From positions 1-32,868 of the forward strand of contig WOVA01000038.1 of assembly GCA_009773155.1 (NCBI GenBank): 32,868 bases of DNA, in the 5' to 3' direction. Below the pieces are notes generated by a model, which saw nothing but the letters and a program-made list of their open reading frames with translations, had not been told where the DNA came from and ran no database searches. The DNA comes from Elusimicrobiota bacterium (GTDB lineage Bacteria; Elusimicrobiota; Elusimicrobia; Elusimicrobiales; UBA9959). Positions 1-32,868 of this stretch are shown here, piece after piece; positions within the stretch are counted from its first letter, which is position 1; every line of letters begins with the position of its first letter. Both the position numbers and the translations under genes were made by a program.

Positions 1-1
1 A

Positions 2-628
2 GCTGCTTGGCGTGAAGTTGTCGGTGTAGCCAGAACGGCGGCATTAAAAATTCTCACGTTGCCGACGGGAAACGAGTACGGATCGGTCTGGAACTTTGGG
101 CTAAACAGATACAGGGGGCTGGGCCCCGCCTGCCTCATAGCCTTCGGCGACCCGGCGGAAATATCCAACCGCGCCATAGCGGCCCTGCTCTCCGGCGGCG
201 CGGATGATTTTATTTTCAAGGACATAGACGCCGCGGTGCTGGCGGCCAAGATAAAGGCCTTCCTGCGGCGCGTGGTCCCGCGGCAATACCTTTGCTCCGC
301 CCCCCTGAAGTCCGCCGACGGCCTCATAGCCGTCCATTGCGCGGAACGGCGCGTGACGATACGCAACGGCGGAGGGGACCGCGACCTTTCGGATATAACC
401 CAGAAGGAATTCGAAATACTGGCGCTGCTCCTCTCCAACGAAGGGCGGGTCGTGGCCCGGCAGACGCTCCTGGAGGATATCTGGGCGGGAAAAGCGGAAG
501 AGGTCAACCCGGAGACGGTGGACAAGCACGTGGGGGCGCTCCGGCGCAAACTGGGCAAATACGGCTCCCGCATCCGCACCATCTACGGCTCCGGCTATCT
601 CCTGTCGCGGGGAACGGTGCGGGGATGA
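2..628 (+). CDS. OmpR-type DNA-binding response regulator, 5'-truncated by the window edge
   Basis: The reading frame is open to the left edge. A TTG at 59 could start it, but only the last part of a receiver domain would then remain, so the gene probably begins outside the window. The visible part holds receiver beta4-alpha5 (GADDFIFKD followed by a helix ending FLRR) and a complete winged-helix Trans_reg_C domain (from about LSDITQKEFEILALLL to RTIYGSGYLL), with the expected ETVDKHVGALRRKLG recognition helix. It should bind DNA as the output of a two-component system. The usual Lys-Pro of the receiver is Lys-Asp here. It overlaps the next gene by 4 nt (ATGA), so the cluster is probably translationally coupled. 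The domain call is firm; the target and kinase partner are unknown. Confidence 0.85.
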   Translation, partial: AAWREVVGVARTAALKILTLPTGNEYGSVWNFGLNRYRGLGPACLIAFGDPAEISNRAIAALLSGGADDFIFKDIDAAVLAAKIKAFLRRVVPRQYLCSAPLKSADGLIAVHCAERRVTIRNGGGDRDLSDITQKEFEILALLLSNEGRVVARQTLLEDIWAGKAEEVNPETVDKHVGALRRKLGKYGSRIRTIYGSGYLLSRGTVRG

Positions 629-969
629 ACCTGCTGCTCATAGAGAACAACCCCGAGTTCAGCTCCGTTTTCGAACCATATTTTCAGGAATACGGGCACA
701 CCGTCGTCACGGTCTTCTCGGCGGAGGACGCCGTTCTGGCGGCCGGCACATGGCGGCCGGACGCCGTACTCATAGGCTGCCCGCACCCCGGCCTGCGCCG
801 GACTATCTCCGGCATACGGCGGGAGCCGATCCTGGGGAACCTGCCGCTGATCGTGCTCTCCTGCGATCCCGGCGACCGGGAAGACGGGGTAGCGGCGGTC
901 ATAGACAAGAGCGCGCTCCTTTCGGACATGGAGAAGCAGATCCTGCGCGCCGCGGAGGGCAGGGCGTGA
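625..969 (+). CDS. Degenerate (pseudo-)receiver domain protein
   Basis: A 114-aa protein the size of a single receiver domain, starting at an ATG that overlaps the upstream stop codon. The start MNLLLIENNPEF replaces the acidic pair normally found after beta1 with Glu-Asn. The end of beta3 reads PDAVLIGCP, so Gly51 stands where the phospho-acceptor aspartate should be. Ser79 and Lys95 keep the positions of the conserved Ser/Thr and Lys. The fold therefore looks like a receiver that cannot be phosphorylated in the normal way. It may work as a protein-interaction or phosphorylation-independent module within this cluster. The receiver assignment rests on pattern reading and gene context; similarity is weak. 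Confidence 0.7.
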   Translation: MNLLLIENNPEFSSVFEPYFQEYGHTVVTVFSAEDAVLAAGTWRPDAVLIGCPHPGLRRTISGIRREPILGNLPLIVLSCDPGDREDGVAAVIDKSALLSDMEKQILRAAEGRA

Positions 970-1367
970 AACCGAAGGTGCTGCTGATAGACGATGATTT
1001 TTGCGCCCTGCAGGTAACGGCCCGTTATTTCCGGATGACCGGCTGGACGGTGCGGACGGCCCGCGACGGGAAGGAAGGGTTAAGGATGGCTTTTACCGAC
1101 AGGCCCGATTTTGTTATCGTGGACTATATGATGCCGGTCCTCAACGGCCATGATTTCACCGTCCGCCTGCACGCCGGTCCCTCGACCAGGGAGGTCCCGG
1201 TGCTCATGCTCAGCGGGCGGGATTTAACTCCGGAATTGTCCGCGCTGCTGGAGAGGGACAGCGCCTTTGTGGGTTTCCTGGCCAAACCGGCCAGGTTTTC
1301 GGAAATAGAGGAAAAGCTCCGAAAGACACTGAAAATCGCCGCCATGACCGATAAGGAGACGCCATGA
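966..1367 (+). CDS. Single-domain response regulator (receiver only)
   Basis: A 133-aa receiver starting with GTG at 966, which overlaps the preceding TGA. This start gives MKPKVLLIDDDF with Asp9 and Asp10 in the acidic pocket. The phospho-acceptor is Asp53 in IVDYMMP, followed by Ser83 (MLSGRD) and Lys107 (LAKPAR), so all catalytic residues are present. There is no output domain, so it probably acts by protein contact, like CheY- or Spo0F-type proteins. It is the third of four overlapping regulator genes and its stop overlaps the next ATG by 4 nt. No histidine kinase lies in the window. Confidence 0.85.
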   Translation: MKPKVLLIDDDFCALQVTARYFRMTGWTVRTARDGKEGLRMAFTDRPDFVIVDYMMPVLNGHDFTVRLHAGPSTREVPVLMLSGRDLTPELSALLERDSAFVGFLAKPARFSEIEEKLRKTLKIAAMTDKETP

Positions 1368-1741
1368 AAATTCTTATCGCGGACGACGACCTCAATTTCC
1401 GCACCCTGATAACCGCCGTGATCGCGGAGGGCGGGCATACGCCCCTGCCGGAGGAGAACGGCCGTCTGGCCTGGGAGCGTCTCGAGAAAGAAGGCGCCGA
1501 TATGGCCGTTCTCGACGTCAACATGCCGGAGATGGACGGGTTCGAGCTGCTGAAGCGGATACGCTGCAGCCCGCGACACAAAGGGCTGCCGGTACTGATG
1601 CTGACGATACGGGCTTTCGCCGAAGACCAGGTCTCCGGTTACGACACGGGGGCGGACGACTACCTCACCAAGCCTTTCGACAATGAGATTCTTCTGGCCC
1701 GCATAACGGCCCTGGCCCGCCGCACCGGCCTGGGGACATAA
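1364..1741 (+). CDS. Single-domain response regulator (receiver only)
   Basis: A 125-aa complete receiver with MKILIADDD (Asp7, Asp8, Asp9), phospho-acceptor Asp51 in VLDVNMPEMDG, Thr81 and Lys103 in the canonical GADDYLTKPFD. There is no DNA-binding or enzymatic output domain. It starts inside the stop of the previous gene (ATGA). The last codons and stop are read through GGGGACATAA, which resembles a half-site of the palindromic repeat family seen elsewhere in the window, so the C-terminus may be repeat-derived. It is probably a phospho-relay intermediate working with the neighbouring regulators. Confidence 0.87.
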   Translation: MKILIADDDLNFRTLITAVIAEGGHTPLPEENGRLAWERLEKEGADMAVLDVNMPEMDGFELLKRIRCSPRHKGLPVLMLTIRAFAEDQVSGYDTGADDYLTKPFDNEILLARITALARRTGLGT

Positions 1742-1756
1742 ACCCCATTTTTTTCC

Positions 1757-1762
1757 TAAAAT
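1757..1762 (+). promoter_or_regulatory. Putative -10 box of a leaderless promoter for the glutaredoxin-like gene
   Basis: TAAAAT lies 6 nt before the ATG at 1769 and no Shine-Dalgarno is visible. A GGGACA that could serve as a weak -35 lies 18 nt upstream (1733-1738). The same hexamer-to-ATG spacing recurs at other genes in the window. Confidence 0.45.
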
Positions 1763-1768
1763 AGCGGT

Positions 1769-2035
1769 ATGGTTAAAAAAGTGAAGGTTTACGCGCTGAG
1801 TACCTGCGGCTGGTGCCGCAAGACCACCGAGTGGCTCAAGAAGAACAATATCAGGGCCGAGGTGATCTACACCGACAGGATAGAGGACCCGGCCGAGAAG
1901 GAAAAGCTCTCCGCGGAAGCCAGGGCCAAGGCCGGCAGGCTCACTTTCCCTACCGTGGTCATCTGCGACGCCAGCGACGAATGCGTCATCACCGGCTACG
2001 ATCCCGCGGAGATGGAAAGGAAGCTGCTTAAATGA
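1769..2035 (+). CDS. Glutaredoxin/thioredoxin-fold thiol oxidoreductase
   Basis: An 88-aa protein with a thioredoxin fold. It starts MVKKVKVYAL, followed by an active-site CGWC (Cys13, Cys16) and a TFPTVVI segment carrying the cis-proline Pro61. Length and pattern fit small glutaredoxin-like or NrdH-like proteins that shuttle electrons to target disulfides in the cytoplasm. It overlaps the FTR-like gene by 4 nt, which suggests that gene product is its reductase partner instead of glutathione or NADPH-thioredoxin reductase. It is probably transcribed from its own promoter just upstream (see 1757). The pairing with the FTR-like protein is inferred from context. Confidence 0.82.
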   Translation: MVKKVKVYALSTCGWCRKTTEWLKKNNIRAEVIYTDRIEDPAEKEKLSAEARAKAGRLTFPTVVICDASDECVITGYDPAEMERKLLK

Positions 2036-2559
2036 ACGGGGAAGAGCTTAAGACCCAGGCCGCCGCCCTGCGCGACAAGCTCGACCGCGAGGCCCGCGAA
2101 GGCGGCTACATACTCAACCCCGACGCCGACATGACCGGCTTCCTCTGCGAGGGCCTGGTCCGCAATATCGAGCGCTACGGCTACATGGCCTGCCCCTGCC
2201 GCCTCGCCTCCGGCGAACGCGGGGAAGACCTCGACATCATCTGCCCCTGCGACTACCGCGACCCCGACCTGGCCGAATACGGCGCCTGCTTCTGCGCGCT
2301 CTACGTGGACGCCGACATCGCCTCGGGCAAAAAAGAGGCCCGCAGCGTGCCGGAACGCCGCCCGGACGAGAAAGAACGCGCGGCCGCGCGCGGGGCGGAA
2401 GCAGGCCCCTCCCCGGAAAAGAACGCGCCGGCGCGTGCCGGCGGCATAAAAGTGTGGAGATGCAAGGTATGCGGCTATCTCTGCGCCCGCTCCGAGCCGC
2501 CGCTTAAATGCCCGGTCTGCAAAGCCGATAAGGACCGCTTCGAAGAATTCACTTTTTAG
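2032..2559 (+). CDS. Ferredoxin:thioredoxin reductase catalytic-subunit-like protein with C-terminal rubredoxin-like domain
   Basis: A 175-aa protein. Residues 1 to about 98 match the FTR beta subunit, with Cys39 and the three signature pairs CPC (54, 56), CPC (71, 73) and CFC (86, 88). By family knowledge Cys56 and Cys88 should form the redox disulfide, and 54, 71, 73 and 86 should hold a [4Fe-4S] cluster. A charged low-complexity linker (about 99-138) leads to a small rubredoxin-like domain with CKVC (144, 147), Cys151 and CPVC (160, 163). This fusion would let electrons pass from a rubredoxin-type iron to the FTR cluster and on to the overlapping glutaredoxin-like protein. The stop codon lies inside the target-site duplication of the adjacent mobile element. 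Confidence 0.88.
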   Translation: MNGEELKTQAAALRDKLDREAREGGYILNPDADMTGFLCEGLVRNIERYGYMACPCRLASGERGEDLDIICPCDYRDPDLAEYGACFCALYVDADIASGKKEARSVPERRPDEKERAAARGAEAGPSPEKNAPARAGGIKVWRCKVCGYLCARSEPPLKCPVCKADKDRFEEFTF

Positions 2560-2747
2560 TAGGCATATCCTATTGAGCGGCCTTAATCATTACGCGATAA
2601 GGCATCGGTTCTCTCCCAACGCACTGCTGGATCAGCCGACATGACTCCTCGGTTCGAAACCAATGCTCAAATTCGAGCAAGGCGCCAGGAAATTCTTTTG
2701 CCACCAGTATATTTTACCAATTTGGGCCGCTCAATAGGATATGCCTA
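2560..2747. mobile_element. MITE-like non-autonomous element, 188 bp, 23-bp perfect terminal inverted repeats
   Basis: The left end begins TAGGCATATCC and is repeated as an exact inverted copy at the right end (2560-2582 and 2725-2747). The flanks carry an 8-bp direct duplication CTTTTTAG (2552-2559 and 2748-2755). The interior is AT-richer than the surroundings and has no credible ORF. Size, terminal repeats and duplication are what a cut-and-paste transposon derivative leaves. The duplicated target contains the TAG stop of the FTR-like gene, so that protein is unchanged. Confidence 0.85.
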
Positions 2748-2784
2748 CTTTTTAGCGTCTCGCCCCGCCGCCTTGCCCTTCTGA

Positions 2785-2922
2785 AGCTTGAAGACCGGCC
2801 ATATCCGTATGGTCCCGTCGGGCGAAAAGGCCGCCGGCCCCGACCGGGCCGCCGATTTCACGCCGGACAAGGCCAAAGCCGCCTGGCTCACCGCCCTGGA
2901 TAATTCGGCGGGTCAAAAGTAA
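2785..2922 (+). pseudogene. Possible gene remnant or small ORF
   Basis: After an in-frame TGA at 2782 the frame stays open to TAA at 2920-2922. An ATG at 2809 would give a 37-residue peptide ending DNSAGQK. Composition resembles coding DNA (an amphipathic Ala/Lys-rich stretch), but there is no ribosome site and I recognise no family. It could be the decayed 3' end of a gene that once followed the FTR-like gene. Low confidence that it is expressed. Confidence 0.25.
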
Positions 2923-2951
2923 AGACCTGACGAACGCGCTTCAGGGAATTA

Positions 2952-2980
2952 TTGCGGGCACGGGGCTTTGGGTGTATAAT
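2952..2980 (+). promoter_or_regulatory. Sigma-70-type promoter, probably giving a leaderless transcript
   Basis: TTGCGG (2952-2957), a 17-nt spacer and a perfect TATAAT (2975-2980). The expected transcription start falls on or next to the ATG at 2987. Confidence 0.6.
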
Positions 2981-2986
2981 GATTGG

Positions 2987-3313
2987 ATGAGCAAAGGTCT
3001 GCAGCCGGCCTCCCCGGCGCAAAGAAAAAGGCACGAGGAAGTTATAGAGCCCGAGGTAGTTTACGACGGTTTCGCCCGCCGGGAGAAGCCCTCGCCCGAC
3101 GGCGGCGGCTTCCTGACGAGGATGAGGTTCCTGGCCTCCGGGGCGCTGATAATAGCCGGCATGGTCCTGCTGGTCCCCGGCGTTCTCCTGAGCGCCAGCC
3201 TGATAGGCGCGCTGATCGGCGTGCCGCTGATGCTGGCCGGCGGCGCGCTGCTCTTCGCCGGGATCAGTATAGGCGCCGGCAAGTTCAACGTAAAGACTTT
3301 CCACAAACGCTAG
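2987..3313 (+). CDS. Small hypothetical membrane protein
   Basis: A 108-aa protein. Residues 1 to about 46 are polar and charged (SKGLQPASPAQRKRHEE) and should be cytoplasmic. Two hydrophobic segments follow (FLASGALIIAGMVLLVPGVL and a second Leu/Gly/Ala-rich one), separated by a short turn, with a basic tail FNVKTFHKR. The frame could also open at a GTG at 2972, but that codon lies inside the promoter, so the ATG at 2987 next to the predicted transcription start is preferred. The TAG stop overlaps a REP-like repeat. I do not recognise a family. It is likely a two-helix inner-membrane protein transcribed alone. Confidence 0.65.
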   Translation: MSKGLQPASPAQRKRHEEVIEPEVVYDGFARREKPSPDGGGFLTRMRFLASGALIIAGMVLLVPGVLLSASLIGALIGVPLMLAGGALLFAGISIGAGKFNVKTFHKR

Positions 3314-3345
3314 GCCGTCTGAGACGCATAGCGCCCGTTACGGCA
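3313..3345. repeat. REP-like imperfect palindrome, copy A
   Basis: A 33-nt sequence beginning GGCCGTCTGA with a CGCATAGCGC centre and ending TACGGCA. It matches 28 of 33 positions of a second copy at 21759-21791 and can fold into an imperfect hairpin (GCCGT/ACGGC outer pairs, CGC-ATA-GCG inner). It lies between two convergent genes and could also act as a transcript end. Confidence 0.6.
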
Positions 3346-3355
3346 CAGGCATAGC

Positions 3356-4255
3356 CTAGAAGTCGCCCAGCAGCACCTGCTCCAGGCACAGTTCCACACC
3401 CGTCCGCTCTCTTACCCGCTCGCGGACTTCGTCCATCAGACCTTTTATGTCGGCGGCGGTGGCGCCGCCGGTATTTACTATGAAGCCGGCGTGCTTCTCC
3501 GAGACGGCGGCCCCGCCCCGGGCCAGCCCTTTCAGCCCGCAGGCGTCTATGAGGCGCGAAGCGTAATCGCCCTGCGGCCGGCGGAAGACGCTGCCGGCCG
3601 AGGGCAGGTCCAGCGGCTGACCCGCCGCGCGCGCCGCCAGTATCCTGGCGCGCTCGGCCTCCAGCCCCTCCGCCCCGGCCCTGGCGAGTTTGAAAGTAGC
3701 GCTCAGCACGGTCAGTCCGGCCAGGCCCGGCACGGAGCGGTAGGACCAGCGCAGGTCGCCGCGCATAAGAACGCGCCTCTCCCCCGCGCCATCCGCCACC
3801 TCGGCGGACTCGAATGTGTCGAAAGTTTCCTGGCCATAGGCGCCGGCGTTCATCCGCACGGCCCCGCCGACGGTGCCGGGTATGCCCGAAGTCCGCTCAA
3901 GCCCCTCCAGGCCCGCCTCGCAGGCGGCGCGCACCGCGTTGTCCCAGGGCTCCCCGGCGGCGAGCCTCAGCGTCGTTCCTTCGACGGCCAGCCCCCTCAG
4001 TCCGGCGGTTGAGAGGGCAAGCCCCGGCAGTCCCCTGTCACCCACCAGCACATTTGTCATGGCGCCCAGCACGGTGACCGGCACGCCGAGGGAAGAGGCC
4101 AGGCGCAGCAGGCCCGACAATTCGTCGGCGGAACCCGGCAGGGCCAGCGCCTCGAACGGACCCCCGGCACGGTAGGAGGCCCTGGCGGCGGAAGGCTCGC
4201 CGGCCAGCACGGGGAAGGCCGCCCCCTCTTTTAATTTCTCAAGCCAGGCTGCCAT
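3356..4255 (-). CDS. murB: UDP-N-acetylenolpyruvoylglucosamine reductase (MurB)
   Basis: A 299-aa flavoprotein for the second committed step of peptidoglycan precursor synthesis (reduction of the enolpyruvyl ether to UDP-MurNAc with NADPH) in the cytoplasm. Visible family features are YRAGGPFEAL near the N-terminus, the FAD-binding segment LGAMTNVLVGDRGLPG (usually GSGSNLL), GIPGTVGGAVRMNAGAYG, the SAGSVFRRP motif with the catalytic serine, KHAGFIVN, and a C-terminal GVELCLEQVLLG carrying the catalytic glutamate. An ATG at 4294 would lengthen it by 13 residues, but those codons come from the repeat at 4277-4303. The ATG at 4255 gives the usual N-terminal length. It is co-directional with rocD. 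Confidence 0.9.
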   Translation of the reverse strand: MAAWLEKLKEGAAFPVLAGEPSAARASYRAGGPFEALALPGSADELSGLLRLASSLGVPVTVLGAMTNVLVGDRGLPGLALSTAGLRGLAVEGTTLRLAAGEPWDNAVRAACEAGLEGLERTSGIPGTVGGAVRMNAGAYGQETFDTFESAEVADGAGERRVLMRGDLRWSYRSVPGLAGLTVLSATFKLARAGAEGLEAERARILAARAAGQPLDLPSAGSVFRRPQGDYASRLIDACGLKGLARGGAAVSEKHAGFIVNTGGATAADIKGLMDEVRERVRERTGVELCLEQVLLGDF

Positions 4256-4276
4256 TTTTCTGAAGCCCCGGCGCCC

Positions 4277-4303
4277 GGGGACACCATGCCGCATGGTGTC
4301 CCC
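4277..4303. repeat. GGGGACA/TGTCCCC palindrome
   Basis: A 27-nt perfect hairpin with 12-bp arms (GGGGACACCATG / CATGGTGTCCCC) and a 3-nt loop, in the short gap between rocD and murB. It belongs to the dispersed palindrome family found at several other places here. An alternative murB ATG lies in it. Confidence 0.8.
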
Positions 4304-4313
4304 GGACAGGAGG

Positions 4314-5537
4314 TTAAGCCGCCCGCTTCTTTTTGAGCACTTTCTTTATCCGCTTGAAGGCCCAGTCCACTTCCTTCTGGGTGATGACCAGCGGCGGGGC
4401 TAAGCGTATGACCAGGTCATGGGTCTCTTTGCAGAGCAGGCCCAGGCCCATCAGTTCCTCGCAGAAGGGGCGCGCTTTGGTATTGAGCTCGACGCCGATG
4501 AGCAGGCCCTTGCCGCGCACTTCCTTGATGTAGGGGCTCTTTATGGAGCGCAGCTTCTCCATGAAGTACTCGCCCATCTTATAGGAGTTCTCGACCAGCC
4601 CCTCGTCGACGATGGCCTTGAGGGCCGCGCGCGCGACGGCGCAGGCCAGCGGATTGCCGCCAAAGGTGCTGCCGTGGTCGCCGGGCTTGAAGACGCCCAG
4701 CAGTTCTTTCGACGAGACGACGGCCGAGATCGGCAGCACTCCGCCGCCGAGCGCCTTGCCCATGACCAGCATGTCGGGCTTCACGCCGTCGTAGTCGCAG
4801 GCGAACTTCTTGCCCGTGCGGCCGAAGCCGGTCTGTATCTCGTCGGCGACGAACATGACGCGGTTGGCCCGGCAGAGCTCCTGCGCGGCCTTGAGGTAGC
4901 CGGCCGGCGGCACTATGATGCCGGCCTCGCCCTGTATCGGCTCCACCATGAAGGCCACGGTGTTGGGGTTTATCGCGGCCTTGAGCGCCGAAATATCGCC
5001 GTACGGCACGATCTTGAAGCCGGGCGTGAAAGGCCCGAAGCCGTCCTTGTACTGGTTTTCCGTGGACCAGGACACGATGCTTATGGTGCGGCCGTGGAAA
5101 TTATTGCTGACCCCGATTATTTCGGCCTTGTCGGCGGGCACGCCCTTGACCTGGTAGCCCCACTTGCGCACGGCCTTCATGGCCGTCTCGACGGCCTCGG
5201 CGCCGGTGTTCATCGGCAGCGCCATCTCGTAGCCGGTGAACTCGCAGAGCTCCTTGAGGAAGGGGCCGAGCTGGTCGTTGTTGAAGGCGCGCGAGGTCAG
5301 CGTGCACTTCTTCGCCTGGTCGGTCAGGGCCTTGAGCACGCCCGGGTGCCTGTGGCCGTGGTTCAGCGCCGAGTACGCGCTGAGCATGTCCATGTACTTG
5401 TTGCCCTCGGGGTCCTTCACCCAGACGCCCTTGCCCTGCGAGATGACGATCGGGAGCGGGTGGTAGTTGTTGGCGCCGTACTTCCCGGCGACCTCTATGA
5501 GCCTGTGCGATTCGGTGTTGGTCTGATTGGTTTCCAT
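4314..5537 (-). CDS. rocD: Ornithine aminotransferase (ornithine--oxo-acid transaminase)
   Basis: A 407-aa fold-type I PLP enzyme that transfers the delta-amino group of ornithine to 2-oxoglutarate, linking arginine/ornithine catabolism to proline and glutamate. The N-terminal [16 protein letters not shown] followed by [16 protein letters not shown] is characteristic of ornithine aminotransferase as opposed to acetylornithine aminotransferase. Asp232 ([14 protein letters not shown]) should hold the pyridine nitrogen and Lys261 (MGKALGGG) should bind PLP. Length is typical. The ATG has a clear AAGGAGA upstream. It is followed closely by murB and preceded by the barrel protein on the same strand, with no obvious pathway link to either. 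Confidence 0.92.
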
Positions 5538-5558
5538 GTCCGTTCTCCTTGCGGGATA

Positions 5559-6293
5559 TTAGAAGCGCACGCCGAGGCCGGCGGTATAGCCGCCCTCGCC
5601 GTGGAGGATATTGTAAGCGCCGTAGACATAGACCAGCGGCAGCGGCGAGAGCCTGACGCCCAGCGTGTAGCGCGGCTTGGTGACCGTCGCGTCGACGCCG
5701 TTTACGGCCGGGGTGACCGTATTGTTCTGCGCCTCCACGGTGGTGCGGTCGATGCCGACCACGGCGTAGGGCTTTATTATCGGCAGGTCGAAAGAGGCCG
5801 CGGCGCTGAAGGACAGGTGGCTGCCCTTGAAGTAGTCGAAGTCGATGACGTCGTAGAAGGCGCCGACCGAGATGTCGGGGATGAACTTGGTGGCCAGGCC
5901 GCTCTTGAATATCCCGTAGCGGACGCCCGCGCCCATGATGGACAGCCCGCCGTAGGAGACGCCGCGCACGGCGACGTCGAGGTCGGTCAGCGGCAGCCCC
6001 GCCGAAGCCTGCAGCATGGCCACGCCGAAGGCGCCCACGTTGGCCAGGTTCAGTATCGCGTTGTCGGAGCTGGGCTTGGACTGCACCACGGCGGTGGCGT
6101 TGACGTCGAAGCCGGGGAAGCCCAGCGAGCGGCCGGAGTTGAAGTCCATGGCGCCCAGCAGGCCGCCGAGGTCCTTGGCGAAAGGCTTGAGCAAGGTCTG
6201 GCTCGCGTTGTTGTTAAAATTATCGAAGTCGCCGGCCGCGGCCATGCCGGCCGAGAAAGGCAGGAAACAGAGAGCTAATATCAGTTTTTTCAT
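5559..6293 (-). CDS. Predicted outer-membrane beta-barrel protein
   Basis: A 244-aa protein with a classic signal peptide (MKKLILALCFLPFSAGMAAA). The mature part alternates polar and hydrophobic residues in short strands (for example GGLSIMGAGVRYGIF, YTLGVRLSPLPLVYVYGAYN) and ends in GLGVRF with a terminal phenylalanine, as expected for proteins inserted by the Bam machinery. It resembles the small barrel families annotated as DUF6588-like, but I cannot confirm the family. The start has AAGGAG 8 nt upstream. It lies 21 nt before rocD on the same strand, and a GC hairpin with a T-run sits in its leader. Ligand unknown. Confidence 0.75.
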   Translation of the reverse strand: MKKLILALCFLPFSAGMAAAGDFDNFNNNASQTLLKPFAKDLGGLLGAMDFNSGRSLGFPGFDVNATAVVQSKPSSDNAILNLANVGAFGVAMLQASAGLPLTDLDVAVRGVSYGGLSIMGAGVRYGIFKSGLATKFIPDISVGAFYDVIDFDYFKGSHLSFSAAASFDLPIIKPYAVVGIDRTTVEAQNNTVTPAVNGVDATVTKPRYTLGVRLSPLPLVYVYGAYNILHGEGGYTAGLGVRF

Positions 6294-6313
6294 TGGGTAT
6301 CTCCTTATAAGAA

Positions 6314-6330
6314 AAGGCCGTCCGGCCCTT
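6314..6330 (-). terminator. Terminator- or attenuator-like hairpin in the leader of the barrel-protein gene
   Basis: GGCCG-GA-CGGCC arms followed on the minus strand by TTTTCTTAT, immediately before the AAGGAG site of the gene at 5559-6293. It could end readthrough from upstream or attenuate the gene itself. Confidence 0.4.
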
Positions 6331-6368
6331 TCACCTAATTATTACAAATAAAAGCCTATAAATAAAGC

Positions 6369-6388
6369 GAGGCCGCGTTAACGGCCTC
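6369..6388 (-). terminator. Probable intrinsic terminator after the low-complexity protein gene
   Basis: A perfect 7-bp stem GAGGCCG/CGGCCTC with a 6-nt loop, followed on the minus strand by a T-rich stretch. It lies about 50 nt beyond the stop codon at 6440. Confidence 0.5.
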
Positions 6389-6397
6389 TGATAATAT

Positions 6398-6414
6398 GGG
6401 GACATACTGTCCCC
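6398..6414. repeat. Short GGGGACA/TGTCCCC palindrome
   Basis: GGGGACATACTGTCCCC: two 7-nt arms and a 3-nt loop. A minimal member of the dispersed family, lying between two minus-strand genes. Confidence 0.7.
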
Positions 6415-6439
6415 GGATTGCGGATTGCCGGATTACACT

Positions 6440-8173
6440 CTATTCAACCTCTTCCTCTTCCGCCTCTTCCTCTTCCGCCTCTTCCGCGCCCGCGGCGGCC
6501 TCGCCGGGGCGGCGTCCGTCCCGGTCCGTAAAATCGACGGTGTAAAGCCGCCATTTGGCCGGCTCCCGGGTATCGGCGGGGCTGGAGCCGCCGCGCCCGT
6601 CCTTGAGGTCCATGCCGCTCCCGCGCTCTCCGCGCTTGACTCCCAGCGACAGTTTGGCGCCGGTGGCCGTGACCACGGAGAGGTAGGCTCTGCGCAGCCC
6701 GTGCTCGCGGCAGGTGTCCCGGTCCGAGTCGCAGCTGACGCGCTGTATGTCGGCCGTCTTCCCGTAGCGGGACTCGAGTTTGTGCAGGAAAAGATGCGTC
6801 TCCGTCTTGATCGCCTCTCTGCGGGCTCCGCGCATTTCCTCCAGCTGCTCCGGGTCCGGGGCCTCCCGCACGGCCGCGCTCTTCTCGGACCCGGAAGAGG
6901 CGGGAGAGGGGTGCACGGTGCGGGGCTTGAGCAGGGAGTCGAGGTCAGGCTCCGCCGGACCGCCCATGGACTTAAGCTGCGAGGGCGCGGCGCGCAGGTA
7001 CCGTTCCTCTTTACCGTTGCGCTTCTCCGAGGCTATGTCCTGTAAGAAATCTTTGTCCTCGGCGTAGGCGAAAAGGACGGGAGCGGCGGGGGTCTGAGGT
7101 CTGGTCTCCGTCTTTTTATCCGATTTCTTCCCATCATCGGCAGAGCCGGACGCGGCCGGAGGCGTTCCGCCTCCGGAAGAAGCCGATGAAGAAGACGAGG
7201 ACCCCGAGCCGCCGGAACTGCCCGAGCCGCCGGAAGAAGAGCCGCCGGAGGACGAACCACCCCCCCCCTCGACCACCTTGGCCTGGGACGCATCGGGAGG
7301 CGGCGGCGGCGACTTCGCGCCCGCGCCGTCGGCCCTGAAATTCAGGATGTCAGCGGCGTCCGCACGCTGCGACTCTCCCGCTCCGTTGAGGTCCTCAACC
7401 GCGGCGCCGCCGCGCATGCCGGAAACGGAACCGGTATTCCCGGGAGGGACGCCGGAATAAGAGCCGCCCTGGGCCGGATGACCGCCGCCGGACGCAGCGG
7501 AAGAAGGTCCGCCCCCGGACGGAAGCGACGCGTACATGGCGGAAGCCGCCTGGCCCGCGGCGCCGGGGGCGGCCTGCGCGCGGAGATATCTGTCGACCGC
7601 CGCCGTATCGACCCCGGGCATTTCTTCGCTTTCGGGAGCCCCGCCGGCGGCGGCTTCAGAACCGCCGGACGCGGTCCACGGAGCGGCCGCGGAAGCGCCG
7701 GTTTTGGAAGCGCCGCCGCCGCCCGAGGACGCCCAGGAGGCGGAGCCGCCGGCGCTCAGGCCCTTGGGGCCTTTGTAATATGAACTGGCCCAGTCGCGGG
7801 GGCCATCATCGGGAGGATACTGCCCGCGGGAGGAAGAGGAGGCGCGGCGCCAGCTCTCGTCGCCGGCGGCGGAGGCCGTCGCGGTCCGGGCGGCCGGGGC
7901 CGGCCCGCCGAAGCTGAAGCCGAAACTGGACGCCGCCGCGGAGGCCTGGGCTTTGAGAACCCCGGTGCCGCGCTTGAAATTCTCCAGGTGAGAGGCGGGA
8001 ACGGCGGGAGCCGCCTCGGCCGGCTCGGGAGCGAAGCGGGCAGAGAAACTGGAACTCATCTGTACCGGCGCGGAAGTCCTGCCCAGGTGGGATATCGCCA
8101 GGAACCCGGCCACGATGAAAGTGCCCAGGGCCAGGGTCAGGACGAAAGCGGGATCTTTTCCGATGCTGTTCAT
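6440..8173 (-). CDS. Membrane-anchored low-complexity Ser/Gly/Ala-rich protein with acidic tail
   Basis: A 577-aa protein of no recognised family. An N-terminal hydrophobic anchor (about residues 9-28, FVLTLALGTFIVAGFLAI) is followed by a long disordered region rich in Ser, Gly, Ala and Pro. This includes a GGSSSGGSSSGGSGSSGGS tract around residues 305-340. A more ordered part at about 440-545 holds two cysteines (VSCDSDRDTC) and ends WRLYTVDFTDRDGRRP. The last 15 residues are almost all Glu, coded by tandem 15-nt repeats (6448-6486). The start has GGAAG 7 nt upstream and a good promoter at 8195-8223. The anchor plus disordered stalk suggests an envelope-spanning protein, but the function is unknown. 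Confidence 0.65.
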   Translation of the reverse strand: MNSIGKDPAFVLTLALGTFIVAGFLAISHLGRTSAPVQMSSSFSARFAPEPAEAAPAVPASHLENFKRGTGVLKAQASAAASSFGFSFGGPAPAARTATASAAGDESWRRASSSSRGQYPPDDGPRDWASSYYKGPKGLSAGGSASWASSGGGGASKTGASAAAPWTASGGSEAAAGGAPESEEMPGVDTAAVDRYLRAQAAPGAAGQAASAMYASLPSGGGPSSAASGGGHPAQGGSYSGVPPGNTGSVSGMRGGAAVEDLNGAGESQRADAADILNFRADGAGAKSPPPPPDASQAKVVEGGGGSSSGGSSSGGSGSSGGSGSSSSSSASSGGGTPPAASGSADDGKKSDKKTETRPQTPAAPVLFAYAEDKDFLQDIASEKRNGKEERYLRAAPSQLKSMGGPAEPDLDSLLKPRTVHPSPASSGSEKSAAVREAPDPEQLEEMRGARREAIKTETHLFLHKLESRYGKTADIQRVSCDSDRDTCREHGLRRAYLSVVTATGAKLSLGVKRGERGSGMDLKDGRGGSSPADTREPAKWRLYTVDFTDRDGRRPGEAAAGAEEAEEEEAEEEEVE

Positions 8174-8194
8174 ATATATACTTCCACTATAGAT

Positions 8195-8223
8195 AGTCTA
8201 GCCGCACCGGATTGACTTGTCAA
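8195..8223 (-). promoter_or_regulatory. Sigma-70-type promoter for the low-complexity membrane protein
   Basis: On the minus strand: perfect TTGACA (8223-8218), 17-nt spacer, TAGACT (8200-8195). The expected start near 8188 leaves a leader of about 15 nt carrying the GGAAG ribosome site. Confidence 0.65.
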
Positions 8224-8293
8224 GCCCACAAGACCTAACGCGCAATAGGACTTTAGACCTACGGCAGATATCCTCTCCCCTCCGCCCTTTTGC

Positions 8294-8299
8294 TATCAT
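8294..8299 (+). promoter_or_regulatory. Putative extended -10 for the YgiQ-like gene
   Basis: TGCTATCAT (TG-N-TATCAT, hexamer 8294-8299) lies 7 nt before the ATG at 8307. There is no Shine-Dalgarno, so the transcript may be leaderless. Confidence 0.4.
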
Positions 8300-8306
8300 T
8301 TCGCCA

Positions 8307-10079
8307 ATGCCTTTCCTGCCCGCCACCGCGGAAGAGATGAAAAATACCGGTTGGGACGCCCCGGATATAGTCCTGGTGACGGGCGACGCCTACGTGGACC
8401 ACCCCTCTTTCGGCATGGCCCTGCTGGGCCGGCTGCTCGAAGCCGAAGGCTACCGGGTCGCCATACTGGCTCAGCCGGCCTGGACCTCCCCCGCCGACTT
8501 CCGCCGCTTCGGCAAGCCCAGGCTTTTCTTCGGCGTCTCTTCCGGCAACATGGACTCGATGATCAACAAGTACACGCACAACCGGAAGATCCGCTCGTCC
8601 GACGACTTCTCCCCCGGCGGCCGCGCCGGCCTGCGGCCCGACAGGGCGACGACCGTTTACGCCCAGCGCTGCCGCGAGGCTTATCCCGGCGTGCCGGTCA
8701 TCATCGGCGGCATCGAGGCGTCCATGCGCCGCTTCGCCCATTACGATTACTGGTCCGACAAAGTGCGCCGCAGCGTTCTGCTCGACTCCAAGGCCGACCT
8801 GCTGGTCTACGGCATGGCCGAGACGCAGGTCCTGGAGATAGCCCGCCGCCTGGACGCGGGAGAAAAGCCGGAGGCCCTGCGCGACCTACGCGGCACGCTC
8901 TACCCGCTGGGCGCCTCGGAAGCGGAGGCTTTTCCGGCGGACGCGGCGCTGCGGCTGCCGTCCTACGGCGAAGCGGCCTCCGACCGGTTCAGGTTCGCCG
9001 AAGCCGCGCGCGTCATGCACGAGGAGACCAACCCTTTCTCGGCGCGGCCCCTCTTGGAGATGACCGGCAAGATGGCCGTGGTGCAGAATCCCCCCGCTCT
9101 TCCCCTATCTACGGCGGAGATGGACAGGATATACGCCCTCCCCTTCGAGCGGCGGGCCCACCCGTCGTACAAGGAGCCGGTACCGGCGCTGGAGACCGTC
9201 AAGGATTCCGTCGTAATACACCGCGGCTGCTTCGGCGGCTGCGCCTTCTGCTCGCTGGGCCTGCACCAGGGCAAGTTCATACAGGAGCGCAGCGCGGGCT
9301 CGGTGATAGCGGAGATTTCGGCGCTCGTCTCGCGCCCCGGCCACCACGGCGGGATCTCCGACCTCGGCGCGCCCAGCGCCAATATGTACGGGATGAAGGG
9401 CAAGAACATGGAACTCTGCCGCGGCTGCCGGCGCGGCTCGTGCCTGCACCCGGCGGTCTGCCCCAACCTGGACGTCTCGCACAAGGCGCTGCTGGGCCTG
9501 CTGCATTCGGCGCGCAAGGTCAAAGGACTGAAGAAGGCTTTCGTCGCCAGCGGCATAAGGATGGACCTGGCGCTGCTCTGCCCCGACTATATCGCCGAGA
9601 TAGCGCGCGAGCACACCGGCGGGCAGCTGAAGGTGGCGCCCGAGCATATCTCGGAGCGCGTCCTCTCCGTCATGCGCAAGCCGGGCAGCAAAGCGCTGGA
9701 GGAGTTCACGGCGGGCTTCATGAAAGCCTCGCGCGCCGCCGGCAAAGAGCAGTACCTGGTCCACTACTTCATCTCGGCCCATCCCGGCTCCACGCTGGAA
9801 GACATGGCCGAACTGGCCGTCTGGCTCAAGGAGCGCGGCATAAGACCCCAGCAGATAAACGATTTCCTCCCCGCCCCGATGGAACTCTCCACCGCCATCT
9901 ACCACACCGGCCTCGACCCGTTCACCATGAAGCCGGTCTATGTCCCCAAAAAAGAGAAGGAGCGGCGCCTTCAGCGCGCGCTCCTTCAGTATTACAAGCC
10001 CGGGAACCGGGCCCTCGTCGCCGAGGCCCTGCGCCTCGTCAAGAGACCTGACCTTTCCAGAAAATTACTTGGGCGGTGA
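8307..10079 (+). CDS. ygiQ: YgiQ-family radical SAM protein (UPF0313)
   Basis: A 590-aa protein. The N-terminal part carries the family signature [19 protein letters not shown]-like block and the cobalamin-binding-like fold region. The radical SAM cluster motif is CFGGCAFC (Cys308, Cys312, Cys315), followed by [11 protein letters not shown] and the [13 protein letters not shown] block near the end. The frame could open 30 codons earlier at a TTG, but [10 protein letters not shown] aligns with the family just after the ATG at 8307, and a -10 box lies just before it. The family is widespread and cytoplasmic, and its substrate is not established. The 3' end overlaps the convergent RNase D gene by 15 bp. 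Confidence 0.9.
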
Positions 10080-11234
10080 CTGCGGCTTGCAGGACTCGCG
10101 GTGCTTTTCCAGCTCCGCCAGTATCTCCTCGCCGTACGAGGTTATCTTGCGTTTGGTAAGACCTTTGACTTTGGCCAGATCCTCAAGCGTCTGCGGATCG
10201 GTCTGCGCTACGCGGTCGAGCATATCGTTGTTGAGTATCGACTCGGGCAGCATGCCCCGGGCCTCGGCCGCGGCGTTGCGCCATATCTTGAGCGCCGCCG
10301 CGCGCTTCTTGGACCCCTCGAAATTGCAGCCCGCCTCCGGCCGCTCGCGGCGTTCGCGCCTGGGCGGCTTGTACTCCGGGGCCGCCAGGCCGCGGGAGAC
10401 CGCGTCCTCCAGCCAGTGGCCGTGATGGGAGAGCACGTATTCCGTCGCGCCCCTGAACACCGTCATGTCCTTCATCGCCTGTTCGGGGTCGCGGGCCAGG
10501 GAACCGAGAAAATCGTCGCCGACCACCTTGAAGGCCGGCCTGTCCAGTTCGCGCGCGCGGCGGTCGCGCTCCGCGAAAAGTTCCTTCAGCACGGCCAGCC
10601 CCCTCGGGTCCAGCCCCCTGGACTGCCGTGACGAGAAGAAAGCGTCGGGATCGTAGGCCGGGTTCAGGCGCGAAAGCCGCTCGAGCTTCTCGAACTCGTC
10701 CTTGATCTCCTCGAGGCGCCCTTTTTTCGCCAGCTCTTTGGCGAAGATCTTGCGCAGCCGGTAAAGGTATTTGACGTCCTTGATGGCGTAGTCCAGCATC
10801 TCCTGCGTGATCGGGCGGCGGCCCCAGTCGGCCTTCTGGTACTTCTTGTTCAGGTCGACGTTGAAATGTTCCTTGACCAGCGCGTCCAGTCCGCAGCGCT
10901 TGAAGCCCAGGTACTTCGACGCTATCATCACGTCGAAGATATTGCGGACCTCGGTATCGAAAGTGGTCTTGAGCATCTTGATGTCCCACTCGCCGGAGTG
11001 GAAGAGCTTCTCTATCGAGGGGTTCTCCAGCATCGGCTTGAGCGGGCTGACGTCCACCTTGAGAGAATCGATGACGACATCCACGCTCTGCGCCGATATC
11101 TGCACGACGCAAAGACTCTCACGGTAGGCGTAGAGGCCGTTGGATTCTATGTCGATCGAGAGGTATGGACTCGAAGAAGCTTTCGCGAGGACCTTTTCAA
11201 GCGTTTTGCGGTCCTCCACCAGGATGTAACCCAT
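10065..11234 (-). CDS. rnd: Ribonuclease D-like 3'-5' exonuclease with HRDC domain
   Basis: A 389-aa DEDD-family exonuclease acting on RNA 3' ends such as tRNA precursors. Exo motif I is SIDIESNG (Asp, Glu), motif [13 protein letters not shown] supplies the second Asp and motif [15 protein letters not shown] supplies the last Asp. A C-terminal HRDC-like helical domain follows ([20 protein letters not shown], then [20 protein letters not shown]). A lysine-rich linker holds an unusual basic [11 protein letters not shown] segment. A TTG two codons upstream is possible, but the ATG at 11234 lies 7 nt after a TATCAT (minus strand 11247-11242). It is divergent from the pseudouridine synthase gene. 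Confidence 0.9.
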
Positions 11235-11241
11235 GATCAAT

Positions 11242-11247
11242 ATGATA
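11242..11247 (-). promoter_or_regulatory. Putative -10 box of a leaderless promoter for rnd
   Basis: On the minus strand TATCAT is followed by 7 nt and then the ATG at 11234, without a ribosome site. The overlapping plus-strand TATGAT (11241-11246) could serve the divergent rluE-like gene. Confidence 0.4.
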
Positions 11248-11264
11248 ACATTTTAGCCGCCGCT

Positions 11265-11825
11265 ATGCCCCATATCGCCTTCTACAAGCCCTACGGCACG
11301 GTCTCCCAGTTCACGCCCGAAGCGGGGCACAGGCCGCTGGCCGCCTTCGGCCTGCCGCGCGGCGTTTACCCGGCAGGCCGGCTGGACGCCGACAGCGAGG
11401 GCCTGCTGATACTTACCTCCGATGGCCGCTTCCAGCACCTGGTAGCCGACCCTTCCCATAAGAAGGAGAAGACCTACTGGGCGCAGGTGGACCGGCTCAT
11501 AACGGAGGAGGCGCTGGCCTCACTGCGCGCCGGCGTCACGCTGAGCGACGGCCCCACCCGCCCCTGCCGCGCGCGGCTGCTGGACGAACCGGACCTGCCG
11601 CCGCGCGCCCCCCCCGTGCGGTTCCGCAGGACGGTGCCGACCTCCTGGGCGGAACTTATCATCACCGAGGGCCGCAACCGCCAGGTGAGGCGCATGCTGG
11701 CCCATGTCGGCTTCCCCGTCCTGCGCCTCGTGCGCCGCGCCGTCGGCGCCGTCACGCTCGACGGCCTCGAACCCGGCCGCTGGCGCGAACTCACCCCGGA
11801 AGAAGTCAGATCTTTTTCGAAATAA
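11265..11825 (+). CDS. rluE: RluE/RsuA-family pseudouridine synthase
   Basis: A 186-aa rRNA-modifying enzyme that isomerises a specific uridine to pseudouridine. It begins directly with the catalytic domain (HIAFYKPYGTVSQFTPE), lacks the S4 domain found in RsuA and RluB, and is the right length for RluE, which modifies 23S rRNA. The catalytic block is YPAGRLDADSEGLLILTSDG with the nucleophilic Asp in RLDADS. KKEKTYWAQV and the C-terminal ITEGRNRQVRRMLAHVGFPVLRLVR are standard family motifs. No Shine-Dalgarno is seen before the ATG. It is divergent from rnd and followed 9 nt later by the dehydrogenase gene. Confidence 0.87.
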   Translation: MPHIAFYKPYGTVSQFTPEAGHRPLAAFGLPRGVYPAGRLDADSEGLLILTSDGRFQHLVADPSHKKEKTYWAQVDRLITEEALASLRAGVTLSDGPTRPCRARLLDEPDLPPRAPPVRFRRTVPTSWAELIITEGRNRQVRRMLAHVGFPVLRLVRRAVGAVTLDGLEPGRWRELTPEEVRSFSK

Positions 11826-11834
11826 GGAGCTGAT

Positions 11835-12719
11835 ATGACACCGCCGAGAATAGGATTCATAGGACTGGGCATAATGGGCTCGGCCATGGCGAAGAACCTG
11901 CTGAAGGCCGGCTGCGACGTCACCGTCTGGAACCGCGACCGGAAAAAGACCGAAGAGTTCCAGGCCCTGGGCCGCGAGGCCGCCCCCACCCCCAAGGCCC
12001 TCGCCCAGCGCTGCGACGTGCTGATAACCATGGTCACCGGCGACGAGGCCATGGAGGCCGTGCTCGGCGGCCCCGACGGAGTCTTCGCCGCCCGCTTCGG
12101 CGGTTCCACGCTGATAAACATGAGCACCGTCTCCTCGGCCTACTGTGAAAGACTGGCGGCCCTCTGCTTCAAAGAAGCAGTGACCTTCCTCGACTGCCCC
12201 GTCGCCGGGTCCAAACCTCTGGCGGAGAACGGCACGCTCCTCGTACTGGCCGGCGCCGGCGAAAAAGCGCTTGAGAAGCGCCGCTCCCTGCTGCTTTCCA
12301 TGGGTAAGGCCGTCATCCACGCCGGCCCGCCTCCGGCCGGCACCCGTCTCAAGCTCTGCGTAAACCTGCTGCTGGCGCAGATGACCTCCGGCCTCTGCGA
12401 GAGCGCCGCGCTGGCCAAAGCTTTCGGGCTGGACCCCGGACTGATCTTCCGCACGGCCGAGGCCAGCCCGGCGCTGGACTGCGGCTACTTCCGCATGAAG
12501 AAGGACAATATACTCAAAGAAGAGTTCCCCCCGGCCTTCGCGCTCAAGGACCTGCTCAAGGATCTCCGCTATGCGCTGGCCGGGGCCGCCTCCCGCCGCC
12601 AGGAGCTGCCGGTCACCGGAGCCGTGGAAAAACTCGCCGCCAAAACATATAATAGCGGTGAGAGGAACAGCGACCTCACGGCCATGTACAAGTCGCTGCT
12701 CGCAGGGGAGGATAAATGA
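11835..12719 (+). CDS. Beta-hydroxyacid dehydrogenase (3-hydroxyisobutyrate dehydrogenase/GLYR family)
   Basis: A 294-aa NAD(P)-dependent oxidoreductase. The Rossmann motif IGFIGLGIMGSAMAKNLL is at the very N-terminus and WNRDRKKTEE follows at the nucleotide-specificity position, where the Arg and Lys suggest NADP(H). The substrate-binding DCPVAGSKPLAENGTLLVL and the catalytic lysine in RLKLCVNLLLA are present. Members reduce succinic semialdehyde or glyoxylate or oxidise 3-hydroxyisobutyrate, so the exact substrate cannot be given. The start has AAGGAG 7 nt upstream. The stop overlaps the next small gene (ATGA). Confidence 0.87.
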   Translation: MTPPRIGFIGLGIMGSAMAKNLLKAGCDVTVWNRDRKKTEEFQALGREAAPTPKALAQRCDVLITMVTGDEAMEAVLGGPDGVFAARFGGSTLINMSTVSSAYCERLAALCFKEAVTFLDCPVAGSKPLAENGTLLVLAGAGEKALEKRRSLLLSMGKAVIHAGPPPAGTRLKLCVNLLLAQMTSGLCESAALAKAFGLDPGLIFRTAEASPALDCGYFRMKKDNILKEEFPPAFALKDLLKDLRYALAGAASRRQELPVTGAVEKLAAKTYNSGERNSDLTAMYKSLLAGEDK

Positions 12720-12883
12720 AAGAGCGTTTCATACAGGAAGCCATGCGGCTGAAAGCCTTGCCCGCCTGGGTCAGGGGACTGTTGCTGATCATCTTCATAC
12801 TCCTTATCTACCAGGTCTTCCTGGAGATCTCCTTCTTCCTGGACGGCAAGGCCCTGGGGGCCTGCCCCGACTGCACCCGCTGA
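12716..12883 (+). CDS. Small single-pass membrane protein with a C-terminal CPDC motif
   Basis: A 55-codon gene overlapping the dehydrogenase stop by 4 nt, with GGGGAGG about 5 nt upstream of its ATG. An N-terminal amphipathic basic stretch (MKERFIQEAMRLKALPAWVR) leads into one hydrophobic helix (GLLLIIFILLIYQVFLEISFF). A short tail ends CPDCTR, with a Cys-X-X-Cys that could bind metal or form a disulfide. I recognise no family. Good ribosome site, coupling and codon pattern favour a real gene. It precedes the iron-regulator operon by about 50 nt. Confidence 0.65.
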   Translation: MKERFIQEAMRLKALPAWVRGLLLIIFILLIYQVFLEISFFLDGKALGACPDCTR

Positions 12884-12891
12884 AAGGCCGC

Positions 12892-12921
12892 TTGACGCCG
12901 CCGCGGCATAAATGTTAGACT
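12892..12921 (+). promoter_or_regulatory. Putative promoter of the dtxR-feoAB operon
   Basis: TTGACG (12892-12897), 18-nt spacer, TAGACT (12916-12921). The -10 lies inside the large palindrome at 12905-12938, so a bound regulator would block RNA polymerase. TAATCT at 12921-12926, 7 nt before the ATG, is an alternative -10. Confidence 0.5.
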
Positions 12922-12938
12922 AATCTAACATTTATGCC
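12905..12938. promoter_or_regulatory. 34-bp palindromic operator overlapping the DtxR-type start codon
   Basis: Two perfect 15-bp arms (GGCATAAATGTTAGA and its complement) flank a 4-nt centre CTAA. The core resembles DtxR/IdeR-type TTAG...CTAA iron boxes. It covers the -10 region and the ATG at 12934, which suits negative autoregulation of the regulator and the downstream feoAB fusion by iron. Confidence 0.75.
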
Positions 12939-13380
12939 CGCGCGCCCGGCCATCTCCCCTAAAATGCAGGATTACCTCGAGGCCGTTACGGCCCTCGCCG
13001 CCGCGCGCCGCGGCGCGCGGGTCGCCGGCATAGCGCGGCGCCTCGGCGTCAGGATGCCCACGGTCAATTCCGCGCTGCGCGTCCTGCGCGAGGCGGGACT
13101 GGTCACCCAGGCCCGGTACGGCGCGGTCGTCCCCACCCCGAGGGGGCTTAAGGAGGGACGCGGCATCGAGCGTTCACACCTGGGCCTCCGGGATTTCCTC
13201 GTCCTGGTGCTGGGCGCGGAAGCGCGTTCCGCCGACGCGGAGGCCTGCCGGCTCGAGCACGCGGTCAGCCGCCGCACGATGGCCGCCATCGAGGCGATGA
13301 CCTCTTTCTACACCTCGCCCCGCGGCGCGGCCAGACTGGCCGAGCTGCGCGGCTTCATCGCCGGGAGGCGCAGGCGATGA
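12934..13380 (+). CDS. DtxR-family iron-dependent transcriptional repressor
   Basis: A 148-aa regulator. Residues 1 to about 70 form a winged helix (MQDYLEAVTAL, then RVAGIARRLGVRMPTVNSAL as the HTH). The metal-binding and dimerisation part carries His82 (RSHLGLRDF) and CRLEH (Cys105, Glu108, His109). The cysteine is the residue typical of iron-sensing DtxR/IdeR rather than manganese-sensing MntR. The SH3-like C-terminal domain of DtxR is absent. It overlaps the feoAB fusion by 4 nt and has a palindrome over its own start codon, so it probably represses its operon when Fe(II) is plentiful. Confidence 0.88.
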   Translation: MPARPAISPKMQDYLEAVTALAAARRGARVAGIARRLGVRMPTVNSALRVLREAGLVTQARYGAVVPTPRGLKEGRGIERSHLGLRDFLVLVLGAEARSADAEACRLEHAVSRRTMAAIEAMTSFYTSPRGAARLAELRGFIAGRRRR

Positions 13381-15347
13381 GCCACAAGCCCAAAGATTTC
13401 ACCGACCTGCTCTCCGCCAAGGAGGGAGAGCGCGGCTACGTCGAATCCATCGACGGCGGCGAGACGCTAAGGACCCGCCTCGGGGCGATGGGCATAATCG
13501 AGGGCCGCCAGCTGCACAAAGTGTCCCCTCTTTCCGCGCGCGGCCCCGTCGTGGCCGAGGTGCTGGGCACACGCGTCGCCATAGGCCGCAACATGGCCTC
13601 GCGCATAAAGCTCAAGGTCAAGGCGGGCTCGATACTCCTCACCGGCAATCCCAATGTCGGCAAGAGCGTCGTCTTCGCCCGCCTCACCGGCCTGGACGTC
13701 ATCTCGTCCAACTATCCCGGCACCACGGTCGAATACACTTCCGGCGCCACCCTGCTGGCCGGCCGACGGTTCCAGCTCACCGACGTGCCGGGAGCCTACT
13801 CGCTGGAGCCTACCAACAGGGCCGAGGAGGCGGCCGCCGGTATGATCAACGCGGCCGCCGGCGACCTCGTCCTGCACGTCCTGGACGCGACGAACCTGGA
13901 GCGCAATCTTTTCTTCGCGATGCAGATGATGGAAAAAGGCCTGCCGGTCATCTTCCTGCTCAACAAGTGGGACGTGGCCCGCCGCAAAGGCGTCTTTATA
14001 GACGCCGAAGGCCTGGGCAAGGACTTCGGCGCGCGCTTCATCCCCGTAGTAGCCACCACGGGCGAAGGGCTCCGGGAACTCAACGCGGCCGTGGCTGACT
14101 TCATCGCCGGGCGCCTGCCGCCGCCGTCCTGCCCCCCGCCGGGCCACGACGAGAAATGGAAGTTGATAGGCCGCGTCGCCTCCGAGCGCCAGCGCATAGA
14201 GCATCGCCATCCCGGGGCACTGGAGAAGCTGGCCGACCTCACCTCCCGCCCCTCCACCGGCCTGCCCTTCGCCGCGGCGGCCCTGGCCGCTTCGTTCTAT
14301 ATCATCCGGTTCATCGGCGAGGGACTCATAGCCGTCCTCGAGCCTTTGTTCAATTCCTATTATATGCCGCTGCTGACCGCCGCGGTCGGCGCGCTGCCGG
14401 GCCCGGAATGGATCGCCACCATGCTGCTCGGCGTCACCCCGGCGCCGATGGAATCCTTCGGCCTTCTGACCACCGGCATCTTCATTCCCTTCATCGTGGT
14501 CCTGCCCTACATCCTCTCTTTCTATCTCATACTCAGCCTGCTCGAGGACCTGGGCTACCTGCCCCGCCTGGCCGTGCTGCTCGACGATTTCATGCACCGG
14601 CTGGGGCTGCACGGCTACGGCACCATCCCGGTCATGCTGGGACTGGGCTGCAAAGTGCCCGGCATACTGGCCGCGCGCGTGCTGGAGACCCGGCGCGAGC
14701 GCGTCATAGCGACCGCGCTGGCCCTGATGGTGGCGCCCTGCATGCCGCAGAGCGCCATGATCTTCAGCCTGCTGGGCCCGCACGGCATCGGCTGGGTCAT
14801 CCTGGTATTCGGCGCCATCGCGGCCACGGGCCTGGCCGCCGGCGCCATGCTCAACCGCTTCACGCGCGGCGAGACGCCCGAACTCTTCGTCGAGATCCCC
14901 CCCTACCACCTGCCGCCGCTCCGCCTGCTGGCGCGCAAGGTCTGGATGCGGGTGAAGGCCTTCCTCCTGGACGCCGTGCCGATGATCATGCTGGGAGTAT
15001 TCCTGATCAACCTGCTGGACATGTCGGGCGCGCTGGCGGCCGTCTCGGAGATATTCCGCCGGCCGCTCGAAGCGGCCTTCGGTCTGCCCGGCGAGACCGT
15101 CTCGGTGATGGTCCTGGGATTCCTCAAGAAGGACGTCTCCATCGCCATGCTCGCGCCTTTCGGCCTGGGCCCGGAGCAGCTCACCGTAGCCAGCGTCTTC
15201 CTGGCGCTTTACCTCCCCTGCCTGGCCAGCCTGCTCGTCATGGTACGCGAACTGGGCCTGCGGGACTCGCTGGGCATCGCGCTGGTCAACTTCGCCGGGG
15301 CGTCGGCCGCCGCCGCCCTGCTGCACCTGGCCTTCCGGGTCTTTTAA
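13377..15347 (+). CDS. feoB: Ferrous iron transporter, FeoA-FeoB fusion
   Basis: A 656-aa inner-membrane Fe(II) importer. Residues about 8-82 are a FeoA SH3-like domain (LGAMGIIEGRQLHKVS). The FeoB G domain follows: G1 GNPNVGKS (90-97), G2 around YPGTTVEY, G3 DVPG (136-139), G4 NKWD (196-199). From about 290 on come the membrane helices with the conserved GLGCKVPGILAARVLETRRERV block and a second cysteine in VAPCMPQSAMIF. G1 usually reads GNPNSGKT. The membrane part is shorter than in gamma-proteobacterial FeoB and FeoA is fused, so no separate feoA or feoC is needed. It is coupled to the DtxR-type regulator. Confidence 0.93.
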   Translation: MSHKPKDFTDLLSAKEGERGYVESIDGGETLRTRLGAMGIIEGRQLHKVSPLSARGPVVAEVLGTRVAIGRNMASRIKLKVKAGSILLTGNPNVGKSVVFARLTGLDVISSNYPGTTVEYTSGATLLAGRRFQLTDVPGAYSLEPTNRAEEAAAGMINAAAGDLVLHVLDATNLERNLFFAMQMMEKGLPVIFLLNKWDVARRKGVFIDAEGLGKDFGARFIPVVATTGEGLRELNAAVADFIAGRLPPPSCPPPGHDEKWKLIGRVASERQRIEHRHPGALEKLADLTSRPSTGLPFAAAALAASFYIIRFIGEGLIAVLEPLFNSYYMPLLTAAVGALPGPEWIATMLLGVTPAPMESFGLLTTGIFIPFIVVLPYILSFYLILSLLEDLGYLPRLAVLLDDFMHRLGLHGYGTIPVMLGLGCKVPGILAARVLETRRERVIATALALMVAPCMPQSAMIFSLLGPHGIGWVILVFGAIAATGLAAGAMLNRFTRGETPELFVEIPPYHLPPLRLLARKVWMRVKAFLLDAVPMIMLGVFLINLLDMSGALAAVSEIFRRPLEAAFGLPGETVSVMVLGFLKKDVSIAMLAPFGLGPEQLTVASVFLALYLPCLASLLVMVRELGLRDSLGIALVNFAGASAAAALLHLAFRVF

Positions 15348-15407
15348 CCGGCGCCCTCAAAATTGGTAATCTGTCGTGTCGGCCATCTTCATTCAGCGGG
15401 GTAAACC

Positions 15408-16730
15408 GTGCCTGCCACAGCCAAAAAGAACGACGCTGCCGCGATGAAACTGCTGCTCAAAGAGGTGCTCGAGCACGAGGTGTACCCGGCCATGGGCTGC
15501 ACCGAGCCCGTCGCCGTGGCGCTCTGCGCGGCCCGCGCCGCGGGGTTGCTTAAAAAGCCCGCGGCCCGCGTAGAGGTGCGCCTCGATCCCGGCACCTTCA
15601 AGAACGGCCTCGCGGTAGCGCTGCCCAATACCGGCGGCCGGAAGGGCAACGCGCTGGCCGCGGCCGTGGGCGCCGTCCTGGCCGACCACCGCGCCGGCGC
15701 CGGCATATTCAAGGGCCTGTCCGGCAAATCTCTCGAGGCGGCCCGCGCGCTGCTGCGCTCGGGCGCGGTGTCGCTCAAGCCCGATCACTCCAAGCGCGGC
15801 ATCTACATGGCCGTCAAAGTTTTCGCCGGGCGCGACTCCGCCCTCTGCGTGGTGGCCGGCGGACACTCCCGCGTCGTACGGCTGGAGCGCAACGGTAAAC
15901 CCCTCAGAACCGGCCGCGGCGCTGAACGCCCGTCTGGACTGCCCGCTTACAAGCGTCTGCTGAAAGCCGCCCATTTCGGCGACCTGGTGGCCGCGGCCGA
16001 AAGCGCCGGCCCCGCCGAACTGGCTTATATAGAGAAAGGCGTGAAGATGAACCTGCGCGCCGCCGCCGCCGGCATGGAGGTGGGCAAGGTCGGTTATTAC
16101 CTCAAGGACCTCACCGACAAAGGCTTCCTCCGCCAGGACGCGGTCACCCTCGCCAAGACGCTCTCGGCCTCGGCCACCGACGCCAGGATGGCCGGGATGT
16201 CCCTCCCGGTGATGTCCAGCGGGGAATCGGGCAACCAGGGAGTCGTCGCCTCGCTTGTCCCCTGGACGGTAGGCAGGGCGTTCAAGGTCCCTAAAAAAAA
16301 GATACTGCGCAGCATCGCGCTCTCGCACATGGTGAACGCCTATATCAAGGTCTTCACCGGCGAACTGGCCCCCATCTGCGGCTGCGCCGTGGCGGCCGGC
16401 GTCGGCGCGGCCGCGGCCATAGTCTACCAGCGCCGCGGCGGCGACAGGCGCGCGCTCACGCTGGCGGTCAACAATGTGATAAGCGATATCGGCGGCATGC
16501 TCTGCGACGGCGCCAAGAGCGGCTGCGCGCTGAAGGTGGCGTCCTCCGCCGACTCGGCCATACGCGCGGCCTGGATGGCCGCCGCCGGCGAAGGCATCAC
16601 CGAGGAGGAGGGCTTCATCGGCTCGACGGCCGAGGAGACCATCCGCAACATAGCCCGCATCTCGAAGGCCGGCATGGGCGAAGTGGACCGGATCATGCTC
16701 GACATAATGGCCGGGAAGAACTTCGGGTAA
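15408..16730 (+). CDS. cyuA: L-cysteine desulfidase / UPF0597 family protein (CyuA-like)
   Basis: A 440-aa protein of the family that includes E. coli CyuA (YhaM) and archaeal L-cysteine desulfidase, which convert L-cysteine to pyruvate, sulfide and ammonia with a [4Fe-4S] cluster. Signature segments are VYPAMGCTEPVAVALC (Cys31), SGESGNQGVVASLVP, ICGCAVAAGVGAAAA and GGMLCDGAKSGCALK. The cysteines in these blocks are the likely cluster ligands. It starts at GTG. It follows feoB on the same strand, so an iron link is possible since it needs a cluster, but this is inference. It could act on serine or a related substrate. Confidence 0.87.
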   Translation: MPATAKKNDAAAMKLLLKEVLEHEVYPAMGCTEPVAVALCAARAAGLLKKPAARVEVRLDPGTFKNGLAVALPNTGGRKGNALAAAVGAVLADHRAGAGIFKGLSGKSLEAARALLRSGAVSLKPDHSKRGIYMAVKVFAGRDSALCVVAGGHSRVVRLERNGKPLRTGRGAERPSGLPAYKRLLKAAHFGDLVAAAESAGPAELAYIEKGVKMNLRAAAAGMEVGKVGYYLKDLTDKGFLRQDAVTLAKTLSASATDARMAGMSLPVMSSGESGNQGVVASLVPWTVGRAFKVPKKKILRSIALSHMVNAYIKVFTGELAPICGCAVAAGVGAAAAIVYQRRGGDRRALTLAVNNVISDIGGMLCDGAKSGCALKVASSADSAIRAAWMAAAGEGITEEEGFIGSTAEETIRNIARISKAGMGEVDRIMLDIMAGKNFG

Positions 16731-16731
16731 T

Positions 16732-17493
16732 ATGCCCGTTTTCTCCCTCCTCCCCTCCGACGAAAACGCCGACAGGGCCCTCTGCGTTAAGACGCTGGGC
16801 GAACTGCGCCGCCTGGGCTCCGCCGACGCGCTGGCCGCCTGGCGCGCCAGACCCGGCGAGCTTTTCTCCGCGCCGGCCGCCGCCGAAGCTTCCGCCGCGG
16901 CGGTGACCGCCGCGCGGCTTGGGATAAAGACCTCCGTCTTCGAAACCGCCTCGCTGCCGGTCCCCGCGCCGCCGGAAACGCTCGTGAAAGCCGAAGTCAC
17001 CGACGAGGGAGTACGGCTTTACAGGAAGAGCGTAAAGGACTTTTTTCCGTACGCGGAGTTCGCGGTTTTAGCGGCCGGAGTCCTGGACGAGGTCCCCCCG
17101 TCGGTGAACCCTTCGGGTCCCGGCGCGCTCCTGGAAGAGGCCATAAAGAGAACGCTCGGCGGGGCCGCCCCCGCGGCCCCGGCCGCGCCCGCCGGTCCGC
17201 CGGCCAGAGAGACCGCCTTCTACCTGGACTTCCTGACCCTGGAAGGGGCCCGGTTCCGGCTGCGCTGGGACGAGGCCGATTATTCCTGGCTGGGAAAGAA
17301 GAAAGAATACTCCTCTATGGAGAATTTCCGGCGGACGCTGGAGGAGTTGCACGCCTTCTCGTTCGGCAGGATCCCCGTCACCGCCGCCTTCACCGCCGTG
17401 CGCTCCCGCGCGCCGGTGGCCCCGTTCCGCCTGCGCGATCTCGACGCCTTCGACTTCAACCTCCGCTGGTTCCTCGCCGTCACCCGCAGGTAA
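16732..17493 (+). CDS. Hypothetical protein, 253 aa
   Basis: Starts one base after the stop of the cysteine desulfidase gene, so it is almost certainly co-transcribed and coupled. No signal peptide or membrane helix. An Ala-rich N-terminal part (about 1-75), a short alpha/beta stretch around VKAEVTDEGVRLYRKSVKDF, a Pro/Ala linker (AAPAAPAAPAGPPA, about 144-157) and a C-terminal acidic/aromatic region (FYLDFLTLEGARFRLRWDEA ... FNLRWFLAVTRR). I recognise no family or motif. Two conserved-looking domains joined by a flexible linker are plausible. Confidence 0.65.
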   Translation: MPVFSLLPSDENADRALCVKTLGELRRLGSADALAAWRARPGELFSAPAAAEASAAAVTAARLGIKTSVFETASLPVPAPPETLVKAEVTDEGVRLYRKSVKDFFPYAEFAVLAAGVLDEVPPSVNPSGPGALLEEAIKRTLGGAAPAAPAAPAGPPARETAFYLDFLTLEGARFRLRWDEADYSWLGKKKEYSSMENFRRTLEELHAFSFGRIPVTAAFTAVRSRAPVAPFRLRDLDAFDFNLRWFLAVTRR

Positions 17494-17521
17494 GGCGCTT
17501 CCACGGGGCGGGCATTGTTTC

Positions 17522-17527
17522 TATAAT
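17522..17527 (+). promoter_or_regulatory. Perfect -10 box of a leaderless promoter for the GH57/DUF3536 gene
   Basis: TATAAT followed by 6 nt and the ATG at 17534. No Shine-Dalgarno and only a weak -35 candidate. Confidence 0.5.
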
Positions 17528-17533
17528 GTCATT

Positions 17534-19993
17534 ATGTCGCAACACCACAAGCCGAAGCGCTACTTCGCCGTCCACTCCCATTTCTACCAGCCCCCCCGCG
17601 AGAACCCCTGGACCGGCGCCATCACCCCGCAGCCCTCGGCCGCCCCCTACCGCGACTGGAACCGCCGCATAGCCCGGGAATGCTACCTGCCCAACCTCTT
17701 CGCCCGCGTCATGGACTCGAAGGGCAGGGTCCTGGAATTCGTCAACAACTACGACTACATGAGCTTCAACTTCGGCCCGACGCTGGCCGTCTGGCTGGAA
17801 AAGGAGTACCCTTTCTACTACCGCAGGATGATAGATACCGCGCGCCGCCACAGGGAAAAGCACGGCGCGCCCAACGCCATCGCCCAGGTATACAACCACG
17901 CCATCATGCCGCTGGCCTCGTTCAACGACCAGCTTACCCAGATGGCCTGGGGCCTGGCGGATTTCGAGTACCGGTTCGGTTTCAGGGCCGAAGCCATATG
18001 GCTGGCCGAAACGGCCTGCAGCCGGGACACGCTGCGGCTGCTCATCGACCACGGCATGAAGTACGTAATACTCTCCCCCTACCAGGCCGAGAAAGTGCGC
18101 GCGCCCGGCGCCGCGGTCTGGACGAACATCTCGGGGGGCGCGGTGGACCCCAAGCGCCCCTACGTCTGGTACGACAAGAGCCCGGACGGGATACAGATGA
18201 AGAACCGCTCCATAGCCGTGTTCTTCTACGACGGCAATCTCTCCAAGGCCGTCGCCTTCGAGGGCGCCCTCAAGGACTCCGGCTCTTTCGCGGCCCGCGT
18301 GGAATCATGCTTCTCCGGTCCCGAGCCGGACCAGCTGGTCTCGGTGGCCGTGGACGGCGAGACCTTCGGCCATCACCATAAATTCGGCGACCTGACGCTG
18401 GCCCACGCCTTCCGCCACGAGCTGCCCGCCCGCGGCATACAGCCCATAACCTTCGCCCGCTACCTCCAGCTGCACCCGCCGTCCTGGGAAGCGGAGATAC
18501 AGGCCGGCCCCGACGGCGAAGGGACCGCCTGGAGCTGCGCTCACGGCGTGCGGCGCTGGAAGGGCGGCTGCGACTGCGGCAAAGAAGGTCTTTTCCAGCT
18601 GGCCTGGCGGCTGCCGCTGCGCGCCGCGCTCAACTGGCTGCGCGACGCCGCGCTGGAAGTTTATAAAGAAGAAGGACCGGGTTATTTCAAGGACATCTGG
18701 GCCGCGCGCAACGCGTACATCTCGGTCATACTTGACCAGGGAGCCGCGGCGGCCGGCGCTTTCCTGCGCGAGCACGCCGCCCGCGAACTCTCGCCGGAGG
18801 AGAGGGCTAAAGCCTTCCGGCTGCTCGAGATGCAGCGCAACTCCCAGTTGATGTTCACCAGTTGCGGCTGGTTCTTCTCGGATATCTCGCGCGTCGAGAC
18901 CGTGCAGAACCTCAAATACGCGGCCCGTACGGCGGAGCTGGCCGCGGAGTTCGGGTTCAGGGGCGTGGACAAGGGGCTGGCCTCGCTGCTGGAGATGGCC
19001 CCCTCTAATTTCACCGACTACGAGAACGGCAAGACGGTTTACGAGCAGCTGGCCAAGTCGGAGACGGTCACCCCGGCGCAGCTGGCGGCCTTCTACCTCA
19101 AGCTGGCCCTGGCCGGGCGCCTGGACAGGGACCTGCCGGGCGGCAGGACCTTCCGCTGGGAGATAATGAGGGAAACCACCGACGGGGCCACCAGGCTGGT
19201 CCGCGGCCGCGCCTGGCTGAACGCCGAAGCCCTGGGCGAGTCCCGGGTTTTCTCCTTCCTCTACGCCAGGTTCGGGGGCAACCTCCCCAGGGCGCTGGTA
19301 GTGGAGACCCCCGGCGACGCCGCCCTGGACTCCTCCTTCGAGGCCGCCTTCACGGAGCTGGCCTCTCTGCCCCAGGCCGATGCCACCGAACGCTTCCATA
19401 AACTGGCGGCCTCCTCGGGCGGCGTCGTCCCGGACCAGAGTTACGCCAACCGCTACGAACTCCTTTCCTGCGCGGTCTCGGAGATCAAGACCCGCCGGGC
19501 CGCCGGCCTTTTCTCCGTAATAAGCGAATACGCCGACATCTTCAGGGGCGACAGGCGCGTCCGCGTCTCCGATTTCCCCATGATAAAGAACGAACTGGAG
19601 TTCTATGCCGCCGAGACCGCCGAAGTACTGCTGGGCGACTTCGCACGCACGGGCTCGGAGGAATCGCTGGACAAGGCGCTGGACCTCTCGGAGCGGCTCT
19701 CCGGGCTGGGCCTATCGCTGGAGGCGGTAAAGGACGTGGAGATGGAACTGGAGCGGGCGGCCCTGGCGGCCGCCGAGGAACTGGGCCGGTCGCCGTCGCC
19801 GGAACTGCTGCACCGCCTCAACAAGCTCGGCAGGGTGGCCTCCAACCTCGGCCTCTCGGACACCACCTTCCACCTGCAGAACGCCTGCGCCCCCCTCTGC
19901 GGCAGGGACGAAGTCCCCCACCCGGAGAACTTCCTCCCCCTCTGCGGCGTCCTCGGCATCCACCCCTCCCCCAAAATCGCCCTCAAAGCCTGA
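17534..19993 (+). CDS. Glycoside hydrolase family 57 protein with C-terminal DUF3536
   Basis: An 819-aa cytoplasmic protein. Residues about 10-330 are the GH57 barrel: AVHSHFYQPPRENPW near the start, nucleophile Glu159 in AIWLAETACSRD, and the acid/base region VSVAVDGETFGHHH with Asp274. The rest matches the DUF3536 helical region that often follows GH57 domains. Known GH57 enzymes act on alpha-glucans (amylase, amylopullulanase, 4-alpha-glucanotransferase, branching enzyme), so a role in glycogen turnover is likely, but the reaction is not set by sequence. It converges on a second GH57 gene with repeats between them. Confidence 0.87.
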   Translation: MSQHHKPKRYFAVHSHFYQPPRENPWTGAITPQPSAAPYRDWNRRIARECYLPNLFARVMDSKGRVLEFVNNYDYMSFNFGPTLAVWLEKEYPFYYRRMIDTARRHREKHGAPNAIAQVYNHAIMPLASFNDQLTQMAWGLADFEYRFGFRAEAIWLAETACSRDTLRLLIDHGMKYVILSPYQAEKVRAPGAAVWTNISGGAVDPKRPYVWYDKSPDGIQMKNRSIAVFFYDGNLSKAVAFEGALKDSGSFAARVESCFSGPEPDQLVSVAVDGETFGHHHKFGDLTLAHAFRHELPARGIQPITFARYLQLHPPSWEAEIQAGPDGEGTAWSCAHGVRRWKGGCDCGKEGLFQLAWRLPLRAALNWLRDAALEVYKEEGPGYFKDIWAARNAYISVILDQGAAAAGAFLREHAARELSPEERAKAFRLLEMQRNSQLMFTSCGWFFSDISRVETVQNLKYAARTAELAAEFGFRGVDKGLASLLEMAPSNFTDYENGKTVYEQLAKSETVTPAQLAAFYLKLALAGRLDRDLPGGRTFRWEIMRETTDGATRLVRGRAWLNAEALGESRVFSFLYARFGGNLPRALVVETPGDAALDSSFEAAFTELASLPQADATERFHKLAASSGGVVPDQSYANRYELLSCAVSEIKTRRAAGLFSVISEYADIFRGDRRVRVSDFPMIKNELEFYAAETAEVLLGDFARTGSEESLDKALDLSERLSGLGLSLEAVKDVEMELERAALAAAEELGRSPSPELLHRLNKLGRVASNLGLSDTTFHLQNACAPLCGRDEVPHPENFLPLCGVLGIHPSPKIALKA

Positions 19994-20008
19994 ATTGGAG
20001 CCTGAATT

Positions 20009-20095
20009 GGGGACACAATACCTATTTAAAGCTACTATAAGCCGAAATAAGTATTGTGTCCCCACTCTTTGGAGGGAAATAGGTATTATGTCCCC
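20009..20095. repeat. Cluster of three GGGGACA/TGTCCCC half-repeats between convergent GH57 genes
   Basis: One left arm (20009-20028, GGGGACACAATACCTATTTA) faces two right arms (20045-20063 and 20077-20095, the second ending ATTATGTCCCC). The first pair can fold into a long hairpin and could serve both genes as a terminator. The last arm contains the stop codon of the minus-strand GH57 gene (20086-20088). Confidence 0.8.
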
Positions 20096-21711
20096 GAATT
20101 GCGGGCGCGCTGCTCGGCTTCGGAAGAGAAGGCCCTGTAGTCCACCTCGGGGAAGATATTATCCCTCCACTCGATGTCCTTCAGGTAGCCCTCCTCGATG
20201 CGGTTGCCCATGATCTGCTCATAGAGGCCGTTGAAGCGGTGAGTGTGATCGATGAAGCGCTTGGTCGAATAGGTCTTAGCCGTGCCCACCGTCATCAGGA
20301 AGGCCCAGTCCGACGACATCCCCAGCACCACCTCGCGGGCGCACTGGTTCAGCGCGCGCTTCAGCAGGCCGTCGGCGTTCGGGAAACGGTTGGCCATGTC
20401 CACCATGCGCGCGACGGCCTTGTGCAGGTGGCGGTACATCCAGTCGTTCGACTCGTTCAGCCAGACCTCGTTGTAGCCCTTGTCGCCCCACGACGACATC
20501 GACGGCTGCACCACCTGGTTGTCCGGGTGGCGGCCCAGGTATTCGCTGGGAGTGATGGACTTGACCGTGTTCTGGTCGTGGTGCAGTTTTTTGAAAAGGA
20601 ACTCGATGAAGTCGGGCCCCTCGTACCACCAGTGGCCGAACAACTCGGCGTCGTACATCGACACCAGTATCGGCTTGCGCCCGAGGAAGCCGTAGAGGTG
20701 CTCCACCTGCCGCTCGCGGTTGAACATGAAGTTCCCGGCGTGGCTGGCGGCCACGTCGCGGGCCTCGTGCGGGTTATAGGGCGCCTTCTCGTTGAGGCCC
20801 ACCTTGCCGGTGATCCTGCAGTACTTCATGCCGATATTGCGGCGCACGCCGTCCTGGTGCAGGTACGGCTTGACGTAATCGTAATCCAGATCGTAGCCGA
20901 GGTCGCGGTAGAACTCGCGGTAGCGGTGGTCGCCGGGATAGCCCATCTCGGCGCTCCAGACCTGGTGCGCGCTCTCCATGTCGCGGCCGAAGGCGGCCAC
21001 GCCCGACGGGCAGTAGACCGGCGCGTAGACGCCGTAGCGCGGGCGCGGGCTGCCGTAGATGATGCCGTGGGTCTCCAGGAAGAAATAGCGTATGCCGTGG
21101 GCCTTGAGGTAGACTTCGTCGCCGGGATTATAGGCGCATTCGGCCAGCCAGATGCCGCGCGGGCCGCGGCCGAAGCGGCGGGTGTAGTCCTGCGCAGCTA
21201 TCTGTATCTGGGCGTTGACCGCCTCCTTGCGCACTTCCAGCGGCAGGAAGCCGTGCGTGGCGCAGCAGGTGATGATCTCGAGCTTGCCCATATCCTGGAA
21301 CTTTTTGAAGCCGTCCAGGATATTGCAGCGGTAATAGCCCTCGTAAAGCTCGAGGATGCGCCTGAACTTGCGCTCGTACATCTCCGCCACCGGGGCGAAG
21401 GCCGTGTTGCGGGTGCGGTGCACCTCTTTCCGCGAGAGCTCCAGGCGTTTATGGACGTAGTTTAGAAAGCGCTTCTTAAGCAGCTCGTCGGCCATCATTC
21501 CGGTCAGCGGCGGGGTCAGCGACATCGTGACCCGGAAGTCGGTCCCCTCCTGCGCGAGGCGCTCGTAGACGTCGAGCATCGGCAGGTAGGTCTCGCACAT
21601 CGCCTCGAAGAACCAGTCTTCCTCCAGGAAGTCCTCGTATTCGGGGTGCCTTATGAAAGGGAGGTGCGCGTGAAGTACGAGCGCGAGGTAGCCTTTTTCG
21701 TTATTTTCCAT
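20086..21711 (-). CDS. GH57 1,4-alpha-glucan branching enzyme with DUF1957
   Basis: A 541-aa enzyme of the TTHA1902-like group that makes alpha-1,6 branches in glycogen-type glucans. It begins YLALVLHAHLPFIRHPEYED, which is diagnostic. Catalytic residues are Glu191 (GIWLAECAYNPGD) and Asp354 (SMYDAELFGHWWYEGP). The C-terminal helical DUF1957 region (NESNDWMYRHLHKAV ... SSDWAFLMTVGTAKTY) completes the fold. The last residues SGT and the stop come from a GGGGACATAA repeat arm. The ATG stands 4 nt from the end of the 326-bp inverted-repeat element and has no Shine-Dalgarno, so its original leader seems to have been replaced. The DUF4912 gene beyond the element is its usual partner. Confidence 0.9.
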   Translation of the reverse strand: MENNEKGYLALVLHAHLPFIRHPEYEDFLEEDWFFEAMCETYLPMLDVYERLAQEGTDFRVTMSLTPPLTGMMADELLKKRFLNYVHKRLELSRKEVHRTRNTAFAPVAEMYERKFRRILELYEGYYRCNILDGFKKFQDMGKLEIITCCATHGFLPLEVRKEAVNAQIQIAAQDYTRRFGRGPRGIWLAECAYNPGDEVYLKAHGIRYFFLETHGIIYGSPRPRYGVYAPVYCPSGVAAFGRDMESAHQVWSAEMGYPGDHRYREFYRDLGYDLDYDYVKPYLHQDGVRRNIGMKYCRITGKVGLNEKAPYNPHEARDVAASHAGNFMFNRERQVEHLYGFLGRKPILVSMYDAELFGHWWYEGPDFIEFLFKKLHHDQNTVKSITPSEYLGRHPDNQVVQPSMSSWGDKGYNEVWLNESNDWMYRHLHKAVARMVDMANRFPNADGLLKRALNQCAREVVLGMSSDWAFLMTVGTAKTYSTKRFIDHTHRFNGLYEQIMGNRIEEGYLKDIEWRDNIFPEVDYRAFSSEAEQRARNSGT

Positions 21712-21996
21712 CTAGGGCTCGTCAGAGAATAACTGATACGATTTGGAGGCCCGGATTTGGCCGTCTGATGCGCATAGCGCTTGATACGGCATGACCATAG
21801 GTCTAAGCCGGGTCCGAGGCGCGGCCGGTCGTATAACTCCCGGCACCTGGGGCGCCGGAGGCGCTGTTCCGACGAACGCGCATACCGGGGGTCTGTAAGT
21901 GAGGCCGGGGGGCCGGGCGCTTTTTGGCTGCACCGGCGTCAGTCGTCGCTCACATAGCACAACTATAGTTCGCTCCTCCTTCCTTGGTTCGCTCAT
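21712..21996 (-). CDS. Doubtful 94-aa ORF inside the inverted-repeat element
   Basis: An open frame covering most of the element at 21715-22040, starting MSEPRKEERTIVVLCERRL, rich in Pro and Arg and ending SYQLFSDEP within the left terminal repeat. It has no ribosome site, no recognised domain and no resemblance to a transposase. It may be chance coding in GC-rich repeat DNA. Its stop is directly followed by the ATG of the branching enzyme. Confidence 0.2.
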   Translation of the reverse strand: MSEPRKEERTIVVLCERRLTPVQPKSARPPGLTYRPPVCAFVGTAPPAPQVPGVIRPAAPRTRLRPMVMPYQALCASDGQIRASKSYQLFSDEP

Positions 21997-22040
21997 AAAA
22001 TCGCCCGGCCAAATTGTATCAGTTATTCTCTGACGAGCCC
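21715..22040. mobile_element. 326-bp element with 32-bp terminal inverted repeats (31 of 32 matching)
   Basis: The ends at 21715-21746 and 22009-22040 are inverted copies beginning GGGCTCGTCAGAGAATAAC, with one mismatch. No transposase is inside and no clear target duplication is visible. The interior carries copy B of the REP-like repeat (21759-21791) and a GC-rich segment. The right end supplies the last codons (GSSENN) and stop of the DUF4912 gene, and the left end stops 3 nt before the branching-enzyme ATG. It looks like a non-autonomous insertion between two operon partners. Confidence 0.75.
21759..21791. repeat. REP-like imperfect palindrome, copy B
   Basis: Second copy of the 33-nt repeat at 3313-3345 (28 of 33 identical). 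Here the centre GCGC-ATA-GCGC is a perfect small hairpin. It lies inside the 326-bp element, so the element may have spread it or captured it. Confidence 0.6.
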
Positions 22041-22900
22041 TTAAGCGTGGAGCGGGTCACCTTGATCTCTATGCTGCGGGTGTCGGAGCCGTCGGCCGAG
22101 ACGGCGGCGACGGGGAGGTCCATATTGCCGTCGGGCAGCGCGAAGCGCATCGAGAACGTCCCGTCGGGATTGAGGTGCACCTTGCGGCCGGCCAGCGTCA
22201 CTTTAGCGTCGGGCTCGGTGGCGCCGTAAAGTATCAGCTCGCAGTCGGCCACCAGCCAGAACCGCTTCTCGGTGGGCACGGGCGGCTGCTGGGAGGACAG
22301 GGAGGAAACGCCCCAGGAAGCCGCGCGCGAGAAGACCGAGCGCAGCATCTCCCAGCGCTGGGCCAGCGACTTGGCGACCTCGCCCGAGCCTTTGCCGATA
22401 TATTCCACGCCGGAGAGCTGCAGCAGCTTCTCGAAGTCGCCGCTGACCGCCATCCATTTCTCGTCGGTCACGTCGGAGACGCGCCCGGCGGGCAGTTTGA
22501 CGGCGTTGGTCTTGACCAGGCCGACGAACCTGCCGTCGGGCAGGACCAGGCCCAGTTCGCAGCAGTAGGGGCGGCCGCTTTCCTGGACGTTGACGTACCA
22601 GCTGCGGGCCTCCAGCCTGACCGGAATGTCGAAATACTTGTGATGAGCGGCGCCGCTGGTCCCCTCAGAGGAGGACATGTCGTAAACGCGCACGACCTGC
22701 AGGGAGGTGTCGAAAATATTGTCGCCATGCGCCTTGCGGGCCTCGCCGCGGGTATGCTCGGTGATCTCCCAGTAAAGATACATCCAGTTGGGATCGCGCG
22801 GCAGCAGGACGGCCTCGGTCTCGCCGTAGCCTTCCGGAAGGGCCTTGTGAGCCGAATCGGGCTGTGTTGAGCCCGGCTTGATATTACCTGACGAAGTCAT
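22019..22900 (-). CDS. DUF4912 domain protein
   Basis: A 293-aa protein. The DUF4912 domain spans about residues 25-140: LPRDPNWMYLYWEITEHTRG, YFDIPVRLEARSWYVNV and CCELGLVLPDGRFVGLV are typical of this family, which often sits beside GH57 branching enzymes and has a carbohydrate-binding-like beta fold. A second beta-rich region near the C-terminus (LILYGATEPDAKVTLAGRKV) resembles an Ig-like repeat. The frame could open at 22924, but the ATG at 22900 has AGGAGA 5 nt upstream. The last six residues are coded by the inverted-repeat element. It is probably an accessory protein for glucan metabolism; its function is unproven. Confidence 0.85.
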   Translation of the reverse strand: MTSSGNIKPGSTQPDSAHKALPEGYGETEAVLLPRDPNWMYLYWEITEHTRGEARKAHGDNIFDTSLQVVRVYDMSSSEGTSGAAHHKYFDIPVRLEARSWYVNVQESGRPYCCELGLVLPDGRFVGLVKTNAVKLPAGRVSDVTDEKWMAVSGDFEKLLQLSGVEYIGKGSGEVAKSLAQRWEMLRSVFSRAASWGVSSLSSQQPPVPTEKRFWLVADCELILYGATEPDAKVTLAGRKVHLNPDGTFSMRFALPDGNMDLPVAAVSADGSDTRSIEIKVTRSTLKGSSENN

Positions 22901-22923
22901 TTTCTCTCCTATAATACTGTTCA

Positions 22924-22944
22924 TTGACAGGGTCGGTCTGTCAA
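22924..22944. promoter_or_regulatory. Inverted repeat upstream of the DUF4912-glgB genes
   Basis: TTGACAG and CTGTCAA, 7-bp arms separated by 7 nt, about 24 nt before the start codon. It could be an operator for a dimeric regulator; the TTGACA also resembles a -35 box, but no -10 sits at the right distance. Confidence 0.35.
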
Positions 22945-23000
22945 GGCGGCGCGTGCCATGAAGGAGGACTACCCCTGACCCTAATGTATCTTAGTATACA

Positions 23001-23038
23001 AAAGAAACCCGGCCGCCCTCAACTAAAGCCGGGGGTTT
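23001..23038 (-). terminator. Intrinsic terminator after the phospholipase D-like gene
   Basis: Arms AAACCCGGC and GCCGGG(G)GTTT with a 14-nt loop, followed on the minus strand by TCTTTTG. It lies about 27 nt past the stop at 23065 and ends the upstream minus-strand unit before the DUF4912 gene. Confidence 0.6.
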
Positions 23039-23064
23039 TATGGTTTTTTGGATTTTGACGGCTG

Positions 23065-24297
23065 TCAGTCCGCGAGGCGCTTGGCGCCGTTGAGGTCGAA
23101 ATTGTCCTGGGAGGGCGTATACGCCCCGGAGAAGAGCCAGTCGAAGTTCTGCTGGTAGGCCGAGACGGCCCCGGGATCGCTCACGAACATCATGTTCTCG
23201 AAGGAATTGACGCTGGCGTTGACGGTCCAGTTGAAAGAGCCGGTCTGCAGCAGCTGTCCGTCCAGTATAACGTACTTGGAATGCATGGCGCCCTTCTCGT
23301 TGCGGCCGCCGCGGAACTTTATATTCACGCCGTTGTCGAGCAGGTATTTCGCCAGGCCGGCCTCGGCGCCGCGCTTCTCGTCTATCATAAAGCGCACCCG
23401 CACGCCGCGGTTTTTGGCGCGGATGACCGCGTCGGCCAGCGTCTTGGAGGAGAAAGTGTAGGTGACCGTGTCCACCGACTTGCGGCAGGCGTCGATCAGC
23501 CGGGCTAGCTCCTCCTGGGCACCGCCGCCTGGCGAAAAGATATAGGCGGGGACCGGCTGGCCGTTGAGGCTCATGACCGGCGAAGGATCGCGGGGCGGCG
23601 CGCCGTAGGCGCCCTGGGGGACCTCGGCGGAAGGACCGGCGGCGATGGGGCGGGCATGGCTCCACATCCACTCGAAATAGCGCTTATAGCCGTCGACATA
23701 GACCGGGTGGCGGGCGACGGTCATGTTCTCATGGCTGGAGAAGGTGGCGCCGAAGGTCCAGTTATACGAGCCGACCGAGACCATTTCGCCGTCGTGGATG
23801 GTGATCTTGTTGTGCATAACGCCGTAGGCGCGGGTGCCGCGCAGCGTGCGGACATCGAGGCCGTCCTGTATCATGCGCTTTATCTGCGTGTCCATCCTGG
23901 GATAGACGTGGGCCTCGTCGATTATTATCCGCACCGCGGCGCCGCGGGCCTTCGCCTTCATGAGCGCGTCCGGGATGTCCTTCATCGTGACGCTGAAGAT
24001 GGCGATCTCTACGCTGCGCGCGCTGGCGTCGACGGATTTCACCACCAGATCGTTGAGGTAGCCGAAAGAGTACTCGGGAACCGCGGTGAAGTCGCCTTTA
24101 AGGCCGCGGTCCGGCAGCGGCGTGAGTACCGGCTCGCCGGCTTCGGGCAGTTCGGTCAGAACGGGCGCGGCGCCGAAATTGGCGGTGAGCACGCTCTCGG
24201 AGAGCAGAGGGGATATCCCGCCGGCCGAAGCTGCCGGCATGAAACCTGGAACAAATAAAAAAGGGGTGAGCAGGAACGCGAAGCGCTTTTCAACCAT
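23065..24297 (-). CDS. Exported phospholipase D-like protein with two HKD motifs
   Basis: A 410-aa protein with an N-terminal signal peptide (FAFLLTPFLFVPGFMPAASA). It has two PLD-type catalytic domains: HNKITIHDGE (His162, Lys164, Asp169) followed by GSYNW, and HSKYVILDGQ (His339, Lys341, Asp346) followed by GSFNW. Both are intact, so one active site from two halves is expected. The family includes phosphatidyltransferases, cardiolipin hydrolases and Nuc-type endonucleases; the short compact domains lean towards the Nuc/PLDc_2 type, and export suggests an envelope or extracellular substrate. A TAAAAT lies 6 nt before the ATG, so it probably has its own promoter despite following btuD. Confidence 0.85.
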   Translation of the reverse strand: MVEKRFAFLLTPFLFVPGFMPAASAGGISPLLSESVLTANFGAAPVLTELPEAGEPVLTPLPDRGLKGDFTAVPEYSFGYLNDLVVKSVDASARSVEIAIFSVTMKDIPDALMKAKARGAAVRIIIDEAHVYPRMDTQIKRMIQDGLDVRTLRGTRAYGVMHNKITIHDGEMVSVGSYNWTFGATFSSHENMTVARHPVYVDGYKRYFEWMWSHARPIAAGPSAEVPQGAYGAPPRDPSPVMSLNGQPVPAYIFSPGGGAQEELARLIDACRKSVDTVTYTFSSKTLADAVIRAKNRGVRVRFMIDEKRGAEAGLAKYLLDNGVNIKFRGGRNEKGAMHSKYVILDGQLLQTGSFNWTVNASVNSFENMMFVSDPGAVSAYQQNFDWLFSGAYTPSQDNFDLNGAKRLAD

Positions 24298-24303
24298 AGT
24301 TGT

Positions 24304-24309
24304 ATTTTA
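24304..24309 (-). promoter_or_regulatory. Putative -10 box of a leaderless promoter for the phospholipase D-like gene
   Basis: On the minus strand TAAAAT is followed by 6 nt and the ATG at 24297, with no Shine-Dalgarno. Confidence 0.45.
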
Positions 24310-24377
24310 AGAGAAAGAGAGAGAGAGGCCAAGGAACCGAATACCCAGTACCGCGCGGTCTTAGGGCCCAGGCGGTT

Positions 24378-25142
24378 TTAGGCCAGGCGGGCGGCGGCTT
24401 CCGGCGGGATGCCGTACGCCTCGGCCAGCAGGCCGGGCCTCACGGCGTCCGACGCGGGGCCGTTGAAAAGGACCTTTCCCCCCGCCAGTATGACCGCGGA
24501 GGTGGAATAAGACGCGGCCAGCCTCAGATCGTGGGAGACGACTATGGCGGACAAACCGCCCGCACGGAGAGTGGCGAGTGTCTCGAAAAAAGCGGAGCGG
24601 TACTTAAGGTCCAGGTGCGAGGTCGGCTCATCCAGCAGCAGCAGCGGCGCGCCGCCGGCCAGGGCCTGCGCCAGGAAGGCCAGCTGCCTTTCGCCGCTGG
24701 AGACGGAATTGATCCCACGCCCGGCCAGCGGCGCTATGCCGCAGGACTCCAGCGCGCGCAGCGCCGCGGCCCTGTCGGCCGGCCCGTAATCCCGCCACCA
24801 GCACAGCAGCGGCGAGCGGCCCATCAGGGCGATGTCGAGTGTCGTAAAATCGAAAGGGATATACGGTTCGCTGGGGACATAAGCGGCCAGCGAAGACTGT
24901 TCGCGGGGGGTCAGCCCTTCCAGCGGCCTGCCGCCGGCCGTTATCGCTCCAGTCGCGGGTTTCAGCGCGCCGCAGGCCAGGCGCAGCAGCGTCGACTTGC
25001 CGGAGCCGTTGGGGCCGAATACCGACAGGAGTTCACCTCTGCCAACGGAGAAAGAAACGCCGTCCAGCGCCCGCGCGCCGTTGTAAGAATATGAAACGCC
25101 ATTGAACTCCAGCAGGGCGGTGTCTCGCGCGCGGGCGTTCAT
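24378..25142 (-). CDS. btuD: Cobalamin ABC transporter ATP-binding protein
   Basis: A 254-aa ATPase of the FecE/BtuD class. Walker A GPNGSGKST (43-51), Q-loop region around EQSSLAAYVPSEPY, signature VSSGERQ (147-153), Walker B LLLLDEPTSHLD (167-178) and switch histidine in VVSHDLRLA. It powers the permease encoded just upstream, whose stop overlaps its start by 4 nt. The riboswitch before the operon identifies vitamin B12 or a related corrinoid as the likely substrate; by protein sequence alone an iron-siderophore system could not be excluded. Confidence 0.9.
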   Translation of the reverse strand: MNARARDTALLEFNGVSYSYNGARALDGVSFSVGRGELLSVFGPNGSGKSTLLRLACGALKPATGAITAGGRPLEGLTPREQSSLAAYVPSEPYIPFDFTTLDIALMGRSPLLCWWRDYGPADRAAALRALESCGIAPLAGRGINSVSSGERQLAFLAQALAGGAPLLLLDEPTSHLDLKYRSAFFETLATLRAGGLSAIVVSHDLRLAASYSTSAVILAGGKVLFNGPASDAVRPGLLAEAYGIPPEAAARLA

Positions 25143-26077
25143 CGGCGCTCCTCCGCCGTTCCACGGCGCAGCAGGAAAAGGAAGAAAGGCGCGCCGGCCA
25201 GAGCGGTTATGACGCCGGCGGGCAGTTCGGCCGGCGCCGCGGCCGTCCGCGCCAGCGCGTCGGCCAGCATCAGGAAGCCCGCCCCGCAGGCCGCCGAGTA
25301 AAGGACCAGACCGGCGTGGCGCGGCCCGAAAAGCCGGCGCGCGGCGTGCGGCACTATCAGCCCGACAAAGCCGACCGCGCCGGCCACCGCCACCGCCGCG
25401 GCCGTCAGCAGCGCGGCGAGGGAAAAGAGAACCAGCTTCATCCGCTCGACGGGCACGCCCAGGCGGACGGCCCCCTCCTCTCCGGCCGAGAGTATATCGA
25501 GCTGGCGGCCCAGCAGCGCGGCCGCGGCGGAGCCCGCCAGCGTAACGCCCGCCAGAGCGGCCAGCGCCGCCGGCTCGAAAGCCCTGACCGTACCGAGCAG
25601 GAAAGAGAGCAGCGGCAGGCCGCGGCCGCGGTCCAGCGAGACCAGCAGCATGACCAGCGCCGCCAGGAAGGAACTCACGGCCACGCCCGCCAGCAGCATG
25701 GCCACGCCCGACGTGCGGCCCTTTATCCGGGCCAGCCGGTAGGCCGCCGCGGTGGCGCCCAGCCCCCCGCCGCCGACGAGCAGGTAAAAGAGCGGCGACA
25801 GCGGCCCCAGGCCCAGCCAGGCCGCCCCGGCGGCGCCGGCCATGGCGCCCGAGGAAGTGCCTATGATGTAGGGATCGGCCAGCGGGTTCTTGAGCACGCC
25901 CTGTAATATGGCGCCGGCCACGCTCAGCGCCGCGCCCACCAGCGCCGCCGCCAGTACGCGCGGCACCCTGATATTGAGAATGATATCCGGGTCGGCGCCC
26001 GCCGGACCCGAGAGCAGCGCGATAGCCGCGCAGGCCGCCAGGGCCAGCAGGGCCGCTATGGCCTTACCGATGCGCAT
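25139..26077 (-). CDS. btuC: Cobalamin ABC transporter permease (FecCD/BtuC family)
   Basis: A 312-aa inner-membrane permease with about ten hydrophobic helices from residue 7 onward. Family landmarks are [41 protein letters not shown] in the first third, and [20 protein letters not shown] near the end, the segment that contacts the ATPase. It overlaps btuF by 14 nt and btuD by 4 nt, so the three proteins should be made in balance. Substrate assignment rests on the riboswitch. Confidence 0.9.
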
Positions 26078-26870
26078 CCAGCGCCTCCCGCAAAGCTTTC
26101 ACCGCCGACGGTGACGACGGAGTGAGCCGCGCGAACAGGTCCCGGTCGAGACCGCAGAGCACGGCGCCCGAGCGGACCGCCTTCAGCCGCTCCGCCATCG
26201 GCCGGGCCTTTATCTCCGCCGCGTCGCCGCCGGGGCAGATTATCACCTCGGGATCCGCCTTGACCACGGTCTCCCACGAGGCCTGGAAATAGCCGGCCTT
26301 CTCCCGGCCGAAAATATTGTCCGCGCCGGCCAGCTCCGCCAGCGACGACATGAAAGAATCTTTGCCCGCGGACCAGCCGCCCGCGTCCACCTCGATATAG
26401 GCGCGCAGGCGCTTTTTCCCGGAATAAGCCGCGGCGGCGAAATCTTTTTTAAGACGGGCGTTGAGCTTCCTGCCCTCGGCGGCCAGCCCCAGTTCCGCGG
26501 AGATAATCCTCACCGTCCTGTGAATATCGGAGACTTTCTTCTCCTCCGGTATGCGCACGACTTTGATGCCCAGCGCGGACAGTTTTTCCGACGCCGCGGA
26601 ATTCTTCCACAGCCCGTCGAAAACGACGTCGGGCTTCAGCGCGTAGACGCGCTCTATATCGGGGCTGAAATAATCGCCCACCTTCGGCAGCGCGGCGGCC
26701 GCCGCCGGACGGTTGCAGAAATTGGACACTCCCACCAGCCTGTCACCCGCCCCCAGCGCGAATATCGTCTCCGTATACGACGGCAGCAGCGACACCACCC
26801 TCTCCCCCCACACCGGGGACACAAAAAAGGGGGACACAATACCTATTAAAAAAAGCCCTGTTTTCTTCAT
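26064..26870 (-). CDS. btuF: Periplasmic cobalamin-binding protein
   Basis: A 268-aa type III (helical backbone) substrate-binding protein: [33 protein letters not shown] is the typical BtuF N-terminal lobe, VFDGLWKN and VIRIPEE-like segments follow, and [10 protein letters not shown] belongs to the C-terminal lobe. The frame opens at a TTG at 26888, but the ATG at 26870 has AAGGA 5 nt upstream. The signal peptide ([22 protein letters not shown]) is unusual: its hydrophobic core is read from two arms of the GGGGACA repeat family (IGIVSP and FFVSP). It delivers B12 to the BtuCD pump, as the upstream riboswitch suggests. Confidence 0.9.
26815..26847. repeat. Two GGGGACA repeat arms inside the btuF signal-peptide codons
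   Basis: GGGGACAC at 26815-26822 and GGGGACACAATACCTATT at 26830-26847, in the same orientation. They are read in frame on the minus strand as VSP and IGIVSP. Confidence 0.75.
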
Positions 26871-26898
26871 TTTATCCTTATTTAACAATCACTTTTCG

Positions 26899-26942
26899 GG
26901 GGACACAATACCTATTTCCGCGGAAATAGGTATTGTGTCCCC
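26899..26942. repeat. 44-nt perfect palindrome of the GGGGACA family
   Basis: Every base from 26899 to 26942 pairs with its mirror position: arms start GGGGACACAATACCTATTTC and meet at CGCG. It is the longest and cleanest family member here. It lies between the riboswitch terminator and the btuF ribosome site, so it would form a strong hairpin in the btuFCD leader mRNA. Confidence 0.9.
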
Positions 26943-26944
26943 AA

Positions 26945-26975
26945 TTAAAAAACCCTTTCTCCGGGGAGAGAGGGT
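26945..26975 (-). terminator. Riboswitch-controlled intrinsic terminator upstream of btuF
   Basis: On the minus strand an 11-bp stem with one mismatch (ACCCTCTCTCC / GGAGAAAGGGT) and 2-nt loop, followed by TTTTTTAA. It lies directly downstream of the cobalamin riboswitch and before btuF, the standard place for an expression platform that stops transcription when B12 is bound. Confidence 0.8.
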
Positions 26976-27016
26976 CGGCAAAGATTCCCCCCGGAGCCCC
27001 CGCGCGCGCGGAGGTT

Positions 27017-27091
27017 CGCAGTAGACCGGGCTGAGCCTTTCGGCATCACCGTTGCGGGGCAGCCGGGGATTTACACCCCGTTCCTTCTGCG
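27017..27091 (-). promoter_or_regulatory. Cobalamin riboswitch
   Basis: Read on the minus strand, the closing stem is CGCAG/CTGCG. Inside it come GGAA, GGTGTAAATCC, GCCCCGCAACGGTGA and AGCCCGGTCTACTGCG, which match the conserved core of cobalamin riboswitches (GGAA, GGTGAAAATCC, CCCGCNACTGTGA, AGCCNGG-ACCTGC). It is compact, like the shorter cobalamin class. It precedes a terminator and the btuFCD operon. Boundaries of the outer stems are approximate. Confidence 0.88.
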
Positions 27092-27110
27092 AAAAAATAC
27101 TATCTAAAGA

Positions 27111-27794
27111 TCAGCCGCCGATGAACTTGCGGGTCACTTTCTCAAGGCGGCGGGCGAAAGCGGTCTTGAGCAGTTTCTCAGGGTCGCCCAGCGCGGCGTC
27201 GAGCCGCGGGTCGTAAGCCACGCCCTTCGGGCCCATGTTCTCGACCAGGCCCGCCACAGGCACCTTCATCGCTTTGTACACCGCCAGCGAGCGGCGCAGC
27301 ACGTCGCGCGCCACCGGCGACGGGGTAGTGACGGCCAGTATCCGCGCCTTCGGGAAGAACTTCAAAGCGTCCAGCGCGGCGTCGCCTATGCCGGGCGGCA
27401 TATCGATGACGAGATGGTCCAGTTCCCCCCACAGCGTCACGGCCAGCATCTCGATTATCGCGTCGGTCACATTGGCGCCGCGCAGCGGCACGCCCTGTCC
27501 CTTGGAGAAGAACGATATCGACATGAACTTCACGCCGTGCACGAAAGGCGGGATGAGGCCCATATCCTCGCGCGGAAAAGCCTTGCCGGAGCCGAGTATA
27601 AAATGGCAGGAGGCGCCGGTCAGATCCAGGTCCAGCAGGCCGGTCTTATGGCCTTTTTCGTTGAGGAGCAGAGCCAGCGCGGAGGCCGTCACGCTCTTGC
27701 CGATGCCGCCTTTCCAGCCGGTGACGGCGGTGATCTTTTTGACCTTCTTCAGACGGTCGGCTATGACGGAAGGACGGGGGTCGAGCCGGGTCAT
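27111..27794 (-). CDS. Mrp/MinD-type P-loop ATPase paired with HypA (candidate nickel-delivery ATPase)
   Basis: A 227-aa SIMIBI-class ATPase. The deviant Walker A is GWKGGIGKS (26-34) with signature Lys28 and Lys33, followed by TGLLDLDLTG and HLVIDMPPGIGD as the switch regions. It lacks the CxxC that Mrp/NBP35 iron-sulfur carriers usually have near the C-terminus. Its start overlaps the stop of hypA by 4 nt. In the archaeon Thermococcus kodakarensis a Mrp/MinD-type protein replaces the GTPase HypB and binds HypA to deliver nickel to [NiFe]-hydrogenase. That role is the best guess here. A generic ParA/Mrp function is the alternative. Confidence 0.8.
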   Translation of the reverse strand: MTRLDPRPSVIADRLKKVKKITAVTGWKGGIGKSVTASALALLLNEKGHKTGLLDLDLTGASCHFILGSGKAFPREDMGLIPPFVHGVKFMSISFFSKGQGVPLRGANVTDAIIEMLAVTLWGELDHLVIDMPPGIGDAALDALKFFPKARILAVTTPSPVARDVLRRSLAVYKAMKVPVAGLVENMGPKGVAYDPRLDAALGDPEKLLKTAFARRLEKVTRKFIGG

Positions 27795-28195
27795 TTCGAC
27801 CCCTTAATGTGTTTAATGTAGACGCCGCGGCCGGCGGTTATCTCGAAATCCGGGCTCTTGCACGACGGGCACTTGATGAAGGAATGCGCCATCTCGGGAA
27901 CGAAGTGGATGAACTCCGCCTCGTCGCTCTCCTTGCGGAAACGCTTAAGGTCGAATTCCTCGGAGCAGGCCCGGCAGCGGAAGGCGGCCGGCTCGTCGAT
28001 GATCCGGAATTTGGCGGCGGACATCAGCGGGTGCTTTTTAGCCAGTTCTTTCATGGCGAAAGGAAAGATCTCCTTGTCTATCGCCTGCAGCTCGCCGAAA
28101 ACTACGGCGACCTCGCTGACGCGCTTCATCTTCTGCTCAGCGGCGTGTTCCGCCGCGGCTTTTATGACGGATTCAGCCAATGCCCATTCATGCAT
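27791..28195 (-). CDS. hypA: Hydrogenase nickel-incorporation protein HypA
   Basis: A 134-aa nickel metallochaperone. The true start is MHEWALAESV, which puts the nickel ligand His2 (and Glu3) at the N-terminus. Five extra codons upstream in the open frame are non-coding. The zinc site is two pairs, CRAC (74, 77) and CPSC (109, 112). The 31-residue gap between them is longer than in E. coli HypA and like archaeal HypA. A TATAAT lies 6 nt before the ATG. It is coupled to the Mrp-type ATPase gene. No hydrogenase or other hyp gene is in the window, so target enzymes lie elsewhere (hydrogenase or urease). Confidence 0.9.
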   Translation of the reverse strand: MHEWALAESVIKAAAEHAAEQKMKRVSEVAVVFGELQAIDKEIFPFAMKELAKKHPLMSAAKFRIIDEPAAFRCRACSEEFDLKRFRKESDEAEFIHFVPEMAHSFIKCPSCKSPDFEITAGRGVYIKHIKGSK

Positions 28196-28201
28196 ATCCC
28201 A

Positions 28202-28230
28202 ATTATACAAAAGGGCGGAGAGGTTGTCCC
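28202..28230 (-). promoter_or_regulatory. Promoter of hypA, probably leaderless
   Basis: On the minus strand: GGGACA (28230-28225), 17-nt spacer, extended TG-TATAAT (28207-28202), 6 nt, ATG at 28195. It overlaps the terminator of the preceding gene. Confidence 0.6.
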
Positions 28231-28238
28231 CTCCGCCC
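28209..28238 (-). terminator. Intrinsic terminator after the 339-aa RcpC-like gene
   Basis: An 8-bp perfect stem GGGCGGAG/CTCCGCCC followed on the minus strand by TTTT. It ends the sigma-factor operon just before hypA, whose promoter uses the same bases. Confidence 0.6.
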
Positions 28239-28263
28239 CATCGGCCGCGCGGCCGCCCGCGTC

Positions 28264-29283
28264 CTACTTGAACAGCTTGCGGAATGACGCTATCTCCATC
28301 GGGTGGAGTTCGTAGTCGCCCTTCGCCCGGCGTGCCAGGCCTATACTCCCCCCCTGTACCAGGCTGAGCGCCGCGTACTGCGCCTCGCTCGGATTGCAGA
28401 GCAGCTGCACCACCCCCGTGCCGTCGGAGGTCTCAGGCTTGTCCACCTTCAGCACCGACACGTTCTGCAGTATCGTGGCCGTCACCTTCTCCTTGCGGTC
28501 CTCGGCCATCACGGCGTCGAAGGTCACAAGCATGTCCACGCGGTCGCCGGGCGAGAGGAACAGCACCTGCGAACCGCTCAGCGGCAGACTGACGCCCCGG
28601 TAGCCCGGCAGCAGCCTGGTCTCGGCCTCGTAGCGGGCGGCCGTCTTCACCTCCGCCGCCGCGCCGGTCAGAGCGGAGAAGGCTCCGCGCGAGGAGAACA
28701 GGGCGTCGCCGATGCCCTTATAAGCCCCCTCGATGTCGTTTTCGGCCATCGCCGCGGTGGCCGCGTCGAGCCCTTTCAGGGCTTTGCCGAAGGAGGTCAG
28801 CACCCCGCTGGCGCGGCCGGCGAGAGTCTTCTCCATCCCTGACTTGTAGAGGCGGTCGACCCCCATTATCAGGCGCAACCGGATATCGCCGTACTCTTTT
28901 TCCAGCTCCAGCGGGGAAACGGCTTTCTCCGCCGCGCCCGGGACAGTCCGCCCGGTCTTATCGGCGAACTCGTAGAGTATGGAGAAGGCGTCCTGCCAGA
29001 GCCGGGCTTCGCTCAGCTCCCCCTCCTCCGGGTCCTTCCAGGCCTTACTTTCCAGCATCGCGGGCCTGGCCGTCTCAAGCCAGCCCGGTATTTCCAGTTT
29101 CCCGCGGCGGCCGGAGCAGGAAGTCTGCCGGGACCTGACCGCGGAGGTCAGCTCCGGCGCCAGCCAGTAATAGGCCGTCTGCATCTCCTCGGCCGCGCAG
29201 CGGACCTCCTCCGGAGCGGGCGCCGTCGGAGAGGCCGCGGCCGCCGGGAGCGACATCGCCATAAGCACGATAAGCGTCTTCAT
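28264..29283 (-). CDS. Exported protein with C-terminal CpaB/RcpC-like domain
   Basis: A 339-aa protein with a signal peptide (MKTLIVLMAMSLPAAAAS). Residues about 20-210 are mainly helical, with two cysteines (VRCAAEEM, QTSCSGRRGK). From about 215 the protein matches its 152-aa neighbour nearly throughout: GYRG, LSPGDRVDMLVTF, VTATILQNVSVLKV, NPSEAQYAALSLVQGG and the end LHPMEIASFRKLFK. The pattern (GDRVDVLVTF ... ILQNV ... EAQ..ALA..QG) is that of the RcpC/CpaB domain of Flp-pilus assembly. No other pilus gene is near. The ribosome site is GGAGG. It is the last gene of the sigma-factor unit and may be an envelope structural or sensory component. Confidence 0.75.
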   Translation of the reverse strand: MKTLIVLMAMSLPAAAASPTAPAPEEVRCAAEEMQTAYYWLAPELTSAVRSRQTSCSGRRGKLEIPGWLETARPAMLESKAWKDPEEGELSEARLWQDAFSILYEFADKTGRTVPGAAEKAVSPLELEKEYGDIRLRLIMGVDRLYKSGMEKTLAGRASGVLTSFGKALKGLDAATAAMAENDIEGAYKGIGDALFSSRGAFSALTGAAAEVKTAARYEAETRLLPGYRGVSLPLSGSQVLFLSPGDRVDMLVTFDAVMAEDRKEKVTATILQNVSVLKVDKPETSDGTGVVQLLCNPSEAQYAALSLVQGGSIGLARRAKGDYELHPMEIASFRKLFK

Positions 29284-29295
29284 ATATCCTCCGTT

Positions 29296-29754
29296 CTACT
29301 TTATCAGCCTGCGGAAGCTGGCCATCTCCATCGGGTGCATCTCCAGGTCGCCGGGCGCGCGCACCACGATATGCACCATCTTCCCCTGCGCCACGCTGAG
29401 CGCCGCGTACTGCGCCTCGTTGGGATTGAGCAGCAGTTCGATAACGCCGCCGCCCTCGCGTTTGGCCGGCTTGAGGACATTGACCACCACGACGTTCTGC
29501 AGTATCGTGGCGGTGACGGTCTCTTTTGAATCCTTATCCGAATCCTTGCCGGTCTTCGCGGCGAACGTGACAAGGACATCCACCCTGTCGCCCTTCTTCA
29601 CGTAGAGCAGCTGGTCCCAGCCCACCGTTATCGGCGTGCCGCGATAGCCGGCCGCCACCTCCCCCCTCGTTTTCTCCACCTTCCCGGTCGCGCCCAGCCC
29701 GGCGGGCGCCGCGGCCGCGGCGGCCAGCAGCGCCGCCACAATTATCTTCCTCAT
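29296..29754 (-). CDS. Exported CpaB/RcpC-like domain protein
   Basis: A 152-aa protein with a signal peptide (MRKIIVAALLAAAAAAPAGL). The mature part is almost only one RcpC-like domain: GYRGTPITVGWDQLLYVKKG, DRVDVLVTFAA, VTATILQNVVVVNV, NPNEAQYAALSVAQGK and the end MHPMEMASFRRLIK. Compared with CpaB it lacks the SAF domain and the membrane anchor. The frame opens at 29778, overlapping the previous stop, but GGAGGAGGT precedes the ATG at 29754, which also gives a proper signal peptide. It is a tandem paralogue of the next gene's C-terminal half, probably by duplication. Confidence 0.75.
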   Translation of the reverse strand: MRKIIVAALLAAAAAAPAGLGATGKVEKTRGEVAAGYRGTPITVGWDQLLYVKKGDRVDVLVTFAAKTGKDSDKDSKETVTATILQNVVVVNVLKPAKREGGGVIELLLNPNEAQYAALSVAQGKMVHIVVRAPGDLEMHPMEMASFRRLIK

Positions 29755-29774
29755 AAGACCTCCTCCTCCGCTCA

Positions 29775-30437
29775 TCATATCACCCTTCTCTCGAAAAGTT
29801 CTTCGTGCGAGGTAACCCGCCTCTCTATTATGAGCACCGCGCCGTCGGTCTCCATGACCAGGTCGGTCCCCCCGTCCACTTTCACCTCGCGGGCCGCGGC
29901 CGTGACGATGGGGGAGCCGGGTCCGGCGGCGGCGATAGGGAACGACTCCAGCGGCTCACCCCTGGGCGCCGCCATCGGGATGGAAGCGAAAATCTGTCCG
30001 CCGGCGGACGGGCGCGCGGCGGCGGGACCGGCGATAAAGACGCGCGGCGGCGGAGGCAGCGCCGGGCGGGCGGGCGCCGCATCTTTGACGGACGCCGGCA
30101 GCGACGCCGTCGGCGCGGGCGGCAGCGGCGCGCGGGCCGGCTGGCGCACGACCTGAGTGACGAGCAGAAGCAGGCAGGCCGCGGCAAAGAGCACCTTGAA
30201 AGCGGCCGCGTTCACCGCCTCGGCGACGAGGACCAGCAATCCTCCACCTTCGTTTTCCCCGGTCAGCCTGGCGCGCAGCTCTTCCCGGACGCGCGAATCA
30301 GCGCTGAAGTCCGCGGCGGCCAGGACGCCGGCCGCCCGGATCAGCCCCTCGTCGTGGCTGGGAAAAGGCGGACGCCCGTCCCGCAGCAGGACGTCCAGCT
30401 CCCTGTTGAAAAGCTCCGCCGCCTCGTTCTCGCTCAT
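29775..30437 (-). CDS. Putative membrane anti-sigma factor
   Basis: A 220-aa protein whose start overlaps the sigma-factor stop by 4 nt. Residues 1-63 are charged and helical (MSENEAAELFNRELDVLLRD), suitable for binding a sigma factor in the cytoplasm. A hydrophobic segment follows (about 66-96, ending FKVLFAAACLLLLVTQVV), then a Pro/Ala-rich stretch and a small ordered C-terminus (DLVMETDGAVLIIERRV) outside the membrane. There is no HxxxCxxC zinc motif. The anti-sigma role is inferred from gene order and topology. The ending points to a signal-sensing or partner-binding tail. Confidence 0.65.
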   Translation of the reverse strand: MSENEAAELFNRELDVLLRDGRPPFPSHDEGLIRAAGVLAAADFSADSRVREELRARLTGENEGGGLLVLVAEAVNAAAFKVLFAAACLLLLVTQVVRQPARAPLPPAPTASLPASVKDAAPARPALPPPPRVFIAGPAAARPSAGGQIFASIPMAAPRGEPLESFPIAAAGPGSPIVTAAAREVKVDGGTDLVMETDGAVLIIERRVTSHEELFERRVI

Positions 30438-30934
30438 ATCGCCTTGCTCCCGCCCAGCAGTTCCTGCATCCTCTTCACCGCGCGGTAGATTATTATCCCG
30501 ACATTCCCCTCGGCCAGACCGGTCAGCGCCGCTATCTCCCTGTTGGTCATCCCCGACGAGAATTTCAGCGCCATGATGTCCCTCGACCTCTCGTCCAGCG
30601 CGGCCGCCGCCGCCAGCACCCTCTCCCGCTCCTCGCGGCCTTCCAGGATATCCTCGGCCCTGGGATCGCCGCCCGGCCTCTCGAAGACCCCGTCCAGTGG
30701 GACTTCCGCCCTGCGGCCCCTGTCCCTGCCCCAGTCCGCGACCGCGTTGCGCGCTATTCCGAAGAGCCAGGCCTGCTCGGGGCCTTTCGCCGGGTCGTAG
30801 GCGGCCGACCTGCCCAGCGCCGCCTCGAAGACCTTCGCCGTTATGTCGTCGGCGGCGTCGATCAGGCGCACGCGGTAACGCACGTAGTTATAGACCTTGT
30901 CGAAATAGCGGTCGTAGATATCGGCGAAATCCAT
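30434..30934 (-). CDS. ECF-family RNA polymerase sigma factor
   Basis: A 166-aa sigma factor with region 2 (FADIYDRYFDKVYNYVRYRV, then DAADDITAKVFEAAL and AWLFGIARNAVADWGR for -10 binding) and region 4 (LDERSRDIMALKFSSGMTNR, EIAALTGLAEGNVGIIIYRAV as the -35-binding helix-turn-helix). Regions 1 and 3 are absent, as expected for the extracytoplasmic-function group. It is first in a four-gene minus-strand unit with a membrane partner and two exported RcpC-like proteins, so it probably answers an envelope signal and may control this unit. No obvious self-type promoter was identified upstream. Confidence 0.9.
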   Translation of the reverse strand: MDFADIYDRYFDKVYNYVRYRVRLIDAADDITAKVFEAALGRSAAYDPAKGPEQAWLFGIARNAVADWGRDRGRRAEVPLDGVFERPGGDPRAEDILEGREERERVLAAAAALDERSRDIMALKFSSGMTNREIAALTGLAEGNVGIIIYRAVKRMQELLGGSKAI

Positions 30935-31074
30935 ACATGCGCGCGCCTCTACCCATGTATACGGCGCGGCAAGGAAAGTATTACAAAAAATCGGAGGTAT
31001 TGGGTAGGAAAACTATGAAGTGCCGGAGGGGCCTCACCACGAAAAAACTCCGCTCGCACACCGCAACCGAAAAT

Positions 31075-31090
31075 CGGAATAACTATTCCG
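31075..31090. repeat. 16-bp perfect palindrome
   Basis: CGGAATAACTATTCCG: 7-bp arms and a 2-nt centre in the AT-richer gap between htrA and the sigma-factor gene. Possible operator. The gap 30935-31239 otherwise holds only this and the structured element next to it. Confidence 0.4.
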
Positions 31091-31100
31091 GGGGCATGCC

Positions 31101-31215
31101 GGCCTGACAGCCCGGCGGGGGCGTCTCGGAGCCGCGAGCATCGTAAGCGCGAGCGGCGAGAGCCGAGGACCGACGCGCTATGCGCGCGAGTCCGTACCCC
31201 GCGGGCTGTCAGGCC
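31101..31215. repeat. Large nested hairpin element (possible structured RNA or terminator)
   Basis: Outer arms GGCCTGACAGCCCGGCGGGG (31101-31120) and its complement with one base missing (31197-31215) enclose 76 nt. Inside, CTCGG/CCGAG with GCCGC/GCGGC make one stem and GCGCGCTATGCGCGC-like bases make another, so a three-way junction is possible. It starts about 25 nt past the htrA stop and may end htrA transcription or be an independent repeat or small RNA. The CGCTATGCG core recalls the REP-like repeats at 3313 and 21759. Confidence 0.5.
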
Positions 31216-31239
31216 GTCTCCCCCGGTTGTTTCTCTATA

Positions 31240-32634
31240 TTACCGCTGGGACTGGACGCTGAGGTACATCGGCTGGCCGTCGCGCACCAGGTCGAAGATT
31301 ACTCCCTCGCGCAGGTCCGCCCCAGTCGCCGCTTTCTTAAGCTCGGCCGCGCCGCGCACCGGCGACCGGTTTATTTCCTTTATCAGGTCCCCCTCGTGGA
31401 TATACCCGTAGAGCCTGGAATCGGGGCTGACACGGAGCACCTGGGCGCCGTCCCGTCCAACCCTTAGCTCTATCCCCTCCCAGGAAGCGTTGCCGGCTCC
31501 GACCCCGGCGATGCCGCGCGCGGGCTTGGCCGCCGCCAGCCCGGCCTCGGGCCGCTCGACCAGCGTAACGGAGGCCGACATCTCCCGGCCGTCGCGCAGG
31601 AAAATTATCTCGGCCCTGTCGCCGGGCCTCCGCGTATAGATGCGGTGTATCAGTTCCTCGTTGGTCTCCACCGGCGTGCCGTCGCAGGAAACGATGATGT
31701 CCCCGCGCCGGAACCCGGCATTCTCGGCCGGCGAACCCGCGATAACCTCGTTGATTATCCCGCCGACCCGGCCCCTGACGCCCAGCCGCGCCATCATCAC
31801 CGGGTCCATCTGCAGCAGCGAGACCCCCAGCCAGCCGCGCCTCACCCGCCGCCCGGCCTTTACGTCGGCGAACACTCTGGCGGCCTCTGCGGCCGGCACC
31901 GCGTAGCTCATCCCGGCGAAGGCGCCCGAAGGCGAGATTATCGCCGTGTTTATCCCTATCACATCGCCGTCGATATCGAGCAGGGCGCCGCCGGAATTAC
32001 CCTGGTTTATGGCCGCGTCGGTCTGCAGCAGGTTGGAATAATTGCGCCCCTCTATCTTGAGCGAGACGCCGCGCGCCGAAACTATGCCGGCCGTGACGGT
32101 CTGCCGCAGCCCGAAAGGAAAGCCCACCGCTATGGCCCAGTCGCCGATCCTGGGCGTCTTCTCAGCCGCCAGCCGCAGGTACGGGAACTTCTCCGCGGAG
32201 CGCATCTTGAGCACCGCCAGGTCCATCTCGGCGTCGCCGCCCACGGGTTCGGCTATAAAAACCCTCTCCCTCCCCTTGTCGCTGAGCATCTTGACCTTTA
32301 TGGCCTTGGCCCCCTCAACCACGTGGTAATTGGTAAGGATATAGCCCTCCGGGTCAACTATCACGCCGGACCCGACGCCCTGTATATCGTAGCGGTAGAC
32401 GCGCTCCGTCGGCATCATGTAGCCGAAGAAGTACTCCGGCTCCACCACCCGGGCGGAGCCCTCGCGTACCACCTCGATGCTGACCACGGCCTTGCCGCCC
32501 CTGGCGGCGGCGTCGTTGAAGGCTTTCTGCAGCGACCGTGCCGCGTCGGGGACACCCTGCGGCATGGTGTCCCCTGCCGGGACGGAGGCCGGAAGCACTA
32601 ATAATAAGGAAAGAAGGAAAGAGGCTGTTTTCAT
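31240..32634 (-). CDS. HtrA/DegP-family periplasmic serine protease with two PDZ domains
   Basis: A 464-aa exported protease for envelope protein quality control. It has a signal peptide (MKTASFLLSLLLVLPASVPA), a trypsin-like domain with His104 (TNYHVVEG), Asp138 (EMDLAVLK) and Ser214 (QGNSGGALLD), then PDZ1 (GWLGVSLLQM ... RRGDIIVSCDG) and a more divergent PDZ2 (ELRVGRDGAQVLRVSPDS, EGDLIKEINRSP). An ATG two codons earlier sits only 1 nt from AAGGAG, so the second ATG, 7 nt from it, is chosen. Residues 21-29 just after the predicted cleavage site come from a GGGGACA palindrome. Its promoter has five tandem repeats upstream. Confidence 0.92.
   Translation of the reverse strand: MKTASFLLSLLLVLPASVPAGDTMPQGVPDAARSLQKAFNDAAARGGKAVVSIEVVREGSARVVEPEYFFGYMMPTERVYRYDIQGVGSGVIVDPEGYILTNYHVVEGAKAIKVKMLSDKGRERVFIAEPVGGDAEMDLAVLKMRSAEKFPYLRLAAEKTPRIGDWAIAVGFPFGLRQTVTAGIVSARGVSLKIEGRNYSNLLQTDAAINQGNSGGALLDIDGDVIGINTAIISPSGAFAGMSYAVPAAEAARVFADVKAGRRVRRGWLGVSLLQMDPVMMARLGVRGRVGGIINEVIAGSPAENAGFRRGDIIVSCDGTPVETNEELIHRIYTRRPGDRAEIIFLRDGREMSASVTLVERPEAGLAAAKPARGIAGVGAGNASWEGIELRVGRDGAQVLRVSPDSRLYGYIHEGDLIKEINRSPVRGAAELKKAATGADLREGVIFDLVRDGQPMYLSVQSQR
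32548..32574. repeat. GGGGACA/TGTCCCC palindrome inside htrA
   Basis: A 27-nt hairpin with 12-bp arms (one mismatch), almost the same as the copy at 4277-4303. It is read in frame as GDTMPQGVP at the start of mature HtrA. Confidence 0.8.
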
Positions 32635-32651
32635 AAGCATACTCCTTGAAA

Positions 32652-32669
32652 ACGGCCATTTATGGCCGT
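32652..32669 (-). promoter_or_regulatory. Perfect hairpin in the htrA 5' leader
   Basis: ACGGCCA/TGGCCGT arms with a 4-nt loop, about 4 nt upstream of the AAGGAG ribosome site. It may stabilise the mRNA or tune ribosome access. Confidence 0.5.
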
Positions 32670-32680
32670 ATTTACGCTAT

Positions 32681-32710
32681 TTTCTACAATTTTCGGCCTT
32701 TTTTTGTCAA
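32681..32710 (-). promoter_or_regulatory. Promoter of htrA
   Basis: On the minus strand: perfect TTGACA (32710-32705), 18-nt spacer, TAGAAA (32686-32681). The expected start near 32674 leaves a leader of about 40 nt containing the hairpin. Confidence 0.6.
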
Positions 32711-32711
32711 A

Positions 32712-32763
32712 AGGTTTAAAAGGTTTAAAAAAAAGGTTTAAAAAGGTTTACTACAAAGGTTTA
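32712..32763 (-). promoter_or_regulatory. Five direct repeats (TAAACCT) abutting the htrA -35 box
   Basis: On the minus strand TAAACCT occurs five times (plus-strand AGGTTTA at 32712, 32721, 32734, 32744 and 32757). Steps are 9, 13, 10 and 13 nt, close to one helical turn. The last copy runs directly into TTGACA. This looks like an activator array or an A/T-rich UP-type element controlling htrA. Confidence 0.6.
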
Positions 32764-32801
32764 AAATCACAGCATTTTCTAATCCAAGAATGAGCATGAA
32801 A

Positions 32802-32867
32802 TCACCCGGCGTTACTCCGTCGTAATTCTTTAGCTAGGCCTCCTTTTCGTATTGCCGCAGTACCCGT
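32802..32867 (-). CDS. Possible 3' end of a gene running in from the right edge
   Basis: On the minus strand a frame is open from the edge to a TGA at 32802-32804. It reads TGTAAIRKGGLAKELRRSNAG. Basic and helical, but too short to identify; it may be chance. The bases 32764-32801 hold nothing I can name. Confidence 0.2.
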   Translation of the reverse strand, partial: TGTAAIRKGGLAKELRRSNAG

Positions 32868-32868
32868 A

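Follow-up and report, generated by a model that had tools for sequence, protein, structure and literature searches.

A dispersed palindromic repeat arm read in frame as signal-peptide codons of a btuF-like gene throughout a genus of Elusimicrobiota

Results

The btuF-like gene and its leader

The window, i.e. the whole stretch of 32,868 nucleotides that was analysed, is contig C68 of a 2.76-Mb Elusimicrobiota genome. A btuF-like gene on its minus strand (26067..26870) encodes a vitamin B12 ABC-transporter substrate-binding protein of 268 amino acids; the ATG is at 26870 and an AAGGA ribosome site lies just 5' of it. In the profile search the protein was matched by Pfam Peripla_BP_2 with 114.7 bits and by NCBIfam PRK03379 (BtuF) with 83.6 bits, the latter value being below the model cut-off of 234. 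A FecCD permease gene and then an ABC ATPase gene follow downstream. The core of a cobalamin riboswitch was detected at 27026..27080 (minus strand) with an RF00174 score of 30.7 bits (gathering score 31.5, E 3.6e-6), and the congener loci L039, L040 and L041 scored 31.8-33.0 bits, above the gathering score. A terminator-like hairpin at 26947..26976 (minus strand), with an RNA fold of -12.7 kcal/mol and a z of -2.0, is followed by the U-tract UUUUUU; this hairpin was not among the sites listed by the consensus terminator scan. The order on the minus strand is thus the riboswitch core, the terminator-like hairpin, a palindrome with arms L and R, AAGGA, the start codon at 26870 and, inside the gene, a third arm, R'.

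The palindrome (26899..26942) is a perfect one of 44 bp, composed of two 22-nt arms with no spacer, and is a dispersed repeat element of the terminal inverted repeat (TIR) type. Its left arm L (26925..26942, minus strand) comes first in the mRNA and is followed by the right arm R (26899..26916, minus strand). R' (26830..26847, minus strand) is an exact 18-nt copy lying in the btuF frame, where it supplies codons 9-14 (IGIVSP) of the signal peptide. The identity between R' and the palindrome arm extends over 18-19 nt (26829/26830-26847), the exact stretch being GGGGACACAATACCTATT, and 51 nt separate the palindrome from R'. The window contains 20 occurrences of GGGGACA, compared with 4.0 +/- 1.8 expected. 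The first-pass annotation had described these coordinates, residues, repeat family and perfect upstream palindrome correctly. It had also assigned the signal-peptide core to two repeat arms, which holds for the full 18-nt R'; the other is a species-specific partial copy of 10 nt (26815..26824, minus strand), read within FFVSP and absent from btuF of the three congeners. The partial copy is probably a short (15-bp) tandem duplication and, not being conserved, was rejected as a separate recruitment. A further, very short GGGGACA palindrome (GGGGACATACTGTCCCC) was noticed at 6398-6414.

The signal peptide in related species

The BtuF orthologues of the three congeners, 80-89% identical, share LIGI[VA]SP in the signal peptide, and in all four species of the genus L, R and R' are located at equal offsets of -72, -46 and +23 from the ATG. 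No arms were found near the start of the btuF loci of other genera in the family, apart from one chance match with 5 mismatches. The signal peptides of BtuF from the other genera examined are ordinary, comparable in length and hydrophobicity, and devoid of the IGIVSP motif. The alignment proposed in the first-pass annotation therefore separates the genus, where the arm is kept in all four species, from the other genera, where ordinary signals take its place; none of the repeat-free relatives examined in those genera showed the motif, and the refuting condition named in that annotation thus did not refute the proposal. Since the arm is shared through the genus and missing elsewhere, the sequence comparison indicates that the repeat entered these codons in the genus ancestor. 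This dating is set by the other genera alone, the number of empty btuF sites among the congeners being 0.

The distance to the mature start is 23-25 residues in the genus; for many of the orthologues from other genera it is about 19-24. Lengths this similar indicate that codons were mainly substituted by the arm and only to a lesser extent added. When the six residues were deleted in silico, the hydrophobicity of the window BtuF dropped with a core remaining, and that of the G003 protein rose. The core left after deletion, together with the similar signals of the armless orthologues, makes it unlikely that the arm is needed for export. Consequently, the earlier suggestion that a mobile palindrome was recruited in frame as an export signal is retained for the repeat-family origin, the frame and the hydrophobic core, whereas its claim that the repeat created the export signal or was needed as one is not supported.

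Distribution of the repeat family

Pattern searches and fetched regions were used to gather the arms. At up to 3 mismatches the genome contained 63 arms, 43 of them exact, and the reversed-pattern control gave 0. Most copies form a hairpin with arm starts 24-37 nt apart and a variable centre. In other copies the arms are far apart, and several members of the family have a third arm about 50-90 nt beyond, as at btuF. The other three-arm copies sit at gene 3' ends; for the copy at 20009..20095 of the window, one arm is read as the closing codons RNSGT* of a GH57 branching-enzyme gene, stop included, as it is in G003. The gene census around the arms was based on a crude ORF caller, by which 51 of the 151 arms overlapped a called ORF, many of the 5' overlaps being likely false starts.

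Two further coding overlaps were observed. The tail WGHNTYFDGR* of an amidase-domain protein (L100 257-1738, G000:C28) is read from a repeat arm, and the tail WGHNT[YND]FDGR* is common to all four species of the genus. A possible in-frame arm with 3 mismatches, MRDIIRIS at G000:C45:31286, is uncertain; it is present in G001, and the codons differ in G003 and G002.

A sister palindrome family in the window

At 32548-32574 a 27-bp palindrome of the sister GGGGACACCATGC family encodes GDTMPQGVP within a trypsin/PDZ (HtrA-like) protease gene; it lies in frame where the signal peptide is cleaved. In three congeners the protease site is empty and the signal peptide has an ordinary end (e.g. VPSGAQ/DAARS); in the window gene, about nine base pairs have been replaced by 27. 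This clean empty-site comparison supports the entry of palindromes into signal-peptide codons in frame and shows a second signal peptide of the window accommodating an insertion of this kind. A second, perfect copy of this palindrome at 4277-4303 overlaps the predicted start (MRHGVP) of a murB-like gene; this start may be wrong or repeat-derived.

The associated transposase

A gene of the Y1_Tnp family was located on contig C45 (17404-18108, minus strand) between repeat copies at 16959 and 18175. The Y1_Tnp score was 34.2 bits with a cut-off of 23, and the HVH and catalytic Tyr motifs were seen in the translation. With NCBIfam NF047646, the equivalog of the REP-associated tyrosine transposase, the score was 51.8 bits at a cut-off of 80, and the search of solved structures gave no match to this transposase. 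Orthologues of 86-87% identity are likewise placed between repeat copies in G002 and G003. In G027, a member of another genus, a 59% orthologue is directly bracketed by inverted arms. At the corresponding site of G001 (C12:8615-9169; L136 4116-4670) both flanking repeats and the neighbour gene are kept and the transposase is gone; the sole Y1 gene of G001 is a distant homologue of the cognate transposase.

Divergence of the arms with and without the transposase

Among three species R' had 0 changes in 18 positions, and the adjacent spacer had 9 and 19 changes in 51 positions (18-37%). For orthologous L-R copies in pairs of species with the transposase, the arms diverged by 0.9-3.9% versus 13-16% for the aligned flanks. 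In the pairs including G001, which lacks the transposase, the corresponding values were 9-13% and 12.5-15%. The comparison covers four species with a single transposase-free branch, G001, which the pairwise values share. The BtuF arm showed the same contrast as the genome-wide copies. The natural reading of arms that are frozen with the transposase and diverge near the flank rate without it is that the transposase keeps the repeats alike, by copying or conversion, the btuF codons being taken along. A CCTGTT variant is common to some G001 copies, and the divergence of the G001 arms is possibly a shift of the repeat consensus.

Discussion

Three other explanations of the btuF arm were weighed. 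According to one of them, the signal-peptide codons came first and their likeness to the repeat arose by chance or convergence. Isoleucine, valine and glycine are frequent in signal peptides and the match spans 18 nt only; however, the identity over these 18 nt is exact, the synonymous sites are unchanged in three species while the spacers differ by 18-37%, the control searches gave 0 matches in the genome, and the motif occurs in none of the other-genus signal peptides. Chance similarity of the IGIVSP codons was rejected on the genome controls, and its probability is considered to be very small. An RNA switch, in which L would pair either with R or with R' in the signal-peptide codons and thereby control btuF translation below the riboswitch, is somewhat less improbable and still clearly disfavoured. 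L and R' can pair along their full length in each of the four species (18, 18 and 18 Watson-Crick pairs; 17 plus one G-U in G001), whereas the L:R pairing has decayed in two species, in G002 with the decay limited to R. Moreover, L and R' of G001 carry the same two changes, which are absent from R (chance about 0.009 by a simple, post hoc model), and the exact GGGGACGCAATGCC version is found in no other G001 arm. The folding calculations pointed the other way, resulting in equilibrium pair probabilities for L:R of 0.998, 0.998, 0.967 and 0.831 and for L:R' of 0.000, 0.000, 0.028 and 0.167. L:R is also the first to form, a terminator-like hairpin 5' of L already belongs to the riboswitch, and the other three-arm copies are located at gene 3' ends. 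With L:R at 83-99.8% in the folding, the switch was rejected. Template-switch copying between inverted arms could give matched changes without any RNA function. In view of the folding and of matched L and R changes at a further G001 copy (C12:8615), such copying is the more economical candidate explanation of the matched L/R' changes in G001.

The remaining alternative accepts the repeat origin and proposes that direct selection on the hairpins, e.g. for transcript ends or mRNA stability, keeps the arms, the transposase being incidental. It would account for arms that are frozen relative to their flanks at orthologous sites and for the many copies near gene ends, and the loss in G001 of a DNA or RNA hairpin role would yield the same divergence pattern. 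Nevertheless, the G001 arms diverge near the flank rate though the same sites and neighbour genes remain, and we regard this alternative as unlikely, though less so than the RNA switch.

The preferred reading, to which we give a probability of roughly three in four, is that a three-arm copy of the TIRtron type entered btuF in the genus ancestor, that R' overwrote codons 9-14, and that the arms have since been frozen only in the presence of the transposase. In the proposed course of events, a copy with the arms L-R-R' would have settled between the terminator of the cobalamin riboswitch and btuF, and R' would have overwritten codons of a signal peptide that was already working. Since the frame used, IGIVSP, is hydrophobic, export could have been tolerated and the gene left open. 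Afterwards the btuF arm would have acted like the other copies, nearly frozen with the cognate transposase and drifting without it. The entry presumably took place by transposase-made insertion or by copying, and BtuF export is probably still functional.

The freezing of the arms by homogenisation rather than by selection is suggested by the divergence contrast. The stronger proposition, that transposase-dependent homogenisation among repeat copies, and not selection on the protein, fixes the BtuF signal core between species, is put forward tentatively and appears doubtful at present. If it is true, host codons are continually being rewritten, and for as long as the transposase persists a stretch of a host protein is set by a selfish element. 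The species with and without the transposase constitute a natural test of whether transposases homogenise repeats and thereby write a host protein.

Palindromic repeats in frame are already known, mostly as whole insertions of doubtful effect, and the in-frame entry at btuF is a clear example of this known phenomenon. Here, a repeat arm has persisted across a genus within the functional section of an export signal; a literature search on the recruitment of REP sequences into signal peptides, covering titles and abstract openings of open-access papers, returned no matching report.

Among the known systems, the closest likeness is to TIRYT/TIRtron elements, in which a Y1/HuH tyrosine transposase is flanked by inverted repeats sharing GGGGWSAS (Di Nocera et al. 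2013, PMC3733652). TIRYT repeats are scattered singly, as dimers and as clusters, and some are near or overlap ORFs, N-termini included (PMC3733652). The present family likewise combines a Y1 (IS200-like) HuH transposase bearing the Tyr with flanking inverted repeats, and its repeat ends, GGGGACAC, match the GGGGWSAS motif as defined in PMC3733652. The family fits the TIRs of a TIRtron, and its movement by the transposase is suggested by the family membership, the distribution and the transposase itself. In contrast to the published elements, the host is a member of Elusimicrobiota, a name that has no match in the text of PMC3733652, the arm encodes signal-peptide residues conserved in the genus, and arm identity tracks the presence of the transposase. 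REP/REPIN sequences with their RAYTs are similar in being short, mainly extragenic palindromes beside a single-copy Y1 transposase (PMC3116915, PMC6006769). The repeats described here differ from them in beginning with GGGGAC and in forming a nearly perfect palindrome of 44 bp, and the GTAG/GTGG tetranucleotide, a REP/REPIN trait, was not found at the hairpin foot of the btuF copy. Rickettsia palindromic elements (RPEs) are also palindromic selfish repeats in frame within host protein genes (PMC10969869). RPEs measure about 150 bp, carry the code for an entire conserved peptide and are found interrupting many genes (reviewed in PMC10969869), whereas btuF has a 44-bp palindrome and a separate 18-nt arm that takes the place of six signal-peptide codons.

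Follow-up and report, generated by a model that had tools for sequence, protein, structure and literature searches.

The window, a stretch of 32,868 nucleotides that makes up the entire contig C68 of an Elusimicrobiota genome (2.76-Mb, 93 contigs), carries on its minus strand four consecutive open reading frames (ORFs; 30934-28264) encoding an ECF sigma factor (SIG; 166 aa, 30434..30934), an anti-sigma-like membrane protein (ASF; 220 aa, 29775..30437) and two proteins referred to here as B (160 aa, 29296..29778) and A (339 aa, 28264..29283). The SIG/ASF and ASF/B junctions are overlaps of 4 bp each, and B is separated from A by 12 bp; the start of B is more likely at 29754, where a Shine-Dalgarno sequence is found. 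A codon model supports the coding potential of the four ORFs and their products are 30-90% identical to counterparts in relatives, so that these are not chance ORFs; codon use, this identity and the conservation of the cassette, described below, rule out miscalls as well. Thus, the four coupled minus-strand genes recognized in an earlier interpretation made from the letters of the DNA (the sequence-only reading) are all present at matching positions. Directly upstream of SIG lies a predicted sigma-dependent autoregulatory promoter, TGTAATACTTT-N11-CGTA (30960..30985, minus strand), with a motif conserved at this place that the sequence-only reading did not note, and further upstream is the gene for a DegP/HtrA (Do) protease (31240..32640, minus strand; TIGR02037, 3.3e-106). 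The latter was considered as a conserved partner protease of the cassette and rejected because it is adjacent solely in the window's genus. Between the HtrA gene and the promoter there is a perfect 14-bp inverted repeat, GGCCTGACAGCCCG / CGGGCTGTCAGGCC (31101-31215), with arms ~90 bp apart, possibly a repeat element.

SIG contains sigma factor regions 2 and 4 (Pfam Sigma70_r2, 2e-9; Sigma70_r4_2, 1.9e-9) and lacks regions 1 and 3, the domain content of an ECF sigma factor. It is BldN-like, with a TIGR02952 match (7e-36) that lies under the curated cut-off of that model, and its PDB match, 6dxo, is an ECF sigma as well. ASF, which is coupled to SIG by the 4-bp overlap and present in every cassette, begins with predicted cytoplasmic helices bearing the motif ADFSxxSxIRExLRxRL, followed by its one hydrophobic segment, at 75 (transmembrane [TM] region near 75-97), a low-complexity linker and a small C-terminal beta domain (179-216). 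The AF2 model of ASF is of low confidence (pLDDT 65), no match was found among profiled families or solved folds, and an RsbN-like identity, for which neither profile nor fold gave a match, was discarded. In a distant cassette whose sigma differs (L081), the ASF position is occupied by a zf-HC2 anti-sigma (PF13490). Adjacency and topology are consistent with ASF being the anti-sigma of SIG, and the pairing of a sigma factor with a membrane partner proposed by the sequence-only reading is supported as a probable one.

Both A and B have a predicted N-terminal export signal and no further TM segment, in agreement with the earlier description of the two proteins as exported. The RcpC profile (PF16976) matches A above its cut-off (4.5e-9) and B 1 bit below it (2.7e-6), and was found in 27/27 proteins of the A alignment; TIGR03177 scores 34 and 31 for the cassette D2 proteins, against a cut-off of 71. 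No SAF domain was detected in either protein by Pfam profile search. B consists of the signal peptide and an RcpC/CpaB D2 domain, whereas A has a TadB-N-like helical domain (~21-209), a linker, a CpaB D2 domain (226-320) and the C-terminal HPMEIASFRKLFK block. A Foldseek search with the AF2 monomer model of A (pLDDT 83.6) retrieved a subunit of the RcpC alignment ring (9gzr; E 8.9e-5, prob 1.0) as the sole significant PDB match, and nothing similar to the N-terminal domain was found among solved structures. The RcpC/CpaB homology of both exported proteins, first suggested from sequence, is therefore borne out by profiles and by fold.

The likely source of these domains is encoded in the same genome. 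Searching it with A or B led to a complete tad locus on another contig, C85 (L006:499-10296 in G000), comprising genes for flp, TadE, CpaB (SAF + RcpC), a short secretin, a TadZ-CpaF fusion, TadB, TadC and a TPR protein; Tad systems have been reported in Elusimicrobia (PMC6668835). The locus has its own peculiarities: TadZ is fused to the CpaF ATPase, the secretin has 241 aa, and CpaB is devoid of the C-terminal hairpin. TadB of this locus carries an exported domain of ~200 residues ahead of the first platform TM segment, and A residues 3-183 align with it at 37% identity (BLASTP, E 5e-39), including a conserved Cys pair, while residues 226-339 align with the genome's own CpaB at 51% identity (E 6e-35). 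Accordingly, the N-terminal part of A, taken in the sequence-only reading for a new helical domain, is not new to the organism but corresponds to TadB-N. Judged by these alignments, A is a fusion of TadB-N with CpaB-D2 and B is CpaB-D2 alone. A differs from the Elusimicrobiota TadB platform protein, with which it shares the helical domain and the cysteine pair, in lacking the T2SSF domain and the TM segments.

No Flp/Tad gene was found near the cassette in the window, and no tad gene in the cassette neighborhoods of any of >20 genomes; the survey of relatives placed no cassette within a tad locus. The earlier observation that no Flp pilus gene is nearby is therefore correct and extends to these genomes, but the cassette is not unrelated to a Tad pilus, as its domains derive from the Tad machine of the same genome. 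That the cassette is a piece of a normal tad locus can be dismissed, as it has no pilin, ATPase, TadB/TadC or secretin and a separate complete locus exists. In a quick tree of D2 domains, with some forks weakly supported, those of the cassettes are all apart from CpaB and form two groups, A and B; this agrees with the duplication of the RcpC-like domain proposed earlier. The extra short protein of L110, which has lost the N-domain, falls with A. A similarly quick tree of N-domains, also with some weak forks, separates the N-domains of A from those of TadB without exception. These trees point to a fusion and a duplication that are both old, rather than to recent debris, and descent of A and B from Tad parts is strongly indicated by the sequence comparisons. 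Another reshuffling of Tad parts was observed in L084 (10600-11118), where the SAF (D1) portion of CpaB and the C-terminal unit of the TPR protein from the tad locus are fused in a 172-aa ORF, close to a short D2-only ORF.

The C-terminal block HPMExASFRxLxK, noted earlier as common to A and B, was confirmed and forms the C-terminus of the genome's own CpaB as well. Elusimicrobiota CpaB, A and B each end right after this block (HPMExASFRKLxK) and hence are without the hairpin that, in Pseudomonas aeruginosa RcpC, touches the secretin N-domain (PMC12307814). The RcpC of P. aeruginosa is a dodecamer, and linker L3, which follows D2, is required for ring formation (PMC12307814). In A, the C-terminal block combines the highest conservation of any stretch (0.86) with the lowest pLDDT (43), as would fit an intermolecular contact or a segment that becomes ordered only in the oligomer. 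Overall, A and B resemble RcpC/CpaB (PF16976, TIGR03177; 9gzr, PMC12307814) in D2 sequence and fold and share the C-terminal block of the own-genome CpaB, but differ in the absence of the TM anchor, the D1/SAF domain and the C-terminal beta-hairpin and in being encoded away from the tad locus.

The order SIG-ASF-B-A is kept in 22 Elusimicrobiota genomes; in further genomes, contig ends truncate three cassettes, and another four comprise SIG-ASF-B while lacking a full-length A. B is thus the invariant companion of SIG-ASF in every cassette, even where A has been lost. The surroundings vary: HtrA is upstream in the window's genus alone, several genera have hydrogenase genes and HypA/Mrp nearby, and others have quite different genes. 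Full-length A-type proteins were found in 11/199 genomes across the phylum, 10/11 of them from one family, and some copies have no adjoining sigma gene. A-type proteins (~30-34% identical) lacking a sigma gene alongside were observed in L078, L079, L118, L133 and L152. A scan of 84,980 species genomes, which reaches fairly close relatives only, gave matches in Elusimicrobiota and unnamed bins only, barring one bin titled Micrarchaeota archaeon (L128). This bin contains an Elusimicrobiota-type tad fragment and is probably a binning error or contamination. Within the reach of the scan, the cassette is so far restricted to Elusimicrobiota.

The motif TGTAATACTTT-N11-CGTA precedes SIG in 25/25 cassettes, the L125 copy having one mismatch, which falls in its -35 part; the bases following GTAATAC vary in a few of these promoters, and shuffled windows gave 0.01 matches to the core pattern. 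This -35/-10-type promoter, directly upstream of SIG and conserved in orthologues, is the predicted arrangement of an autoregulated operon. In the 2.76-Mb genome, the window promoter is the sole site with 0 mismatches, and since this only perfect site precedes the SIG operon, the exported proteins are the predicted output of the sigma factor. The next-best site (C35:67822), with 2 mismatches and within a protein-coding gene, was taken as a chance occurrence rather than a second target. Across 41 genomes, there are 14 full GTAATACTTT-N11-CGTA sites, 11 of which lie before SIG-family genes, two before the gene of a further exported protein, C, and one before the exported target of a sibling sigma. 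Regulation of the cassette by SIG is thus strongly indicated by this pattern of predicted sites. In most lineages, protein C (~220-230 aa, predicted to be exported, with no Pfam match) is encoded by a fifth operon gene, located after A. The C gene of the window's genus (L206:4072-4755 and L207:5449-6132) has moved next to secA, and in G001 and G002 it is preceded there by a separate promoter copy; in the window's genome, this place retains only a 27-residue remnant (L261:5082-5162) and no promoter. In L106, SIG is preceded by the gene of an additional D2 protein, which has a core site to itself. The motif was absent from every tad locus examined, so that control of the tad locus by this sigma was set aside and any control of Tad would be at the protein level.

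In relatives, the D2 domain of B is preceded by other domains. One N-terminal addition matches the TPR protein of the tad locus in its last TPR unit (45%, E 4e-16), and additions of this type are also present in L090, L095, L096, L100 and L103; B of L107 (7389-8348) has secretin/TonB short N-terminal (STN) domains (PF07660, 3.8e-11) ahead of D2, and that of L106 (7254-8348) a chagasin domain (PF09394; chagasin-type inhibitor, I42). Across the set, the D2 partners TadB-N, tad TPR and secretin-type N-domains are the neighbors of CpaB in the machine. The soluble CpaB D2 fusions may therefore be read as a natural Rosetta-stone record of contacts among the extracytoplasmic Tad parts, predicting that D2 meets the exported domain of TadB, the TPR protein and the secretin N-domains.

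The switch itself extends beyond the cassette. Sister lineages of Elusimicrobiales have sibling sigmas, 29-48% identical to SIG, accompanied by a short anti-sigma carrying a similar motif and mostly preceded by TGTRATACTTT-N11-CRTA; in some of them, R stands in place of A as the fourth base and the -10 element reads CRTA. Their exported products are FFEWKSGDY repeat proteins, thioredoxin-like proteins and large fused anti-sigmas. The sibling loci (L046-L056, L065, L076, L208, L209) give the impression of a single autoregulated switch that is portable and has had its effectors exchanged. Compared with the cassette, the sibling operons (L046-L056, L076, L208, L209) have a related sigma, the anti-sigma motif, in most cases the promoter, and one or more exported effectors downstream, but these effectors are not Tad parts. 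The cassette likewise resembles BldN/RsbN-type ECF pairs in its BldN-family-like sigma (TIGR02952, 6dxo), adjacent one-TM partner and predicted autoregulatory promoter, and differs from them in that ASF is unrelated to solved or profiled anti-sigmas, the outputs are Tad-derived and exported, and the regulon is nearly a single operon. A literature search for soluble CpaB/TadB fusions or a comparable sigma operon found nothing, in keeping with the earlier statement that no such system was known to have been described. However, SIG, ASF and the promoter belong, as one branch, to a broader Elusimicrobiales ECF family whose other members have other exported outputs, and the supposed new system is better described as an ECF switch that carries a new set of effectors: what is new here is the placement of Tad-derived effectors on an ECF/anti-sigma operon, and the switch is general.

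These observations suggest a function, which we consider about as probable as its negation: an autoregulated ECF switch would produce soluble, exported mimics of Tad domains that modify or block the Tad machine. Upon an envelope signal sensed by its periplasmic tail, ASF would release SIG, which would transcribe its own operon from TGTAATACTTT-N11-CGTA; B and A, and in most relatives the third exported protein, C, would thereby be made in a self-amplified burst. In the periplasm, their presumed location, the D2 domains of A and B would bind CpaB, co-assembling with or capping its alignment ring, and the N-domain of A, a copy of the TadB exported domain, would meet the TadB platform; the Tad conduit would be retuned or shut off, whichever the direction of the effect may be. 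Co-assembly with the CpaB ring appears the most likely mode, given that the anchor and D1/SAF are missing, the ring-forming D2 domain and the C-terminal segment are kept, and A includes the TadB copy. Regulation and ancestry are the well-supported parts of this proposal, and the action on the Tad machine is presumed. We would also put forward, with rather less confidence and below an even chance, the stronger form in which a dedicated self-amplifying sigma yields soluble mimics of the cell's own alignment ring and platform that insert into, or poison, the assembled machine.

Several lines of evidence bear on whether the effectors address Tad at all. That B's D2 is fused in relatives to tad TPR, secretin STN or chagasin domains favors a link to Tad over a generic domain. 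Against the mimic model, the exported products of the sibling sigmas have no relation to Tad, so that the switch is not Tad-specific and D2 could serve another purpose; co-occurrence of the cassette with tad loci says little, these loci being near-universal in the genomes concerned. The lack of a predicted site at the tad locus, the poor model of ASF and its want of a family match also count against it, and the zinc anti-sigma found at the ASF position belongs to a distant cassette with another sigma. A somewhat unlikely reading is that the D2 and TadB-N folds have been reused, independently of Tad, as generic periplasmic binding or scaffold domains in an envelope-stress response. Consistent with such reuse are the unrelated products under a similar sigma and promoter in sister lineages, the early split of the D2 family from CpaB, and two more D2-only proteins encoded beside other ECF sigmas (L080, L081), one of them with a canonical zinc-finger anti-sigma. 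It is difficult, though, to explain in this way why D2, TadB-N, tad TPR and secretin STN recur in a small set of proteins outside a Tad/secretin context, and why the ring-associated C-terminal block is kept.

A and B could instead be ligands of the periplasmic tail of ASF that report the state of Tad, which would make the operon a feedback sensor rather than a pilus modifier: when Tad parts are missing or jammed, A and B that are otherwise bound by CpaB or TadB would be free to alter ASF. The small conserved beta domain of ASF outside the membrane, the constant adjacency of B to ASF, with B retained when A is lost, and a self-contained regulon close to a single target are all compatible with this relay, but the exported proteins that accompany the sibling sigmas and their similar anti-sigmas are of quite other kinds, and B is thus no general sensing part; we consider it unlikely. 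Finally, A and B might be displaced or decaying tad genes, gene-fusion debris lying by chance beside an unrelated sigma operon, as the A-type fusions without a sigma gene in L078, L079, L118 and L152 could suggest. This has hardly any probability: the gene order, strictly kept in 22 genomes and in several settings, the intact frames, the A and B clades and the shared promoter speak against it, and the conservation data refute a chance association.

Tad pili are common, and the periplasmic conduit of the Tad pilus was solved only in 2025-26; to our knowledge, little is known of the switching of these pili after assembly. If the mimic model is true, a type IV filament would be controlled after its assembly by parts of itself that the cell secretes as soluble proteins of the cassette. 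SIG, a regulator with a nearly unique and easily recognized promoter in a poorly studied phylum, makes this question directly testable.
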